Source: Polaribacter sp. HaHaR_3_91 (GTDB taxonomy: Bacteria > Bacteroidota > Bacteroidia > Flavobacteriales > Flavobacteriaceae). From it: a stretch of 64,000 nucleotides of DNA. The stretch is taken from contig NZ_CP058986.1 in assembly GCF_019278525.1 (NCBI RefSeq), forward strand, positions 620,001 through 684,000. The letters run 5' to 3'. Position 1 is the stretch's first letter. Every line of letters starts with the position of its first letter. Of the stretch, positions 1-64,000 are shown piece after piece. The translations under genes were made by a program, and so were the position numbers. The notes below the pieces were generated by a model. It ran no database searches. It saw nothing but the letters and a program-made list of their open reading frames with translations, and was not told where the DNA came from.

Positions 1-427
1 TTGTGCAGAGAGTTTTAAATATGCGCCAATTAAGTTGATTACAAGTATGCGAACTACAGATTCTTTAACGGAAGATGAATCGTATTTTTATTCTGAATTA
101 AAGCGTTTAAAGTTTATTGTTGATGAAATTAAAACTACAGATTACTTTATCATTTTAGATGAAATTTTAAAAGGAACCAACAGTAAAGACAAGGCAATTG
201 GTTCTAAAAAGTTTGTTGAAAAGTTAACAAAATCTAAGTCCACCGGAATTATTGCAACCCACGATGTGAGTTTGTGTGAATTAGAAAACGAATTTTCGGG
301 TATTAAAAACTATTATTTTGATGCAGAAATTATAGATGATGAATTGCACTTCGATTACACCTTAAAAAACGGAATTTGTAAAAACATGAATGCTTCTTTT
401 TTATTGCAAAAAATGGAAATTGTTTAG
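1..427 (+). CDS. MutS-family ATPase, C-terminal end (gene starts before the window)
   Basis: The frame is open from base 2, so this is the last 141 residues of a longer protein. Visible are the MutS ATPase signatures: a Walker B with catalytic acid (FIILDEILKGTNSKDK) and the switch histidine in GIIATHDVSLCELE. This fits the MutS-related proteins common in Bacteroidota, which are shorter than MutS1 and often carry N-terminal membrane helices. The missing N-terminus means the subfamily cannot be told. The ATG at 35 is internal and is not the start. The gene is followed by a repeat cluster and no clear terminator. Confidence 0.85.
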   Translation, partial: CAESFKYAPIKLITSMRTTDSLTEDESYFYSELKRLKFIVDEIKTTDYFIILDEILKGTNSKDKAIGSKKFVEKLTKSKSTGIIATHDVSLCELENEFSGIKNYYFDAEIIDDELHFDYTLKNGICKNMNASFLLQKMEIV

Positions 428-453
428 TGTGTTAATTCGATGAAAAGTATAGA

Positions 454-547
454 ATTGTTACTTCGGTTTTAGGAGAAGTATCATAAAGAGGAGAACGCAA
501 AATGGAGCAACATTATGTGATTTCTCTCTGCGATCGAAATGACAAAA
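454..547. repeat. Intergenic palindromic element, family A, diverged copy
   Basis: It starts ATTGTTACTTCGG and ends GATCGAAATGACAA, so the ends are inverted copies of each other. The internal pieces (agaagtatcataa and gtgatttctctc) match the two better copies that follow. It is the most diverged of three copies lying one after another behind the MutS-family gene. Confidence 0.6.
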
Positions 548-565
548 GAACGTAAAAAAAACACC

Positions 566-660
566 CAATTGTCACTTCGAAGTATTGAGAAGTCTCATAA
601 CAGTGATAACACGACGTGAGCTACTTTATGCGATTTCTCCCAAAAGGTTGAAAAGACAAA
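566..660. repeat. Intergenic palindromic element, family A, copy 2
   Basis: This 95-base unit is repeated at 705-799 with only two differences (g/a in the acgacgtgag stretch and t/c near the end). The outer ends are complementary: TTGTCACTTCGA at the left and a GGTTGAAAAGACAA type sequence at the right. No reading frame of note is present, so it would be an RNA or DNA hairpin element. Confidence 0.85.
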
Positions 661-704
661 ACTGTATGGAAAGACAGGGTAGACTGAATCATTTAAACCC
701 GTAA

Positions 705-799
705 CAATTGTCACTTCGAAGTATTGAGAAGTCTCATAACAGTGATAACACAACGTGAGCTACTTTATGCGATTTCTCCCAAAAGGTCGAAAAGACAAA
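705..799. repeat. Intergenic palindromic element, family A, copy 3
   Basis: This is the second near-identical 95-base copy. The 44 bases between copies 2 and 3 do not belong to the repeat, so this is not a simple tandem duplication of a longer unit. A further family member lies far away at 58429-58521. Confidence 0.85.
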
Positions 800-826
800 C
801 ACCGTAAACAAAAGCGAGCAAACAGG

Positions 827-990
827 TTTAGCCCTGATTGAAACGATATCCTTTTTATTACCTCTATAAAAAGACGTCATTGCGAGGCACGAAGCAACCT
901 CTTTCTAATTATGAGATTGCCACAGTTTACAAAAAAGTAAACTTCGCAATGACAGTAATAAAAAGATACAGTGGAAAGCAGGAAATAGCT
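827..990 (-). repeat. Dispersed element, family B, split by a family C element
   Basis: The left part (tttagccctgattgaaac onward) and the right part (gatacagtggaaagcagg, then aaatagct) match the two ends of the family B elements at 49311-49404 and 58552-58640. Between them, at about 875-954, lies an unrelated palindrome. Read on the minus strand, the B parts also match the variant at 59371-59453 (ttcactgtatcttttt and ggatnncgtttcaatc). Orientation is given as that of the ctatttcctgcttt end. Confidence 0.65.
875..954. repeat. Intergenic palindrome, family C (CGTCATTGCGA type)
   Basis: It begins CGTCATTGCGAGG and ends TTCGCAATGACA, an almost perfect inverted pair about 80 bases apart. Inside are the secondary elements gaagcaacct and gagattgcc. 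Elements of this look are known as intergenic repeats in Bacteroidota. Here it sits inside a family B element. Confidence 0.7.
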
Positions 991-1003
991 ACTAAAAACA
1001 CTT

Positions 1004-4000
1004 CTAAACTTTCTGTAAGACTCCCAATGCGGTTTTTACAGTATCAATTCTTATAAAAGTGATTAATAAACGAATTCCGTTTTTGCTTTCTTTCTCTTTC
1101 ATTACGCAACTTTTAGGGTTTAGTTGCACATATTTTAACATTCTTGTAAACGCATCTGTGTGATAAAAATCGCTTTGTTGATTTGCTACAAAATAACCCA
1201 TCATTCTTTTTTGTTTTAGAATCACTTTCTCTAAACCAAGTTCTTTTGCCAACCATTTTATACGAACAGAATCTAATAAATCTTCTACTTGCGTAGGGAT
1301 TTCTCCAAAACGATCTATAATTTCAGTTTCAAAAACTAGTAATTCTTCTTCGGTTTTTAGCTCGCCTAATTTATTATACAAAGCCAATCTTTCTGTAATG
1401 GAATTGATATAATCATCTGGGAATAAAATCTCGAAATCAGTATCAATTGTAACCTCTTTTACGTACTCTTTTGGTTTGGAATTATCTGTAGGATACAATT
1501 CTTTAAATTCATTCTCTTTCAGTTCTTCGATGGCTTCTTGCAATATTTTCTGATAGGTGTCAAACCCAATATCATTGATAAAACCACTCTGTTCTCCACC
1601 TAATAAATCTCCAGCACCACGAATTTCTAAATCTTTCATGGCAATGTTAATTCCGCTTCCTAAGTCTGAAAATAATACCAAGGCTTCTATACGTTTTCTG
1701 GCATCATCCGTCATCATGTGGTATGGAGGCGTTATAAAGTAACAGAAGGCTTTTTTGTTAGAACGACCAACTCTACCACGCATTTGGTGTAAGTCTGAAA
1801 GGCCGAAATTATTAGCATTATTAATGAAAATTGTGTTTGCATTTGGTACATCTAAACCACTTTCTATAATGGTTGTAGAAACCAAAACATCAAAATCTCC
1901 ATTCATAAAACCGAGCATTAATCCCTCTAGTTTTTTACCTTCCATTTGTCCGTGGCCAATACCCACTTTTGCATTTGGCACTAAACGTTGAATTAAACCT
2001 GCAACTTCTTTAATATTCTCTATTCTATTATGGATAAAGAAAACTTGCCCTCCTCTAGAAATTTCGTAAGCAATAGCGTCTCGTACTGTTTCTTCAGAAA
2101 AACGGATGACATTACTTTCTATAGGATGTCTGTTTGGTGGCGGTGTTTTTATAACCGATAAATCTCTTGCAGCCATTAAACTAAATTGCAACGTTCTAGG
2201 AATTGGAGTTGCGGTTAAGGTTAAAGTATCTACATTTTCCTTTAAAGTTTTTAACTTGTCTTTTACTGAAACACCAAATTTTTGCTCTTCGTCGATAATT
2301 AATAAACCTAAATCTTTAAATTGTAAGCGTTTGTTTGTAAGTTGATGCGTGCCGATTATAATATCTACAGAACCATCATTTACACCATTTATAGCTTCGG
2401 TTTTTTGTTTTGCTGTTCTAAAACGGTTTAGGTAATCTATACGGACAGGGAAATCTTTTAAACGCTCGGTAAAAGTTTTATAATGTTGAAAAGCTAGTAT
2501 GGTTGTTGGTACTAAAATTGCGACTTGCTTGCCATTATCTACCGCTTTAAAAGCTGCTCTTACGGCAACCTCTGTTTTACCGAAACCAACATCACCACAA
2601 ACCAAACGATCCATAGGTTGTTCTTTTTCCATATCTAATTTTACAGCTTGTGTAGATGTAAATTGATCTGGTGTATCTTCATACATAAAACTACCTTCTA
2701 GCTCATGTTGAATGTGAGTATCTGGACCAAAAGCAAATCCTTTTTGAAGTTTTCTTTTTGCGTATAATTGAATTAAATTAAAGGCAACATGTTTAACTCG
2801 GGCTTTTGTTTTTTGTTTAATTTTTTTCCAAGCTCCAGAACCTAATTTGTATATTTTAGGCGCTTTACCGTCTTTACCATTAAATTTAGAAATTTTGTGA
2901 AGCGAGTGAATACTTACATATAAAATGTCTCTTTCTCCATAGACCAATTTAATGGCTTCTTGCTTTTTACCTTGAACATCAATTTTTTGTAAACCACCAA
3001 ATTTTCCAATTCCGTGATCCATGTGTGTTACATAATCGCCAATTTCTAGTTTGTTTAAATCTTGAAGGGTAATGGCTTGTTTTTTAGCGTACCCGTTTTT
3101 TAATCTAAATTTATGATAACGTTCAAAAATTTCATGATCGGTGTAACAAACCAACCTATTATCTACATCTACAAAACCTTGGTATAATGGAAAAACAACG
3201 GTTTCGTAATGTACTTCTTGTTCTGCATCATCAAAAATATCGTGAAAACGTTTTGCTTGCTGATCGTTGGCACAAAAAATGTAATTAGTAAATTCTGCTT
3301 TATGATATTCTTCTAAATTCTCTATTAATAAATCGAACTGCTTATTAAATGAAGGTTGTGCAATGGTATTAAATTTAATTTCTGAAAGACCTTTCGTTTG
3401 TGTTTTAGTAGATATTTCTATGAGTGAAAAATCTTGTATTTGATTTTTGATATAACTTCCATCACAAAATAACTCACTTGGTTTTGCGTGTTTTATTTCT
3501 TTGGATAAATCTTGGAAAGCATCTTCTGCCTTTTGATAGAATTTATCTAGATTTCCGGTAATTAAATCAATGTTTTTTGCAAAAATGACGGTTTTAGGCG
3601 AAATGTATTTAAGAAAACTTTCTCTGTTTTCTTGTAGTGTTTTGTTTTCTACATTTGGCATAATAGAAACCTTTTTCAGTTTCTCATTAGAGAGTTGTGT
3701 CTCTACATCAAAAGAACGAATACTGTCTATTTCATCACCAAAAAATTCTACTCGATAAGGTTCATCATTAGAAAAAGAAAAGACATCTATAATTCCTCCA
3801 CGTACAGAAAAGTCTCCAGGTTCTGTAACAAAATCTACACGTTTAAATTTGTATTCGAATAAAACTTCGTTAACAAAATCGAGTGATAAACTTTCGCCTA
3901 CAGCTACTTTTAAGGTATTTTTTTCTAATTCTTTTTTGGTAACCACTTTTTCGAATAACGCAGTTGGGTAGGTTACAATTACAACAGGTTTTTTACGAGA

Positions 4001-4339
4001 ATTAATTCGGTTTAAAACTTCTGAACGTAGTAAGACATTAGCATTATCAGTTTCTTCAATCTGATAAGGCCTTCTGTATGATCCTGGGTAAAAAAGAACA
4101 TTTTTTTCACCTAACAATTGTTCTAAATCGTTAAGGTAATAAGCTGCTTCTTCTTTATCATTGAAGATTAAAAGATACGGTTTATCTACTTTTTTAAAAG
4201 TTTCTGAAATAACAAAAGACAACGAAGATCCGACCAAATTCGATATTTGAAAATGGTTTTTATCTTGTTGAAGTTGGTTAATTATCTGCGATACATTCGC
4301 AGAGTTTTGATATTGATTTACAATGTTCTGCTTGCTCAA
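1004..4339 (-). CDS. mfd: Transcription-repair coupling factor Mfd
   Basis: Mfd removes RNA polymerase stalled at DNA damage and recruits the nucleotide excision repair machinery. The order of parts is typical: an N-terminal UvrB-like region, a CarD/RNA-polymerase-interacting domain (LEIGDYVTHMDHGIGKF), a RecG-like helicase core with Walker A GDVGFGKTEVA, Walker B LLIIDEEQKFG and the QMRGRVGRS motif, and the C-terminal TRCF domain. The frame is open to 4357, but a -7 promoter box (TATCTTTG) covers 4355-4362 on this strand. The TTG at 4357 would therefore lie before the transcript start. The TTG at 4339 (protein starting MSKQNIVNQYQNS, about 1111 residues) is the better start. The gene stands alone. 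Confidence 0.95.
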   Translation of the reverse strand: MSKQNIVNQYQNSANVSQIINQLQQDKNHFQISNLVGSSLSFVISETFKKVDKPYLLIFNDKEEAAYYLNDLEQLLGEKNVLFYPGSYRRPYQIEETDNANVLLRSEVLNRINSRKKPVVIVTYPTALFEKVVTKKELEKNTLKVAVGESLSLDFVNEVLFEYKFKRVDFVTEPGDFSVRGGIIDVFSFSNDEPYRVEFFGDEIDSIRSFDVETQLSNEKLKKVSIMPNVENKTLQENRESFLKYISPKTVIFAKNIDLITGNLDKFYQKAEDAFQDLSKEIKHAKPSELFCDGSYIKNQIQDFSLIEISTKTQTKGLSEIKFNTIAQPSFNKQFDLLIENLEEYHKAEFTNYIFCANDQQAKRFHDIFDDAEQEVHYETVVFPLYQGFVDVDNRLVCYTDHEIFERYHKFRLKNGYAKKQAITLQDLNKLEIGDYVTHMDHGIGKFGGLQKIDVQGKKQEAIKLVYGERDILYVSIHSLHKISKFNGKDGKAPKIYKLGSGAWKKIKQKTKARVKHVAFNLIQLYAKRKLQKGFAFGPDTHIQHELEGSFMYEDTPDQFTSTQAVKLDMEKEQPMDRLVCGDVGFGKTEVAVRAAFKAVDNGKQVAILVPTTILAFQHYKTFTERLKDFPVRIDYLNRFRTAKQKTEAINGVNDGSVDIIIGTHQLTNKRLQFKDLGLLIIDEEQKFGVSVKDKLKTLKENVDTLTLTATPIPRTLQFSLMAARDLSVIKTPPPNRHPIESNVIRFSEETVRDAIAYEISRGGQVFFIHNRIENIKEVAGLIQRLVPNAKVGIGHGQMEGKKLEGLMLGFMNGDFDVLVSTTIIESGLDVPNANTIFINNANNFGLSDLHQMRGRVGRSNKKAFCYFITPPYHMMTDDARKRIEALVLFSDLGSGINIAMKDLEIRGAGDLLGGEQSGFINDIGFDTYQKILQEAIEELKENEFKELYPTDNSKPKEYVKEVTIDTDFEILFPDDYINSITERLALYNKLGELKTEEELLVFETEIIDRFGEIPTQVEDLLDSVRIKWLAKELGLEKVILKQKRMMGYFVANQQSDFYHTDAFTRMLKYVQLNPKSCVMKEKESKNGIRLLITFIRIDTVKTALGVLQKV

Positions 4340-4354
4340 CCCGAAATATTTTAG

Positions 4355-4362
4355 CAAAGATA
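4355..4362 (-). promoter_or_regulatory. -7 promoter box of mfd
   Basis: The minus strand reads TATCTTTG, an exact TAnnTTTG match. Transcription would begin near 4349, about ten bases before the TTG start chosen for mfd. Confidence 0.6.
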
Positions 4363-4477
4363 TTAATTTGAATTTGTTAAATATAAAATGTTTAAAAACT
4401 ATTTTAAATAAGATATAATCTTTTATTAAAATAGTTTAGTGAAATTTACGTTTTATATTCTATAATGAGGATTTAAT

Positions 4478-4485
4478 TATCTTTG
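4478..4485 (+). promoter_or_regulatory. Orphan -7 promoter box
   Basis: TATCTTTG is an exact TAnnTTTG match more than 200 bases before the nearest gene start on this strand (4703), which has its own box at 4636. No open frame of useful size follows directly. It could drive a small RNA or a long leader, or be chance. Confidence 0.3.
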
Positions 4486-4635
4486 TTGCATCTTAAAATA
4501 GTAGATTATAATGTAAGGTATTCGTTTGTAAATTATCAATTTAGAATTTATTAGGTGTTATTTTTATCATTTTCGAATAAATAAAACTTTAACGCAAATA
4601 AAATATACAGCACTTTATTTTCTTCGTTAAATCAA

Positions 4636-4643
4636 TATCTTTG
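4636..4643 (+). promoter_or_regulatory. -7 promoter box of the small outer-membrane barrel gene
   Basis: TATCTTTG is an exact TAnnTTTG match. The expected transcript start near 4650 leaves a leader of about 50 bases before the ATG at 4703. The rest of the 4340-4702 gap is AT-rich with nothing else recognised apart from the orphan box at 4478. Confidence 0.6.
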
Positions 4644-4702
4644 CCAAAAAAAATATTAGAAATTGCAAATTGCTTTTCTTCTCCCTAAAAAAGAAAATTA
4701 AA

Positions 4703-5263
4703 ATGAAAAATATAGTTCTTATTCTTGTTTTTTTATTCACATTAAATAGTTTCAGTCAGAATGAAATTAATAAATGGGCTGTAACAATTGGTACCGGTTC
4801 TGTTCTTTATTCTGTAGAAAATGGCCCAGATATGGGAGGTAGGCTTATTCCTCAATTCCCTAGATTATCTGTTGCTACTTACCTTTTTAAGAATATAACT
4901 TTAGCTGGTAGTATTTCTAGTGATTTTAATGATAGTCAAAAATACACCACTTATGATGGTGAGGTTAGATATGATTTTGGTACTTCAGAAAACACAATAA
5001 ATCCCTATATATTAATTGGAGGTAGTCTTGTAAAGTCTAAACATGTATTACCAACTTTAAATTTTGGTATCGGTGGTACACTTTGGATTTCTGATCATTT
5101 TGGTTTACAAGGTGTATTGATGCATAAGTATAATGAAGAAAGATTCCAAAGTCAACGTTCTCACACATTTGGATCAGTTGGTGTTACATATCGTTTCTCA
5201 CTAAGTGGAGGGAATGGTCGTTCTACTTCTGGAAGAAAACGTATTTGGGAATCTAAGCATTAA
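4703..5263 (+). CDS. Small outer-membrane beta-barrel protein (OmpA-N-terminal-like)
   Basis: The protein is about 186 residues. It has a clear signal peptide (MKNIVLILVFLFTLNSFSQ) followed by alternating barrel-type strands rich in glycine and aromatic residues. It aligns by eye with the N-terminal barrel of the OmpA protein at 15488: both start NKWAV/NPWAV after the signal, share the PYILIGG/PYVYLGG strand and have a late DHFGLQG/DNLGLNF strand. It lacks the TSP3 repeats and the peptidoglycan-binding domain. The tail after the last strand is short and basic (GRSTSGRKRIWESKH). The frame extends back to an ATG at 4670, but the signal peptide starts at 4703. Its function is unknown beyond a likely outer-membrane barrel. 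Confidence 0.7.
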   Translation: MKNIVLILVFLFTLNSFSQNEINKWAVTIGTGSVLYSVENGPDMGGRLIPQFPRLSVATYLFKNITLAGSISSDFNDSQKYTTYDGEVRYDFGTSENTINPYILIGGSLVKSKHVLPTLNFGIGGTLWISDHFGLQGVLMHKYNEERFQSQRSHTFGSVGVTYRFSLSGGNGRSTSGRKRIWESKH

Positions 5264-5302
5264 TTTCTTCTATTATCTTATGGTAATTTGCCATTATGAT
5301 TT

Positions 5303-5767
5303 TTATTTGAGCGCTATGTAACTTGTTAATATTTTAGTGATTTCTTCTGCTGATAGAAAAGAGTCTATCTGCTCATCAATAGTATTGTTTGTACTTATAA
5401 TAATAGTAGAAGGATAGCTAATTGTGTTGTTTTTAGAAGCGAGCACTTCTACTATCTGATGAACTCCTGATTTATTTTTAAAAATTCTACCTTTTATGTT
5501 TATGAAGTCTTTACTTTCTGCATCAAAAGAAACAAAGTAAAAATGTTTGTTTAATAAATTTATAACTTTTTTATCGATAAAAGTATTCTTTTTCATAGCA
5601 AAACAATACTTACACCAGCTTGTGTGAAAAAAGACTATAATTGGCTTCTTTTCTTTTTCTTGTAACTTAAAAGCTTCTTCAAAAGAATAATTTAGTAAAG
5701 TGTTGTTTTTCTGCCCATATAAAATACAGGTGGAAAGTATAAAAAAGAAAAGAAGCGTGTTTTTCAT
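5303..5767 (-). CDS. Periplasmic thioredoxin-family protein
   Basis: The 154-residue protein has a signal peptide (MKNTLLFFFILSTCILYG) and a thioredoxin fold. The redox motif CKYC sits in HTSWCKYCFAM, and the cis-proline loop is SYPSTIII. It probably works in the periplasm as a disulfide reductase or isomerase. Its ATG shares one base with the stop of the TonB-dependent receptor upstream (TAATG), so the two are translated as a coupled pair. The receptor has an unusual Cys pair (CSVC) in its plug, which could be a client; that link is inference. Confidence 0.8.
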   Translation of the reverse strand: MKNTLLFFFILSTCILYGQKNNTLLNYSFEEAFKLQEKEKKPIIVFFHTSWCKYCFAMKKNTFIDKKVINLLNKHFYFVSFDAESKDFINIKGRIFKNKSGVHQIVEVLASKNNTISYPSTIIISTNNTIDEQIDSFLSAEEITKILTSYIALK

Positions 5768-8010
5768 TATTGTATTTTATATCTAAGTCCTGCAAACATA
5801 CGTATACCTTGGTTACCGGCATATACATAAGCTGGGTCGAACGCTAATTCGGGATTTGTTTCTGTATCTACTCCAACGTCAAAAGGATTGTCGCTATTTA
5901 AGATACTGTTAGCGGCAGGAGTGAAGTTTAATAAATTTTTTACCCCACCAAAAACTTCAAAAGTGTTGCTAATTTTTTTAGTAGCTTGTATGTTTTGTAT
6001 ACTATACCAAGGAGATGTTGGAGATCTAGGGTCATTTTCTCCCAATAAAGGTAAATCCATAGGTCCGTAAATGTTACCAGTGTAGTCAAGTAATAAATCG
6101 ATAGATTTTATTCTGTAAGAAATACTCCAAGTACCACTAAAACTTTCTGTTAATAGCTGTCTTTCGGTAACTCCTTCTTCTGTTGTAGATACATCCATTA
6201 AAGTTGCACCAGCTATAATTGAAAGACCATTTCTAAAATTAATATCTGTATTTAAAGATATACCTTTAGATACTGCATAACCATCATCTAAGTTACCATA
6301 GATTATTTTGGAAGTATCAGTTTCATAATCTGCAACTATTTTATTGTTGAAATGTGTGTAAAAAATACTTCCATCTAAATTAATAATGGTATTATTTTTT
6401 GTAACTATTTTTTTAACATAGTTAATGTTTGCATTCCAAGAAGTTTCTGGAAGTAATTCATCTTCAAAAAATACGTCTCTGTTTCCTGTAAGGGCAGCAT
6501 GGTCTTCTGTAAAAACATTAGCAACTCTAAAACCATTACCAATACTAACTCTTAAAACATCTTCATTATTATCAGAATTCCATTTGTAATTTACTCTTGG
6601 AGAAAAGACGCTTCCGTGTACATTATTATGATCATATCTTGCCCCTAACAAAAGTTTGCTTTTTGGTGCTAATGTAATTTCATCTTGAATAAAAACACCT
6701 GGTAAGTGAGTGATTGATGGATCGTTTTCTGTTTTACTGCCAGTTGCAGTGGTATTGTCGTCGTAATTTGTGTAACGATAAGCAACTCCCATTAATACAT
6801 CATGGTTTTTTCCAAAAGTAGTGTCGTATGTTAATTGTCCAAAAGCAATAAATTGATCAGCTTTATAAAAAGTGTCTCCGTAGTAAGAATTTTGGTCATG
6901 TCCATTCGCGCTAAATTGAAAATTTAATTTTTCATCTGTAGGTAATTGGTACGTTCCAAAAGTTTCCCATCTACTTGTGTAAATACTTTCTCCATAAATT
7001 TCTGTTCCTCCTCTATATTCAGGTGTCCAATCCATTTCTCCACCCCATCTATCTTCGTAAACATAACGACCAGCTACCGTAAAAACACGATTGTTTTTTC
7101 TTTCGAAATCAAATTTATTAAAAATAGAAATTCTGTTTTGTAAGGTTAAATCTGTAAAACCATCATTGTTGTTATCAATTGGGTTTTGGTAATTAAAATA
7201 ATTGATCCCTAATAAAGCATTCGTTTTTCCTAGCTTGTATTTTAAGCCAATATCAGTATTCACTTCTCCCCAAGAACTAGCGTAAGAATCTATCGTAAAC
7301 AAAGGTGAAGAAGATGGTTTTTTAGTGATAATATTAATGATACCTCCAACTGCCTCAGAACCATATAAAGTTGAAGCGGGGCCTTTTACAATTTCTACAC
7401 GTTCTATTAATGCTTGTGGAATTCCTGTTAGTCCATAAACCGTAGAAAGTCCGCTTACAATTGGCATTCCGTCAATCATAACAAATGTATAAGCACCCTC
7501 TAATCCGTTTATATGAATATCACCAGTGTTGCAAACACTGCAGTTTACTTGTGGACGAACACCATTTACATTCTGCATTGATTCGAATATGGATGGTGAT
7601 GGATTTTTCATAAAAAAGGTAGGAGAGTATACTTCTACGGGCACAGGACTGTCTAATTTCTTAACAGGTTTCATGGTTCCAGAAATAACTATCTCATCTA
7701 AAGAGTTATCTTCTGATAGAGATAAATTTTGAGTAATTTTTTGATTTTCATCAATTGTTATTTTTATGAATTTAGATTGATAACCAACACTACTCGCAAC
7801 AAGTGTGTAATTTCCTTTAGGAATATCTTTTAGTTTATAATAACCGTTTTCGTTAGAAGCTGTTCCAATTTTAGAGTTTTTTAAATAAACATTCACGTAA
7901 GCTAATGCATTTGAGCTATTCGTTATTTTTCCAGAAATAGAATTATTTTGGGAAAAAATTGTGTTTAAGCTGATAAGTGCTGTAAATAATAGAAGTCTTT
8001 TTAGTTTCAT
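5767..8010 (-). CDS. TonB-dependent outer-membrane receptor, probably for iron or another metal
   Basis: The protein is 747 residues. In order: a signal peptide; a carboxypeptidase-D-like domain (about residues 22-105, SGKITNSSNALAYVNVYL); a plug domain (about 115-235) with IERVEIVKGPASTLYGSEA and GGIINIITKKP; and a 22-strand-type barrel ending in an aromatic-rich strand (GLRYKIQ). No STN domain is present. The plug carries the Cys pair NCSVCNTGDIHINGLEG. The substrate is not shown by the sequence. The gene diverges from a DtxR-type regulator and the feoB operon across a shared operator, so ferrous or complexed iron (or manganese) is the likely cargo. Confidence 0.88.
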   Translation of the reverse strand: MKLKRLLLFTALISLNTIFSQNNSISGKITNSSNALAYVNVYLKNSKIGTASNENGYYKLKDIPKGNYTLVASSVGYQSKFIKITIDENQKITQNLSLSEDNSLDEIVISGTMKPVKKLDSPVPVEVYSPTFFMKNPSPSIFESMQNVNGVRPQVNCSVCNTGDIHINGLEGAYTFVMIDGMPIVSGLSTVYGLTGIPQALIERVEIVKGPASTLYGSEAVGGIINIITKKPSSSPLFTIDSYASSWGEVNTDIGLKYKLGKTNALLGINYFNYQNPIDNNNDGFTDLTLQNRISIFNKFDFERKNNRVFTVAGRYVYEDRWGGEMDWTPEYRGGTEIYGESIYTSRWETFGTYQLPTDEKLNFQFSANGHDQNSYYGDTFYKADQFIAFGQLTYDTTFGKNHDVLMGVAYRYTNYDDNTTATGSKTENDPSITHLPGVFIQDEITLAPKSKLLLGARYDHNNVHGSVFSPRVNYKWNSDNNEDVLRVSIGNGFRVANVFTEDHAALTGNRDVFFEDELLPETSWNANINYVKKIVTKNNTIINLDGSIFYTHFNNKIVADYETDTSKIIYGNLDDGYAVSKGISLNTDINFRNGLSIIAGATLMDVSTTEEGVTERQLLTESFSGTWSISYRIKSIDLLLDYTGNIYGPMDLPLLGENDPRSPTSPWYSIQNIQATKKISNTFEVFGGVKNLLNFTPAANSILNSDNPFDVGVDTETNPELAFDPAYVYAGNQGIRMFAGLRYKIQ

Positions 8011-8027
8011 TTGATAAATATTTTTGA

Positions 8028-8035
8028 CAAATATA
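8028..8035 (-). promoter_or_regulatory. -7 promoter box of the TonB-dependent receptor
   Basis: The minus strand reads TATATTTG, an exact TAnnTTTG match 18 bases before the ATG at 8010. The palindrome at 8042-8061 lies just upstream and covers the place of the -33 element. Confidence 0.65.
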
Positions 8036-8041
8036 ATTTAT

Positions 8042-8061
8042 TTTTTAGACTTGTCTAAAAA
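8042..8061. promoter_or_regulatory. Palindromic operator, probable DtxR/MntR-family binding site
   Basis: Two perfect half sites, TTTTTAGAC and GTCTAAAAA, are separated by two bases. The site lies in the 100-base gap between the TonB-dependent receptor and the regulator gene, where it overlaps the expected -33 regions of both divergent promoters. DtxR-family proteins bind such AT-rich palindromes. Assigning this one to the neighbouring regulator is inference from position and shape. Confidence 0.65.
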
Positions 8062-8085
8062 TATATTTATTAAATTAAAAAAGTA

Positions 8086-8093
8086 TATCTTTG
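8086..8093 (+). promoter_or_regulatory. -7 promoter box of the regulator-feoB operon
   Basis: TATCTTTG is an exact TAnnTTTG match, with an expected transcript start near 8100 and the ATG at 8111. The operator at 8042-8061 ends 24 bases upstream and so would compete with RNA polymerase. Confidence 0.7.
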
Positions 8094-8110
8094 TAGTATA
8101 AAATTTATAG

Positions 8111-8767
8111 ATGTTTACACTTTCTGAAGAAAATTATTTAAAAGCAATTTATCATTTAGAGTTAGATGCTGTTAAAGGAATCAGTACAAATGCTATTGCT
8201 AAAAAATTAGAAACAAAAGCTTCTTCTGTTACAGACATGATAAAAAAATTGTCTGAAAAGGAAGTTGTTGTGTATAAGAAGTATAAAGGAGTTAAATTAA
8301 CTAGTTTAGGAAAGAAGACTGCTGCAAATATTGTACGTAAGCACAGACTTTGGGAAGTTTTTCTGGTAGATAAGTTAAATTTTTCTTGGGATGAAGTACA
8401 TGATGTTGCGGAGCAATTAGAGCATATCAAATCTTCAAAATTAGTAGAGCAATTAGATGCTTTTTTGGGTTTTCCAACGCATGATCCTCATGGAGACCCT
8501 ATTCCAGATAAAGACGGGAATTTAAAAACGATAGATAAAAGTTTATTATCAACTTTATTAAAAAATGAAAGCGGAATTTGTATTGGTGTTGATGATTCTT
8601 CTTCAGAATTTTTAAAGTTCTTAGACAAAAAAGGAATTACTTTAGGGCAACAGATTACGGTTTTAGAAAAAGAAGACTTTGATGACTCCGTTTCTATTAA
8701 GGTTGATGATAAGAAATTATCAATTTCAAATAAAATAGCTAACAATTTATATATAAAAAAAATATGA
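8111..8767 (+). CDS. DtxR/MntR-family metal-dependent transcriptional regulator
   Basis: The 218-residue protein has an N-terminal winged helix (ISTNAIAKKLETKASSVTDM), the DtxR dimerisation and metal-binding domain, and a C-terminal FeoA/SH3-like domain. Likely metal ligands are the histidine in VRKHRLW and the acidic/His group in VHDVAEQLEH, with the family signature THDPHGDPIP following. Such proteins bind Fe(II) or Mn(II) and then repress uptake genes. The gene heads the operon that ends in feoB and probably controls itself and the divergent receptor. Its stop overlaps the next start by four bases (ATGA). Fe versus Mn cannot be decided from sequence. Confidence 0.88.
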   Translation: MFTLSEENYLKAIYHLELDAVKGISTNAIAKKLETKASSVTDMIKKLSEKEVVVYKKYKGVKLTSLGKKTAANIVRKHRLWEVFLVDKLNFSWDEVHDVAEQLEHIKSSKLVEQLDAFLGFPTHDPHGDPIPDKDGNLKTIDKSLLSTLLKNESGICIGVDDSSSEFLKFLDKKGITLGQQITVLEKEDFDDSVSIKVDDKKLSISNKIANNLYIKKI

Positions 8768-9774
8768 ATACCTACAACCCAATAGTAGCGCTCTTAGTGT
8801 TTTTTGGCGTTATTTTAATCTTGTATTTTATATTTAATCCTAAAAAAGGACTCTTTTTTAAATATCTCAAGGCTCGTAAAGAAACAGAAAAAACAGCGAT
8901 TGAAGATATTTTAAAGTTATTGTATCATGATCCTAAAACATCTATAAGTACCATTTTTGATGAATTAGATTTTAGTCATAGTTTGTTATTAGAAAGTATT
9001 GATACTATGCTAGAAACTGGATTGATAAAAAAAGAGCATGAGCTTTTTTCATTGACCGAAGAAGGCGATGAATATGCATTAAGAATTGTAAGAGCACACC
9101 GTTTATGGGAAAAATATTTATCAGAAAAAACGGGTTTTCATAAAACTGAATGGCATAGTAGGGCAGAGAAAAAAGAACATGAGTTATCTGGTGAAGAAGT
9201 AGAAGATTTATCTACACTTTTAGGAAACCCAAGGTACGATCCTCATGGAGATCCAATTCCAACTAAAGCTGGTCAAATTCCTGAGAAAAAAGGAATGCTA
9301 CTTGCAGATTTGCCTATTTTAAATTTTGGGAAAATTATTCATATAGAAGATGAGCCTACAAGTATTTATAAGCAAATTTTAGCAAAACATATTCATTTAC
9401 ATTCTCAGGTGTATATGAAAGAGATAAGTGAAAATCGCATTGTTTTTGAATCCGAAGGAGAGCAATTTGTTTTGCCACCTATAGTAGCTAAAAATATTAC
9501 TGTAATTTCTTTAGACAAAGCAGATGTTGTAGAAACAGATACGTTACGTTTATCTAATTTAGAAAATAATCAAAAAGCAACAATTATAGGTGTTTCTAAA
9601 GAATGCAGAGGAGAAAATAGACGAAGATTATTAGACTTGGGTTTTGTAAAAGGAGCAACGGTTAGTATCGATTTATTAAATCCGTTAGGTGATCCAAAAG
9701 CATTTTTAATTAAAGGAACTGCTATTGCCTTAAGAAAAGATCAGGCAGTTAAAATTTTAATTACCAAAGCATAA
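8764..9774 (+). CDS. Membrane-anchored DtxR-like protein fused to FeoA
   Basis: The protein is 336 residues. A single N-terminal membrane helix (about residues 6-25, VALLVFFGVILILYFIF) is followed by a charged stretch. Then comes a DtxR-like winged helix and dimerisation domain (about 42-170: LLYHDPKTSISTIF, VRAHRLWEKYL, SRAEKKEHELS, YDPHGDPIP). A C-terminal FeoA domain follows (about 255-336: CRGENRRRLLDLGFVKGAT, then FLIKGTAIALR). The DtxR metal-binding residues look conserved, but the DNA-reading helix differs from the soluble neighbour. It lies between the soluble regulator and feoB with a four-base overlap and a four-base gap. It may be the FeoA partner of FeoB at the membrane, a metal sensor there, or both. 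Confidence 0.8.
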   Translation: MNTYNPIVALLVFFGVILILYFIFNPKKGLFFKYLKARKETEKTAIEDILKLLYHDPKTSISTIFDELDFSHSLLLESIDTMLETGLIKKEHELFSLTEEGDEYALRIVRAHRLWEKYLSEKTGFHKTEWHSRAEKKEHELSGEEVEDLSTLLGNPRYDPHGDPIPTKAGQIPEKKGMLLADLPILNFGKIIHIEDEPTSIYKQILAKHIHLHSQVYMKEISENRIVFESEGEQFVLPPIVAKNITVISLDKADVVETDTLRLSNLENNQKATIIGVSKECRGENRRRLLDLGFVKGATVSIDLLNPLGDPKAFLIKGTAIALRKDQAVKILITKA

Positions 9775-9778
9775 AAAA

Positions 9779-10543
9779 ATGAAAACAGCAACAAAATCAG
9801 CTTGTGACACTTGTGCACATCATACTTTAGAAGGTGTTAAAAAACTGGGTGTAGATACAGAGAATGTAGACTTTGTAATTGCGTTAGCAGGAAACCCAAA
9901 TACAGGAAAAAGTACTGTTTTTAATGCATTAACAGGGTTGAGGCAGCATACAGGTAATTGGCCAGGAAAAACAGTAACTAGAGCAGAAGGAGCGTTTGAA
10001 TATCAGCAACAAAAGTTTAAATTAATAGATTTACCAGGTACCTATTCTTTAATGTCTCGTTCTGAGGATGAGGAAGTTGCTAGAAATTTTATCCTTTTTG
10101 GTAAACCAACATTAACGGTAATAGTTGTTGATGCAAGCAGGTTAGAGCGTAATTTAAATTTGGTACTTCAAATTTTAGAAATCTCTTCGAACGCAGTTCT
10201 TTGTCTAAACTTAATGGACGAGGCGGAAAAAAATAATATAAACATAGACTATAGAAGTTTATCTAGAGAATTGGGAATTCCTGTGGTACCAACAAGTGCA
10301 AGATCTAAAGAAGGAATTCCAGAATTAATTGCCGCAATTAGTGATTTGGCAAACGGAAAAATAGTTTGTAAACCTTATAAAATAAAAAGCATTCCAAAAC
10401 ATGTAGAAGATGCTGTGCAGAAATTGAGTGCAGCTATTAAAGAAGAGTATCCAACTGTTTCAAATAGCAGGTGGTTAGCTTTTAGGGTTTTAGAAGGAGA
10501 TACGCATATTTTAGATGCCTTAAAAACAGGTGATTTTATTTAA
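9779..10543 (+). CDS. feoB: FeoB, GTPase part (reading frame stops early)
   Basis: These 254 residues form the cytosolic G domain and helical GDI region of the Fe(II) transporter FeoB. Visible motifs: G1 GNPNTGKST, the switch region NWPGKTVTR, G3 DLPGTYS, G4 NLMDEA and G5 TSARSKEG. A Cys pair (CDTC) lies near the N-terminus. The frame ends at TAA 10541-10543, exactly at the end of the G/GDI region, and then continues in the same frame into the membrane part. Together the two parts make about 730 residues, the normal FeoB length. The stop is therefore either a nonsense mutation, a sequencing error, or a true split into two polypeptides. Confidence 0.85.
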   Translation: MKTATKSACDTCAHHTLEGVKKLGVDTENVDFVIALAGNPNTGKSTVFNALTGLRQHTGNWPGKTVTRAEGAFEYQQQKFKLIDLPGTYSLMSRSEDEEVARNFILFGKPTLTVIVVDASRLERNLNLVLQILEISSNAVLCLNLMDEAEKNNINIDYRSLSRELGIPVVPTSARSKEGIPELIAAISDLANGKIVCKPYKIKSIPKHVEDAVQKLSAAIKEEYPTVSNSRWLAFRVLEGDTHILDALKTGDFI

Positions 10544-11971
10544 TTGAAGAGAATGGGAACAAAAAACATTGATAAAATTATAGAATTATCTAACGAATTG
10601 CGTTGGCAAATTGGCGATGATTTTCACGATAATTTAACGGAAGCAATTTATGCTGATGCTTCTAAGATTGTTGAAAAAACAGTTGTAAAAGATAATAAAA
10701 AAGGGGCTTTTTATTTAAATGCTAAAATAGATAAAATAGTAACTAGTAAAATTTGGGGTTTTCCAATTATGCTATTGTTATTAGGTTTAGTACTTTGGTT
10801 AACTATTATTGGGGCAAATTACCCATCATCTATGTTGGCAAGTTTGTTGTTAGATACAATTCATCCTTTATTAAAAGAGGGTGCTGCATTCTTGAGTTTT
10901 CCTTGGTGGTTGTCTGGTTTTTTAATTGATGGTATTTATTTAGCAATTGCTTGGGTAATTGCTGTAATGTTGCCACCAATGGCCATCTTTTTTCCATTAT
11001 TTACCTTATTAGAAGATTTTGGATATTTACCTAGAGTTGCCTTTAATATGGATTCACTTTTTAAAAAATCTGGAGCACATGGTAAGCAGGCTTTAACTAT
11101 GACAATGGGCTTTGGTTGTAATGCGGCCGGAGTTGTAGCAACTAGAATTATTGATAGTCCGAGAGAGCGATTAATTGCAATTATTACTAATAATTTTTCT
11201 TTGTGTAATGGTCGTTGGCCAACGCAGATTCTATTAGCAACGATCTTTATTGGAGCTGTTGTTCCGTCAACATATTCAAGTTTAATTTCTTTGGTTGCTG
11301 TTGTAGGAATTGCCGTTTTAGGAATCTTTTTTATGTTTTTCTTTTCTTGGGCATTGTCTAAAACAGTTTTAAAAGGAGAGGTTTCAACTTTTAATTTAGA
11401 GTTGCCTCCTTATAGAACACCTTTATTTTGGAAAACCATTTACACTTCTTTAATAGATAGAACATTAATAGTTTTATGGAGAGCCATTGTGTTTGCGGCA
11501 CCTGCTGGAGCGGTAATATGGTTAATTTCTAATATTTTTATTGGTGATGAAAGTATTGCGTTGCATTTAATTGATTTTTTAGATGGCTTCGGATTTCTAT
11601 TAGGCTTAAATGGTGTTATTTTATTGGCTTATGTAGTTGCTATTCCTGCTAATGAAATTGTAATTCCGTCTATATTAATGTTAACAGTAATGGTAACGGG
11701 AGCTGTTGGTGGCGCAGGAGCGGGTGTAATGTTTGAGTTAGATTCTGTTACAGCAACAGGTGATATTTTAAAAAGTGGTGGATGGACGCTTTTAACAGCG
11801 GTGAATGTAATGTTGTTTAGTTTGTTGCATAATCCTTGTAGCACAACTATTTATACTATTTATAAAGAAACAAAAAGTAAAAAATGGACTGTGGTAGCAA
11901 CAATTTTACCCGTTATAGCAGGTTTTATAATTACGTTTTTGGTAGCTCAAATTTGGAGAATTTTAAGCTAA
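10544..11971 (+). CDS. feoB: FeoB, membrane permease part (in frame after the stop)
   Basis: This part directly continues FeoB in the same frame, and the first possible starts are TTG 10544 and ATG 10553. It starts with the end of the cytosolic linker and then has the hydrophobic core, with FeoB Gate-type segments: [29 protein letters not shown] and a second half with [11 protein letters not shown] and [20 protein letters not shown]. The conserved cysteines of the pore are present. No gap or frame shift separates it from the GTPase part. Reinitiation at the TTG or ATG just after the TAA would give a two-subunit FeoB; otherwise the transporter is inactive. Confidence 0.85.
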
Positions 11972-12042
11972 TCACTCTAAAATAAATTTTGATATTTAAC
12001 TGAAATTAATTGCTTAATTTGTATTTTGCAGTAAAATAAATT

Positions 12043-15000
12043 GTGCAAAATACATCATCCTTTCAGGTTTATAACGCTTCTGCAGGAAGTGGAAAAACCT
12101 TTACGCTCGTAAAAGAATACATTAAAGTTTTATTAACTTCTGATGATATTTTTTCATTTCAGAAAATTTTAGCAATCACGTTTACCAATAAAGCAGCTGG
12201 TGAAATGAAAGAGCGTGTATTGTCTAGTTTAGAAGATTTTGCAGATGGTGAGGAAAATGATTTATTGAATATTATTGTTGATGAAATAAAGATTGATAAA
12301 GCAATCATTCAGGAAAGAAGTAAGAAAATTTTAGATGCAATTTTAAAAAATTATTCTGCTTTTTCAATTACTACAATTGATAGTTTTACACATAAAATAA
12401 TTAAAAACTTCGCGTTCGATTTAGGTTTGTCACTTAATTTTGAAGTAGAAATGGATGCCGTTTCTCTTTTAAATGAAGCTGTAGATGTTTTAATTTCTAA
12501 GATTGGAACAGATGAAAAACTGACAAACCTTTTAATAGATTATTCACTAGATAAAACAGATGATGATAAGTCTTGGGATATTTCTAGAGATTTAAGTGAG
12601 TTTGCAAGAATCTTATTAAATGAAGATGATGTGCAACATTTTAGAAGTCTTGCGGATAAAAAATTAGAAGATTTTACAAACTTAAAGTCGAAGTTATATA
12701 ATCAGCAAAAAGAATTAAAAGATTCCATTAAAAAAGTTGGTGAAGAGTGTCTTGAGTTAATAGAAAACAACGATTTAGAGCATAAAAATTTTATGCGAGG
12801 TACTATTCCTAAATTCTTTGCAGATTTAAGCACTAAATCTGTAGATATAGATTTTATCAAACGAAGTGAAACGATAAAAAAAGCAATCGAGAATAATCAA
12901 TATTACTCAAAGTCTACCGCAGAGTTTATTGCAAGTTCTATAGATCAAATTGTTCCTGATATTGTTCGATTATTTAAGGAAGCTGAAGTTGTTTATCAGC
13001 AATTCTCCATGAATAAATTGGCGTTGAAAAGTATTATTCCTTTAGCCGTTTTAAATAATATAAATTCAGAGTTAGAAAATATAAAAGAAGACAATAATAT
13101 TCGATTAAATGCAGAGTTTAATCAATTGATTTCGGATAATATAAAAGACCAACCAGCTCCTTTTATTTATGAAAGAATTGGGCAACGTTTTCAGCATTAT
13201 TTTATTGACGAAATGCAAGATACTTCTGTGTTGCAATGGCAAAATTTAGTGCCATTAATAGACAATACGTTGGCGCAAGAAAATAGCAATTTATTATTGG
13301 TTGGCGATGGAAAACAAGCCATTTATAGATGGCGTGGAGGAAAAGCGGAACAATTTATTGAATTAGGTTCAGACAGATTGAATCCTTTTCATGTTTCTAA
13401 AGAAATTAAGAATTTAGAAACCAATTTTAGAAGTTATTCAGAGGTTATTAATTTTAATAATTCGTTTTTTCAGCATACGGCAAATTTCATTCAGAATGAA
13501 TCGTATAAGAATATTTTTATAGAGGGGAATAAACAAATAGAAAATGCTAAAAAAGGAGGTTTAGTTTCGTTAACCTTCCTTGAAAAAAATGAAGACAAAG
13601 AGCTTGAAAAAGTAAAATATCCGCAGAAGGTTTTAGAGAAAATCCTCCAATTAAAGGAGAGTTTTTCTTTGAGTGAAATTTGCGTGTTGACTCGTACTAG
13701 AAAAGACGGAGTTGCAGTGGCAAATTATTTATCAGAAAAAGGAATTGATATTGTTTCGTCGGAAACCTTATTGCTTAAAAATAGTGCAAAAGTTACTTTT
13801 ATTGTTGATGTTTTAAAGGTTTTACAAAACCCAAGTGATGAAGAAACACGTTTTGAAATGCTGTATTTTTTACATCAACATTTACAGATAGAAAAACCAA
13901 AACATGTCTTTTTTAATGAATTTGCAAAATCGGATAATCAAACTATTTTAGAATCTTTAAAAAACCTTGGTGTCACGTTTAATATTTCGGCATTTCATCA
14001 ATTGCCGTTTTATGAGAAAATAGAAGAAATTATTAGAGGTTTTAATTTGATAAATTCTTCTGATGCATATCTACAATTTTTTCTAGATGTTGTTTTAGAA
14101 CAGCAAAGAAACGGAACTGATGTTGGAGAGTTTTTAGAGTTTTGGGAACTTAAAAAAGAACGACTTAGTATTGTTGCTCCAGAAAGTGCTGGTGCAGTTC
14201 AGATTATGACGATTCATAAATCGAAGGGATTGGAATTTCCGGTGGTTATTTTTCCTTGTGATGTAGATATTTATCGACAGATAAAACCAAAATCATGGTT
14301 AGATCAATTGCCAGAATCATATGAAGGTTTCGATGAACTATTAGTTGATTATAGTAAAAGTTTAAGTATTGTTAGTGAAAGGGGTTTAGATATTTATAAC
14401 AAGCAACGCGAAGAATTAGAATTAGATAATTTTAATCTATTGTATGTTACTTTAACAAGAGCTGTAGAGCAATTACATGTTATTACCGATAAAAAAATTT
14501 CAGCTAAAGGAGAGGAGAATACTAATTTTTATTCAGGTGTTTTTATCAATTATTTAAAACAGCAAAACCTTTGGAATGATGATTTTTCTGAATATATTTT
14601 TGGAGATGTGCAAAGGGTCAGTGAAAAGAAAGAAGAAAATTCTGTTGCAGAAATCCATGAGAAATTTATTTCAACTCCTTGGCAAGAACATAATATTGTT
14701 TTGTTAGCAAATTCTTCTAAATTATGGAATACAGAACAAGGAAAAGCTATTGATTTTGGGAATTTATTTCATGAAATTTTATCTAAAATTATTACTTCAA
14801 AAGATGTTGAGAAGGTCATTTCTATGTATTATCAACAAGGGGTTATAAATATAGAACAGCAAATTTTTATTACAAAAAGTGTTTTTAGTATTGTAAATCA
14901 TCCTGAATTAGAACTTTATTTTTCAGATAAAGTTAAAGTTTTTAATGAAAGGGAAATTGTTGATGTAGATAATCAGATTATTATTTTAGATAGGTTGATT

Positions 15001-15171
15001 TTTATAGCAGATAAAAAAGTGGTTATTATTGATTATAAGACAGGGAACCCTTCGTCAGAATATCATCAGCAGTTATTAAGGTATGAAAGAACTCTAAAAT
15101 CAATGAATTTTAAAGTAGAAAAAAAACTATTGATCTATATTAATGAAGAAATTGACGTTGTTGAGGTGTAA
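12043..15171 (+). CDS. AddA/RecB-like UvrD helicase with C-terminal nuclease domain
   Basis: The 1042-residue protein starts at GTG. UvrD-family motifs are in order: Walker A SAGSGKTFTL, Ia ITFTNKAAGEMKERV, Walker B YFIDEMQDTSVLQW, III GDGKQAIYRWRGG, V TIHKSKGLEFPVV and VI LYVTLTRAVEQL. The C-terminal end holds a PD-(D/E)XK nuclease: NLFHEIL, then ILDRL, then IIDYKTG. It therefore probably resects double-strand breaks as the helicase-nuclease subunit of an AddAB-type enzyme. The partner AddB is not next to it here. It begins 71 bases after feoB and is probably transcribed on its own. Confidence 0.85.
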   Translation: MQNTSSFQVYNASAGSGKTFTLVKEYIKVLLTSDDIFSFQKILAITFTNKAAGEMKERVLSSLEDFADGEENDLLNIIVDEIKIDKAIIQERSKKILDAILKNYSAFSITTIDSFTHKIIKNFAFDLGLSLNFEVEMDAVSLLNEAVDVLISKIGTDEKLTNLLIDYSLDKTDDDKSWDISRDLSEFARILLNEDDVQHFRSLADKKLEDFTNLKSKLYNQQKELKDSIKKVGEECLELIENNDLEHKNFMRGTIPKFFADLSTKSVDIDFIKRSETIKKAIENNQYYSKSTAEFIASSIDQIVPDIVRLFKEAEVVYQQFSMNKLALKSIIPLAVLNNINSELENIKEDNNIRLNAEFNQLISDNIKDQPAPFIYERIGQRFQHYFIDEMQDTSVLQWQNLVPLIDNTLAQENSNLLLVGDGKQAIYRWRGGKAEQFIELGSDRLNPFHVSKEIKNLETNFRSYSEVINFNNSFFQHTANFIQNESYKNIFIEGNKQIENAKKGGLVSLTFLEKNEDKELEKVKYPQKVLEKILQLKESFSLSEICVLTRTRKDGVAVANYLSEKGIDIVSSETLLLKNSAKVTFIVDVLKVLQNPSDEETRFEMLYFLHQHLQIEKPKHVFFNEFAKSDNQTILESLKNLGVTFNISAFHQLPFYEKIEEIIRGFNLINSSDAYLQFFLDVVLEQQRNGTDVGEFLEFWELKKERLSIVAPESAGAVQIMTIHKSKGLEFPVVIFPCDVDIYRQIKPKSWLDQLPESYEGFDELLVDYSKSLSIVSERGLDIYNKQREELELDNFNLLYVTLTRAVEQLHVITDKKISAKGEENTNFYSGVFINYLKQQNLWNDDFSEYIFGDVQRVSEKKEENSVAEIHEKFISTPWQEHNIVLLANSSKLWNTEQGKAIDFGNLFHEILSKIITSKDVEKVISMYYQQGVINIEQQIFITKSVFSIVNHPELELYFSDKVKVFNEREIVDVDNQIIILDRLIFIADKKVVIIDYKTGNPSSEYHQQLLRYERTLKSMNFKVEKKLLIYINEEIDVVEV

Positions 15172-15417
15172 TTTGTAGAAAAGTATCAACTTAAAAATTA
15201 AGATAAATTTATAATTAAAAATAGTAATTTAACTGCTTAATTCTTTTCTCTTTAGAGCTGAAAAAAAAGTTAGAAAATAGAATTGGTTATCCTTTAGTTA
15301 ATGCTAATGAGTGTCTTAAAGAACTTTATTAGAGTCTTTATAAAAAATATAGAGTGAATTCAAAGGGAATTAGAATTAATAAAACGTATTGTTTTAATAA
15401 TATTTTGTAGATTTGTC
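15172..15417 (+). other. Spacer with a possible degenerate coding stretch
   Basis: From 15228 to 15410 one plus-strand frame reads like protein (LENRIGYPLVNANECLKELY, then after a TAG at 15330-15332, YKKYRVNSKGIRINKTYC), ending at TAG 15408-15410. There is no start codon in a sensible place, and the match to any family is not clear to me. It may be a remnant of a small gene or chance. Nothing else is seen before the porin promoter. Confidence 0.2.
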
Positions 15418-15448
15418 TTTGTATATACGATTTAAGGATTTACTTTTG
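15418..15448 (+). promoter_or_regulatory. Promoter of the OmpA porin gene
   Basis: A TTTG at 15418-15421 is followed after 19 bases by TACTTTTG at 15441-15448, both matching the Bacteroidota -33/-7 pattern. The start codon is at 15488, leaving a leader of about 30 bases. Confidence 0.75.
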
Positions 15449-15487
15449 CGTATAATAATAACGAACTTTTAATTTAAAAATTTGATA

Positions 15488-16846
15488 ATGAAACGATTAA
15501 GAATAGCTGTGATAGCTTTGTTTACGTTGGTAACAGTTGGTAACGTAAACGCACAAGATGAAAACAACCCTTGGGCTGTAGGTTTTGGTGTAAACGTAGT
15601 AGATTTTTACAATGGTGATGACTTTAGCGACCAAATAAAAGATTTATTTGGGAATAAAGATTGGAACATTTTACCTTCTATTTCTAGAATATCTGGAGAA
15701 AAGTATTTAGACAAAGGTTTCTCTTTACAATTAGCGGGGTCTTTAAATAAAATTGAAACAGTTACAATTGAAGATGATTCAGATTTTCTTTATTGGGCTG
15801 TAGATGCAGTTGTAAAGTATGACTTAAATAACTTAGTTGGACAAACAGGTTGGTTTGATCCTTATGTATATTTAGGTGGAGGTTATACTTCTGTAGATTC
15901 TAGTGGTGAAGCAATGTTAAATGGAGGTGTTGGTTTTAACACTTGGTTTAATGATAACTTAGGATTAAACTTTCAAACAGGAACTAAAAAAGGTTTTTCT
16001 GATAATGTAAGAGCGCATTACCAAACTTCTTTAGGTTTAGTGATTAAATTTGGAGGAACAGATACTGACGGAGACGGAGTATATGATAAAGATGATGCTT
16101 GTCCAGAAGAAGCAGGTTTAGTAGAATTTAATGGTTGTCCTGATGCTGATGGCGATGGAGTAAAAGATTCTGATGATGCTTGTCCTTCAGTTGCAGGTTT
16201 AGCAGCTATGAATGGTTGTCCTGATTCTGACGGAGACGGTGTAGCTGATAAAGATGATATGTGTCCTAGTGCTAAAGGAACTAAAGCTAATAAAGGTTGC
16301 CCAGATACAGACGGAGATAGTGTAGCTGATAAAGATGATAAATGTCCATCTGTTGCAGGACCAGCTGATAATGCAGGATGTCCTTGGCCAGATACTGACG
16401 GAGACGGAGTTTTAGATAAAGATGATAAATGTCCTGAGTTTGCAGGTGTTGCTTCTAATAATGGTTGTCCAGAAGACGCTATGACAGCAGAGCAAATTGC
16501 AGCTTTATCAGGATATTCAAAAGAAATCTTATTTAGTACAGATAGCGCTAAAATTAATAGAGCATCTGCTGGAAAATTAGATAAAGTTTATGATTTAATT
16601 AGTTCTGTAGATAATGTAATCTATGTAATAGAAGGTTATGCAGATAGTAGAGGAGCTAGTGCTTACAACTTATACTTAACTGAAAGAAGAGCAGAATCTG
16701 CTAAAGCTTATTTAGTTGAAAAAGGTTTTGACGCTAATAGATTAGAAACAGTTGGTCAAGGAGAGAAAGATCCTATTGCATCTAACAACACTAGTTTAGG
16801 AAGAAGTAAAAACAGAAGAGTAGTTATTAAGTTATCTGATAAATAA
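15488..16846 (+). CDS. OmpA-family outer-membrane porin with TSP3 repeats
   Basis: The protein is about 452 residues. It has a signal peptide (ending GNVNAQ), then an eight-strand-type barrel to about residue 195. Next come five thrombospondin type-3 calcium-binding repeats (DTDGDGVYDKDDACP and relatives, about 196-330). A C-terminal OmpA peptidoglycan-binding domain follows (ILFSTDSAKINRASAGKL, GYADSRGASAYNLYLTERRA, GRSKNRRV). It anchors the outer membrane to the cell wall. ATG 15488 is used; the TTG two codons earlier is unlikely. A strong promoter precedes it and a strong terminator follows, so it is a single-gene, probably abundant product. Confidence 0.93.
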   Translation: MKRLRIAVIALFTLVTVGNVNAQDENNPWAVGFGVNVVDFYNGDDFSDQIKDLFGNKDWNILPSISRISGEKYLDKGFSLQLAGSLNKIETVTIEDDSDFLYWAVDAVVKYDLNNLVGQTGWFDPYVYLGGGYTSVDSSGEAMLNGGVGFNTWFNDNLGLNFQTGTKKGFSDNVRAHYQTSLGLVIKFGGTDTDGDGVYDKDDACPEEAGLVEFNGCPDADGDGVKDSDDACPSVAGLAAMNGCPDSDGDGVADKDDMCPSAKGTKANKGCPDTDGDSVADKDDKCPSVAGPADNAGCPWPDTDGDGVLDKDDKCPEFAGVASNNGCPEDAMTAEQIAALSGYSKEILFSTDSAKINRASAGKLDKVYDLISSVDNVIYVIEGYADSRGASAYNLYLTERRAESAKAYLVEKGFDANRLETVGQGEKDPIASNNTSLGRSKNRRVVIKLSDK

Positions 16847-16869
16847 TTTTTAACTACATTTTAATATAA

Positions 16870-16900
16870 AACTCTGCTCATTTTGAGCAGAGTTTTTTTT
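16870..16900 (+). terminator. Rho-independent terminator after the OmpA porin gene
   Basis: A ten-base stem (aactctgctc / gagcagagtt) with a five-base loop is followed by a run of T. Confidence 0.9.
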
Positions 16901-16968
16901 GTTTCTGTTATTTGTTTCTTTTTCAATTAAAAAAGAGGAAAATCTTTTTTAATTAAGGACAAAAAAAT

Positions 16969-16976
16969 TACCTTTG
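16969..16976 (+). promoter_or_regulatory. -7 promoter box of atpD
   Basis: TACCTTTG is an exact TAnnTTTG match 60 bases before the atpD ATG, giving a leader of roughly 50 bases. Confidence 0.65.
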
Positions 16977-17006
16977 CAATCTGAAAAAAGAGGCTGAAAT
17001 CTCTGA

Positions 17007-18545
<1,539 letters not shown>

Positions 18546-18555
18546 AATTAGTCAG

Positions 18556-18617
18556 CGGTTTGCAGTTTTCAATCTTAAAAAAGAAAGTAAACTGCAAATT
18601 GAAGACTGTAAACTATA
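18556..18617. repeat. Hairpin in the atpD-atpC spacer
   Basis: The stretch gtttgcagttttcaat is followed by attgaagactgtaaac. In RNA these pair along all 16 positions if two G-U pairs are allowed. The tract agtaaactgcaaattgaag in the loop side repeats the same words. A related piece (gactgcaaaaaatagctg, then tcaactgcaaa) lies at about 25649-25677. It could be a mobile palindrome or a processing signal that sets the atpD to atpC ratio. Confidence 0.5.
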
Positions 18618-18623
18618 AGAGAT

Positions 18624-18917
18624 ATGTTTTTAGAAATTGTAACACCAGAAGCTATATTATTTTCAGCAAGAATTGATTCATTATCAGTTCCTGGAGAAAA
18701 TGGTGAGTTTCAAATGTTAAATAATCACGCACCAATTGTTGCTAACTTAAAGGAAGGAATAGTTAAAATTCATGTTCATAGTAAAGAACATTTAGAATTT
18801 GATCAATTTAAAGGACATTATGAAATTCATATAGATGATGATAATATTCTAACAATTGCTATTAAATCTGGAACTTTAGAATTAAAAGATAATAAAGCAA
18901 TTATTTTAGCAGATTAA
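18624..18917 (+). CDS. atpC: F1 ATP synthase subunit epsilon
   Basis: The 97-residue protein matches the N-terminal beta-sandwich domain of the epsilon subunit (MFLEIVTPEAILFSARIDSL, PGENGEFQMLNNHAP). The C-terminal two-helix inhibitory domain found in longer homologues is absent, which is normal for this phylum. It couples rotation in the central stalk. It follows atpD after 78 bases that hold a hairpin and ends at a strong terminator. Confidence 0.93.
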   Translation: MFLEIVTPEAILFSARIDSLSVPGENGEFQMLNNHAPIVANLKEGIVKIHVHSKEHLEFDQFKGHYEIHIDDDNILTIAIKSGTLELKDNKAIILAD

Positions 18918-19256
18918 ATTTCTAAAATAATTATAAAAATTAAAAGTCTCAAAACAACAGTTTTGAGACTTTTTTAATTTAAACACTTTCTATAAAGTAT
19001 CAAGTGTATTTTTTGCAATTTCCCCCTTTACTTTTCTTTTTATTTCATACTTCAAAATTGGTAAATAATTAGGAATAAACTGTTAGTGTAAATCATTGAA
19101 TTTATACAGGAAAAACCCCTTTTTAAGCAAGTTTGATATAAGTAGTGTTTCGACTAAGTGTTTGATATATAGTGTTTAATGTTGTTTTTTGCTTTTACTC
19201 TTCTTAGATTATAATTTAATTTGTATTTTCAAGCGTATTAATCCAACTACTATATT
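18918..19256 (+). other. Gap between atpC and the lipoprotein gene
   Basis: It holds the atpC terminator at 18942-18975. The remaining 280 bases are AT-rich and show no convincing frame or repeat. No exact TAnnTTTG box lies in front of the gene at 19257; the closest is taatttgtattttcaag, which is a weak match. Confidence 0.4.
18942..18975 (+). terminator. Rho-independent terminator after atpC
   Basis: A 14-base perfect stem (aaaagtctcaaaac / gttttgagactttt) with a four-base loop ends in T residues. Confidence 0.9.
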
Positions 19257-19865
19257 ATGAAAACAGTTTTTAAATTTTATCAAATATTTTTTTTAGCATT
19301 ATTTATAATTAGTTGTAAGTCTGAAACAATATCTCAGGTTACTGAAGTTGATAGTTCTAGGCCTTCTAATACGATCACTTATAAAGAAATGGCTAGTATG
19401 TTTCATCAATATGATGTAGGACAGAAACCTGTTTTAGACAAGTATAGGAAAGAACTTACAGGTGATGCTAATGAAATTGAGAGTATTTCTCATTTTTACG
19501 ATATTAATCAATTAAAGCAATATATTGCTTATGTAGAAAGGTTATCAAAAGAAAAAGATATTGAGCTTACTGGTGTTAGAATTTTTACTGCTGCATATCC
19601 TAAAGATTATCCAGAAGAGATTTTAAGAGGTAGACAAACTTTAATTTTTATGCCAACTGCAGATACTAAAGAAAAGAAAAATGTTGCTTATGAACCTTTG
19701 TATTCTAATAAAGGAGAAGCAATCCCTTTTACAAAATTTTTAGATCAATTTAGTAGTAAAGAAACGAAGCAGGTAGTTAGAGCTTCTTTTTTACCTTTTA
19801 TTGGTGATCAAGAAGATCTTAAAAGTTCTGGGGCTAATAGATTGAAACCAACACCACCAATGTAA
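19257..19865 (+). CDS. Lipoprotein of unknown function
   Basis: The 202-residue protein has a lipoprotein signal (FLALFIISCKSE, with Cys at about residue 20). The mature part is mixed alpha/beta with no domain I can name; it ends in a proline-rich tail (RLKPTPPM). It starts a run of four closely spaced genes (next start four bases after its stop) that ends with a sensor kinase and response regulator. It may therefore be part of that system or simply share the transcript. Function unknown. Confidence 0.75.
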   Translation: MKTVFKFYQIFFLALFIISCKSETISQVTEVDSSRPSNTITYKEMASMFHQYDVGQKPVLDKYRKELTGDANEIESISHFYDINQLKQYIAYVERLSKEKDIELTGVRIFTAAYPKDYPEEILRGRQTLIFMPTADTKEKKNVAYEPLYSNKGEAIPFTKFLDQFSSKETKQVVRASFLPFIGDQEDLKSSGANRLKPTPPM

Positions 19866-19869
19866 TATT

Positions 19870-20520
19870 TTGGATAAATTAATTTACATATTATATTTTG
19901 TAGCCATAGTAGTCTATGCTATTTTCTATTTTAAAAAATCTTTTGATGTTGATTTAAAATACTTTTTGGGGTACTTGATTGCTATGTTTGCTTGTGAGTT
20001 GATTGCAAGCTATGTAAAATATAGTTTAGAGCTAGACAATTTATGGGTATACAATACCCTTACTTTTGTCGAATTTAATTTCTTATTTTTATTTGCAAAA
20101 CAAATATTATTTTCAGCAAAAACTCGAAAAACAGTTACGGGTCTTATAATTCTTTTTAATGTAGTTTATTTCTTAACTACGCTCTATTATTTGTATCAAG
20201 GAACTTATTTTGAAGTTTACAATAGTATTGCCTCCATTTCTGGTAGTTTGTTAATTGCTATTGTTTTATTTTTATTTTATAAGGATTTTTTATCTTCTAA
20301 TGAAATTCTTAATTATAAGCGATCTCTTACTTTTTGGATCGCTTTTGGACTATTGTGCTATTATTTAGGTACCATACCAATCACTTCTATTTTAAATAAT
20401 ATGAAAGGTACTTCTAGGGCTGTAATAGACTATTTATATAATATTCAGTTAGTGTTAGTGATATTTATGTATAGTTGTTTTATATTGGGAGCACTATGGA
20501 GTCAGAAGCGAGTCAAATAA
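19870..20520 (+). CDS. Multi-pass inner-membrane protein of unknown function
   Basis: The 216-residue protein starts at TTG 19870. It has about six to seven hydrophobic helices (LIYILYFVAIVVYAIFYF, FLGYLIAMFACEL, VTGLIILFNVVYFL, SISGSLLIAIVLFLFY and others) and short loops. No catalytic motif is visible. It overlaps the histidine kinase gene downstream by about 25 bases, so tight co-expression with the kinase is likely. A sensory membrane partner for the short-membrane-domain kinase is possible but unproven. Confidence 0.75.
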   Translation: MDKLIYILYFVAIVVYAIFYFKKSFDVDLKYFLGYLIAMFACELIASYVKYSLELDNLWVYNTLTFVEFNFLFLFAKQILFSAKTRKTVTGLIILFNVVYFLTTLYYLYQGTYFEVYNSIASISGSLLIAIVLFLFYKDFLSSNEILNYKRSLTFWIAFGLLCYYLGTIPITSILNNMKGTSRAVIDYLYNIQLVLVIFMYSCFILGALWSQKRVK

Positions 20521-21248
20521 TATTAATTGTAACCACTATAATAATCATCACATTTGTTATTTTTATTATTTTATTGTTTACTGTTTTTCAAAAAAGAAAG
20601 AATAGCCTTCTAGAACTGCAAGCGGAAAATAAAAAAAGGTTTGAAAGAGAAATAGCCGAAACACAAATAGAAATTAGAGAAGAGACTTTAAGAAATATTA
20701 GTTGGGAATTGCACGATAATATTGGGCAGTTATTAACTTTAGCTAAAATTCAATTGCAGAATGCTTCTCCAGAAAATATCCACGAAGTTTCAGAAACGAT
20801 TACTAAAGGTTTAACAGAGGTAAGAGCATTATCAAAATTAATTAACCCTGAAGCGATAAAGAATATAAAATTAAGAGAAGCCGTACAATTAGAAATAGAT
20901 CGTTTTAATAGATTAAACTTTATAAATGCGAGCTTGATAATTTTAGGGAATGAACATATAATTAATGAAAAATCTAGCATCATTATTTTCCGAATTTTAC
21001 AGGAGTTCTTTTCTAATACCATAAAACATTCTAAGGCATCCAATTTAACCGTTGAATTAAAGTTTGGTGCCATTAATTTAGAAATTACTGCAAAAGATAA
21101 CGGAGTTGGTTTTTCATCATTAGAAAATAAACGAAACGGTATAGGACTTGAAAATATTAAAAATAGAGCAAAATTAATTGGAGCTACAGCAGTTTTTACT
21201 TCTGAAGTAAATAAAGGTACTTCCTTAAATATAGTATATAGGTTATGA
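20496..21248 (+). CDS. Sensor histidine kinase, NarX/LuxR-partner type (HisKA_3)
   Basis: The protein is about 250 residues. A single N-terminal membrane helix (about 7-30) is followed by a coiled-coil and a dimerisation domain with the phosphorylated His in ISWELHDNIGQLL. A HATPase domain follows, with N box QEFFSNTIKHSKAS, DNGVGF and GIGLENIKNRA. It has almost no periplasmic part, so the signal probably comes from inside the membrane or a partner. The start is taken as ATG 20496, inside the preceding gene. Its stop overlaps the response regulator start (ATGA). Confidence 0.9.
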   Translation: MESEASQIILIVTTIIIITFVIFIILLFTVFQKRKNSLLELQAENKKRFEREIAETQIEIREETLRNISWELHDNIGQLLTLAKIQLQNASPENIHEVSETITKGLTEVRALSKLINPEAIKNIKLREAVQLEIDRFNRLNFINASLIILGNEHIINEKSSIIIFRILQEFFSNTIKHSKASNLTVELKFGAINLEITAKDNGVGFSSLENKRNGIGLENIKNRAKLIGATAVFTSEVNKGTSLNIVYRL

Positions 21249-21889
21249 TTAAATATTCAGTTGTTATTGTAGATGATCACACATTGCTTTCACAAGCAAT
21301 TGCTGCTATGGTAAATACTTTTAATAAATTTAAAGTTTTATATACGTGCAAAAATGGACAAGAATTAGTTGATAAATTCTCTTCTTCACCAGAATTTATT
21401 CCAGATGTTGTTTTAATGGATATCAATATGCCTATAATGAATGGAATTGAAACAACTGAATGGATCTCTAAAAACCATAATGAAGTACATGTAATGGCAC
21501 TTTCTGTGGAAGATGAAGACGCTACTATTTTAAAAATGTTAAAAGTTGGTGCTATTGGTTACTTATTAAAAGATACCGAAAAAGTAGTTTTAGAAAAAGC
21601 TTTGGTGGAAATAGCAGAAAATGGATTTTATCATACCAAAAATGTAACCAATTTATTAATGAAATCTCTTTCTGGAAATGGAGAGGCAGAAATAAAATTT
21701 AAAGAAAGAGAAATTACTTTTATGAAACATGCTTGTTCTGAATTAACCTATAAGGAAATTGCAGAAATTATGTGTTTAAGTCCAAAAACAATTGATGGGT
21801 ATAGAGATGTTTTGTTTACTAAATTACATGTAAAGAATAGAGTTGGTTTGGTTATGTATGCAATCAAAAATAAAATTTACACTCCATAA
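21245..21889 (+). CDS. Response regulator, NarL/FixJ (LuxR HTH) family
   Basis: The 214-residue protein has a receiver domain with the acidic pair VDDH, the phospho-acceptor Asp in VVLMDINMP, and a Lys in YLLKDTEK. A C-terminal LuxR-type HTH follows (ELTYKEIAEIMCLSPKTIDG). It is the partner of the kinase that overlaps it by four bases. Targets are unknown; the co-transcribed lipoprotein and membrane protein are candidates for shared function. Confidence 0.93.
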   Translation: MIKYSVVIVDDHTLLSQAIAAMVNTFNKFKVLYTCKNGQELVDKFSSSPEFIPDVVLMDINMPIMNGIETTEWISKNHNEVHVMALSVEDEDATILKMLKVGAIGYLLKDTEKVVLEKALVEIAENGFYHTKNVTNLLMKSLSGNGEAEIKFKEREITFMKHACSELTYKEIAEIMCLSPKTIDGYRDVLFTKLHVKNRVGLVMYAIKNKIYTP

Positions 21890-21897
21890 AAAAAGTG

Positions 21898-21905
21898 TAA
21901 ATTTG
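21898..21905 (+). promoter_or_regulatory. -7 promoter box of rbfA
   Basis: TAAATTTG is an exact TAnnTTTG match that ends only four bases before the rbfA ATG, so the expected transcript would start at or next to the A of the start codon. Confidence 0.6.
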
Positions 21906-21909
21906 CAGC

Positions 21910-22305
21910 ATGGAAGAAACGAACAGACAACGTAAAATTGCAGGAGTATTGCAAAAGGATTTGGTAGATGTTTTACAGAAAGCAGCGCAAGATGGAATGA
22001 AAGGAATAATTATTTCTGTTTCTAAGGTTCATGTAACATCAGATTTAGGAGTCGCTAAAGTTTATTTAAGTGTATTTCCTTCTAGCAATAGAGAAGAAAT
22101 TATTAAAGGTGTACAATCTAATACGGTTTTAATTCGCCATGAAATGGCAAAAAGAACAAAACACCAATTACGTAGAATGCCCGAATTATTATTTTTTGGA
22201 GATGATACGTTAGATTATATTGAGGAAATTGATAAATCTTTAAAAGGTGAAGATGACAATCCTATTAAAGATCCTAGCGTTTTGCCAAGACGTAAAAGAA
22301 GTTAA
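21910..22305 (+). CDS. rbfA: Ribosome-binding factor A
   Basis: The 131-residue KH-like protein helps mature the 30S subunit during 16S rRNA processing. Family features: RQRKIAGVLQKDLVDVLQ, VTSDLGVAKVYLSVFP and a KRTKHQLRRMPELLFF strand that ends in a DDTLDY motif. It is followed after 14 bases by a permease gene, a neighbour pair often seen in Flavobacteriaceae. Its mRNA is probably leaderless. Confidence 0.93.
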   Translation: MEETNRQRKIAGVLQKDLVDVLQKAAQDGMKGIIISVSKVHVTSDLGVAKVYLSVFPSSNREEIIKGVQSNTVLIRHEMAKRTKHQLRRMPELLFFGDDTLDYIEEIDKSLKGEDDNPIKDPSVLPRRKRS

Positions 22306-22319
22306 ATTCATTCTCGCAT

Positions 22320-23522
22320 TTGAACTTTCCCTTATACATAGCCAAAAGATATTTATTTACAAAAACAAGTAATAATGCCATCAATATTATTACAATTATT
22401 GCTTCTTTTGGTGTAATTGTAGGCTCTTTAGCCTTGTTTATTATCCTTTCTGGTTTTTCTGGCTTGCGTACATTTAGTTACAGCTTGTTAGATGTATCTG
22501 ATCCTGATATTAAAATTACTTCTAATAAAGGGAAAACTTTTTTCTATTCGGAAGATGTCCATCAAGCATTAATAAATAATACTTCTATTAAAGCAACATC
22601 TAAAATTATAGAAGAACGCGTTTTTTTAGAGTACAATGATAAGAATGAAATTGCTTATATAAAGGGTGTTGAAGAGAGTTATACTTCTATTACAGATATA
22701 GATTCTGTAATCAGTTTAGGAGGTTGGTTAGATTTAGATCAGCCAAATACTGCAGTTGTTGGTAATGGAATTTCAAGAAAGTTATCATTAGGAGTTTTAA
22801 ATTATGGATCTCCTTTAACAATTATGGTTCCTAAACCAGGAGTAGGTTTTATCAACCCTAATAATGCTTTTTATAAAAAAGATGTACAAATTGTTGGTTT
22901 GTATTCTGGTACGGAAGAGTTTGAAAGTAAATTTGTTTTTGTTTCTATAAATGAAGCAAAGAATTTATTGAATTTTGATGATAACCAAATAACAGGTGTT
23001 GAAATTAAATTAAAAGACAATTTAGACGCCGATTTGTTTTCGGAAGAACTACAACAGCAATTAGGAAATCAATTTAAAGTACAGACTAAACAACAATTAA
23101 ATGAGGTTTTCTATAAGGTAATTAATACAGAGAATTTTGTGTCGTATCTTATTTTTACATTAATTGTAATTATAGCATTATTTAATGTTATTGGTGCAAT
23201 TATAATGATGATTATTGATAAAAAATCGAACTTAAAAACTCTTTTTAGTTTAGGTGCATCTATTAAAGAAATTAAAAAAGTTTTTATTTTACAAGGTTTC
23301 CTATTAACCTTTTTAGGAATGATTATCGGGTTAACTCTGGGTATTATAATTGTTTTTATTCAGAAAGAATTTGGCATATTTATGATTACCCAAAACTTTG
23401 CTTATCCGGTAGAATTTAGATTCTCGAATCTTTTTATTGTAATAGCTACCATTACAATTTTGGGCTTTATAGCCTCTAAAATTGCTAGTAGTAGAATTTC
23501 TAAAGAGTTTGTAGAAAAGTAA
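22320..23522 (+). CDS. LolC/LolE-like ABC transporter permease (FtsX family)
   Basis: The 400-residue protein begins at TTG. Layout: one N-terminal helix (IITIIASFGVIVGSLALFIIL), a large periplasmic MacB/PCD-type domain to about residue 270, then three C-terminal helices of the FtsX domain (FTLIVIIALFNVIGAIIMMII, FILQGFLLTFLGMIIGLTL, LFIVIATITILGF). LolC/E proteins move lipoproteins off the inner membrane with the ATPase LolD, which is not in this window. Confidence 0.85.
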   Translation: MNFPLYIAKRYLFTKTSNNAINIITIIASFGVIVGSLALFIILSGFSGLRTFSYSLLDVSDPDIKITSNKGKTFFYSEDVHQALINNTSIKATSKIIEERVFLEYNDKNEIAYIKGVEESYTSITDIDSVISLGGWLDLDQPNTAVVGNGISRKLSLGVLNYGSPLTIMVPKPGVGFINPNNAFYKKDVQIVGLYSGTEEFESKFVFVSINEAKNLLNFDDNQITGVEIKLKDNLDADLFSEELQQQLGNQFKVQTKQQLNEVFYKVINTENFVSYLIFTLIVIIALFNVIGAIIMMIIDKKSNLKTLFSLGASIKEIKKVFILQGFLLTFLGMIIGLTLGIIIVFIQKEFGIFMITQNFAYPVEFRFSNLFIVIATITILGFIASKIASSRISKEFVEK

Positions 23523-23527
23523 TTTTC

Positions 23528-24112
23528 ATGAAAAATTCGTTTAATTTATTAATACTATTTCTTTTGCTTGCATTCGTTTCTTGTGCTTCACTAAATCAGA
23601 AAAGGAAATGTAAAACGCAACCTTTTCAAGAGTTAGACAGTCTTCAAAGAGCTGAAAAGGTTTTAAACTATACAATTGACTTACCTGATAATTGGGAGAA
23701 ATCTAAATATAGTAGCGGAGATTGGTATTATATTAAAGGAGAGTTTGTTGATTCTTTAAATTATAATCGAAGACTTGCTGATGTATACATAAGTAGTGAT
23801 AAAATTGATAATGAATGTAAATTAGAGTATACCTTAGAAGATTATTTAGATCTTTTTTTAAGCAGAAAGAAACGAATGTGGGGTAAGGGTTTTAGTTATC
23901 AATTAGTTGAGTCTAAACATAAAAAATATGAAAGGATGTATCTTTTAAAATTTAAAGAGAAGTTTCCTCATGCAATTTATGAAAGTGTTGTCTTTATAAT
24001 TTATTATAAACAAAATGGTTATACTGTTGAATATAAAAATGAAGAAAAAAACTTTAAGAACTATATAAAAGATATAGATAAAATAATTAACTCTTTCTCA
24101 ATCGTAGAATAA
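23528..24112 (+). CDS. Lipoprotein of unknown function
   Basis: The 194-residue protein has a lipoprotein signal (LLILFLLLAFVSCASL, with Cys at about residue 19). The mature part is rich in Lys and Tyr and probably forms an alpha/beta domain. No family was recognised. It starts five bases after the LolE-like permease, so it is likely in the same operon. It ends only four bases from the converging dusB stop. Confidence 0.75.
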   Translation: MKNSFNLLILFLLLAFVSCASLNQKRKCKTQPFQELDSLQRAEKVLNYTIDLPDNWEKSKYSSGDWYYIKGEFVDSLNYNRRLADVYISSDKIDNECKLEYTLEDYLDLFLSRKKRMWGKGFSYQLVESKHKKYERMYLLKFKEKFPHAIYESVVFIIYYKQNGYTVEYKNEEKNFKNYIKDIDKIINSFSIVE

Positions 24113-24116
24113 CGGT

Positions 24117-25115
24117 CTAATATTGAGGGATAATCGTGTTCCCAAACTTAGCTTCCACTTCATCAAACGTCGCAAAAACATCTTTTGCATCATCAGAAGT
24201 TACCATTTTCATTCTGTATTCTTTAAAATGCGGAATCCCTTTAAAGTAATTGGTATAATGTCTTCTAGTTTCAAAAACACCTAATACAGGTCCTTTCCAA
24301 TCAATGGCCATTTGTAAGTGCCTTCTTGCCATTTCTACACGTTGTGCAATTGTTGGTTTTGTTAAATGTTCGCCAGTTTTAAAGAAGTGTTTTATTTCAT
24401 TAAAAAACCAAGGATAGCCAATAGCAGCTCTACCAATCATACAACCATCTAAACCATAAGAATCTCTCATTTCCATGGCTTTTTCAGGAGAAGTTACATC
24501 ACCATTTCCAAAAACAGGTATGTGCATTCTTTGGTTGTTTTTTACGTCTGCAATCGGTTTCCAATCTGCCTCACCTTTATACATTTGGGCACGCGTTCTG
24601 CCGTGAATTGAAATTGCTTTACAACCTACATCTTGCAAGCGTTCTGCAACTTCTACAATTCTAATAGAATCATGATCCCAACCTAAACGCGTTTTAACTG
24701 TAATAGGTAAATTAGTATGTTTTACCATGGCTTCAGTTAATGAAACCATTAAATCTATGTCTTTTAAAATTCCTGCTCCTGCACCTTTAGAAACAACTTT
24801 CTTTACGGGGCAACCAAAGTTGATATCAATAATATCTGGCTTTGATTTTTCAACAATCTCCACTGTTCTTAACATCGATTCTAAGTTGGCTCCAAAAATC
24901 TGAATTCCTACCGGACGTTCTTTTTCATAGATGTCTAGTTTCATAATGCTTTTTGCTGCATCACGAATCAAGCCTTCAGAAGAAATAAACTCTGTATATA
25001 CCACATCTGCTCCTTGTTCTTTACATAAAGCTCTAAATGGTGGATCAGAGACATCTTCCATTGGTGCTAATAAAAGAGGAAAGTCTGGTAATTCTATGTT
25101 GCCGATTTTAATCAA
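24117..25115 (-). CDS. dusB: tRNA-dihydrouridine synthase, DusB type
   Basis: This 332-residue flavoenzyme reduces uridines in the tRNA D loop. Typical features: LLAPMEDVSDPPFRAL at the N-terminus, the active-site Cys in DINFGCPVKKVVSKGAGA, the phosphate-binding SIHGRTRAQMYKG and GNGDVTSPEKA, and the late GRAAIGYPWFF. It converges on the upstream lipoprotein gene with four bases between the stops and no visible terminator. Confidence 0.95.
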   Translation of the reverse strand: MIKIGNIELPDFPLLLAPMEDVSDPPFRALCKEQGADVVYTEFISSEGLIRDAAKSIMKLDIYEKERPVGIQIFGANLESMLRTVEIVEKSKPDIIDINFGCPVKKVVSKGAGAGILKDIDLMVSLTEAMVKHTNLPITVKTRLGWDHDSIRIVEVAERLQDVGCKAISIHGRTRAQMYKGEADWKPIADVKNNQRMHIPVFGNGDVTSPEKAMEMRDSYGLDGCMIGRAAIGYPWFFNEIKHFFKTGEHLTKPTIAQRVEMARRHLQMAIDWKGPVLGVFETRRHYTNYFKGIPHFKEYRMKMVTSDDAKDVFATFDEVEAKFGNTIIPQY

Positions 25116-25132
25116 AACGATATAATTTTTTG

Positions 25133-25140
25133 CAAATTTA
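25133..25140 (-). promoter_or_regulatory. -7 promoter box of dusB
   Basis: The minus strand reads TAAATTTG, an exact TAnnTTTG match 18 bases before the dusB ATG. Confidence 0.6.
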
Positions 25141-25298
25141 GTGTTTTTTTAAACCTTTAAGGTGAAAAATATTTTTTGCTGTTTTTTCAGTTGGAATATT
25201 TCTAAATTCATTTTTTAAATCATCTCTTAGAAATATGAAAAGCTTTGTATTTTAAAAATAAAATTATATCTTACAGTATAAAAGAATCAAATTATATT

Positions 25299-25574
25299 AT
25301 GGGAGCAAAAGAAGATATTTTAAAAAAAATCAATTTTTTAATCACTAGTAAATTTCAAAGTCCGGCAGAAGCTTTTCTTTTTTTTGATAAAGATAAAGAA
25401 GGTAAATTAAATAAAGATGAAGTAAAAGACCTATTAAAAGATGCAGATATCAGTGGCTTTTTTAGAGGAATTGTAGCTGGTGAATTGATAAAAGGATATG
25501 ATAAATCGGGTGATGAATGTATCAATCTAGAAGAATTTAAAGTAGCAATTGCAGAATTAGAAAGAGATTTGTAA
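25299..25574 (+). CDS. Small EF-hand protein
   Basis: The 91-residue soluble protein has two EF-hand loops: DKDKEGKLNKDE, which fits the calcium-binding rule well, and DKSGDECINLEE, where the usual glycine at position six is Glu. There is no signal peptide, so it should be cytosolic. The frame is open back to 25245, but ATG 25299 (MGAKEDILKK) is the natural start. It stands alone between dusB and lepA; its role is unknown. Confidence 0.8.
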   Translation: MGAKEDILKKINFLITSKFQSPAEAFLFFDKDKEGKLNKDEVKDLLKDADISGFFRGIVAGELIKGYDKSGDECINLEEFKVAIAELERDL

Positions 25575-25718
25575 ATCTCTTTCTAATTTAAAATTTATAT
25601 CACCAAAAAGCACACTTAGCAAGGTTTTAAAAATGCTTTTCTTCTAGACTGCAAAAAATAGCTGTCAACTGCAAAAATTAAGATACTTTTAGTTATTTAA
25701 TTCACAAACTTATTTACC

Positions 25719-25726
25719 TATCTTTG
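25719..25726 (+). promoter_or_regulatory. -7 promoter box of lepA
   Basis: TATCTTTG is an exact TAnnTTTG match. The expected start near 25732 lies after the possible TTG start at 25731, which supports translation from ATG 25755. Confidence 0.65.
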
Positions 25727-25754
25727 TCAGTTGAACGCAGTTAGAAAACGAAGT

Positions 25755-27551
25755 ATGAAAAACATTAGAAACTTTTGCATTATCGCACATATAGATCATG
25801 GTAAAAGTACGTTAGCAGATAGGTTATTAGAGTACACAGGTGCTGTAACAGATCGTGAAAAGAAGGATCAATTATTAGATAATATGGATTTAGAGCGAGA
25901 ACGTGGTATTACCATAAAATCGCATGCTATCCAAATGGATTTTGAGCACAAAGGAGAACACTATATCCTTAATTTAATAGACACTCCTGGTCACGTAGAT
26001 TTCTCATACGAAGTTTCTCGTTCAATTGCCGCTTGTGAAGGCGCATTGTTAATTGTAGATGCCGCACAAAGCATACAAGCACAAACAATTTCTAACCTAT
26101 ATCTAGCCTTAGAGAATGATTTAGAAATTATTCCTATTTTAAATAAAGTAGATTTACCTTCTGCAAATCCAGAAGAAGTAACAGATGATATTGTAGATTT
26201 ATTAGGTTGTGACCCAGAAGATGTAATTCACGCAAGTGGAAAAACAGGTTTTGGAGTCGATAATATTTTAGCTGCCATTATTGATAGAGTTCCTGCTCCA
26301 AAAGGAGATCCAGATGCTCCGTTACAAGCCTTAATTTTCGATTCTGTTTACAATTCTTATCGTGGAATTGAAACGTATTTCCGTGTTTTAAACGGAGAAA
26401 TAAAAAAAGGACAAGAGATTAAGTTTATGGCAACTGGTAAAAATTATTTTGCCGATGAAGTTGGTACTTTAAAGCTGACTCAAGTTGTAAAAAAATCTGT
26501 AAAAACAGGAGATGTTGGATATTTAATTACAGGAATTAAAACTGCAAAAGAAGTAAAAGTAGGAGATACTATTACAGATGCATACAAGCCAACTACAGAA
26601 ATAATTGATGGTTTCGAAGATGTAAAACCAATGGTTTTTGCGGGTATTTATCCAGTGGATACAGAAGATTACGAAGAGTTGCGTTATTCTATGGAAAAGC
26701 TGCAATTAAATGATGCTTCTTTGGTGTTTCAACCAGAAAGTTCTGCCGCTTTAGGTTTTGGTTTCCGTTGTGGATTTTTAGGAATGTTACACATGGAAAT
26801 TATTCAAGAACGTTTAGAGCGTGAGTTTAATATGACTGTTATTACAACGGTTCCCAACGTTTCTTACCATGCGTACACAAAGAAAAATCCGAACGAAATA
26901 TTACTTTTAAATAATCCTACAGATTTACCGGATCCATCTAGATTAGATAGAGTAGAAGAACCTTTTATCAAAGCAAGTATAATTACCAAGTCTGATTTTG
27001 TTGGGCAAGTAATGAGTTTGTGTATCGAAAAACGTGGAGAAATTACCAATCAAACATACTTAACTACAGAAAGAGTGGAGTTAACGTTTGATATGCCTTT
27101 GGCAGAAATTGTTTTCGATTTTTACGATCGTTTAAAAACGGTTTCTAAAGGGTATGCTTCTTTCGATTATTCGCCAATTGGTATGAGAGAATCCAAATTA
27201 GTAAGAGTAGATATTCTTTTAAACGCACAACCTGTAGATGCGCTTTCTGCACTTTTACACGCTGATAATGCCTATACGATTGGTAAGAAAATTGTAGAGA
27301 AGTTAAAAGAATTAATTCCTCGTCAACAGTTCGATATTCCTATTCAGGCAGCAATTGGTGCAAAAATTATTGCCCGTGAAACTACCAAAGCATTGCGTAA
27401 AGATGTTACTGCAAAATGTTATGGAGGAGATATTTCTAGAAAACGTAAGTTATTAGAGAAGCAGAAAAAAGGGAAGAAAAGAATGCGTCAGGTTGGTAAT
27501 GTAGAAATTCCGCAAGAAGCATTTATGGCGGTCTTAAAGTTGAATGACTAA
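25755..27551 (+). CDS. lepA: Elongation factor 4 (LepA) GTPase
   Basis: LepA is a ribosome-bound GTPase related to EF-G that acts on stalled or initiating ribosomes. The protein is about 598 residues from ATG 25755 ([19 protein letters not shown]), the usual LepA length. G1 [10 protein letters not shown]2 ERGITIKS, G3 [12 protein letters not shown] and G4 NKVDLP are intact. The LepA-specific C-terminal domain is rich in Lys/Arg ([19 protein letters not shown]). Confidence 0.97.
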
Positions 27552-27601
27552 GTAAATATTAAGATTTTTAGAACTAAGAATCAAGATAAAATAAATAGAT
27601 A

Positions 27602-27634
27602 GAAACCTTTTTGAGAAATCAAGAAGGTTTTTTT
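27602..27634 (+). terminator. Rho-independent terminator after lepA
   Basis: The stem aaacctttttga / tcaagaaggttt, with G-U pairing, is followed by a T run. Confidence 0.75.
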
Positions 27635-27691
27635 ATACACGTCATTTCAGAGTTTACTTTTATGTAAGCTGTCAATCTGTTAATCTTTTTG

Positions 27692-27790
27692 AAGCTATCT
27701 CCAGCTTTCACTACTCGCTTTTTTTATCCTTAAAAAGGAATAAAAAAGAACTCAAACAGACCGTTCAATCTGGGCTAAACTAGTTTGTCA
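27692..27790 (+). repeat. Dispersed element, family B
   Basis: It starts agctatctccagctttcac, has the inner hairpin ttttatccttaaaaaggaat, and ends with caatctgggctaaac. It matches 49311-49404 in the same order and 58552-58640 in reverse. Confidence 0.75.
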
Positions 27791-27944
27791 GCTTAACTTT
27801 TATCCTGCGAAAGCAGTATTAATAAAACTATTTTTACATCAAGTTTCCAATCAATATAAATCAAAAAAACACTTTCGAAATAAATCAAAAGTGTTTAAAT
27901 ATAATTTATCACTTAAAAAGTAAATACAAATAGCATCTGCGATG

Positions 27945-28643
27945 CTAATCTCTTCCTCCTAAAATTTGCATTCCCCAGTATAATAAGGTTGCTAATGAAC
28001 CCAAGGCAGCAACTAAATACGTTCTTGCAGCCCATGTTAAAGCATCGGTTGCTCCTGCTAATTCTTCTTGAGAAACCATGTTTTTGTTTTTTAACCAAGC
28101 CAATGCTCTATTACTAGCATCATATTCTACAGGTAAAGTAACAAAACTAAAAAGGGTTGCAAAGCCCATAAAAACCAAACCTGCAACGGCAATGTAAAAA
28201 CCAATTCCAGTAGCTCCAGAAGCTGCTCCCATAATTAACCCACCAATTACTAACCATTGAGAAAATTTAGAAGTTACACTAACAACGGGTACTAATTTAG
28301 ATCGCATTGTTAAATAACTATATGCTTGTGCATGTTGCACTGCGTGACCGCATTCATGCGCAGCAACAGCAGCTGCAGCCGCATTTCTTTGGTTGTAAAC
28401 AGATTCACTTAAATTTACTGTTTTATCTGCAGGGTTGTAATGGTCTGTTAATCTACCAGGAGTAGAAATTACTTTTACATCAAAAATACCGTTATCAGCT
28501 AACATTTTTTCTGCAATTTCTGCACCACTCATCCCGTTTCTTAGCTGAATTTTAGAGTATTTTTTAAATTTATTCTTCAGCGTATTACTCACTAACCAAC
28601 TAGCTAAAGCAATTACTCCTATTAAAATATAGAATCCTATCAT
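27945..28643 (-). CDS. YugP-type membrane zinc metallopeptidase
   Basis: The 232-residue protein has an N-terminal membrane helix, a cytosolic or membrane-face protease domain with the zinc motif AHECGHAVQHA (HExxH form) at about residue 95, and hydrophobic helices in the second half (QWLVIGGLIMGAASGATGIGFY and following). A later acidic ligand is likely in PVEYDAS. The family is widespread but its substrates are unknown. It diverges from the asparaginase gene. Confidence 0.85.
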   Translation of the reverse strand: MIGFYILIGVIALASWLVSNTLKNKFKKYSKIQLRNGMSGAEIAEKMLADNGIFDVKVISTPGRLTDHYNPADKTVNLSESVYNQRNAAAAAVAAHECGHAVQHAQAYSYLTMRSKLVPVVSVTSKFSQWLVIGGLIMGAASGATGIGFYIAVAGLVFMGFATLFSFVTLPVEYDASNRALAWLKNKNMVSQEELAGATDALTWAARTYLVAALGSLATLLYWGMQILGGRD

Positions 28644-28738
28644 AATTTATATTGTTTAAAAATTGTATTTCATTTTTGTTTGATAAATTTACAACATAAA
28701 GTATTCCAATTTATTGTTTGGAAGATAAAAATGACAAA

Positions 28739-29782
28739 ATGACAAGAAAACCTAACATATTACTTATATATACTGGCGGAACGATTGGTATGATGAAAGA
28801 CTATAAGACAAATGCCTTAAAAGCATTTGATTTTAGTCAGATTGTAGAAAAGATTCCAGAATTGCAACAGTTAAATTGTAAGATAGAAAGTGTTTCTTTT
28901 GAAGATGCAATAGATTCATCAAACATGAATACCAAATACTACATAAGTATTGTGGAAATTATTGAAGAAAACTATAAAAAATTTGATGGTTTTGTTGTGT
29001 TAACAGGTTCCGATACCATGGCGTACACTTCTTCTGCGATTAGTTTTATGTTAGAAAACTTGCAAAAACCAATCATTTTTACAGGATCTCAACTGCCAAT
29101 TGGAGATTTAAGAACAGATGCTAAAGAGAATTTAATTACTTCTATAGAGGTAGCGTGTGCATATAAGAATGGAAAACCAATTGTGTCTGAAGTTTGTTTG
29201 TATTTTGAATATAAGTTATATAGAGCGAATAGAACCACTAAAATAAGTTCAGAGTTATTTGAGGCATTTACGTCTATGAATTTTCCGCCATTAGCAGAAA
29301 GTGGTGTGCATCTTAAATTTAATGAGCATTTAATTCATCAAGAAGAACAAAAGGAAGCATTAATTGTTAGAAAGCATTTGGTTGATGAAGTTGTTATTTT
29401 AAAATTATTTCCAGGGATATCAAATCGGGTAGTAGAAAGTATATTAAATATTCCTAATTTAAAAGGAGTTGTACTAGAAACGTATGGATCTGGTAATGCA
29501 CCCAATTCCGAAAGCTTTATTTGTTTGTTAAAAACGGCAATTGATAAAGGAATTAAAATTATAAACGTAACCCAATGTAAAAGTGGTAGAGTAATGATGG
29601 GGCATTATGATACAAGTTTGCTGCTTTTAGAAATAGGGGTGATTAATGGTAGAGATATTACTACCGAGTCTGCGATAGCTAAGTTAATGTACTTATTAGA
29701 TAAAAACCTATCAGATGATGACTTTAAACATTTCTTTGAAAAATCTTTAAGAGGTGAATTAACTGATAATTATCATTTTTAA
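28739..29782 (+). CDS. ansA: Type I (cytosolic) L-asparaginase
   Basis: The enzyme hydrolyses asparagine to aspartate and ammonia. The protein is about 347 residues with the two active-site motifs: the first Thr in LLIYTGGTIGMM and the second in FVVLTGSDTMAYTSSA. LPIGDLRTDAKEN follows, and the C-terminal domain is KGVVLETYGSGNAPNS. No signal peptide is present, so it acts in the cytosol. The frame extends to a TTG at 28718; ATG 28739 is preferred. Confidence 0.93.
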   Translation: MTRKPNILLIYTGGTIGMMKDYKTNALKAFDFSQIVEKIPELQQLNCKIESVSFEDAIDSSNMNTKYYISIVEIIEENYKKFDGFVVLTGSDTMAYTSSAISFMLENLQKPIIFTGSQLPIGDLRTDAKENLITSIEVACAYKNGKPIVSEVCLYFEYKLYRANRTTKISSELFEAFTSMNFPPLAESGVHLKFNEHLIHQEEQKEALIVRKHLVDEVVILKLFPGISNRVVESILNIPNLKGVVLETYGSGNAPNSESFICLLKTAIDKGIKIINVTQCKSGRVMMGHYDTSLLLLEIGVINGRDITTESAIAKLMYLLDKNLSDDDFKHFFEKSLRGELTDNYHF

Positions 29783-29949
29783 ACATATTATTGAGTTAAT
29801 TGAAGTTTTTAATATCAAATAGATTGATTTTTTTTTTAAATGCTCAATATTTTTTTGTTACTTGGCACTCTCAAAAGTAATAGAGGGATGATTTTTTAAA
29901 TATTTTAGTTAAATTATCTTTCATATTATTTTTTTGAGATGAAAATTAA

Positions 29950-29957
29950 TATCTTTA
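29950..29957 (+). promoter_or_regulatory. Probable -7 promoter box of the ExbB-ExbD operon
   Basis: TATCTTTA matches TAnnTTTG at all but the last base and lies 42 bases before the ExbB ATG. Confidence 0.4.
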
Positions 29958-29991
29958 ACCCGTTAACTATTAAAAATTAATTATAACAAAG

Positions 29992-30714
29992 ATGAAAAAA
30001 GTAGTAAATGTCCTATCCGTAACAGGATTTATGTTTTTTGGAGCTATTCAATCAACTTTCGCACAAGAAGCAGCTGAAGAGTCAAAAACTTTCCACCAAG
30101 AATTAAAACAACGTTTTATTGAGGGTGGCCCAGAATTTATGGGAATTGTATTAGTAGCCTTAATTTTAGGTTTAGCAATTGCAATTGAAAGAATTATTTA
30201 TTTAAACATGGCAACAACGAATACTAAGAAATTAGTAGCAAGTGTAGATGATGCTTTAAGTTCTGGTGGTATAGAAGCTGCTAAAGAAGTTTGTAGAAAC
30301 TCTAAAGGACCAGTTGCATCTATCTTTTACCAAGGTTTAGATAGAGTAGATGAAGGAGTAGATGCTGCAGAAAAAGCTGTAGTTTCTTATGGAGGAGTTC
30401 AAATGGGACTTTTAGAGAAAAACATCTCTTGGTTATCTTTATTTATTGCTTTAGCACCGATGCTTGGGTTTATGGGTACAGTAATTGGTATGATTCAGGC
30501 TTTTGATATGATTGCAGTAGCAAATGATATTTCTCCTGGAGTTGTAGCTGTTGGTATTAAAGTAGCATTATTAACAACTGTATTTGGTTTAATAGTAGCA
30601 ATTATTTTACAGATTTTTTATAATTACATCGTATCTAAAATCGATAGTATTGTAAACAACATGGAAGATGCATCTATTCAATTAATAGATTTATTAGTGA
30701 AATATAAAAAATAA
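29992..30714 (+). CDS. exbB: ExbB/TolQ/MotA-family proton channel subunit
   Basis: The 240-residue protein is an inner-membrane subunit of the TonB- or Tol-type energy-coupling complex. There is an extra hydrophobic N-terminal segment (ending STFAQEA, signal-like), then three membrane helices (about 50-70, 150-172, 185-210). The family core is SLFIALAPMLGFMGTVIGMI and AVGIKVALLTTVFGLIVAI. It heads a four-gene operon with a small membrane protein and two ExbD proteins and would power TonB-dependent receptors such as those at the two ends of this window. Confidence 0.9.
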   Translation: MKKVVNVLSVTGFMFFGAIQSTFAQEAAEESKTFHQELKQRFIEGGPEFMGIVLVALILGLAIAIERIIYLNMATTNTKKLVASVDDALSSGGIEAAKEVCRNSKGPVASIFYQGLDRVDEGVDAAEKAVVSYGGVQMGLLEKNISWLSLFIALAPMLGFMGTVIGMIQAFDMIAVANDISPGVVAVGIKVALLTTVFGLIVAIILQIFYNYIVSKIDSIVNNMEDASIQLIDLLVKYKK

Positions 30715-30722
30715 GATATATT

Positions 30723-31178
30723 ATGAAAAATAATTTATCAAAAATTTTAAACATATTTATAGCTGTAATAGCTGTAATTGGAGCCTTTCTCTTTATCAAC
30801 ATCTTTATGTCAGATGAGGGAGATACAGCAGCCTTAAGTGGTTCTGTTGGTAGTATAGTTACTTTTTCTACTATATTACTTTACTTTGCAGTAGGTGCAA
30901 CATTGTTGCTTTCTTTATTTAGCCTTTTTACAAATCCAGAAAATTTGAAAAAGACTTTGTTAGGAGTTGCTGCTTTAGGTGTAGTATTAGTTTTTGCTTA
31001 CTTTTTAGCAGATAGTAATGCTGTACTTGATACACAAGGAAAAGTACTTGTAGGTGGTGAAGCAGGAGCTTCTAGTAACCAATGGGTAGGAACAGGTATA
31101 TGGTATAGCGTTTGTCTAGGCCTAGTAGCTAGTTTATTCTTTGTATACGATTTAGTAAAAGGATTAATAAAATCATAA
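30723..31178 (+). CDS. Small membrane protein between ExbB and ExbD
   Basis: The 151-residue protein has four hydrophobic segments (about 9-26, 45-65, 78-95 and 125-145: LNIFIAVIAVIGAFLFINIF, TILLYFAVGATLLLSLF, LLGVAALGVVLVFAYFLA, SVCLGLVASLFFVYDLV) and a periplasmic loop before the last. No family motif was recognised. It lies eight bases after exbB and four bases before exbD, so it is very likely part of the complex or its assembly. Confidence 0.8.
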   Translation: MKNNLSKILNIFIAVIAVIGAFLFINIFMSDEGDTAALSGSVGSIVTFSTILLYFAVGATLLLSLFSLFTNPENLKKTLLGVAALGVVLVFAYFLADSNAVLDTQGKVLVGGEAGASSNQWVGTGIWYSVCLGLVASLFFVYDLVKGLIKS

Positions 31179-31182
31179 TAAT

Positions 31183-31803
31183 ATGGCAAGAAGAGAGAAT
31201 CCAGAAATTAATGCAGGTTCTATGGCAGATATTGCCTTCTTGCTGTTAATCTTTTTCTTAGTAACAACAACAATGAATGTGGATTCAGGAGTTTCTAAAA
31301 AACTATCTGAAAAACCACCAGCAGATTATGTGCCACCTGTTATTAAGGAAAAAAACATTTTTGAGGTAAGTATTAATAGAAATAATGAGCTTTTAGTTGA
31401 AGGCGAAAGAATGGATATTAAAGACCTAAAAGAAGCCGCTATCTCATTTGTAGATAATGGTGGAGGAGAAGGTAAAGTTGAAAATGGCGTTGCTACCGGA
31501 CCATGTAGTTATTGTAAAGGTGATAGAAGTGATGAATCTTCAGATCACCCTAATAAAGCTATTATATCGGTACAAAGTGATAGGTTAACAGAATATGGAA
31601 CTTATTTAACTGTTCAAGATGAATTGTTAAAAGCTTATAGTTTTTTAAGAAATAGACTAAGTGTTGAAAAATACAAGATTCCATTTGAAGAACTTGAAGA
31701 AAGTTATAAGGACGATAGAGCTAATGAGAATTTGAAAAATAAAGTTGAGTTTATCAAAACAGCTTATCCTCAAATTATTTCAGATCAAGAACCTACAAAT
31801 TAA
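31183..31803 (+). CDS. exbD: ExbD/TolR-family protein, first copy
   Basis: The 206-residue protein has one N-terminal membrane helix containing the proton-carrying Asp (GSMADIAFLLLIFFLVTTTM), then a periplasmic domain. It is longer than usual ExbD: an insert (about residues 90-120) carries a pair of cysteines (GPCSYCKGD) and acidic residues. It is followed by a second ExbD, as in other Bacteroidota gliding/TonB energy clusters. Confidence 0.9.
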   Translation: MARRENPEINAGSMADIAFLLLIFFLVTTTMNVDSGVSKKLSEKPPADYVPPVIKEKNIFEVSINRNNELLVEGERMDIKDLKEAAISFVDNGGGEGKVENGVATGPCSYCKGDRSDESSDHPNKAIISVQSDRLTEYGTYLTVQDELLKAYSFLRNRLSVEKYKIPFEELEESYKDDRANENLKNKVEFIKTAYPQIISDQEPTN

Positions 31804-31821
31804 TTTTTAAAATTTAACAGT

Positions 31822-32283
31822 ATGTCTAAATTTAGAAAAAAGAAGAAAGGAATGCCAGCAGTAAATACTGCAGCTTTACCAGATATTGTATTTATGTTGT
31901 TATTCTTTTTTATGGTTACTACTACCATGAGAGAAACTTCTTTACAAATTGATGCTCCAAGGTTACCTTCGGCAACAGAAGTAAAGAAATTAGAGCATAA
32001 AAGTTTGGTAACTACTATTTATGTAGGTAAAGCTAAAGATGCTAAGTATGGTACAAGTTATAATAGAATTCAATTGAATGATAAAATTGCTACTGCGGAT
32101 GAAGTTCCTGCATTTATAATAAATGCAAGATCTAAAGTTTCTGAAGCAGAAGTTCCATTTATGACAACTTCTATTAAGGCAGATACTGAATCTAGTGTTG
32201 GTACAATTACAGATATTAGATTAAAATTAAGAGATGTAAATGCTCTTAAGATTAGTTATTCTGCTTCAAAAAAGACTGAGTAA
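31822..32283 (+). CDS. exbD: ExbD/TolR-family protein, second copy
   Basis: The 153-residue protein has one membrane helix with the key Asp (AALPDIVFMLLFFFMVTTTM) and a periplasmic domain close to the standard ExbD length. The N-terminus is strongly basic (MSKFRKKKKGMP). It probably forms a heteromer with the longer first copy. It ends the operon at a strong terminator. Confidence 0.9.
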   Translation: MSKFRKKKKGMPAVNTAALPDIVFMLLFFFMVTTTMRETSLQIDAPRLPSATEVKKLEHKSLVTTIYVGKAKDAKYGTSYNRIQLNDKIATADEVPAFIINARSKVSEAEVPFMTTSIKADTESSVGTITDIRLKLRDVNALKISYSASKKTE

Positions 32284-32302
32284 TCTAAATAATATAATTT
32301 TT

Positions 32303-32338
32303 AAAAAAAGGATAATTCATTGAATTATCCTTTTTTTT
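32303..32338 (+). terminator. Rho-independent terminator after the ExbB-ExbD operon
   Basis: A long stem (aaaaaggataattca / tgaattatccttttt) with almost no loop ends in eight T residues. Confidence 0.9.
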
Positions 32339-32403
32339 ATGTTTTTTTTAGAAATTAAAATTCTAATAAAATATTATCACTTTATAAAACGTTTAATTTG
32401 TAT

Positions 32404-33081
32404 ATGAAAACAGCTTTAACACTCTTTATAATTTTGATTAATGTAATTGGGTCTTTTGCACAGAAAGATTCCTTAAACCTAGGAGATAGGTATGCGGAAG
32501 ATCAAATTTATGTGGCAGTTTCTTATGCTCAGTTTATAGATCAACCCCAAGAAATATTTAAAAGTAACTTTTCATATGGACTTTCAGTTGGTTTTTTAAA
32601 AGATGTAATTTTAAATAAACAAGGTAATGTCTCTATTGCAGCTGGTGTAGGATATGGATTTGATTTTTTTAATCATGAGCTTAAAGTCGAAGAAATAAAC
32701 AATGCAACTGATTTTAGTAGTGATGCAAGTATTAGTGCTAATCTATTTAAATCTCATAATTTAGAATTTCCATTAGAATTTAGATGGAGAACTTCAACAG
32801 CGAATAAATATAGTTTCTGGAGGATATATGGTGGTGTTAAGTTTTCGTACAACCTCTCTAATAAATTTCAGTTTGATGATGAAAATGGGAACACCTTTAA
32901 GTATAAGGATGTTTCTAATTACAATAAATTGCAGTATGGCTTAACTTTATCTACGGGGTATGATGAGTTTAATATCAACCTTTATTACGGTTTAACACCT
33001 GTTTTTGAAAATAGTACTATAAACGGAGAAGTTATAAATACTAAAATCTTAAAATTTGGACTTATTTTCTATCTTTTATAA
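32404..33081 (+). CDS. PorT-like outer-membrane beta-barrel protein
   Basis: The protein is about 225 residues. It has a signal peptide (MKTALTLFIILINVIGSFAQ), then a barrel with repeated alternating strands and a C-terminal strand ending in an aromatic/hydrophobic run (KFGLIFYLL). It fits the outer-membrane barrels called PorT family in Bacteroidota. It follows the ExbD genes but has its own spacer. The TTG at 32398 is possible, but ATG 32404 is preferred. It overlaps the converging gene by six bases. Confidence 0.7.
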   Translation: MKTALTLFIILINVIGSFAQKDSLNLGDRYAEDQIYVAVSYAQFIDQPQEIFKSNFSYGLSVGFLKDVILNKQGNVSIAAGVGYGFDFFNHELKVEEINNATDFSSDASISANLFKSHNLEFPLEFRWRTSTANKYSFWRIYGGVKFSYNLSNKFQFDDENGNTFKYKDVSNYNKLQYGLTLSTGYDEFNINLYYGLTPVFENSTINGEVINTKILKFGLIFYLL

Positions 33082-33675
33082 AAAGTAGAAAACAATACTT
33101 GGAGATACAAAGCCTAGTATAAAGCCTAAATATACTTCTTTATGTGTGTGTGCTTTTAAGTGCAACCTTGCGCTAGCTAAAATTCCGGAGAGAAGTAAAC
33201 CACAGATAAGTACTGCCGTTAGGTTTTGCTGATACATAAAACTCAACACGTAAAAGAAGCCAATTGTAATCCCTATGGATATTAAATGGATGCTTGTTTT
33301 TATTTTAAAAGCAAACAATATGTATATAAATACCAATCCTAATGAGGTGGCGTAAAAAAGCATTCCTAAATCTCTTAAGTTAGCTATTCCATATAGTGTA
33401 TTACCTAGTAAATAAAACAATACAATCATCATAGCAACAGGAACTTTTCTTTCCTTTATACTTTCTGCTTTAAATGATTTTATAAGCTTAAACCTCCTAA
33501 AAAGAATGAGTATGAGTAAAGGTACTAAGTAAGTTGTTACAAAAATCAGACCTAGTACGGCAAACTTTTGATTCTTGCTAAAACTATTTTGAATTAATAT
33601 AAAATATAAGGTTATTCCAATTGTAGGTATTACAATTGGGTGCAGCATAACGGATATAAATTTATAAAACTTCAT
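33076..33675 (-). CDS. Integral membrane protein with a degenerate PAP2-like motif
   Basis: The 199-residue protein has five to six membrane helices. The segment near the C-terminus, SARLHLKAHTHKEVYLGF, resembles motif three of PAP2 phosphatases (SRxxxxxHxxxD), with Glu where the family has Asp. The first two catalytic motifs are missing, so it is unlikely to be an active phosphatase. Its ATG overlaps the rpoN stop by one base (TAATG), suggesting translation with rpoN. Confidence 0.65.
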   Translation of the reverse strand: MKFYKFISVMLHPIVIPTIGITLYFILIQNSFSKNQKFAVLGLIFVTTYLVPLLILILFRRFKLIKSFKAESIKERKVPVAMMIVLFYLLGNTLYGIANLRDLGMLFYATSLGLVFIYILFAFKIKTSIHLISIGITIGFFYVLSFMYQQNLTAVLICGLLLSGILASARLHLKAHTHKEVYLGFILGFVSPSIVFYFL

Positions 33676-35132
33676 TAAATCTCTTTACGTAAACGTGCTA
33701 CCGGTAAATCTAATTGTTCCCTATATTTTGCCACCGTTCTTCTAGCAATAGGATATCCTTTTTCCTTTAAGATTGCTGCCAGTTTTTCGTCAGTTAGAGG
33801 TTTCTTTTTATTCTCTTCTAAAATTACGGTCTCTAATATTTTCTTTATTTCTTTGGTAGATACATCTTCTCCTTGGTCGTTTTTCATAGATTCAGAAAAG
33901 AATTCCTTTATCAATTTTGTACCATAAGGAGTAGACACATATTTACTATTGGCAACTCTAGAAACCGTAGAAACATCCATGTTAATTTTGTCTGCAATAT
34001 CTTTTAAAATCATTGGTTTTAACTTGCGCTCATCACCTGTTAAAAAATAATCATACTGATAGTGCATAATCGTATTCATAGTCACTAAAAGTGTTTGTTG
34101 ACGCTGTTTAATTGCATCAATAAACCATTTTGCCGAATCTAATTTTTGCTTGATAAAGAATACAGCATCCTTTTGTGACTTACTTTTTACAGTAGCTTCT
34201 TGGTAGCCTTTAAGCATATTGTTATATTCTCTAGAAATATGCAATTCGGGAGCATTTCTTGAGTTTAAAACTAAATCTAATTCACCATCAACCAATTTAA
34301 TAGAAAAGTCAGGAACAATTTGTTCTGCTATTTTATTATTACCAGCATAAGAACTCCCGGGTTTAGGGTTTAGTTTAGAAATTTCTTTATTTACTTCTTT
34401 CAATTCCTCTTCAGAAATAGTAAACTTTTCTTGTAATTTTTTATAATGTTTTTTTACAAAATGATCAAAAGCAGTTTCTAGAATTTCAATTGCTAAGCTT
34501 CTAATTTTGTTGCTTTCTTTTCTCTTTAATTGAATAATTAAACATTCTTTTAAATCTCTGGCTCCAACACCAATGGGATCTAAAGTATGCACCACTTTTT
34601 TTAGAATAGAGATAACTTTTTCTTCTGTAGTAAAAACATTTTCTGTAAAAGCTAAATCGTCTACTACATCTATAATATCTCTTCTTATATAACCACTGTC
34701 ATCTATACTACCCACTAAAAATTCAGCTATAGAAAGTTCTTCATCGGTAAAAGTATAGGTGCTTAATTGATTTTTTAAGGATTGATGAAAACTAGTACCA
34801 CTTGCATAAGGTACGTTTTTCTCTTCATCATCAGCAGAGTAATTATTAGCTTGTGTTTTATAATTTGGTATTTCGTCATCACTTAGATAATCATCTATAT
34901 TGATGTCTTCTGCTTCTATTTTCTCCGTTCCAGCATCATCATATTCATTCGATAAATCATCATCTATAGAATCTGCATCATCCTTTCCAGTATCTAATGC
35001 AGGATTTTCTTCAATTTCTTGTTTTAGACGTTCCTCAAAAGCTTGCGTAGGCAATTGAATTAACTTCATCAACTGTATTTGTTGAGGAGATAATTTCTGT
35101 AATAGCTTGTATTGTAAACTTTGTTTTAGCAT
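33675..35132 (-). CDS. rpoN: RNA polymerase sigma-54 factor
   Basis: The 485-residue protein has region I rich in Gln and Leu (QLMKLIQLPTQAFEERLKQE), an acidic region II (about 45-110), a core-binding domain, an HTH (LKDIADKINMDVSTVSRVAN) and the RpoN box ARRTVAKYREQL. Sigma-54 needs ATP-driven activators; none is in this window. Its -7 box lies six bases before the ATG, so the mRNA is probably leaderless. Confidence 0.96.
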   Translation of the reverse strand: MLKQSLQYKLLQKLSPQQIQLMKLIQLPTQAFEERLKQEIEENPALDTGKDDADSIDDDLSNEYDDAGTEKIEAEDINIDDYLSDDEIPNYKTQANNYSADDEEKNVPYASGTSFHQSLKNQLSTYTFTDEELSIAEFLVGSIDDSGYIRRDIIDVVDDLAFTENVFTTEEKVISILKKVVHTLDPIGVGARDLKECLIIQLKRKESNKIRSLAIEILETAFDHFVKKHYKKLQEKFTISEEELKEVNKEISKLNPKPGSSYAGNNKIAEQIVPDFSIKLVDGELDLVLNSRNAPELHISREYNNMLKGYQEATVKSKSQKDAVFFIKQKLDSAKWFIDAIKQRQQTLLVTMNTIMHYQYDYFLTGDERKLKPMILKDIADKINMDVSTVSRVANSKYVSTPYGTKLIKEFFSESMKNDQGEDVSTKEIKKILETVILEENKKKPLTDEKLAAILKEKGYPIARRTVAKYREQLDLPVARLRKEI

Positions 35133-35137
35133 ATATA

Positions 35138-35145
35138 CAAATATA
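35138..35145 (-). promoter_or_regulatory. -7 promoter box of rpoN
   Basis: The minus strand reads TATATTTG, an exact TAnnTTTG match ending six bases from the ATG at 35132. Confidence 0.55.
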
Positions 35146-35160
35146 TGAAATAGGTTAAAA

Positions 35161-35193
35161 TAAAAAACGTCATTCTGATAGGAATGACGTTTT
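35161..35193 (-). terminator. Rho-independent terminator after asnS
   Basis: A perfect stem (aaaacgtcattc / gaatgacgtttt) with a six-base loop is followed on the minus strand by a T run. Confidence 0.85.
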
Positions 35194-35217
35194 AGTGCTT
35201 TAATTTTTTATTTACTT

Positions 35218-36651
35218 TTAAAAATCTGCATTTTGTGGCGTTCTTGGGAATGGAATTACGTCTCTAATATTACTCATTCCTGTGGTAAATTGTACGAGTC
35301 TTTCAAAACCTAACCCAAAACCAGAATGAACTGCTGTACCAAATTTTCTTAAATCTAAATACCACCAAAGTTCTTCTTCAATACCGAGTGTTTTCATTTT
35401 ATCAGCTAAAACATCATAACGTTCTTCTCTTTGTGACCCTCCAACTATTTCTCCAATTCCAGGGAATAGAACATCCATAGCTCTAACTGTCTTTCCATCA
35501 TCATTTAAACGCATGTAAAATGCTTTGATGTCTGCTGGATAATCAAATAAAATAACCGGACATTTAAAGTGTTTTTCAACTAAAAAGCGTTCGTGTTCAG
35601 ATTGTAAATCTGCTCCCCATTCATTAATTGGGAATTGAAATTTTTTCTTTTTATTTGGTTTAGAATTACGTAAAATATCGATTGCTTCTGTATAAGAAAC
35701 TCTCTTAAAGTTGTTATCTACAACAAACTTTAGTTTGTCTAACAAACTCATTTCACTTCTTTGTGCTTGTGGTTTGCTTTTTTCTTCTTGTGTTAAACGT
35801 TGGTCTAGAAAAGCTAAATCATCTGCACATTTATCTAAAACATAGTTTATCACATGCTTAATAAAGTCTTCTGCTAAATCCATATTACCATCTAGATCCA
35901 TAAAGGCAACCTCTGGTTCTATCATCCAAAACTCTGCTAAATGGCGCGTAGTATTAGAGTTTTCGGCTCTAAATGTTGGTCCAAAAGTATAGGCTTTTCC
36001 TAAAGCCATTGCAAACGTTTCAGCTTCTAATTGGCCAGAAACAGTTAAATTGGTTTCCTTACCAAAGAAATCTTTAGAATGGTCAATTTTACCATCCTCG
36101 TTTACTGGAGCTTCGTTGTCTTTAAAGGTAGTTACTTTAAAGATTTCTCCTGCACCCTCTGCATCAGAACTAGTCACTATAGGTGTGTTCACATAATTAA
36201 AATCTCTTTCCTGAAAATACTGATGTACCGCAAAAGATAATTTAGAACGTACACGCATTACAGCACTAAAAGTATTTGTTCTTACACGTAAATGTGAATT
36301 TTCTCTTAAAAATTCGAAACTGTGTTTTTTTGGTTGAATAGGATATTCATCTGGATTAGAGTCTCCCAAAATTTCAATTTCTGAAACTTGAATTTCTACA
36401 GATTGTCCTTTTCCTTGGCTTGCAGCCAAAGTACCTTTTATGCAAATAGCTGCACCAGTTGTAATTCTTTTTAATGTGGTTTCATCTGTGTTTTCAAAAT
36501 CGATAACACATTGTATGTTGTTAATAGTAGTACCATCATTTAAAGCAATAAAACGATTGCTTCTAAATGTTCTAACCCATCCTTTTAGGGTTACTTCTTG
36601 TAGTAATAATCCTTCCGATTTTAAAAGTTCGGCTACGTTGCTGTTTATCAT
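35218..36651 (-). CDS. asnS: Asparaginyl-tRNA synthetase
   Basis: The 477-residue class II aminoacyl-tRNA synthetase has an N-terminal OB-fold anticodon-binding domain (LKGWVRTFRSNRFIALNDG). The class II core shows motif 2 GPTFRAENSNTTRHLAEFWM and motif 3 GFGLGFERLVQFTTGM. The end matches AsnRS (RDVIPFPRTPQNADF). It charges tRNA-Asn and lies upstream of rpoN with a terminator between them. Confidence 0.97.
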   Translation of the reverse strand: MINSNVAELLKSEGLLLQEVTLKGWVRTFRSNRFIALNDGTTINNIQCVIDFENTDETTLKRITTGAAICIKGTLAASQGKGQSVEIQVSEIEILGDSNPDEYPIQPKKHSFEFLRENSHLRVRTNTFSAVMRVRSKLSFAVHQYFQERDFNYVNTPIVTSSDAEGAGEIFKVTTFKDNEAPVNEDGKIDHSKDFFGKETNLTVSGQLEAETFAMALGKAYTFGPTFRAENSNTTRHLAEFWMIEPEVAFMDLDGNMDLAEDFIKHVINYVLDKCADDLAFLDQRLTQEEKSKPQAQRSEMSLLDKLKFVVDNNFKRVSYTEAIDILRNSKPNKKKKFQFPINEWGADLQSEHERFLVEKHFKCPVILFDYPADIKAFYMRLNDDGKTVRAMDVLFPGIGEIVGGSQREERYDVLADKMKTLGIEEELWWYLDLRKFGTAVHSGFGLGFERLVQFTTGMSNIRDVIPFPRTPQNADF

Positions 36652-37026
36652 ATTCTTATAATATTGATATAAATATATGTTATTAATAGGTTGTATTATT
36701 CTGATGTTTTTTTCTAGAAAACTCTTTTTTTAGGAAGAATTATATAGAAACCTAATTTTTTGATTGTCACAGATCTTTAAAAAAAAGAAATATTTTTTAT
36801 CAAAAAAAGTTAAGTATAATATACAAAAAATGTTTTTTTATTAAGGAGTAAAGATACTTTTTTGTGAGAAGATGAGCAATGATATTTACAGTAGTTTTAG
36901 GTGATGTTTGCTTAAAATACTGTTAATTTCTATCGTTAAAACATTGTTCATTCTTCTATTAAAAAATCGGATGTCAAATAATAACATCCGATTTTTTTAG
37001 TAAATATTTATATATCAGCTAAATAT
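36652..37026. other. Gap between asnS and the RND exporter
   Basis: It holds the exporter terminator at 36961-36998 and a weak asnS promoter (TATATTTA on the minus strand at about 36670-36677). The remaining stretch at 36680-36950 is AT-rich, with no frame, repeat or structured RNA that I can recognise. Confidence 0.5.
36961..36998 (-). terminator. Rho-independent terminator after the RND exporter gene
   Basis: A 13-base stem (aaaatcggatgtc-type left arm, aacatccgatttt right arm) has T runs on both sides. Confidence 0.85.
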
Positions 37027-39402
37027 TTATTCTTCTAATTTGTCTTCATCCGGAGGAATAATTCTTATAGAAGGTTCCTTAAATACTTTCTTGTTTGCTA
37101 TTTTCTTTTCAAAAGTTAATAATAATGATGGTAATAATAGTAAGTTAGAAACCATTGCTAATAATAAAGTTACAGAGACTAAGCCTCCTAATGCAATGGT
37201 ACCTCCAAAACTAGAAAGTGTAAAGGTTAAAAAGCCAAAAAAGAGTACAATAGAAGTATAGAACATACTTACTCCTGTTTCTCTAAGTGCTCCATAAACC
37301 GATGGTTTTACACGCCAATTATTAGTCATTAATTCTTGTCTGTATTTTGCTAAAAAGTGAATAGTATCGTCTACAGAAATACCGAACGCAATACTAAATA
37401 CAAGTATTGTTGATGGTTTTATAGGAATACCAAAGTAGCCCATTAAACCAGCTGTAATTAGTAATGGCAATATGTTAGGCAGTAATGAAATAAAAATCAT
37501 TGGTGGAGATCTAAACATCCAAGCCATAAAAATGGCAATTAAGAAAATTGCCAATGATAAAGAAATAACTAAATTCTTAATTAAATAATTGGTTCCTTTT
37601 ATAAAAACTAATGCTTTTCCTGTAACTGAAACTGTATATTTATCTGATGGAAATTCTTTAGCAATTACCTCCCTTAAACGTTCTTGAATTACATTCATCT
37701 TTTCAGTACCAATGTCTTTCATAAAAGTAGTTATTCTTGCATAACGTCCTGTAGAATCTACAAAGTTTTTAAGCATGCTAGCATCACTATTTGAGTTTTT
37801 GGTATATGCAAAAATGTAACTCTGTTCTTGACTTGTTGGTAATTGATAATATTTAGGATTCCCTTTGTAATAAGCCTGTTTAGAGTATTTTACTACATTG
37901 GTAATAGAGATTGGTTTAGAAAGTTCTGGAAAAGCTTCTATGGCTTCATTTATTTTTTCCATCTTTTTTAAAGTGGATAAACTCATGACTCCTTTTTCCT
38001 TTTTAGTATCAACTAAAATCTCTAAGGGCATTATACCTCCAAACTCACTTTCAAAGAATTTTATATCTTGATAAAATTCTAAACTTTTAGGCATGTCTTC
38101 TATTAAACTACCCGAAACTTTTATTTTATAAACTCCTATAATTGCCGCAACTATTACAATAACTGTGGTAAAATAGATTGTTATTCTCCTGTTTCGTACC
38201 ATTTTTTCCATCCAATTCACAACATTTTCAATCCACTTTGTTTCTAAGTGGTTTAAATGCTTCTTTTTTGGAAGTGGCATAAAACTATATAAAATAGGTA
38301 TAATTAATAAGGCTAGTATAAAAATACTAATGATGTTTACGGAAGCTAGAATACCAAACTCTCTTAGTAAACTACTTTTTACAAAGACAAATGTTGCGAA
38401 ACCAGATGCAGTTGTAATGTTCGTCATTAATGTAGCATTACCTACCTTAGAAATTACACGTTGTAAGGCTTTAGCTTGCTGACCATGTTTCTTTATTTCT
38501 TGCTGATATTTATTAATTAGAAAAACAGCATTGGGTACTCCAATAACAATAATTAAAGGAGGTATTAATGCCGATAAAACTGTTATCTCATAACCGAACC
38601 ATCCTATAAAACCAAAGGCCCAAATAACACCAGTCATTACTACTAAAAGTGTAATAAAGGTTGCTCTAAAAGATCGAAAGAAAAAGAAGAAAATAACTGC
38701 TGTAATTCCTAATGCACCTGCTACAAAAAGTAATATTTCATCTTGAATATTTTGTGCATTTAACGTTCTAATATATGGCATCCCAGAAACCCGAATGTCT
38801 ACATTATTTTCTTTTTCAAATTTAGTTATAGTTGGTATTAATGTATTAAAAATGAAATCTCTACGTTTTGGTGTATTTATGATTTCTTTTTTAATATAAA
38901 TGGCTGTTTGTAATGTACCTGTTTCCTTATTAAATAGTAAATTATCGTAGAAAGGGAGTTTTTCAAATAACTGTTTTTTGATGTCTAGAACCTCTTGTGT
39001 TGTTGTTGGTTCTTTTTCATATAAAGGTTCTAGTACAAATTTTCGTTGTTTTCTATCTGCCTTTAATTTTTGTACATCTGCAATAGAAATTGTAAAATCT
39101 ACTTCGTCTAAGCTATCAAATTTTCGTACTAAATTATTCCAAGCATTAAACTTTTTTGGTGTAAAAACGGTAGAATCTTTAATCCCTAAAATAACTAAGT
39201 TACCTTCTTCTCCAAAAATTTCTAAAAATTGATTGTATTCTAGATTTGCTATGTGATCTTCAGGTAATAAATTGGCTTCTGTATATGAGAATTTCATATA
39301 TTTCATTTGAGAAGCTAATAAACCTGTAATGATGGCAATACCTAGTAAAACCAAATAACGGTTTCTTAAGATAAGACCAGCAACTTTTGTCCAGAAATTC
39401 AT
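37027..39402 (-). CDS. RND-superfamily (MMPL/HAE3) exporter
   Basis: The 791-residue inner-membrane protein has 12 helices in two halves, each with a large periplasmic loop (about residues 40-215 and 430-600). The first half has IPPLIIVIGVPNAVFLINKY; the second has the typical Asp pair FSIAFGISVDDTIHFLAKYR. It matches the MMPL/HAE3 group, which exports lipids or hydrophobic compounds by proton antiport. Cargo is unknown. It follows frr after a terminator, so it is probably a separate unit. Confidence 0.9.
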   Translation of the reverse strand: MNFWTKVAGLILRNRYLVLLGIAIITGLLASQMKYMKFSYTEANLLPEDHIANLEYNQFLEIFGEEGNLVILGIKDSTVFTPKKFNAWNNLVRKFDSLDEVDFTISIADVQKLKADRKQRKFVLEPLYEKEPTTTQEVLDIKKQLFEKLPFYDNLLFNKETGTLQTAIYIKKEIINTPKRRDFIFNTLIPTITKFEKENNVDIRVSGMPYIRTLNAQNIQDEILLFVAGALGITAVIFFFFFRSFRATFITLLVVMTGVIWAFGFIGWFGYEITVLSALIPPLIIVIGVPNAVFLINKYQQEIKKHGQQAKALQRVISKVGNATLMTNITTASGFATFVFVKSSLLREFGILASVNIISIFILALLIIPILYSFMPLPKKKHLNHLETKWIENVVNWMEKMVRNRRITIYFTTVIVIVAAIIGVYKIKVSGSLIEDMPKSLEFYQDIKFFESEFGGIMPLEILVDTKKEKGVMSLSTLKKMEKINEAIEAFPELSKPISITNVVKYSKQAYYKGNPKYYQLPTSQEQSYIFAYTKNSNSDASMLKNFVDSTGRYARITTFMKDIGTEKMNVIQERLREVIAKEFPSDKYTVSVTGKALVFIKGTNYLIKNLVISLSLAIFLIAIFMAWMFRSPPMIFISLLPNILPLLITAGLMGYFGIPIKPSTILVFSIAFGISVDDTIHFLAKYRQELMTNNWRVKPSVYGALRETGVSMFYTSIVLFFGFLTFTLSSFGGTIALGGLVSVTLLLAMVSNLLLLPSLLLTFEKKIANKKVFKEPSIRIIPPDEDKLEE

Positions 39403-39448
39403 TAAGTTAAATTTTAGAAATTGTAATTAATTGTACATTGTTGTAAAT

Positions 39449-39483
39449 AAAAAGAGAGTGTTAAGAAACACCCTCTTTTTTTT
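39449..39483 (-). terminator. Rho-independent terminator after frr
   Basis: The stem aaaaagagagtgtt / aacaccctcttttt has one mismatch, a four-base loop and T runs at both ends. Confidence 0.8.
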
Positions 39484-39498
39484 ATTGTGTCGGTTTTT

Positions 39499-40053
39499 TT
39501 AAACCTTCATGATTTCAACTTCTTTTACAGCTAGTTTTTCTTCTATCTGCTTTATAAAAGTATCTGTTAATTTTTGCACATCAGCTTCTGATATTTTCTT
39601 AAGATCATCTGACACATCTGTTTTTTTGATATCATTATTTGCATCCTTACGAGCATTTCTAATACCTACTTTTGCGTGTTCTGCTTCTGCTTTTGCTTGT
39701 TTTGCTAAACCGATTCTTCTTTCTTCTGTTAATGGCGGAACGTTTATCATAATAATATCGCCATTGTTCATTGGGTTAAAACCTAAGTTGGCAACCATTA
39801 TAGCTTTTTCTATAGGTTGTAACATGTTTTTCTCCCAAGGTTGCACAGATATTGTTCTTGGGTCTGGTGTAGTAACATTTGCAATTTGGCCTAACGGAGT
39901 TTGAGACCCGTAATAATCTACCATTACATTTGCTAACATTGCAGGGGTTGCTTTACCAGCTCTAATAGTTCTTAGTTCTTTAATTAAATGCTCAATAGCA
40001 TTATTCATCGCTTCTTTAGCGGAATCAAGAATAAATTCAATTTCTTCGTTCAT
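39499..40053 (-). CDS. frr: Ribosome recycling factor
   Basis: The 184-residue factor splits post-termination ribosomes together with EF-G. It matches the family along its length: AIEHLIKELRTIRAGKATPA, VQPWEKNMLQPIEKAI, NDGDIIMINVPPLTEERR-like core and a C-terminal helix. It follows pyrH by 28 bases, the usual order in bacteria. Confidence 0.97.
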   Translation of the reverse strand: MNEEIEFILDSAKEAMNNAIEHLIKELRTIRAGKATPAMLANVMVDYYGSQTPLGQIANVTTPDPRTISVQPWEKNMLQPIEKAIMVANLGFNPMNNGDIIMINVPPLTEERRIGLAKQAKAEAEHAKVGIRNARKDANNDIKKTDVSDDLKKISEADVQKLTDTFIKQIEEKLAVKEVEIMKV

Positions 40054-40081
40054 CGTCAGTAAATATTTTTATAAAACCTAA

Positions 40082-40792
40082 TTATTGAGTATTAACAATA
40101 GTACCAATTTTTTCACCAGAAACCAACTTCATTAAGTTTCCATTTGTATTCATGTCAAAAACAATAATTGGCAATTTGTTTTCTTCACTTAATGTAAATG
40201 CAGTCATATCCATCACTTTAAGACCTTTTTTAATTACGTCTTTAAAAGTTATGTTTTCAAATTTAATGGCACCTTTATTCTTTTCTGGATCTACATCATA
40301 GATTCCATCAACTCTAGTTCCTTTTAAAATAGCATCTGCATCTATTTCTATTGCTCTAAGAACTGCAGCTGTATCTGTTGTAAAATACGGATTTCCCGTA
40401 CCTGCACCAAATATAACAACTCTTCCTTTTTCTAAGTGACGAATTGCTTTTCTTTTAATATATGGCTCTGCAACTTCTTTAATTTCTAAAGCTGTTTGCA
40501 AACGCGTATGCACATCTTCATCTTCTAAAGCACTTTGCAGTGCTAGACCGTTAATACAGGTTGCTAACATACCCATATGGTCTCCTTGTACACGATCCAT
40601 ACCATTTGCAGCACCAGCAACACCTCTAAAGATATTTCCACCACCAATTACAATGGCAACTTCTATTCCTTTTTGTACTACTTCTTTAATTTCTTTTGCG
40701 TATTCAGCTAAACGTTTAGGATCAATTCCGTATTGTCTTTCGCCCATTAAAGCTTCTCCACTTAATTTTAAAAGAATTCTCTTGTATTGCAT
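40082..40792 (-). CDS. pyrH: UMP kinase
   Basis: The 236-residue enzyme phosphorylates UMP to UDP in pyrimidine synthesis. Features: [41 protein letters not shown] and [17 protein letters not shown]. It is placed between tsf and frr, with its own promoter at 40813-40820 after the tsf terminator. Confidence 0.97.
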
Positions 40793-40812
40793 AGTTTATT
40801 TTGAAAGTTGTG

Positions 40813-40820
40813 CAAAATTA
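40813..40820 (-). promoter_or_regulatory. -7 promoter box of pyrH-frr
   Basis: The minus strand reads TAATTTTG, an exact TAnnTTTG match 21 bases before the pyrH ATG and downstream of the tsf terminator. Confidence 0.6.
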
Positions 40821-40854
40821 AGCTTTTTTTTTGAGTTTCCTTTTTTTGGGATAC

Positions 40855-40896
40855 AAAAAAACCTCGCAATTCTAAAATTATAGAATGCGAGGTTTT
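40855..40896 (-). terminator. Rho-independent terminator after tsf
   Basis: A long stem (aaaacctcgcaattcta / tagaatgcgaggtttt, one bulged base) is followed on the minus strand by a T run. Confidence 0.88.
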
Positions 40897-40939
40897 AAAT
40901 ATTTAAATTCTTGTATTTACAAGAATAGAAGATAAATGT

Positions 40940-41911
40940 TTATCCTAAAGTAACTCTTTTGAAACCACTTACAGAAACATCACCAAATGTACTTACATAT
41001 TGTGCAACATTTTTCTTTTCATCTTTAATAAAAGCTTGGTCTAAAAGACATTGCTCTAAATCTAAAGTTGTGTTGTCTGCAATAAATCTTTCCATTTTTC
41101 CTGGTAAAATTCTATCCCAGATTTTTTCTGGTTTTCCTTCTGCAGCTAATTCAGCTTTTGCAGCTTCTTCAGCTTTTGCTAAAACTTCGTCAGATAATTG
41201 AGACATAGAGATAAATTGAGGTACGTTTTTCAACGTTTTCCCTAATCTTCCTAATTCAATATTATCTTTTTCAATTACAGCAATTCTTGCTTCAGTTTCA
41301 GCAGCAACAAATGCAGGATCAAAATCTTTGTAAGATAAAGAAGATGCACCCATAGAAGCTACTTGCATAGCTACGTCTTTAGCTAAAACGTCTGCATTGT
41401 CTACTACAGCAGTTAAACCTACTAAAGCAGCAATTTTACCAATGTGAGTATAAGCACCAACATAAGCAGCTTCGATTTTCTCAAAAGCAGTTATCTCTAA
41501 CTTTTCTCCAATAACACCAGTTTGCTCAATTAATTTATCAGCAACAGTCATTCCTCGAAAATCAGCAGCTAAGAAAGATTCCTTATCAGCATGATTTAAA
41601 GCAATTTCTGCAAATTGACTTCCTAATTCAACGAAAGCATCGTTTTTACCAACAAAATCAGTCTCACAAGCTAATACGATTGCTACACCAGCAGTATTAT
41701 CAGCATTGATTTTTGTTACTGCAACTCCTTCTGTAGATTCTCTATCAGCTCTTTTTGCAGCAATTTTTTGACCTTTTTTACGTAAAATATCAATTGCTTT
41801 ATCAAAATCACCAACAGCCTCAACTAATGCCTTTTTACAGTCCATCATTCCAGCTCCAGTTGCTTCTCTTAATTTTTTAACATCAGCAGCACTAATCTTT
41901 ACTGTTTCCAT
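40940..41911 (-). CDS. tsf: Elongation factor Ts
   Basis: The 323-residue nucleotide exchange factor for EF-Tu has the UBA-like N-terminus ISAADVKKLREATGAGMMDC, then KKALVEAVGDFDKAIDILR, and the dimer core with VLACETDFVGKNDAF. The extended length is usual for Bacteroidota. It follows rpsB by 24 bases. Confidence 0.97.
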   Translation of the reverse strand: METVKISAADVKKLREATGAGMMDCKKALVEAVGDFDKAIDILRKKGQKIAAKRADRESTEGVAVTKINADNTAGVAIVLACETDFVGKNDAFVELGSQFAEIALNHADKESFLAADFRGMTVADKLIEQTGVIGEKLEITAFEKIEAAYVGAYTHIGKIAALVGLTAVVDNADVLAKDVAMQVASMGASSLSYKDFDPAFVAAETEARIAVIEKDNIELGRLGKTLKNVPQFISMSQLSDEVLAKAEEAAKAELAAEGKPEKIWDRILPGKMERFIADNTTLDLEQCLLDQAFIKDEKKNVAQYVSTFGDVSVSGFKRVTLG

Positions 41912-41935
41912 GTTATGTATGTTTTTTAGTTAGAA

Positions 41936-42730
41936 TTATTTTTTTTCTTCAGCAGGTGCTTCAGTAACTTCTGCCTTAGGAGCTGCTGCTTCAGCTTTTG
42001 GAGCTGCAACTTCTTTAGTTTCTTTTACTTTTTCTTTGTCTGCTTTTCTATCAGATAAACCTTCTGCAATTGCATCAGTAACATAAGATAATACTTTGTC
42101 TATAGACTTAGAAGCATCATCATTTGCTGGAATGATAAAATCTACTAATCTAGGATCAGAGTTTGTATCAACCATTGCAAAAATAGGAATGCTTAATTTT
42201 TGAGCTTCTGCAACAGCAATGTGCTCTTTTTTAATATCTACTACAAATAATGCACCAGGTAAACGAGTCATATCTGAAATAGAACCTAAATTCTTTTCTA
42301 ATTTTTCTCTCTGACGATTGATTTGTAATTTTTCTCTTTTAGATAATGCATCAAAAGAACCATCTTGCTTCATTCTATCAATATGAGCCATTTTCTTAAC
42401 AGCTTTTCTAATAGTTACAAAGTTAGTTAACATACCACCTGGCCATCTTTCTGTAATGAAAGGCATGTTTACTGCTTTTGCTTTTTCTGCAACGATATCT
42501 TTTGCTTGCTTTTTAGTAGCTACAAATAAAATTTTACGTCCAGAGTTAGCGATCTTTTTTAAAGCTTCTGAAGTTTCTTCTATTTTTGCTGCTGTTTTAT
42601 ACAAATCGATGATGTGAACACCATTACGTTCTGTATAAATGTATGGAGCCATGTTTGGGTTCCATTTTCTAGTTAAGTGTCCAAAGTGTACACCACTATC
42701 TAATAATTCTTGAATGTTTACGTTTGCCAT
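41936..42730 (-). CDS. rpsB: 30S ribosomal protein S2
   Basis: The protein is about 264 residues from ATG 42730 (MANVNIQELLDSGVHFGHLT). Features: KWNPNMAPYIYTERNGVHII, ITERWPGGMLTNFVTI and LPGALFVVDIKKEHIAV. The C-terminus is a long Ala/Lys/Glu-rich tail (AAPKAEAAAPKAEV), common in this group. The frame extends to an ATG at 42766, but the S2 family starts at 42730. A hairpin lies about 35 bases upstream. Confidence 0.97.
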   Translation of the reverse strand: MANVNIQELLDSGVHFGHLTRKWNPNMAPYIYTERNGVHIIDLYKTAAKIEETSEALKKIANSGRKILFVATKKQAKDIVAEKAKAVNMPFITERWPGGMLTNFVTIRKAVKKMAHIDRMKQDGSFDALSKREKLQINRQREKLEKNLGSISDMTRLPGALFVVDIKKEHIAVAEAQKLSIPIFAMVDTNSDPRLVDFIIPANDDASKSIDKVLSYVTDAIAEGLSDRKADKEKVKETKEVAAPKAEAAAPKAEVTEAPAEEKK

Positions 42731-42764
42731 TTTCTTAAATGTGTTTACTTTCTGTTTTGAAATC

Positions 42765-42797
42765 AATAGTTAGGTAGTCTTTCGAGTCCTAACTATT
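42765..42797 (-). promoter_or_regulatory. Hairpin in the rpsI-rpsB spacer, possible rpsB leader element
   Basis: A perfect ten-base stem (aatagttagg / cctaactatt) with a 13-base loop sits 35-67 bases upstream of the rpsB ATG. There is no T run, so it is not a terminator. Position and shape would suit a ribosomal-protein feedback site or an RNA processing site, but no known leader class was recognised. Confidence 0.45.
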
Positions 42798-42875
42798 TAG
42801 ATGCTAAACTGTTTAATATTAAAATATAATAACAGTTCTCGATATAATAAATTGCAGAATAAATTCTGACAAATA

Positions 42876-43262
42876 TTAACGTTTCGAGAATTGGAATTTT
42901 TTACGTGCTTTTTTCTGACCGAATTTCTTACGTTCAACCATTCTTGGGTCACGAGTTAATAAACCTTCTGGTTTTAACACCAATCTGTGCTCTTCGTTGA
43001 TAGCAACTAAAGCTCTTGTAATAGCTAAACGGATCGCTTCTGCTTGTCCTGTTACACCACCACCGTAAACATTAACTTTAATATCGTAAGATTCTAAGTT
43101 TTCTGTTAACATTAAAGGTTGTTGTACTTTATACTGTAAAGTTCCAGTAGTAAAGTAGTTTTTGTAATCTTTTTTGTTTACTGTAATGTTTCCTGTTCCT
43201 TCAGAAAGATAAATACGAGCTACAGCTGTTTTTCTTCTACCGATTTTATGTACTATATCCAT
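42876..43262 (-). CDS. rpsI: 30S ribosomal protein S9
   Basis: The 128-residue protein shows the family ends HKIGRRKTAVARIYLSEG and the C-terminal DPRMVERKKFGQKKARKKF, QFSKR. Its ATG overlaps the rplM stop by one base (TAATG), the usual coupled L13-S9 pair. Confidence 0.98.
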   Translation of the reverse strand: MDIVHKIGRRKTAVARIYLSEGTGNITVNKKDYKNYFTTGTLQYKVQQPLMLTENLESYDIKVNVYGGGVTGQAEAIRLAITRALVAINEEHRLVLKPEGLLTRDPRMVERKKFGQKKARKKFQFSKR

Positions 43263-43717
43263 TATTTAAGATCGTTAAGGTTAATAGCTTTAGGTTCTTG
43301 ACCTGCATGTTTGTGCTCTGTACCTGCATATACATACAAGTTTCTGTAAAGTGCCGCTCCTAAAATATTTTTAGGTAACATTCCTTTTACTGCTTTTTCG
43401 ATTAATCTTGTAGGATCTTTCTCAAACATTTCTGTTGCAGTTAACGATCTTTGTCCTCCTGGATAACCTGTGTGACGGATGTAAGATTTCTCTTTCCATT
43501 TGTTACCAGTTAAAACAATTTTTTCTGCGTTGATGATAACCACGTTATCTCCACAATCTACGTGAGGAGTAAAATTAGGTTTGTTTTTACCTCTAATTAG
43601 CTTTGCTACTTTAGAAGCTAGACGACCCAACGTTTGCCCGTCTGCATCAACTAAAACCCACTCCTTGTTTACGGTAGCTTTGTTTGCTGATACTGTTTTG
43701 TAACTTAATGTGTTCAT
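43262..43717 (-). CDS. rplM: 50S ribosomal protein L13
   Basis: The 151-residue protein has VDADGQTLGRLASKVAKLIR, HVDCGDNVVIINAEKIVLTG and GMLPKNILGAALYRNLYVY. It is the first gene of the rplM-rpsI-rpsB-tsf series and has a strong promoter. Confidence 0.98.
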   Translation of the reverse strand: MNTLSYKTVSANKATVNKEWVLVDADGQTLGRLASKVAKLIRGKNKPNFTPHVDCGDNVVIINAEKIVLTGNKWKEKSYIRHTGYPGGQRSLTATEMFEKDPTRLIEKAVKGMLPKNILGAALYRNLYVYAGTEHKHAGQEPKAINLNDLK

Positions 43718-44060
43718 AATTACACTATTAGTTTTTGTTTATTAATGATTGAATTTTCCTTAAAAAAGGAGTGCAAATGTACTGTATTTTATTTGATTGA
43801 CAAATAGTGTTTTGTATTTATTTTACGCTTAATCCATTAATTACTTATTCATTACCTTAATAAAATAGAAATTTATTTTTAAGGGATAAAATATTGGTTT
43901 AGCGTACTCTTTTTATAATAACAATTCACAATAGAGATAATTGGAACTTAATTAGAATTCTAGTTTGGCATAAAAAAGCTAAATTAAATTGAGGAGAGTA
44001 GCCTACTCAAGTGAAAAATGCCCTTAGATGGTTACATTTTTTAAAATGTAGATTAAAAAT
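43718..44060. other. Gap between rplM and the beta-galactosidase gene
   Basis: It holds the rplM promoter. At 44033-44050 an 18-base palindrome (ttacatttttt/aaaatgta type) lies just past the galactosidase stop but lacks a clear T run. The remainder is AT-rich without a recognised feature. Confidence 0.4.
43774..43804 (-). promoter_or_regulatory. Promoter of the rplM-rpsI-rpsB-tsf series
   Basis: On the minus strand TTTG (43804-43801) is followed after 19 bases by TACATTTG (43781-43774), a full -33/-7 match. The leader before the rplM ATG is about 50 bases. Confidence 0.8.
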
Positions 44061-46493
44061 CTATTTTTTAGAACTTATACTTAGTTTTCCTGTATTTAAT
44101 CCTTTGCCGATAACAGTTAATTCTATATCTCCTTCTTTTTTTGAAGCTTGGACAATGACTACTAATTTACCACTAAAAAGCTTCATTGTTGGTAGGTGAA
44201 ATAATTCTAATGAAGTAGCATCTCCATTACAAGCTGCTCTATAGCTAGCATTTCCTTCTACTTTAAATTTAAGTTGATTAGTTGCTGTTGGACATTCAAT
44301 TCCGTTTTTATCTACTACAGAAACTGTAACAAAAGATAAATCTTTCCCATCTGCTTTTATAATTTTTCTGTCTGGGCTAAGAATTATTTTTGAAGGTTTA
44401 CCGGCAGTATGAACTTCTTTTTCAGAAACAGGGTTTCCTTTTTCATCAAAAGCAACAACCTTTAAAGTTCCTGGTTCGTATTTTACATTCATCCACATTA
44501 AGCGATATCTATTTTGTGGACTAGAATGATCTTTCTTTTGAATCCCCATACTTTTTCCATTTACAAATAGTTCTGCGCTATTGTAATTTGTGTACACAAA
44601 AACGGGTGTTTTTTCACCTTCTCTTCCTTCCCAATTCCAATGTGGTAAAATATGTAAGGTTTCTTCTTTGGTATTCCATCTACTTCTGTATAAGTAATAT
44701 CTGTCTTTTGGCAGACCTGCTAAATCATTAATTCCGAAATAAGAACTTCTAGAGGGCCAACTTTCGTCATACGGAGTTGGTTCTCCTAAATAATCAAAAC
44801 CAGTCCAAACAAACTCACCAATAACCCAAGGTTTATCATCTTGTAAGATAAAATCATCTTCTGGTAAGTTAGACCAACTACAATATTCTAAGTCATAAGA
44901 AGAACTTTGAAAATCATCATATTTTTTCATAGCTGCTTTTTCTACAGGAAATTTATAGATGCCTCTAGAGCTAACTGTTGATGCTGTTTCTGAACCTAAT
45001 AAAATCCCTTGAGGAAATTTTTTATAAGCTTCATCATATAAATGTACTCTGTAATTTAATCCAGGGATGTCCATAATTGCTCCAAACCCAGAAGCCATAA
45101 CTGCTTTTACTTGATCCATGCCAACTGTAACGGGTCTTGTAGGGTCTTCTCTATGAAAAATATCTTGCAACCATTTTGCGCGTTTTACACCTTCCGCTCC
45201 CCATTGATCTGGTACTTCATTTCCAGAACTCCACATTACAATTGAAGGATGATTTCTGGTAGCTCTAACTAAATTAACAATATCTTTTTCTGCATATTCA
45301 TCAAAAAAACGATTGTAGCCATTTTTTACTTTTGGTTTTGCCCATTCATCAAAACTTTCTGCTAAAAAAAGAAACCCCATTTCGTCACAAAGTTCAAGTT
45401 GCTCAAAAGAAGGCATATTGTGAGAACTTCTAATTGCATTAACTCCCATGTCTTTTAAAATTGCTAGTTGTCTTTTTAAAGCTGCGGTATTTACCGCTGT
45501 CCCTAAAGGACCTAAATCATGATGTAAACAAACTCCTTTAAATTTAGTTTTTTTACCGTTTAAACTAAATCCTTTTTTAGGTTCATATTTTATTTCTCTT
45601 ATCCCAAATTTTGTTGTGATTTCATCTTTTAATTGATTTTTTACATAAAGCTTTGTGACTACTTTGTATAAATATGGATTTTCTGGACTCCATAAAATAG
45701 GGTTTTTTACTTTTATGTTTTGATCGAATTCATTGTTAAAATGAATATCGGATTTGAGTTGATTTACCAAATTTCCATTTGCGTCAAAAATTGTAGTTGT
45801 TAATACACCAGACTCATTAGATATTTTTGTTTTTATATTAACTTTAGCTTCACTTTTACTAACAAAAGGAGTTGTAATAAAAGTTCCCCATTGATTAATG
45901 CTTTCTTTTTCTTTTATGATTAGACTTACTTTTCTATACAAACCTGCTCCTGGGTACCAACGTGAAGCATACTCTTTGTTGGTTAATTTTACGGCTAAAG
46001 TGTTTTCTTCTGCAATTAAATCTTTAGAAATATTAAAGTAAAAGTAACTATAGCCGTAAGCCCATTCGCCAATTTTTTTTCCATTTAAAAATACTTGGGG
46101 CTCACTCATTGCGCCTTCAAACAATAAAATTATTTTTTTGTTGATATTGGTTTCAGAAATATTAAATTTATTTCTGTACCAAGCAGTTCCTGTGTGTGGT
46201 AAAGAACCAGTTCTACCTGTTTTTTCTGTAGCTTCCTTTTCTCCGTTTTGAGTAATTGCAATAACTTGTTTGTCTATTTCTTTATCAAAGGGACCGTATA
46301 TTGCCCAATCATGAGGAACTGTTACTTTTTGCCAGTTTTTATCATTAAAATTTATTTTTTCGGCATTTTTATTTTCACCTTTATTAAAAGTCCAGTTTTC
46401 TGAAAGTTCTATAGTTTTTCTTGTTTGACTAATAATATTAGAGGAAATTAATAATGTCAGTAAAAATATTTTAGACGTTTTTTTAAAGTTCAT
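44061..46493 (-). CDS. Glycoside hydrolase family 2 beta-galactosidase, exported
   Basis: The 810-residue protein has a signal peptide (FLLTLLISSNIISQT). Domains in order: a sugar-binding jelly roll (WTFNKGENKNAEK, VPHDWAIYGPFD), an immunoglobulin-like domain, and a TIM barrel with the acid/base pair in MWSSGNEVPDQWG and the nucleophile Glu in WVIGEFVWTGFDYLGEP. Two C-terminal beta domains follow. It would cleave beta-galactosides in the periplasm or at the surface. It stands alone rather than in a SusCD locus, so its substrate is open; related GH2 activities are possible. Confidence 0.88.
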   Translation of the reverse strand: MNFKKTSKIFLLTLLISSNIISQTRKTIELSENWTFNKGENKNAEKINFNDKNWQKVTVPHDWAIYGPFDKEIDKQVIAITQNGEKEATEKTGRTGSLPHTGTAWYRNKFNISETNINKKIILLFEGAMSEPQVFLNGKKIGEWAYGYSYFYFNISKDLIAEENTLAVKLTNKEYASRWYPGAGLYRKVSLIIKEKESINQWGTFITTPFVSKSEAKVNIKTKISNESGVLTTTIFDANGNLVNQLKSDIHFNNEFDQNIKVKNPILWSPENPYLYKVVTKLYVKNQLKDEITTKFGIREIKYEPKKGFSLNGKKTKFKGVCLHHDLGPLGTAVNTAALKRQLAILKDMGVNAIRSSHNMPSFEQLELCDEMGFLFLAESFDEWAKPKVKNGYNRFFDEYAEKDIVNLVRATRNHPSIVMWSSGNEVPDQWGAEGVKRAKWLQDIFHREDPTRPVTVGMDQVKAVMASGFGAIMDIPGLNYRVHLYDEAYKKFPQGILLGSETASTVSSRGIYKFPVEKAAMKKYDDFQSSSYDLEYCSWSNLPEDDFILQDDKPWVIGEFVWTGFDYLGEPTPYDESWPSRSSYFGINDLAGLPKDRYYLYRSRWNTKEETLHILPHWNWEGREGEKTPVFVYTNYNSAELFVNGKSMGIQKKDHSSPQNRYRLMWMNVKYEPGTLKVVAFDEKGNPVSEKEVHTAGKPSKIILSPDRKIIKADGKDLSFVTVSVVDKNGIECPTATNQLKFKVEGNASYRAACNGDATSLELFHLPTMKLFSGKLVVIVQASKKEGDIELTVIGKGLNTGKLSISSKK

Positions 46494-46711
46494 TTTATTG
46501 TTTTATAATTTTGAATAGCAAAACGGAAATTTAATTTTTCAATTTACTTTCGCTCTTTCATGGTAGTTGTGTTGGCGTGGTTAATATAAATAAAAAATAC
46601 TTTATTTTTAATTGTGAACGTTTCGTTTTTGATAAGTCTATGGTTTGTTTTTTAAGAAGATGTGAAGCTTCTGTTATTACTTGTTTTACTTAATTCTGAT
46701 TTAAGTACAAA

Positions 46712-46741
46712 AAAAAGCATCAAAATTAATTGATGCTTTTA
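46712..46741 (-). terminator. Rho-independent terminator after ilvE
   Basis: An 11-base stem (aaaagcatcaa / ttgatgctttt) with a six-base loop has a T run on the minus strand. Confidence 0.85.
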
Positions 46742-46767
46742 TATAATATATTTTAACTGTAAATTGT

Positions 46768-47826
46768 TTACTTAATAATTACTCTCCATCCGTAAGGATC
46801 TTCAGCTTGGTTTGTTTGTATATCAGTAATTGCTTTCTTTAGAATTCCAGCAAAAGGAACTTCTAATTCGGGTAAATCATAATCAGAACCTTGGTATCCA
46901 AAACCTGCAATAGGAGAAATCACTGCAGCAGTTCCTGCTCCAAACATTTCTTTTAAACTACCGCTTTGCGCAGCAGCAATTACTTCAGAAACTGTAATTT
47001 TTCTAACTTCTACATCAATATTCATGTCCTCTGCAATCTGAATAACACTTTTACGTGTAATTCCGTCTAAGATTCTATCACTTGTAGGGCTTGTGATTAA
47101 AGTATCATTAATTCTAATGAAAATATTCATTGCTCCAGCTTCCTCAATATACTCGTGCGTATTATCATCTGTCCAAATAACTTGATTGTAACCTTTGTCT
47201 ATGGCTAATTGTGTAGGGTAAAACTGAGCGGCATAATTACCACCAGCTTTCGCAAAACCAACACCGCCATTTGCTGCACGAGCATATTTTTCTTCTATTA
47301 AAACTTTTACTTTACCAGAAAAATACGCACCAGAAGGAGCAGTACAAATAATAAATTTATATGCATTTGCAGGAGAAGCGTGAAAACCTATTCCAGAAGC
47401 AAACATAAAAGGTCTTATGTATAAAGAGCTTCCTTCATTTGTAGGAATCCATTTGTTATCAACTTCTAATAATTTTTTTAAACCTTCCATAAAAACATCT
47501 TCAGGAACAGCTGGAATAACCAAACGTTCTGCAGATTTATTTAAGCGCTTCCAGTTTTCTAAAGGTCTAAATAACATGGTGTTATCGTCTGCGTCTTTGT
47601 AGGCTTTCATACCTTCAAAAATAGATTGTCCGTAGTGGAAAATCTTTGCAGCTGGGTCTAATGAGATAGGTGCATAAGGTTTAATAACAGGTGTTTGCCA
47701 CTCGCCATCTATAAAATCACACTCTAACATGTGGTCAGAATATACACTACCAAATGGTAGATTGTTAAAATCTACAGAATCTATCTTCGATTTTTCTATA
47801 CGTTGAATTTCTATATCAGATTTCAT
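46768..47826 (-). CDS. ilvE: Branched-chain amino acid aminotransferase
   Basis: This PLP enzyme catalyses the last step of Leu/Ile/Val synthesis or the first step of their breakdown. The protein is about 352 residues from ATG 47826 (MKSDIEIQRI). Features: FHYGQSIFEGMKAYK, the PLP lysine in GFAKAGGNYAAQFYPTQ, EYIEEAGAMNIF and EMFGAGTAAVISPI. The frame extends to 47859, but the promoter at 47849-47856 rules that out. Confidence 0.95.
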   Translation of the reverse strand: MKSDIEIQRIEKSKIDSVDFNNLPFGSVYSDHMLECDFIDGEWQTPVIKPYAPISLDPAAKIFHYGQSIFEGMKAYKDADDNTMLFRPLENWKRLNKSAERLVIPAVPEDVFMEGLKKLLEVDNKWIPTNEGSSLYIRPFMFASGIGFHASPANAYKFIICTAPSGAYFSGKVKVLIEEKYARAANGGVGFAKAGGNYAAQFYPTQLAIDKGYNQVIWTDDNTHEYIEEAGAMNIFIRINDTLITSPTSDRILDGITRKSVIQIAEDMNIDVEVRKITVSEVIAAAQSGSLKEMFGAGTAAVISPIAGFGYQGSDYDLPELEVPFAGILKKAITDIQTNQAEDPYGWRVIIK

Positions 47827-47848
47827 TCTTTTTGATTGAATTATTAGA

Positions 47849-47856
47849 CAAATGTA
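47849..47856 (-). promoter_or_regulatory. -7 promoter box of ilvE
   Basis: The minus strand reads TACATTTG, an exact TAnnTTTG match 23 bases before the ATG at 47826. Confidence 0.65.
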
Positions 47857-47912
47857 CATAAAATATTCATCGGACGATATAACTAATCATTGCTTTTACT
47901 CATTAAAATATG

Positions 47913-47920
47913 TACTTTTG
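47913..47920 (+). promoter_or_regulatory. -7 promoter box of the DUF4920 lipoprotein gene
   Basis: TACTTTTG is an exact TAnnTTTG match 27 bases before ATG 47947. It also excludes the earlier in-frame start at 47890. Confidence 0.65.
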
Positions 47921-47946
47921 TTCGATACTCAATAAATTTAGAAAAT

Positions 47947-48453
47947 ATGAAATATGTAATATCCTTTTGTTTGGTTATTTTACTTGGTTTTACGGCATGT
48001 AAAGAGGGCAAGAAAGCAAACAATGAAACATCAGAACCAAAACAAGAAGTGGTTTATGAATCTTTCGGAGAGAAAATTGAATTAGATAATGCAATTACTT
48101 CAGAAGAGTTATTAGCTAAATTTATAACCATGAAAGCTGGTGATACTATTAATGTGAAATTTGCATCTAGTATTAAAGAAGTTTGTTCTAAAAAAGGATG
48201 TTGGATGAAGTTGCCTTTAAGCGAAGAAACAGAAACAATGGTTCGTTTTAAAGATTATGGTTTTTTTATGCCTTTAGATTCTCAAGGAAAAGAAGTAGTT
48301 TTAAATGGTAAAGCATTTGTACAAGAAACATCTGTAGAAGAATTGCAACATTACGCAGAAGATGCAGGGAAAACTAAAGAAGAAATAGCACAAATTACCG
48401 AGCCTAAAAAAGAATTTACTTTTGAGGCAGATGGTGTTTTAATGAAAAAATAA
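47947..48453 (+). CDS. DUF4920 lipoprotein
   Basis: The protein is about 168 residues with a lipoprotein signal (FCLVILLGFTACKEG). The mature part carries the DUF4920 pattern: YESFGEKIELDNAITSEEL, the Cys pair in VCSKKGCWMKL, MVRFKDYGFFMPLD and LNGKAFV. The Cys pair with nearby aromatic residues suggests metal or redox binding, but the family has no firm function. It is transcribed with mnmD 35 bases downstream or separately. Confidence 0.85.
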   Translation: MKYVISFCLVILLGFTACKEGKKANNETSEPKQEVVYESFGEKIELDNAITSEELLAKFITMKAGDTINVKFASSIKEVCSKKGCWMKLPLSEETETMVRFKDYGFFMPLDSQGKEVVLNGKAFVQETSVEELQHYAEDAGKTKEEIAQITEPKKEFTFEADGVLMKK

Positions 48454-48488
48454 GAAATTAGTTTCAATAAGTAATAAGTCTACATATT

Positions 48489-49160
48489 TTGAAAAGAGAA
48501 ATTCTAATAACTTCCGATGGTTCTACAACCATTAATCTACCTGATTTAAATGAACAATATCATTCTAAAAACGGTTCCATTAATGAGTCTTACCATGTTT
48601 TTATTAATAGCGGGTTAAAGTTGGTTGCAGCAGAAGAAGTATCTATCTTAGAGATTGGTTTTGGTACAGGTTTAAACTGTTTTATTACTTATTTAGAAGC
48701 AAAAAGAAATATAAACTATGTTGGTGTAGAGGCATATCCTGTTACTGCAGAAGAGGTAGAGAATATGAATTTTATTTCTGTTTTAAAAGCAGAAAAAGAA
48801 AGTGCTTTGTTCGATAAAATGCACGCTGTTTCTTGGGAAGAAAAGCATCAGATTTCAGATCATTTTTCGCTAACAAAAAGAAAACAATTTTTTGAAGATA
48901 TCGAAGATAAAGATGCGTTTAATTTAATTTATTTTGATGCTTTTGGTGCTCGTGTTCAGCCTCAATTATGGACAGTAGAGATTTTCCGTAAAATGTTTGA
49001 AGCATTAAAAGAAAACGGAATTTTAGTAACTTATTCGGCAAAAGGAAGCGTTAGAAGAGCTATGCAAGAAGTTGGTTTAACAGTAGAGCGTTTGCCAGGA
49101 CCTCCAGGAAAAAGGGAAATGTTAAGAGCAACTAAAATAACTACCAAAACTAACGACTAA
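48489..49160 (+). CDS. mnmD: tRNA U34 methyltransferase MnmD
   Basis: The 223-residue protein starts at TTG. It is a Rossmann-type SAM methyltransferase that adds the last methyl group in mnm5(s2)U34 synthesis (the MnmC1 activity as a separate protein). Features: EIGFGTGLNCFITYLEA (motif I), YVGVEAYPVT, NLIYFDAFGARVQPQLW and the late LPGPPGKREMLRA. No FAD domain is attached, so the oxidase half is absent. Confidence 0.9.
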   Translation: MKREILITSDGSTTINLPDLNEQYHSKNGSINESYHVFINSGLKLVAAEEVSILEIGFGTGLNCFITYLEAKRNINYVGVEAYPVTAEEVENMNFISVLKAEKESALFDKMHAVSWEEKHQISDHFSLTKRKQFFEDIEDKDAFNLIYFDAFGARVQPQLWTVEIFRKMFEALKENGILVTYSAKGSVRRAMQEVGLTVERLPGPPGKREMLRATKITTKTND

Positions 49161-49170
49161 AAAAAATAAG

Positions 49171-49302
49171 ATGGAATTCAAAAGAAAATTTGGAAGACAA
49201 AAGCAATCAAAACCAACAAAAGGGCTTTTTTTAATTGCTGTTTTAGCTTTCGTTTTAATTCTTTGGTTCAAAGCCGAAGATATTATGAATGCATTATTTT
49301 AA
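49171..49302 (+). CDS. 43-residue single-pass membrane peptide
   Basis: This frame begins with ATG ten bases after mnmD and ends at TAA 49300-49302. It encodes a basic N-terminus (MEFKRKFGRQKQSKPTKG), one hydrophobic helix (LFLIAVLAFVLILWF) and a short acidic tail. The inside-positive layout and close spacing to mnmD support a real small gene. No function is known. Confidence 0.65.
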   Translation: MEFKRKFGRQKQSKPTKGLFLIAVLAFVLILWFKAEDIMNALF

Positions 49303-49310
49303 TTTTTTAG

Positions 49311-49404
49311 AAGCTATTTCCTGCTTTCCGCACTCGCTTTTTTTATCCTGAAAAAGGATAAAAAAGAGCTCAAACAATTGCTGCAATCAGGGCTAAACCT
49401 CTTT
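49311..49404 (+). repeat. Dispersed element, family B
   Basis: It runs from aagctatttcctgctttccg to gcaatcagggctaaacc, with the inner hairpin ttttatcctgaaaaaggata. It matches 27692-27790 (same order) and 58552-58640 (reverse). Confidence 0.8.
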
Positions 49405-49435
49405 GCAGACAATATTCATTTACCTAAAGTAGAGA

Positions 49436-50617
49436 TTATTTTTTAAAACGTCTTCCTTTCCAATTGTATTTAAAAAAGAGAGATTTAAAAATAACCAGAA
49501 GGCTAAAAAAAGGATATAAAAAACTCGCAAAAAGATACCATTTATAAAAATGTTTTTCCTGTTTAAAAAACTGAATTGTTGGTAAGAATAAAAACAAATC
49601 AATAATCAATTTTAATACAAAAGGGATAAAAAGTGTTTCTAAGTTTCCAAGCAATAAATAGTAAACAACAACAAAGTTGGTCAGTAAAACTAGCAAACCA
49701 ATTAACTTTACTTTTAAAGAACTAAAATTACCCGTTTTTGCAGCCCATCGTGTTCTTTGGTTTACTAAATCACTCCATGTTTTTACGGGAAATGTAGTAA
49801 CAATAGCTTCTTTAGATTTTAGATAAAAAACACTTTTTTTATCAGCAATTATAAATTTTTCAAACAGAAAAACATCATCTCCGCTGGCAATATTGTTGTT
49901 GCCTTCAAAACCGTTTAGTTGCAGAAAAGTATCTTTTCTGTAAGCAAAGTTTGCTCCATTGCACAAAAAAGGAAAATCCATTCCAAAACCACCAATGGTA
50001 GTTCCTTGCATGCTCATAAAATCTAATAATTGAAACTGTTCTAAAAAGTTGTTTTTAGCTTTGTAGTTTACAGGAGCAACTACCATTTTTGCATTATTAT
50101 TCTGAATAAAGCTATCTAGGCTTTTTAACCAATTTTTAGGTAAAATACAATCTGCATCTGTGGTAACAATCCAATTGTTTTTTGAAAGAGAAATTGCGGT
50201 AGTAATAGCGTCTTTTTTTGGTGAGTTGGAAGTTCTATTGTTTTTTATGATGCGAATGTCTGTTCTAGTGATTTCACTTTTTTGCGAAATTGTATCGAGA
50301 TCTTCTTGGACTCCTGAGATTTCTCCTTGTTCCTTGTTGGAAATGACAAATTGTTGAATTATTTTAACAGAGTTATCCGTAGAAGCATCGTCAACCAAAA
50401 TAAACTCTACCAATTCTTTTGGGTAATTCAACTCTGCGATTGATTTTAATAAAATAGGTAGGTTTTCAGCTTCATTTCTAAAAGGAATAATTACTGAAAA
50501 TAAGGCTTTATTTACTGATGCTGTTTTTTTAAATTCTTTAACTTTTTTAAAGCCAATTGCCAACCAGAGAATTAGAATAGCATAAAAAGTAAATATGAAA
50601 ATTAGTAGCCAAATCAT
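49436..50617 (-). CDS. Membrane glycosyltransferase, family 2
   Basis: The 393-residue protein has an N-terminal membrane helix, a GT-A domain (FSVIIPFRNEAENL, EFILVDDASTDNS, the DxD in VTTDADC, and the NQRTRWAAKTG form of the QxxRW motif), then three to four C-terminal helices. It is likely a processive or lipid-linked sugar transferase at the inner membrane. It overlaps the LPG-synthase-like gene by four bases, so the two may handle the same envelope lipid. Confidence 0.88.
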   Translation of the reverse strand: MIWLLIFIFTFYAILILWLAIGFKKVKEFKKTASVNKALFSVIIPFRNEAENLPILLKSIAELNYPKELVEFILVDDASTDNSVKIIQQFVISNKEQGEISGVQEDLDTISQKSEITRTDIRIIKNNRTSNSPKKDAITTAISLSKNNWIVTTDADCILPKNWLKSLDSFIQNNNAKMVVAPVNYKAKNNFLEQFQLLDFMSMQGTTIGGFGMDFPFLCNGANFAYRKDTFLQLNGFEGNNNIASGDDVFLFEKFIIADKKSVFYLKSKEAIVTTFPVKTWSDLVNQRTRWAAKTGNFSSLKVKLIGLLVLLTNFVVVYYLLLGNLETLFIPFVLKLIIDLFLFLPTIQFFKQEKHFYKWYLFASFLYPFFSLLVIFKSLFFKYNWKGRRFKK

Positions 50618-51573
50618 TTTGTAAAACTAGGTTTAAAAGTTAACACAAAATAACTACCAATAATTGCAGGTAAAACAAAATTTAAAATCCACATTAAAGT
50701 GGTTGTAGATAGAATGATAAGAGGTTCTATGTTGAAAAACGAAAACATCCAAATAGCTACAGATCCTTTTAAAATAACATCAAATAAAGATAACATTGGT
50801 ATTGTAGAAGCAATTAAGTATACAGAGGTAATTGACGAAATTGCATCAACATAAGAAATATCAACATTAAAAATGAGTAATAAATAGTAAAACTGATTTG
50901 AGAAAACCAAGAATCTAAACATTGATAAAACAGCAACTTTTATATTTAGTGCTAAAGGTATGTTTTTTATAAAACTTCTTGCTTTTTCAAAAGTAAAACC
51001 CTTAAAATCAAGTCTTTTGAGTAGAAATAATAAGAAATATATTACAATAAATACTAAGAGTAAAACTTTTAAAATTTGATAAAGATCAACATCAATTTTA
51101 TGACTAAGAACAAAATAACAGAAACCTATACTTCCAAAAAATAAGGTCATAAGCATTTGATAAAAGTTACCTACTAAATTTAAACCTAATATTTGCTTTC
51201 TATGTTGCTTTTTAAAATACAGTGCTTTTGCCCCGTATTCCCCAATTCTGTTGGGTGTAATTAAAGAAGTTGTTAATGAAGCTAAGGATTGCTTTGTGGC
51301 TTCAATAAAAGAGATTTGTTTTACATGATCGACAAGTGATCTCCATTTCAAGATTTCTAAAAACCAATTCAATAATGTGAAAACAGATAGAAAAAATATG
51401 TTTTTGATGGAAAAAATATCATTTTCTATTAATTTTTTATAAAAAACAGCAAATTTTAGCTGCTCGTTATCAATTAGTTTTGTGTAAATAAAATATCCGC
51501 AACCAATTACAATCGATAGTTTTATTATCAACCAAAAGAATTGTTTAGATTTGTATGAAAGCGAATTATACAT
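50614..51573 (-). CDS. LPG-synthase-like flippase-type membrane protein (UPF0104)
   Basis: The protein is about 319 residues with eight or so membrane helices and the family pattern SLASLTTSLITPNRIGEYGA. This matches the membrane domain of lysylphosphatidylglycerol synthases, found alone in proteins thought to move lipids. The frame allows a TTG at 51582, but ATG 51573 is used. Its end overlaps the glycosyltransferase start by four bases. Confidence 0.82.
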   Translation of the reverse strand: MYNSLSYKSKQFFWLIIKLSIVIGCGYFIYTKLIDNEQLKFAVFYKKLIENDIFSIKNIFFLSVFTLLNWFLEILKWRSLVDHVKQISFIEATKQSLASLTTSLITPNRIGEYGAKALYFKKQHRKQILGLNLVGNFYQMLMTLFFGSIGFCYFVLSHKIDVDLYQILKVLLLVFIVIYFLLFLLKRLDFKGFTFEKARSFIKNIPLALNIKVAVLSMFRFLVFSNQFYYLLLIFNVDISYVDAISSITSVYLIASTIPMLSLFDVILKGSVAIWMFSFFNIEPLIILSTTTLMWILNFVLPAIIGSYFVLTFKPSFTK

Positions 51574-51601
51574 GGTTTGCAAAGTAACAAATAATCATCA
51601 G

Positions 51602-51609
51602 TAAGTTTG
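51602..51609 (+). promoter_or_regulatory. -7 promoter box of ruvC-hemW
   Basis: TAAGTTTG is an exact TAnnTTTG match 29 bases before the ruvC start. Confidence 0.5.
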
Positions 51610-51637
51610 GTGATAAAAACAAAAACAATCTACCACT

Positions 51638-52192
51638 TTGGCGATAGAAAAAATTATTTTAGGTATTGACCCTGGAACTACAATTATGGGTTTTGGTGTG
51701 ATAAAAATTGTTGGTAAAAAGATGGAATTTATTCAAATGAATGAATTAATCTTAAAAAAATACGATGACCATTACCTGAAATTAAAGCTTATTTTTGAGC
51801 GTACAATTGAACTGATCGACACATATCATCCAGATGAAATTGCAATTGAAGCTCCTTTTTTTGGGAAGAATGTACAATCGATGTTAAAGTTAGGACGCGC
51901 ACAAGGTGTTGCGATGGCTGCAGGTTTATCTCGTGAAATTCCGATTACAGAATATTTGCCGAAGAAAATAAAAATGGCAGTTACAGGAAGTGGAAGTGCT
52001 AGTAAAGAACAAGTTGCTTTGATGTTAAAATCACTTTTAAACTTAAAAACATTGCCAAAAAACTTAGATGCAACGGATGGTTTGGCAGCTGCAGTTTGCC
52101 ATTTCTATAATTCAGGAAAGGTAGTTGGAGGAAAGAATTATACAGGTTGGGCTAGTTTTGTGAAACAGAATGAAAAGAGAGTTAAAAAATAA
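51638..52192 (+). CDS. ruvC: Holliday junction resolvase RuvC
   Basis: The 184-residue endonuclease cuts Holliday junctions with RuvAB. It starts at TTG (MAIEKIILGIDPGTTIMGFG). The acidic catalytic residues are visible: Asp in GIDPGTT, Glu in AIEAPFFGKNVQS and the pair in NLDATDGLAAAVCHF. Its stop overlaps the hemW start by one base (TAATG). Confidence 0.96.
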   Translation: MAIEKIILGIDPGTTIMGFGVIKIVGKKMEFIQMNELILKKYDDHYLKLKLIFERTIELIDTYHPDEIAIEAPFFGKNVQSMLKLGRAQGVAMAAGLSREIPITEYLPKKIKMAVTGSGSASKEQVALMLKSLLNLKTLPKNLDATDGLAAAVCHFYNSGKVVGGKNYTGWASFVKQNEKRVKK

Positions 52193-53319
52193 TGTCCGGA
52201 ATCTACATTCACATACCGTTCTGTAAACAAGCATGTTTTTATTGCGACTTTCATTTTTCTACTTCATTGAAGAAAAAAGAAGATATGATTTTGTCTTTAA
52301 TTAAAGAGATTGAAATTAGAAAAGACGAGTTAAAAAATACCATTATAGAAAGCATTTATTTTGGAGGCGGAACTCCGTCTGTTTTAAATACTGATGAAAT
52401 TCAAGTACTGATTGATACGGTTTATAGAAATCATACAGTAATTGAGAACCCAGAAATTACGTTAGAAGCAAATCCGGATGATTTATCCGAAGAAAAAATA
52501 ATAGAACTTTCTAAAACACCAATAAATAGATTAAGTATTGGCGTGCAATCGTTTTTTGAAAAAGATTTAAAACTCATGAACCGTGCGCATAATTCATCCG
52601 AAGCAAAAAAATGCCTTGAAATTGCAACTCGCTACTTTAGCAATATTTCTGTCGATTTAATTTATGGAATTCCAGATTGTACAAATGATGAGTGGAGAGA
52701 TAATATACAAACTGCATTGAGTTTCGGAATTCCACATATATCTAGTTACGCCTTAACGGTCGAGCCAAAAACGGCATTAGCAACATTAATTAAAAAGGGA
52801 GAAATTAAAAATGTGGATGATGAAAAAGCAGAGGAACAATTCCATATTTTAATTGAAGAATTAAAGAAAGTAGATTTTGTGCATTACGAGTTGTCTAACT
52901 TCGGAAAAGAAGGCTTTTTTAGTCAGAATAATTCTTCTTATTGGCTAGGGAAACCATATTTAGGTATTGGTCCTTCGGCACATTCGTTTAATGGAATCCA
53001 ACGAAGTTGGAATGTAAGAAATAATGCAAAATATATAAAAGCTATTCAAGAAAATACACTTCCTATAGAAAGAGAAACACTTACAAAAACGGATGGTTAT
53101 AATGAATATATTATGACAGGTTTAAGGACCATTTGGGGAGTTTCTATAGAGAAAATAGAAAAAGATTTTGGCGGTAAATATGTAAAGTATTTAGAAAAAC
53201 AAGCCAAAAAACATTTAGAACAAGAATTATTGATTATTGAAAACCGAGTTTTAAGAACTACTCCAAAAGGGAAGTTTTTATCAGACGGAATTTCTTCAGA
53301 TTTATTTATGGTCAATTAG
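52192..53319 (+). CDS. hemW: HemW, radical SAM heme chaperone
   Basis: The 375-residue protein resembles oxygen-independent coproporphyrinogen oxidase. The cluster motif is CKQACFYC (CxxxCxxC), preceded by GIYIHIPF. It lacks the extra N-terminal region of true HemN, so the heme chaperone assignment is favoured. Other features: YFGGGTPSVLN, LTLEANPDDL-like strand and PYLGIGPSAHSF. It is coupled to ruvC. Confidence 0.9.
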   Translation: MSGIYIHIPFCKQACFYCDFHFSTSLKKKEDMILSLIKEIEIRKDELKNTIIESIYFGGGTPSVLNTDEIQVLIDTVYRNHTVIENPEITLEANPDDLSEEKIIELSKTPINRLSIGVQSFFEKDLKLMNRAHNSSEAKKCLEIATRYFSNISVDLIYGIPDCTNDEWRDNIQTALSFGIPHISSYALTVEPKTALATLIKKGEIKNVDDEKAEEQFHILIEELKKVDFVHYELSNFGKEGFFSQNNSSYWLGKPYLGIGPSAHSFNGIQRSWNVRNNAKYIKAIQENTLPIERETLTKTDGYNEYIMTGLRTIWGVSIEKIEKDFGGKYVKYLEKQAKKHLEQELLIIENRVLRTTPKGKFLSDGISSDLFMVN

Positions 53320-53372
53320 TTTTTTATTAATGTTAAATGTTTAGATTATATCTAACATAAAGAAAGAAAACT

Positions 53373-53380
53373 TATATTTG
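53373..53380 (+). promoter_or_regulatory. -7 promoter box of the cyclase gene
   Basis: TATATTTG is an exact TAnnTTTG match 46 bases before the ATG at 53427. Confidence 0.6.
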
Positions 53381-53426
53381 AGTTTGAAGTAAAAACTAAA
53401 AATTACGCAAATAAGGTCGGTAAAAT

Positions 53427-54176
53427 ATGAAAGCGGTAATAGAGTACAATTCAAGAAAAATAGAAATAAACGTTTCGGAACCTTTAGATATTTCAATTCC
53501 TATTGATATGAATAAAGGAAAAGTAAATGCTTGGGGAATTGATGACCCTAAAATTGAAGTAGAAAAATTTGATGATTATGAAGTAAGTGTAGCAAATGGT
53601 GCTGTGGTTAACTTTAATAGCATCCAGTTTAACCCGCATTCTCACATAACTCATACAGAATGTGTTGGGCATATTACCAAAGAAGTACACTCTGTAAATC
53701 AACATTTAAAATATTTTATTTTTTTAGCAGAAGTAGTTACTATTGCTCCTTTGTTTCATAATGGAGATTTTTTAATTGGAGTGAAGCAATTAAAACATGC
53801 TTTACGAAATAAGAAAAGAGATGCTATTGTAATTCGTACTTTACCTAATTTAGATGAAAAAAAGAGTATGAAATACTTTAATACGAATCCAACTTATTTA
53901 TCAGAAAAAGCTGCAATTTATTTAAAAGAAAAAGGAATAAAACACTTGTTAATTGATTTACCTTCTGTAGATAAGGAAAAAGATGATGGTAAGCTTTTAT
54001 CGCACAATGCTTTTTGGAATACTAGTGGTAAATTAAGAATGGATGCAACCATTACAGAATTTATATATGTGCCAAATACTATAGAAGACGGTGAGTATTT
54101 ATTAAACTTAATGATTGCACCATTCGAAAATGATGCAACGCCTAGTAAGCCTATTTTGTATAAAATTATAAAGTAG
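53427..54176 (+). CDS. Cyclase/kynurenine formamidase-like metal hydrolase
   Basis: The 249-residue protein belongs to the cyclase family (kynurenine formamidase-like). The metal region is NPHSHITHTECVGHI, a variant of the usual HxGTHxDxxxH, which makes the chemistry uncertain. Late parts are AIYLKEKGIKHLLIDLPSVD and LSHNAFWN. It stands alone between hemW and a broken small membrane gene. A role in tryptophan breakdown is possible, but no other kyn gene is near. Confidence 0.8.
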   Translation: MKAVIEYNSRKIEINVSEPLDISIPIDMNKGKVNAWGIDDPKIEVEKFDDYEVSVANGAVVNFNSIQFNPHSHITHTECVGHITKEVHSVNQHLKYFIFLAEVVTIAPLFHNGDFLIGVKQLKHALRNKKRDAIVIRTLPNLDEKKSMKYFNTNPTYLSEKAAIYLKEKGIKHLLIDLPSVDKEKDDGKLLSHNAFWNTSGKLRMDATITEFIYVPNTIEDGEYLLNLMIAPFENDATPSKPILYKIIK

Positions 54177-54203
54177 ATTAAGAAAAAACCAAGATGTTAT
54201 TAA

Positions 54204-54449
54204 ATGAAAAAAGTTAATTTAAAACTTGTTAAGGTTTTAGGATTATCTGTGTTGTCTTTTGGTTTTTATTTTATGATATCGAATTCCGACAAGATAAATT
54301 CTATTATAAATACACTGCTAAAAAGTAATTCCAGCAAAGGATTTGGAGTTTATATAGTCATTTATTTAGTGAAATAGTTTTTGTTGATTTTCGGTGTAAT
54401 ATCTTTAATTGTAGTTGGTTCTAGATTTTTTATTAAAAAAGAGCATTAA
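54204..54449 (+). pseudogene. Small two-helix membrane protein, interrupted by TAG
   Basis: The frame starts ATG 54204 (MKKVNLKLVKVLGLSVLSFG), runs 57 codons to TAG 54375-54377, and continues in the same frame with FLLIFGVISLIVVGSRFF to TAA 54447-54449. Without the stop it would be an 81-residue protein with two membrane helices, one at each end, which looks like a natural small membrane protein. The second helix is only reached past the stop. It ends within the 3' end of corA. Confidence 0.5.
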
Positions 54450-55429
54450 AACCACTTTTTACGTTTAAAATACCAAACAGAAACTATGGTAACTATTGCC
54501 ATAACACCCAATAAAATAAAATAACCATATTTAGTTTTTAATTCTGGAATGTTTTCAAAGTTCATTCCGTAAATTCCTGCTAAAAAAGTTAAAGGTATAA
54601 AGATTACAGACAAAATAGTAAGCGTTTTCATTACCTCATTTAAACGGTGTCCTTGAATACTAAAAATTAGGTTTATTTTACTTTCTAATTCTTGCAATTC
54701 AAAATCGATATTAGAAATTAGGTTATTGGTTTGTTCTTTTAACTCATTAAAGTATTTTACATTAAAATCTTTAATTTCTATTTTTTCTAATTTTATAATG
54801 GTATCTCTTAAACTTAAGGTTGCTTTTTTAAAATTGAATAATTCTTGCTTCCTTTTTTCTACTAAAGAAGTAAATTCTGGAGTTGGTTTTATGTGCGTAG
54901 AATTTAGTTTATCTGCGCTTAAATCTGCATTTGCTTCATAGGTGTCTTGGTAGTTATCAATTATAGACTCTAATATTAAATATAGTAAATAATCTGTTTT
55001 TTTCTTTCTTACAATACCTTTGTTACCTTCTAAACGCTCGCGAATCCAACCAAAATAATCTCCATGTTTTTCTTGAATAGACCATAAAAAGTCTGAAGAA
55101 ACAATAAAAATCATTTGTTCTGAATCTAATTTCTGACTTTGGGTAATTAAAACTCTGGTGGTTATAAATAGCAAATTATCTAATAAAATTACCTTATTAG
55201 GGTGTTCTTCATCGCTTAATAATTTTATTAAAAAATCGTCTAATTTATTTTGATAAATTACTTTTTTATAGGCATCATGAAACTGTATTCCATACGTATT
55301 TAACCATTTAGTGGTAGCTGTATTTTCTGAAAAAACAATTTCTGAAATTCCATTATAAGTTGTTTTTTCGTAGTTCTTTGCAGAATAACTAATTATGGAG
55401 GTGTTGTCTAAAAAATCATTTTCAGTCAT
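54446..55429 (-). CDS. corA: CorA-family magnesium/cobalt channel
   Basis: The 327-residue protein has a large N-terminal cytosolic domain, a long stalk helix, then two C-terminal membrane helices (VMKTLTILSVIFIPLTFLAG and YFILLGVMAIVTIVSVWYF) with the selectivity motif YGMNFENIPEL between them. It forms a pentameric Mg2+ channel. The stop lies four bases inside the broken small gene on the other strand. Confidence 0.95.
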   Translation of the reverse strand: MTENDFLDNTSIISYSAKNYEKTTYNGISEIVFSENTATTKWLNTYGIQFHDAYKKVIYQNKLDDFLIKLLSDEEHPNKVILLDNLLFITTRVLITQSQKLDSEQMIFIVSSDFLWSIQEKHGDYFGWIRERLEGNKGIVRKKKTDYLLYLILESIIDNYQDTYEANADLSADKLNSTHIKPTPEFTSLVEKRKQELFNFKKATLSLRDTIIKLEKIEIKDFNVKYFNELKEQTNNLISNIDFELQELESKINLIFSIQGHRLNEVMKTLTILSVIFIPLTFLAGIYGMNFENIPELKTKYGYFILLGVMAIVTIVSVWYFKRKKWF

Positions 55430-55504
55430 AAAAAAGTTGTAATTTTGGTTTATAAAGATACTTTTTAAATCTTAATAATAAAGGTTATTTTAATAATTGA
55501 GCGA

Positions 55505-55873
55505 ATGCATATAGAACAATTAAGAGATTTTTGCATTTCTAAAAAAGGAGTAACAGAACATTTTCCTTTTGATGAGGTAACGTTAGTTTTTAAAGTGATG
55601 GATAAAATGTTTTTATTAACAAGTTTAACTTCTTGGGAGAAAGTAGAAGCTAAAATCAATCTAAAATGCAATCCAGAAAAAGCAATAGAATTAAGAGAGG
55701 AGTTTGAAGGGATTACTGCAGGGTATCATATGAGTAAAAAACACTGGAACACTGTTTTATTAAATTCTAGTGATGTTTCAGATGATTTGGCAAAAGAACT
55801 CATCAATCATTCTTACGATTTGGTGGTAAAAGGATTGACAAAAAAACTTCAAAAAGAATTAGAAGAATTATAG
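55505..55873 (+). CDS. MmcQ/YjbR-family protein
   Basis: The 122-residue protein matches the YjbR/MmcQ fold: LRDFCISKKGVTEHFPFDE, VFKVMDKMFLLTSL, INLKCNPEKAIELREEFEG and MSKKHWNTVLLN. The fold is like a double-wing DNA-binding domain, but the function is not firmly known. It is followed after nine bases by a DUF3781 gene. Confidence 0.9.
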   Translation: MHIEQLRDFCISKKGVTEHFPFDEVTLVFKVMDKMFLLTSLTSWEKVEAKINLKCNPEKAIELREEFEGITAGYHMSKKHWNTVLLNSSDVSDDLAKELINHSYDLVVKGLTKKLQKELEEL

Positions 55874-55882
55874 CTTTCTGAA

Positions 55883-56140
55883 ATGATGGAAAACAATAAA
55901 AACGAAATTTTAGAAAAACATTGTTACACCGAATTGGTATATCAACGGATAAATAAAAAGTTAAAAATAGCTTTATCTAAGGATGAAACTGAGAATTTCA
56001 TCAGAAAGGTTTTAGAAGAAACAGTTATAGAAAACTACCTTAAAAAAGGAAAGAATTTTTATATTTCTAATAAAGATTATAATGTTAGAATTACTGTAAA
56101 TTCTAATACTTTTAGAATTATTACGGTAGATAGAATTTAA
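55883..56140 (+). CDS. DUF3781-family small protein
   Basis: The 85-residue protein matches the DUF3781 pattern: CYTELVYQRINKKLKIAL, KKGKNFYISNKDYNVRITVN and SNTFRIITVDRI at the end. No function is known. It sits between the YjbR gene and the folate ligase with 9- and 19-base gaps, so it is likely in one operon. Confidence 0.75.
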   Translation: MMENNKNEILEKHCYTELVYQRINKKLKIALSKDETENFIRKVLEETVIENYLKKGKNFYISNKDYNVRITVNSNTFRIITVDRI

Positions 56141-56159
56141 AATATAGAATTTTTCAATA

Positions 56160-56708
56160 ATGAAAAAGCAAGAACTTAGAAAGATTTACAAACAGAAACG
56201 AAACGATTTAACTGAAAGTCAAATTCAAGAATTTCAAGAAAATATCTACGAACAAATTTACGATTTAGAAATTGTTGGTATTAGAAATGTACACATGTTT
56301 TTGTCTCTCACAAAGTTTAAAGAAATAGAAACACAACCAATTATTAATTACTTCAGAAGCATAAAAAAACGAATTGTGGTTAGTAAATCTAACTTAGTAA
56401 ACAACACACTTTCTCATTTCTATTTAGAAGAAGATACGGTCTTAGAACAAAATAAATACGGAGTTCCAGAACCTGTAAATGCAGAACCTGTAAATGAAAA
56501 GGAACTAGATCTTATTTTTGTTCCGTTGTTAATTTCTGATGAATTAAATTACCGAGTTGGTTACGGAAAAGGATTTTACGATCGTTTTTTATCCAACTGT
56601 AAAGAGGACGCAAAATTTATTGGACTCAATTATTTTAAGCCCATTTATCAAATTGAAGATTCTAACGATTTTGATATTCCGCTACATCAAGTAATCTATC
56701 CTAAATAA
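56160..56708 (+). CDS. 5-formyltetrahydrofolate cyclo-ligase
   Basis: The 182-residue enzyme returns 5-formyl-THF to the folate pool using ATP. Features: MKKQELRKIYKQKRNDLTE, the substrate-loop EQNKYGVPEPVNAEP, DLIFVPLLISDELNYRVGYG and GKGFYDRFL. It is the last of three closely spaced small genes. Confidence 0.92.
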   Translation: MKKQELRKIYKQKRNDLTESQIQEFQENIYEQIYDLEIVGIRNVHMFLSLTKFKEIETQPIINYFRSIKKRIVVSKSNLVNNTLSHFYLEEDTVLEQNKYGVPEPVNAEPVNEKELDLIFVPLLISDELNYRVGYGKGFYDRFLSNCKEDAKFIGLNYFKPIYQIEDSNDFDIPLHQVIYPK

Positions 56709-56732
56709 ACTTTAAATCGCCTTTAATTCTTT

Positions 56733-56740
56733 GTAAATTT
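56733..56740 (+). promoter_or_regulatory. -7 promoter box of ade
   Basis: TAAATTTG is an exact TAnnTTTG match 21 bases before the ade ATG. Confidence 0.6.
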
Positions 56741-56760
56741 GTTTTAGAAATAGAAAGCAA

Positions 56761-58383
56761 ATGATTGTACAAGGAAACATAGTTGATATACAGAATAAAA
56801 GAATTTACAAAGGAGAAATTGAAGTTGTGAACGGAAAAATTTCGTCTGTAAAAGAAGTAAATCATAACCAAGAAAACTACATTTTACCCGGTTTTATAGA
56901 TGCACATATTCACATAGAAAGCTCTATGTTGGTTCCTTCGGAATTTGCTAAAATTGCAGTAAAACACGGTACAGTTGCAACGGTTTCTGACCCGCATGAA
57001 ATTGCCAATGTTTTAGGTGTAAAAGGAGTTGAGTTTATGATTGAAAACGGAAAGAAAGTCCCGTTAAAATTCAATTTTGGTGCGCCAAGTTGTGTGCCAG
57101 CAACGTCTTTTGAAAGTGCCGGAGCAATAATAGATGCTGATGATATTAAATTAATGATGGAAAACCCAGACATTAAATATCTGGCGGAAATGATGAATTA
57201 TCCCGGTGTTTTATTTGATGATGCTGAGGTTTTAGCTAAGATTCAACATGCTAAAAATAACAACAAACCCATTGATGGTCATGCGCCAGGTTTAAGAGGT
57301 GATGATGCTACCAAATATATTGCTGCCGGAATTTCTACAGATCATGAGTGTTTTTCTTTTGATGAAGCTTTAGAGAAGTTACAGAAAGGAATGAAAGTAA
57401 TTATTAGAGAAGGTTCTGCTGCCAAAAACTTCGAAGCTTTAATCGATTTATTACCAGAGCATTTCGAAAATATAATGTTTTGTTCAGATGATAAACACCC
57501 AGATGATTTATTGCTTGGACATATCAATCAACTTTGTGAAAGAGCAGTTGCAAAAGGAATTGATGTTTTTAAAGTCTTGCAAGCAGCATGTGTAAATCCT
57601 GTAAAACATTATAGGTTAGATGTTGGACTTTTAGAAGAAGGCGACGATGCAGATTTTGTAGTAGTTGATAGTTTAGAAAAGTTCAATGTTTTAGAAACCT
57701 ATATAAACGGAGAATTAGTTGCTAAAAATGATAAATCTTTTGTAAAACAGGTAGATTTTGAAGTATTGAATAACTTTAATACGGATAAAAAAGAAGTTAC
57801 TGATTTTAGATTTGAATCTTCATCAGAAAAAATTAGAGTAATTGAAGCTTTAGATGGCGAATTGGTTACCAATCAAATTGAAGCAGATGCTTTAATTGTT
57901 GATGGGAATTTAGTTTCAAACACAGAAACTGATATTTTAAAAATGACCGTTGTTAATCGTTATCAGAATGATGCTCCAGCAATTGCTTTTATTAAAAACT
58001 TCGGAATAAAAGAAGGAGCTATTGCAAGTTCTGTTGGGCACGATTCTCATAATATTATTGCCATCGGAGTTTCTGACGAAGCAATTTGCAAAGCGGTAAA
58101 TTTAATTATCGAAAATAGCGGTGGAGTTTGTGCTGTAACTGATACGGAAGAAAAAATAGTTTCTTTACCAGTCGCAGGAATAATGTCTGATAAGCCAGCT
58201 GAGGTTATCGGTAAAGCGTATGCAGAACTAGATACAATGGCAAAAGAAATGGGTAGTAAATTAAGAGCGCCTTATATGAGTTTGTCTTTTATGGCTTTGT
58301 TGGTAATTCCTGCTTTAAAGTTGTCTGACAAAGGTTTGTTTGATGGAAGTACTTTTAAATTTACTTCTTTAGAGGTTTTTTAA
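56761..58383 (+). CDS. ade: Adenine deaminase
   Basis: The 540-residue amidohydrolase converts adenine to hypoxanthine. Features: the metal histidines in [43 protein letters not shown], the Asp in [13 protein letters not shown], and the C-terminal domain with [16 protein letters not shown]. It stands alone with its own promoter. Confidence 0.95.
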
Positions 58384-58428
58384 GAGTTTCAAAATAACAA
58401 GTTTTAAAGTAATAAAGTTTTTAAGCCT

Positions 58429-58521
58429 AATTGTCATTTCGACTATAGGAGAAATCTCATAAGGTTGCTCAGTTTTGGGTTATCAATGTTATGTAACTTC
58501 TCATTCTTAGAAGTGACAATT
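58429..58521. repeat. Intergenic palindromic element, family A, distant copy
   Basis: The ends aattgtcattt and aagtgacaatt are inverted copies with one mismatch. The inner word gaaatctcataa matches the copies at 454-799. Confidence 0.7.
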
Positions 58522-58551
58522 TGTTTGGTATTAGCAATACGTATGCAAACA

Positions 58552-58640
58552 AGTCTAGCCCTGATTGAAGCAATTGTTTGAGCTCTTTTTTATTCCTTTT
58601 TAGGATAAAAAAAGCGAGTGTGAAAAGCAGGAAATAGCTT
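58552..58640 (-). repeat. Dispersed element, family B
   Basis: It reads agtctagccctgattgaagc onward to gaaaagcaggaaatagctt, the reverse complement of the elements at 27692 and 49311. Confidence 0.8.
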
Positions 58641-58717
58641 CACGTTAAAATTTTATCAAATTCTTAATTTAATGCTCACTTCTTTGGTTTTTAATTAGCT
58701 TTTTTCGTTAAAATATG

Positions 58718-58725
58718 TACATTTG
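58718..58725 (+). promoter_or_regulatory. -7 promoter box of the phnA-type gene
   Basis: TACATTTG is an exact TAnnTTTG match 18 bases before the ATG at 58743. Confidence 0.65.
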
Positions 58726-58742
58726 TACAACAAAAATAAATT

Positions 58743-59339
58743 ATGAGTTTACAAGAAGATTTAGAAAATAGAAGTGGAAATAAATGCGAATTATGTACAT
58801 CAACAACCAATTTATCAATTTATGATGTAAAGCCAACAATTACTGGTGGAGGTGGAGTAGATGGTAGCGTATTGGCTTGTGAAACTTGTATTACTCAAAT
58901 AGAGAATCCAGAAGAAACAGATGCAAATCACTGGCGTTGTTTAAACGATTCTATGTGGAGTGAATATAGAGGTGTAAAAGTGGTTGCGTGGAGAATGTTG
59001 TCTCGTTTAAGAGCAGAAGGTTGGCCACAAGACTTGCTAGACATGATGTATTTAGAAGATGATGATTTACGTTTTGCTAAAGAATCTGGAGATCATTTAG
59101 ATGATAGTGAAAAAATAATTCATAGAGATGCGAACGGTGCAATCTTAGAGGCTGGAGATTCTGTGGTTTTAATTAAAGATTTAAAAGTAAAAGGATCTAG
59201 TATGGTTGCTAAGCAAGGAACTGCGGTACGTAGAATTTCTTTAGATCATGAAAATGCTAAGTTTATAGAAGGTAAAGTAGGACCAACTCAAATTGTAATT
59301 ATTACAGATTACGTTAAAAAGATGGCAGAAAAAGAGTAA
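58743..59339 (+). CDS. PhnA-domain zinc-ribbon protein
   Basis: The 198-residue protein has two Cys pairs in an N-terminal zinc ribbon (GNKCELCTS and LACETCITQ) and a C-terminal PhnA/SH3-like domain (GDSVVLIKDLKVKGSS, VRRISLDHENAKFIEGK). PhnA-type proteins were first noted near phosphonate genes, but the family (YjdM) has no proven role in phosphonate breakdown, and no phn genes are near. Its role is therefore open. Confidence 0.88.
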   Translation: MSLQEDLENRSGNKCELCTSTTNLSIYDVKPTITGGGGVDGSVLACETCITQIENPEETDANHWRCLNDSMWSEYRGVKVVAWRMLSRLRAEGWPQDLLDMMYLEDDDLRFAKESGDHLDDSEKIIHRDANGAILEAGDSVVLIKDLKVKGSSMVAKQGTAVRRISLDHENAKFIEGKVGPTQIVIITDYVKKMAEKE

Positions 59340-59370
59340 TCTTCTGTTATTTTTAGCGCAGTAGAGTAGT

Positions 59371-59453
59371 TGGGCGTTTCCTTTCAGGTCGCGCTTTTCA
59401 CTGTATCTTTTTTCTAAAAAGAAAAAAGGATGCCGTTTCAATCGCTAACGCGC
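59371..59453 (+). repeat. Family B variant element
   Basis: It reads gggcgtttcctttcaggtcg, then cttttcactgtatctttttt, a short A/T hairpin, and ggatgccgtttcaatcgcta. The two inner words match the split element at 827-990 read on the minus strand, but the ends differ from the other family B copies. Confidence 0.6.
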
Positions 59454-59516
59454 ATATTTGCTAATAAATTGAGTTTAAATTTTCTTATTTACAATTTTAA
59501 GAAATTAGACCTTTAC

Positions 59517-59551
59517 ATAAAAAAAACCTCGATGTATCGAGGTTTTTTTTT
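59517..59551. terminator. Bidirectional terminator-like hairpin
   Basis: An 11-base stem (aaaacctcgat / atcgaggtttt) has runs of A before and T after. It may serve phnA, 180 bases upstream, or the old gene on the minus strand. Confidence 0.7.
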
Positions 59552-59571
59552 ATGTCTATATTATGCTAACT

Positions 59572-59710
59572 TTAGTTCTTTTTACTAATTATATATACAG
59601 CACCAGAACCCTCTTTATTCTTTTTTATATTTACACTTTTTATAGTAGTTGGTATTATTTATTCCATTTCTTTTTTAGAAATAGTTTTTTTGTCTAAGAA
59701 ATATAATGCC
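59572..59710 (-). pseudogene. Fragment of a TonB-plug-like protein, interrupted by TAA
   Basis: On the minus strand one frame reads ALYFLDKKTISKKEME, then TAA (59659-59661), then IIPTTIKSVNIKKNKEGSGA and VYIISKKN, ending at TAA 59572-59574. This resembles the tail of plug-like domains in Bacteroidota (LDGK.I...ME.I.P..IKS+NV.K......VYI..K). The upstream part of the gene is missing, cut next to the terminator of the dipeptidase gene. A single A-to-T change of a Lys codon would explain the internal stop. Confidence 0.45.
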
Positions 59711-59744
59711 AAAAAAAAATCCGTTCATTGCTGAACGGATTAAT
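59711..59744 (-). terminator. Rho-independent terminator after the M20 dipeptidase gene
   Basis: A ten-base stem (aatccgttca / tgaacggatt) with a four-base loop has a run of T on the minus strand. Confidence 0.88.
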
Positions 59745-59748
59745 TATT

Positions 59749-61137
59749 TTATTTAGACATCTCTGTAAAATATTTATAGAAATAAGGTATTGTTTCAATC
59801 CCTTTTAGGTAATTCCACACCCCAAAATGTTCGTTTGGTGAGTGAATGGCATCAGAATCTAAACCGAAGCCCATTAAAATAGTCTTGCTTTTTAAATGTT
59901 GCTCAAATAGGGCGACAATTGGGATACTACCACCGCTTCTTTGAGGAATAGGTGTTTTTCCAAAGCTAGTTTCGTATGCTTTACTTGCAGCTTTATACGC
60001 AATATTGTCTATTGGAGTTACATATCCTTGTCCACCATGATGGGGTTTTACAAGAACTGTTACTGATTTAGGAGCAATGCTTTCGAAATGTTTTTTGAAG
60101 AGTTCTGTAATTTCTTTCCAATCTTGATTTGGCACCAAACGCATAGAAATTTTAGCGAATGCTTTACTAGCAATTACCGTTTTTGCGCCTTCGCCAATGT
60201 AACCACCCCAAATTCCGTTTACGTCTAAAGTTGGTCTAATTGCGTTGCGCTCGTTGGTAGAATAACCTGCTTCCCCATGAACATCGTCAATTTTTAAAGC
60301 ATCCTTATATTTCTCTAAAGAAAAAGGAGCTTTTGCCATTTCTGCTCTTTCTTCGGTAGATAATTCTTCTACCTTATCGTAAAAACCAGGAATGGTAATG
60401 TGGTTGTTTTCATCATGTAAAGAGGCAATCATTTTGGTTAAAATATTGATAGGATTTGCAACTGCGCCTCCGTATAAACCAGAATGTAAATCTCTGTTTG
60501 GTCCTGTAACTTCTACTTCTACATAACTTAAACCACGTAAACCTGTTGTAATTGAAGGAATGTCATTCGCAATCATTCCGGTATCTGAAATTAAGATTAC
60601 ATCATTGGCTAGTTTTTCTGTGTTTCTTGGTACAAACCAAGCCAAACTTTCAGATCCAACTTCTTCTTCACCTTCAATCATAAACTTTACGTTACAAGGT
60701 AGGTTTCCGGTAGAGGTCATGTATTCTAATGCTTTTACATGCATATACATCTGTCCTTTATCGTCACAAGCACCTCTTGCAAAAATGGCTCCTTCTGGAT
60801 GAATTTCTGTATTTTTAATCACTGGCTCAAATGGAGGAGAGGTCCAAAGTTCTATAGGATCTGCTGGTTGAACATCATAATGACCATAAACTAATACAGT
60901 TGGTAAGTTCTTATCTATGATTTTTTCTCCGTAAATAATAGGATATCCTGGAGTTTCGCACATTTCTACGTTGTCGCAACCTGCTTTTTTTAAACTTTCT
61001 AAAACAAAATCAGCCGTTAGTAAAACGTCTTTCTTATAAGCCGAATCTGCACTTACAGAAGGGATTTTAAGCAGTTCTATGAGTTCGTTTAAGAAGCGTT
61101 GTTTGTTGTCTTTTATGTAAGATTGAATAGTATTCAT
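59749..61137 (-). CDS. M20-family metallopeptidase (dipeptidase)
   Basis: The 462-residue protein shows the M20 metal-binding motifs: VYGHYDVQPADP, RGACDDKGQMYMH, the catalytic Glu pair in MIEGEEEVGSES, the Asp in VILISDTGM, and the late His in SDAIHSPNEHFGVW. A dimerisation domain is inserted (about 200-330). No signal peptide is present, so it probably cleaves dipeptides in the cytosol. Confidence 0.93.
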   Translation of the reverse strand: MNTIQSYIKDNKQRFLNELIELLKIPSVSADSAYKKDVLLTADFVLESLKKAGCDNVEMCETPGYPIIYGEKIIDKNLPTVLVYGHYDVQPADPIELWTSPPFEPVIKNTEIHPEGAIFARGACDDKGQMYMHVKALEYMTSTGNLPCNVKFMIEGEEEVGSESLAWFVPRNTEKLANDVILISDTGMIANDIPSITTGLRGLSYVEVEVTGPNRDLHSGLYGGAVANPINILTKMIASLHDENNHITIPGFYDKVEELSTEERAEMAKAPFSLEKYKDALKIDDVHGEAGYSTNERNAIRPTLDVNGIWGGYIGEGAKTVIASKAFAKISMRLVPNQDWKEITELFKKHFESIAPKSVTVLVKPHHGGQGYVTPIDNIAYKAASKAYETSFGKTPIPQRSGGSIPIVALFEQHLKSKTILMGFGLDSDAIHSPNEHFGVWNYLKGIETIPYFYKYFTEMSK

Positions 61138-61160
61138 AAAATATATTTTTATTTCTTCAT

Positions 61161-61168
61161 CAAAAGTA
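61161..61168 (-). promoter_or_regulatory. -7 promoter box of the M20 dipeptidase gene
   Basis: The minus strand reads TACTTTTG, an exact TAnnTTTG match 24 bases before the ATG at 61137. Confidence 0.6.
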
Positions 61169-61188
61169 GAAAAATTATTATGAACTGC

Positions 61189-61218
61189 TTTGCAGTTTGC
61201 AAGGAATGTTTATATTTG
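61189..61218 (+). promoter_or_regulatory. Promoter of the tRNA-Leu gene
   Basis: TTTG at 61189-61192 is followed after 18 bases by TATATTTG (61211-61218). Transcription would start about 20 bases before the mature tRNA. Confidence 0.7.
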
Positions 61219-61242
61219 CAGCCCAATTAAATTGGAAAAGTT

Positions 61243-61324
61243 GCAGGCGTGGTGGAATTGGTAGACACGCTAGACTTAGGATCTAGTGCCGCGAGGTGTG
61301 AGAGTTCGAGTCTCTCCGCCTGTA
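61243..61324 (+). tRNA. tRNA-Leu, anticodon UAG
   Basis: The 82-base cloverleaf has acceptor arms GCAGGCG and CGCCTGT (one G-U pair), a D loop with AATTGGTAGAC, anticodon loop CTTAGGA, a long variable arm as in all Leu tRNAs, and T loop GTTCGAGTC. The discriminator base is A, as expected for Leu. CCA is not encoded. Confidence 0.96.
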
Positions 61325-61328
61325 CAAT

Positions 61329-61369
61329 TAACCCTCTAATCGTTTGATTTAGAGGGTTTTCTTTTTTTA
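61329..61369 (+). terminator. Rho-independent terminator after tRNA-Leu
   Basis: The stem aaccctctaa / ttagagggtt with an inner loop is followed by a T run. Confidence 0.85.
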
Positions 61370-61434
61370 GGTGTCAAACAGATGAAGTTGAGGATTTGGA
61401 GATAAGTTTAAAACCTGATAATAATTTTAAAGAT

Positions 61435-62004
61435 TTATCTTTTGAAAAAAAGATCTATGAAAAAAAGGTGAAAATTTTCCTTTTCAAAACCTTTGCGTAT
61501 TTTTTTAAATGCAATACTCATTTGTGATTCCACTGTTTTTATAGAAATTCCCTTAATTTTTGCTATTTCTTGATATTTAATGCCTTTAATCTTATTCATT
61601 TCAAGAATTTGTCTGCATTTAGGGGGTAAGGACTCTATAATTAAATTCATCTTTTTTACCCGATCTTCAAGGGCTTCATTATCTTGATCAATCCGATCTC
61701 TTAAAGCATTTTCGTATACGAGATCTAATAAGTTATTCTGTTTTTTATCTTTATTAATACTATCAATAAATCGATTGTAAGCAATGCTATATAAATAGTT
61801 TCTTGGAGATTTGTTTATGTCTAATTTCTCTTTATTATTCCATAAATCTATAAAGGCTTGCTGTACAATGTCTTCAGAGTTCATTTTATCATGAGAATAA
61901 GTGCAGATGTATGCTACTAACCTGTCATAATATAGGTTAAATATATATTTAAAGGCGTTTTCGTCACCATCTTTTACCCTTTCTGTTGCTTCTAATTCAT
62001 TCAT
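61435..62004 (-). CDS. FecI-type ECF sigma factor
   Basis: The protein is about 189 residues from ATG 62004 (MNELEATERVKDGDENAFKY). Region 2 is IFNLYYDRLVAYICTYSHDK, SEDIVQQAFIDLWNN; region 4 is LPPKCRQILEMNKIKGIKYQ, EIAKIKGISIKTVESQ. It would be released by the FecR-type anti-sigma factor encoded divergently and would activate the SusC-type receptor locus. The frame is open to 62121, but that part is not like the family. Confidence 0.92.
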   Translation of the reverse strand: MNELEATERVKDGDENAFKYIFNLYYDRLVAYICTYSHDKMNSEDIVQQAFIDLWNNKEKLDINKSPRNYLYSIAYNRFIDSINKDKKQNNLLDLVYENALRDRIDQDNEALEDRVKKMNLIIESLPPKCRQILEMNKIKGIKYQEIAKIKGISIKTVESQMSIAFKKIRKGFEKENFHLFFIDLFFKR

Positions 62005-62351
62005 ACTATAAATCTTAGTAATATTGATGAAATCATGAATTATTTTAGGCTTTTTATTGAAAATATTAACAATAATATAAACAAAAGCTTTAATAAGCAA
62101 TAAAAATTTATAAATATTCAATTTGTAATTTTAGTTTTCAATTCTAAAGTTGCAAGTATCTTACTGTAATAGATGTTGTTACTCTTTAAAAGACTAGGTG
62201 AAATAGTTTGAAAAAACGTTTTAATAAATATAAATTTTGTTATTTTTTTTGAATTAATCTCAATGAAATTAAAAAAACATTATTTTTTTTTAGGGGTTTT
62301 ACTTAAATAGTAAGTAATAATGTATGTAAACCCGTAATTAGGTATTAAATC
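62005..62351. other. Gap between the sigma factor and FecR genes
   Basis: It is very AT-rich with several T runs. No exact TAnnTTTG box stands in front of either gene, which would fit promoters read by the ECF sigma factor itself, but no ECF motif could be defined from a single example. Confidence 0.35.
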
Positions 62352-63488
62352 GTGAAAAAAATTATAACGAAATTTATTGCAAATACGATAACAAAAGATG
62401 AATTGAATCTTTTGTATAAGTGGTTAGAAAATGTAGATAATCAATCTAAGTTTGAAAAATACATTTTAGATTATCATGATTTAAATATGGCTACACTTAA
62501 GAATGATGTATACAGAGCTTATGAAAATGTAAAAAAGGGTATCGACAAAGAAAAAAATACTGTAAAGGTGCTTCTGTTATATAGAAGAAATTTTGTGAAA
62601 TATGCAGCAGCAATCTTAGTGTTAATTTCTTTTAGTTTTTTCTATTTAACCAAAAATACTTTTAATAAAAGTAATGAAGTGTCTATAAGCCCTGGTACAG
62701 ATAAAGCAACGTTAACGTTAGCAGATGGTTCTCAAATTATTTTAGATAGTGTAGTAAATTATCAAGATATAAAAATTAGTAGTACTGCTAAAGAAATTAT
62801 ATACAAAGCTGCTGAAACTAAAGCAAAAATAATTGAATATAATTATTTAACCATACCAAGTGGTGGGCAATACCATGTTGTACTTTCAGATGAAACAGAG
62901 GTTTGGTTAAATTCAGAATCTCAATTAAAATACCCTGTAAACTTTTTAAAAGACAAGCCTAGAGTTGTAGAGTTGGTTTATGGGGAAGCTTATTTTGAGG
63001 TATCACCAAGTACAAATCACCAAGGAACTAAATTTAATGTAGTTAATAGAAGTCAAACTATAGAGGTTTTAGGTACAAAGTTTAATATTAAAGCGTATAA
63101 AGATGAGGCTAATGTTTCTACTACATTAGTTGAGGGAAGTGTTTCTGTAACTACTAAATTTGATCGTAAATTATTAACTCCAAATCAAAAATCTATTTTT
63201 AGTAAAGAAGATAATCAATTAGTTATTCACCAAGTAGAAGCTAATAGTGAAATAGCTTGGATACATGGTGCATTTGTTTTTAAGAAAAAAACATTAAAAG
63301 ACATTTCAAAAGTATTATCTCGTTGGTACGATGTAGATTTTGAGTTTTCAAATGATGATATAGCTAACCAAAAATTTAATGGAGATTTAAATAAAAATCA
63401 AAACCTAGAATCTATTTTATTGTTAATACAAAATACAAATAAAATAAAGTCTTATGAAATTAAAAATAAATCAGTTTTACTGAAATAA
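62352..63488 (+). CDS. FecR-family anti-sigma factor
   Basis: The 378-residue protein starts at GTG. It has an N-terminal cytosolic sigma-binding region (about 1-80), one membrane helix (YAAAILVLISFSFFYL), a FecR periplasmic domain (SPGTDKATLTLADGSQIILD, SGGQYHVVLSDETEVWLNSE, VELVYGEAYFEV, VLGTKFNIKAY) and a C-terminal DUF4974 domain (KTLKDISKVLSRWYDVDFEF). It senses the STN domain of the receptor encoded just downstream. Confidence 0.93.
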   Translation: MKKIITKFIANTITKDELNLLYKWLENVDNQSKFEKYILDYHDLNMATLKNDVYRAYENVKKGIDKEKNTVKVLLLYRRNFVKYAAAILVLISFSFFYLTKNTFNKSNEVSISPGTDKATLTLADGSQIILDSVVNYQDIKISSTAKEIIYKAAETKAKIIEYNYLTIPSGGQYHVVLSDETEVWLNSESQLKYPVNFLKDKPRVVELVYGEAYFEVSPSTNHQGTKFNVVNRSQTIEVLGTKFNIKAYKDEANVSTTLVEGSVSVTTKFDRKLLTPNQKSIFSKEDNQLVIHQVEANSEIAWIHGAFVFKKKTLKDISKVLSRWYDVDFEFSNDDIANQKFNGDLNKNQNLESILLLIQNTNKIKSYEIKNKSVLLK

Positions 63489-63490
63489 AA

Positions 63491-63537
63491 AAGAGGGAAA
63501 AAATAGAAACATTGGACCGTGAATATTTTCCCCTCCT
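63491..63537 (+). promoter_or_regulatory. Hairpin between fecR and the SusC-type gene
   Basis: The stem gagggaaaa / ttttcccctc has a bulge and a loop of about 25 bases. It has no T run. It may damp read-through between anti-sigma and receptor genes or shape mRNA decay. Confidence 0.35.
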
Positions 63538-63588
63538 AAATTCAATTCAATCAATTAAATGTTTAACTAATCAAACTTATGCAAATTT

Positions 63589-64000
63589 ATGAAAATTAAT
63601 CCAACTAACAACCGTCCCATTTTTGGTAAGCGGCTATTAAAAATGATGATGAGAACACTAATCTTTACTTGTTGTTTTACAGTATTCAGTTTGTCTCCAG
63701 GAGATTTGTTGTCTCAGGATATCAACATTACTATTAATACAGATAAAATTGTTTCTGTTGATGAAGTTTTTAAGTTGATAAGTGATCAAACTGATTACAA
63801 TTTTATTTATTCTGAAGATTGCTTTGAGCAAATCTCAAAAGTATATCTGAAAAAAGGAAAAGTTAAGGTATCCAAACTTTTAGAAGATTGTATGACTTCA
63901 AACAATCTGAGTTTTATGATATCTGAGCAACACACTATTATAATTAAACAAGCCATTTCCGAAAAACAGCAAAACATTATTGTTTCTGGTTTTGTTACCG
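63589..64000 (+). CDS. SusC/RagA-type TonB-linked receptor, N-terminal part (runs off the window)
   Basis: The first 137 codons are present. There is a long basic N-terminus and a signal segment (MMMRTLIFTCCFTVFSLSPG), then an STN domain (about 45-115: VDEVFKLISDQTDYNFIYSE, VSKLLEDCMTSNNLSFMIS, HTIIIKQ), then the start of the carboxypeptidase-like domain (IIVSGFVT). The STN domain marks receptors that signal to a FecR anti-sigma factor. The barrel and any SusD lie beyond the window, so the substrate is unknown; glycans are likely. Confidence 0.88.
   Translation, partial: MKINPTNNRPIFGKRLLKMMMRTLIFTCCFTVFSLSPGDLLSQDINITINTDKIVSVDEVFKLISDQTDYNFIYSEDCFEQISKVYLKKGKVKVSKLLEDCMTSNNLSFMISEQHTIIIKQAISEKQQNIIVSGFVT

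What the first reader, a model, noticed from the sequence alone, without database searches (positions are those of the whole stretch)
9779..11971. FeoB split by a single in-frame TAA exactly after its GTPase region
Seen: both halves lie in the same frame, the only break is TAA 10541-10543, and all G motifs and membrane motifs are intact on either side. TTG 10544 follows at once and ATG 10553 comes soon after. The break falls at the natural border between the soluble G/GDI part and the membrane part. It may be a recent nonsense mutation, an assembly error, or a functional two-protein FeoB made by termination and reinitiation.
Basis: partly seen in the sequence, partly recalled or inferred. Interest (0 to 1): 0.75.

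Follow-up and report, generated by a model that had tools for sequence, protein, structure and literature searches.

The report
Metal importer FeoB made by two genes
The stop codon that seems to break this metal-uptake gene is not damage: in this and many other bacteria the FeoB transporter is encoded by two neighbouring genes, one for the GTP switch and one for the membrane channel, cut at the same internal loop.

Summary
The in-frame TAA at 10541-10543 is real, but it is neither a recent mutation nor an error. It ends one gene; a second gene starts at ATG 10553. Among 146 Polaribacter genomes all 15 carriers have this FeoB as two ORFs, in 6 of the 15 in different frames. Over ten named phyla I classed 121 loci as two-gene and 32 as one-gene. 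In 87 of the 121 the halves are in different frames; start-to-stop gaps run from -86 to +547 bases; in three genomes a GxxExxY-type gene lies between the halves. Both halves are under strong purifying selection (dN/dS 0.005-0.165). The cut is not at the soluble/membrane border: it lies in a variable loop inside the helical GDI domain. Trees reject one origin of the split: at least 5, most simply 9, changes between one-gene and two-gene form. Upstream lie a DtxR-family regulator and a membrane-anchored DtxR-FeoA protein. Most likely the halves reassemble into a GTP-controlled Fe2+ or Mn2+ importer; products, assembly and metal are untested. My paper searches found no description of it.

The parts
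8111..8767 (+). DtxR-family metal-dependent regulator with one FeoA domain (218 aa)
   Evidence: Pfam PF01325, PF02742, PF04023; best NCBIfam match an MntR model, 159 bits, far below its cut-off of 350
8764..9774 (+). Membrane-anchored DtxR-like protein with C-terminal FeoA domain (336 aa); start overlaps the gene before by 4 bases
   Evidence: Pfam PF02742 and PF04023, no PF01325; one N-terminal hydrophobic stretch, Kyte-Doolittle 2.92 at residue 6; translation
9779..10543 (+). feoB-N: N-terminal CxxC, GTPase domain, first part of the GDI helical domain (254 aa), ends in TAA 10541-10543
   Evidence: PF02421 211 bits, PF17910 profile 3-46/90; dN/dS 0.005-0.165 against 16 relatives
10544..10552 (+). 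9-base spacer between the stop of feoB-N and the start of feoB-C; length, sequence and frame vary among relatives
10553..11971 (+). feoB-C: last GDI helices and membrane channel (Gate, FeoB_C), 472 aa, start ATG 10553
   Evidence: PF07670 and PF07664; conserved ATG; dN/dS 0.026-0.115

Best explanation
This is an intact FeoB-type divalent metal importer encoded by two adjacent genes. feoB-N (9779-10543) makes the GTPase plus the first GDI helices; feoB-C (10553-11971) makes the last GDI helices plus the membrane channel. Shown here: the arrangement is conserved, under purifying selection, independent of reading frame, and cut at one loop of the GDI domain. Inferred: both proteins are translated from one operon mRNA (9-base gap, probably coupled), rejoin through the GDI helix bundle and work like one-piece FeoB, GTP binding on the N protein controlling metal passage through the C protein. 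The FeoA function is probably supplied by the membrane-tethered DtxR-FeoA protein (8764-9774), which could also sense cytoplasmic metal. The metal is Fe2+ or Mn2+; the evidence does not decide.
For: 15 of 15 carriers among 146 genus genomes are two-gene, 6 of 15 with the halves in different frames. Family: 43 of 397 genomes carry it at E<=1e-90; 39 have an open frame of 471-497 aa. 121 two-gene loci: 87 with halves in different frames; 117 gaps measured, 37 overlaps, 64 of 0-20, 12 of 21-100, 4 of 217-547 bases. GxxExxY-type gene between the halves in L080, L083, L085. dN/dS of both halves 0.005-0.165 over 16 comparisons. G1 and G3 motifs in 123 of 123 split rows, N..D 122, G[FY]GCN 121, SLCNGRWP 122, HNPC 123. 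In 12 of 12 split rows aligned with 14 one-gene rows the break lies in the same variable stretch. Upstream match to the DtxR-FeoA protein in 64 of 64 split loci with enough upstream DNA.
Against: No transcript, peptide or assembly evidence. No structure model could be made (12 busy answers, last). The TIGR00437 equivalog cut-off (315.65) is reached by neither half (219.9 and 164 bits). The metal is open: MntR-like regulator scores are below cut-off, and MntH co-occurrence differs between genus (3 of 15 carriers against 71 of 131 others, p 0.014) and family (23 of 43 against 204 of 354, p 0.63). In some genomes the halves lie 217-547 bases apart, so translational coupling is not a general feature.
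Confidence: 0.88

Rival explanations
1. A recent nonsense mutation has killed the gene (pseudogene).
For: Single in-frame TAA; a second, one-piece FeoB exists in the genome, so loss could be tolerated.
Against: Split conserved in 15 of 15 genus carriers and widely beyond; low dN/dS in both halves; motifs kept.
Confidence: 0.02
2. Sequencing or assembly error at 10541-10543.
For: Raw reads not available. Error-like breaks do exist nearby in kind: two one-piece FeoB1 copies of the genus (G003, G078) change frame at A-runs.
Against: Independent assemblies of other species show the same split, often in a different frame or with extra stops.
Confidence: 0.01
3. Stop codon read-through or recoding makes a single protein.
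For: The halves share a frame here.
Against: 87 of 121 two-gene loci have the halves in different frames; 37 of 117 overlap; some lie 217-547 bases apart. L011, L012 and L015 carry further stops before the ATG.
Confidence: 0.02
4. The two halves are separate proteins with separate jobs: a free GTPase and a GTP-independent membrane carrier that no longer work together.
For: In 4 of 117 loci the halves are 217-547 bases apart, so co-translation is not required.
Against: In the loci classed, the N gene precedes the C gene on the same strand; GDI helices on both sides of the cut remain alignable to one-gene forms; repeated changes between the forms suggest that the pair still works as one unit.
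Confidence: 0.07

Closest known systems
Canonical one-piece FeoB (TIGR00437; Pfam FeoB_N, FeoB_Cyto, Gate, FeoB_C)
   Same: Same domains in the same order; G motifs and conserved membrane cysteines present
   Different: Two polypeptides; the cut lies inside the GDI domain; neither half reaches the TIGR00437 cut-off
Porphyromonas gingivalis FB2/FeoB2 with PgMntR (passages of PMC4805248)
   Same: A FeoB paralogue encoded beside a DtxR-family regulator that carries FeoA domains
   Different: FB2 is described there as one transporter, for manganese; I did not have its sequence, so kinship is untested. PgMntR is a DNA-binding soluble protein; the window's second DtxR-like protein has an N-terminal membrane helix
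FeoAB fusion of Bacteroides fragilis (passages of PMC8980893)
   Same: Bacteroidota Feo system with changed gene boundaries. The paper lists 31 FeoA-NFeoB sequences without a membrane part and treats them as possible sequencing errors
   Different: There FeoA is fused to a whole FeoB; here FeoA is fused to a membrane-anchored DtxR-like protein and FeoB is divided
Split feo operon of Helicobacter pylori (passages of PMC10353542)
   Same: The word 'split' is used for a Feo system
   Different: There feoA was moved away from feoB; FeoB itself is one protein

Membership tests
FeoB transporter | GTPase domain with G1, G3 and G4 motifs | tested here: met
   FeoB_N 211 bits on the N half; motifs in 122-123 of 123 split rows
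FeoB transporter | GDI helical domain joining GTPase and membrane part | tested here: met
   Present but divided between the two proteins (profile 3-46/90 on the N half)
FeoB transporter | Membrane part with Gate and FeoB_C domains and conserved cysteines | tested here: met
   PF07670 and PF07664; G[FY]GCN 121, SLCNGRWP 122, HNPC 123 of 123 split rows
FeoB transporter | Single polypeptide reaching the TIGR00437 equivalog cut-off | tested here: not met
   219.9 and 164 bits against 315.65; two ORFs in 121 of 153 loci classed
FeoB transporter | GTP-dependent Fe2+ transport | not testable with these tools
   needs experiment
FB2/MntR-type manganese system | DtxR/MntR-type regulator beside the feoB gene | tested here: met
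   (MntR models best, below cut-off)
FB2/MntR-type manganese system | Sequence kinship with P. gingivalis FB2 | not tested
   FB2 sequence was not among the loci fetched
FB2/MntR-type manganese system | Mn2+ transport | not testable with these tools
   MntH co-occurrence as a proxy: genus 3/15 against 71/131, p 0.014; family 23/43 against 204/354, p 0.63
Pseudogene | Relaxed selection or further lesions | tested here: not met
   dN/dS 0.005-0.165; no other stop
Programmed read-through gene | Both parts kept in one frame | tested here: not met
   34 of 121 in one frame

The most novel reading that the evidence does not exclude
A widespread, undescribed Feo variant: FeoB has been divided, and perhaps rejoined, repeatedly at one GDI loop. 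In it a detachable GTPase subunit and a FeoA domain carried on a membrane-anchored DtxR metal sensor together gate the channel, so that cytoplasmic metal shuts import directly at the protein level and not only through transcription.
Probability: 0.3. Interest if true: 0.72.

Novelty: new variant of a known kind. Interest (0 to 1): 0.52.

Why it matters
How the GTPase of FeoB controls its membrane channel is open (PMC8749426 abstract and a passage of PMC8980893 call the mechanism unclear or unknown). Here the protein has been cut in the connecting GDI domain, on the tree more than once, and both parts are still under selection. That gives a ready-made system in which switch and channel can be made, mixed and swapped as separate proteins. 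It also warns that finding FeoB by its GTPase domain alone (PF02421, as in the methods of PMC8749426) hides the arrangement: some database entries name the C half 'nucleoside recognition domain-containing protein' and the N half 'FeoB small GTPase domain-containing protein'.

Tried and rejected
Rejected: nonsense mutation, assembly error and read-through (see rivals). TTG 10544 as start: not conserved. One origin of the split: rejected by the AU test (p 1.2e-7), with the tool's warnings that some rows have odd letter make-up and that L097 is a long branch. Mn role by absence of MntH: seen in the genus, not in the family. Solved structures: none matched the C half at E 0.001. RNA element in 7900-12100: none in Rfam at gathering thresholds. 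A structure model of a natural one-gene relative (alignment A3) was asked for 12 times; each time the machine was busy, so no fold was made. Kinship with P. gingivalis FB2 was not tested.

Rows dropped before counts: L141, L155, L172, L181 (relation of the halves unclear) from the tree and; L063 (N half cut by the contig end) and L047/L100 (one genome, deletion form) from the trees; L063 and L047 are kept, L100 is not; duplicate fetches of the same loci from trees; L115, L116 and L143 (taken as the same genomes as L015, L022 and L070) only. The tree had 158 rows, thinned to 86 and to 53 chosen by hand. In one search the start of the C half was the first ATG for the loci of searches and the first ATG, GTG or TTG for those, so overlaps may be overstated; for 4 of 121 no ATG was found. 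The handle lists for MntH were typed by hand. still counts L100, L141 and L172. Phylum names are those of record titles, mostly metagenome assemblies, and may be wrong for single contigs.

Full report
What is there. Window 9779-10543 encodes 254 residues ending in TAA, and the same frame continues from 10544 to 11971. The first ORF matches FeoB_N (211 bits) and the first half of FeoB_Cyto, the GDI domain (profile 3-46 of 90); the second matches Gate and FeoB_C. The genome is one contig of 4,208,346 bases and also holds a one-piece FeoB (open frame 707 aa; 29% identity over 35-329 of the C half). Named relatives place the genus as Polaribacter.

It is not a recent lesion. A search of 146 genomes of the genus with the C half gave 15 carriers at 81-100% identity, own genome included. 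All 15 are two-gene, and in 6 of 15 the halves are in different frames. The conserved start is the ATG at 10553; L011, L012 and L015 have stops in the C frame just before it. In the family, 43 of 397 genomes carry the gene at E <= 1e-90: 39 have an open frame of 471-497 aa, three are one-gene (728, 732, 742 aa) and one (G261) has 645 aa with an internal deletion. Junctions were read for 30 of these 43. In the phylum sample 46 of 395 carry it at E <= 1e-70: two have open frames of 734 and 781 aa, one is a partial match (238 aa), and 43 lie between 471 and 534 aa.

It reaches beyond the phylum. Of the 80, 50 are two-gene, 26 one-gene and 4 unclear. Two-gene: Bacteroidota 28, Chloroflexota 12, Ignavibacteriota 5, Verrucomicrobiota 2, Calditrichota 1, Balneolota 1, Acidobacteriota 1. 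One-gene: Acidobacteriota 9, Gemmatimonadota 8, Bacteroidota 4, and one each in Verrucomicrobiota, Calditrichota, Latescibacterota, Planctomycetota and a record without phylum. Over both sets, after removing duplicates and the unclear loci, 121 are two-gene and 32 one-gene. Among the 121 the C half is in the N frame in 34 and out of it in 87. Of 117 gaps measured, 37 are overlaps, 64 are 0-20 bases, 12 are 21-100 and 4 are 217-547. In L080, L083 and L085 the 506-547 base gap holds an open frame. The two that I searched (L080, L083) match TIGR04256, GxxExxY protein; the gaps of L080 and L085 are 76% identical over 460 bases and end in short inverted repeats.

Both genes are kept. Nei-Gojobori dN/dS of the window against 16 relatives is 0.005-0.165 for the N half and 0.026-0.115 for the C half; synonymous sites are near saturation in the more distant pairs. 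In 123 split rows, G1 and G3 motifs occur in 123, N..D in 122, HNPC in 123, SLCNGRWP in 122, G[FY]GCN in 121 and a CxxC before the GTPase in 120; in 31 one-gene rows the same counts are 30, 30, 31, 31, 31, 26 and 22. As a contrast, among the FeoB1-type matches listed three had short open frames: one (G031) runs off its contig, and two (G003, G078) change frame at A-runs. That is what error or damage looks like; it falls in the same GDI region, which I note without explanation.

Where the cut falls. In an alignment of 12 two-gene and 14 one-gene rows, the break of all 12 lies in one hypervariable stretch: after the helix-like segment RWLAFRVLEGDTHILDALKTG and before [32 protein letters not shown]. 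One-gene relatives bridge it with a variable loop. A profile of one-gene relatives matches solved soluble FeoB domains past this point (8vwl, profile 31-289 to chain 2-268; 3iby, 36-274 to 6-246), whereas the N half alone stops at about residue 210-222 of such chains. So the cut is inside the GDI domain and the membrane protein keeps the last GDI helices. No model of the fold could be made.

How often it happened. With 53 rows (33 split, 20 fused) a careful tree needs 9 changes of state, at least 5 forced by well-supported branches, 9-10 in bootstrap trees. Holding all split rows together is rejected (AU p 1.2e-7). Direction is not settled by these counts: fission, re-fusion and transfer between phyla may all play a part.

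Neighbours. [quoted passage not shown]). Of 94 loci with at least 1150 bases upstream, a match to the second protein occurs in 64 of 64 split and 29 of 30 fused; a long ORF with an N-terminal membrane-like helix in 58 of 64 split and 19 of 30 fused. In five one-gene loci of the Flavobacteria kind (L095, L096, L157, L163, L190) only the FeoA part matches, and the three printed ORFs are 80-95 aa; L097 is an exception with the long form. Both DtxR-like proteins of the window match an MntR model best, below its cut-off. MntH co-occurrence does not settle the metal: genus 3 of 15 against 71 of 131 (p 0.014), family 23 of 43 against 204 of 354 (p 0.63).

Literature. Full-text searches aimed at a split, two-gene or fissioned FeoB and at DtxR-FeoA or Meo systems listed no paper that describes it; most hits were seen only as listings. 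Of PMC8749426 I saw abstract, passages and methods section 15; of PMC4805248, PMC8980893, PMC9478572, PMC4847171, PMC10434189 and PMC10353542 passages only. The library lacks most subscription papers. Databases list the halves as separate proteins, so the genes are catalogued though, as far as I found, not discussed.

Mechanism. The most likely reading is one importer made of two polypeptides that meet through the GDI helices, with the FeoA function on a membrane-anchored sensor. The gene arrangement is shown; assembly, GTP control, the role of the sensor and the metal are inferred.

Noticed in passing
window 8764-9774: A DtxR-like metal-binding domain and a FeoA domain joined to one N-terminal membrane helix; Pfam's DtxR DNA-binding domain (PF01325) is not matched. 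It may be a membrane-held metal sensor rather than a classical repressor.
   Followed up: partly
L080, L083, L085 (gaps of 506, 506, 547 bases): GxxExxY-type genes, in L080 and L085 with short inverted repeats at the gap ends, lie exactly between the two feoB halves.
   Followed up: partly
L100 (G261), 3468-5387: A one-ORF FeoB of 640 aa that lacks the end of the GTPase half and the first residues of the membrane half, although a genome of the same genus (G456) has the two-gene form; deletion or assembly join.
   Followed up: no
L195 (G003) and L196 (G078): The one-piece FeoB1 of two other Polaribacter genomes is interrupted by frame changes at A-runs, again in the GDI region; error or true damage not decided.
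   Followed up: partly
window 9779-10543, N-terminal residues: A CxxC motif before the GTPase domain occurs in 120 of 123 two-gene and 22 of 31 one-gene rows, and in 0 of 4 FeoB1 rows; possible metal site.
   Followed up: partly
G000:C1 near 4060228-4063707 (L002): The genome has a second, one-piece FeoB (open frame 707 aa); the two-gene FeoB is an additional system found in 15 of 146 genus genomes.
   Followed up: partly
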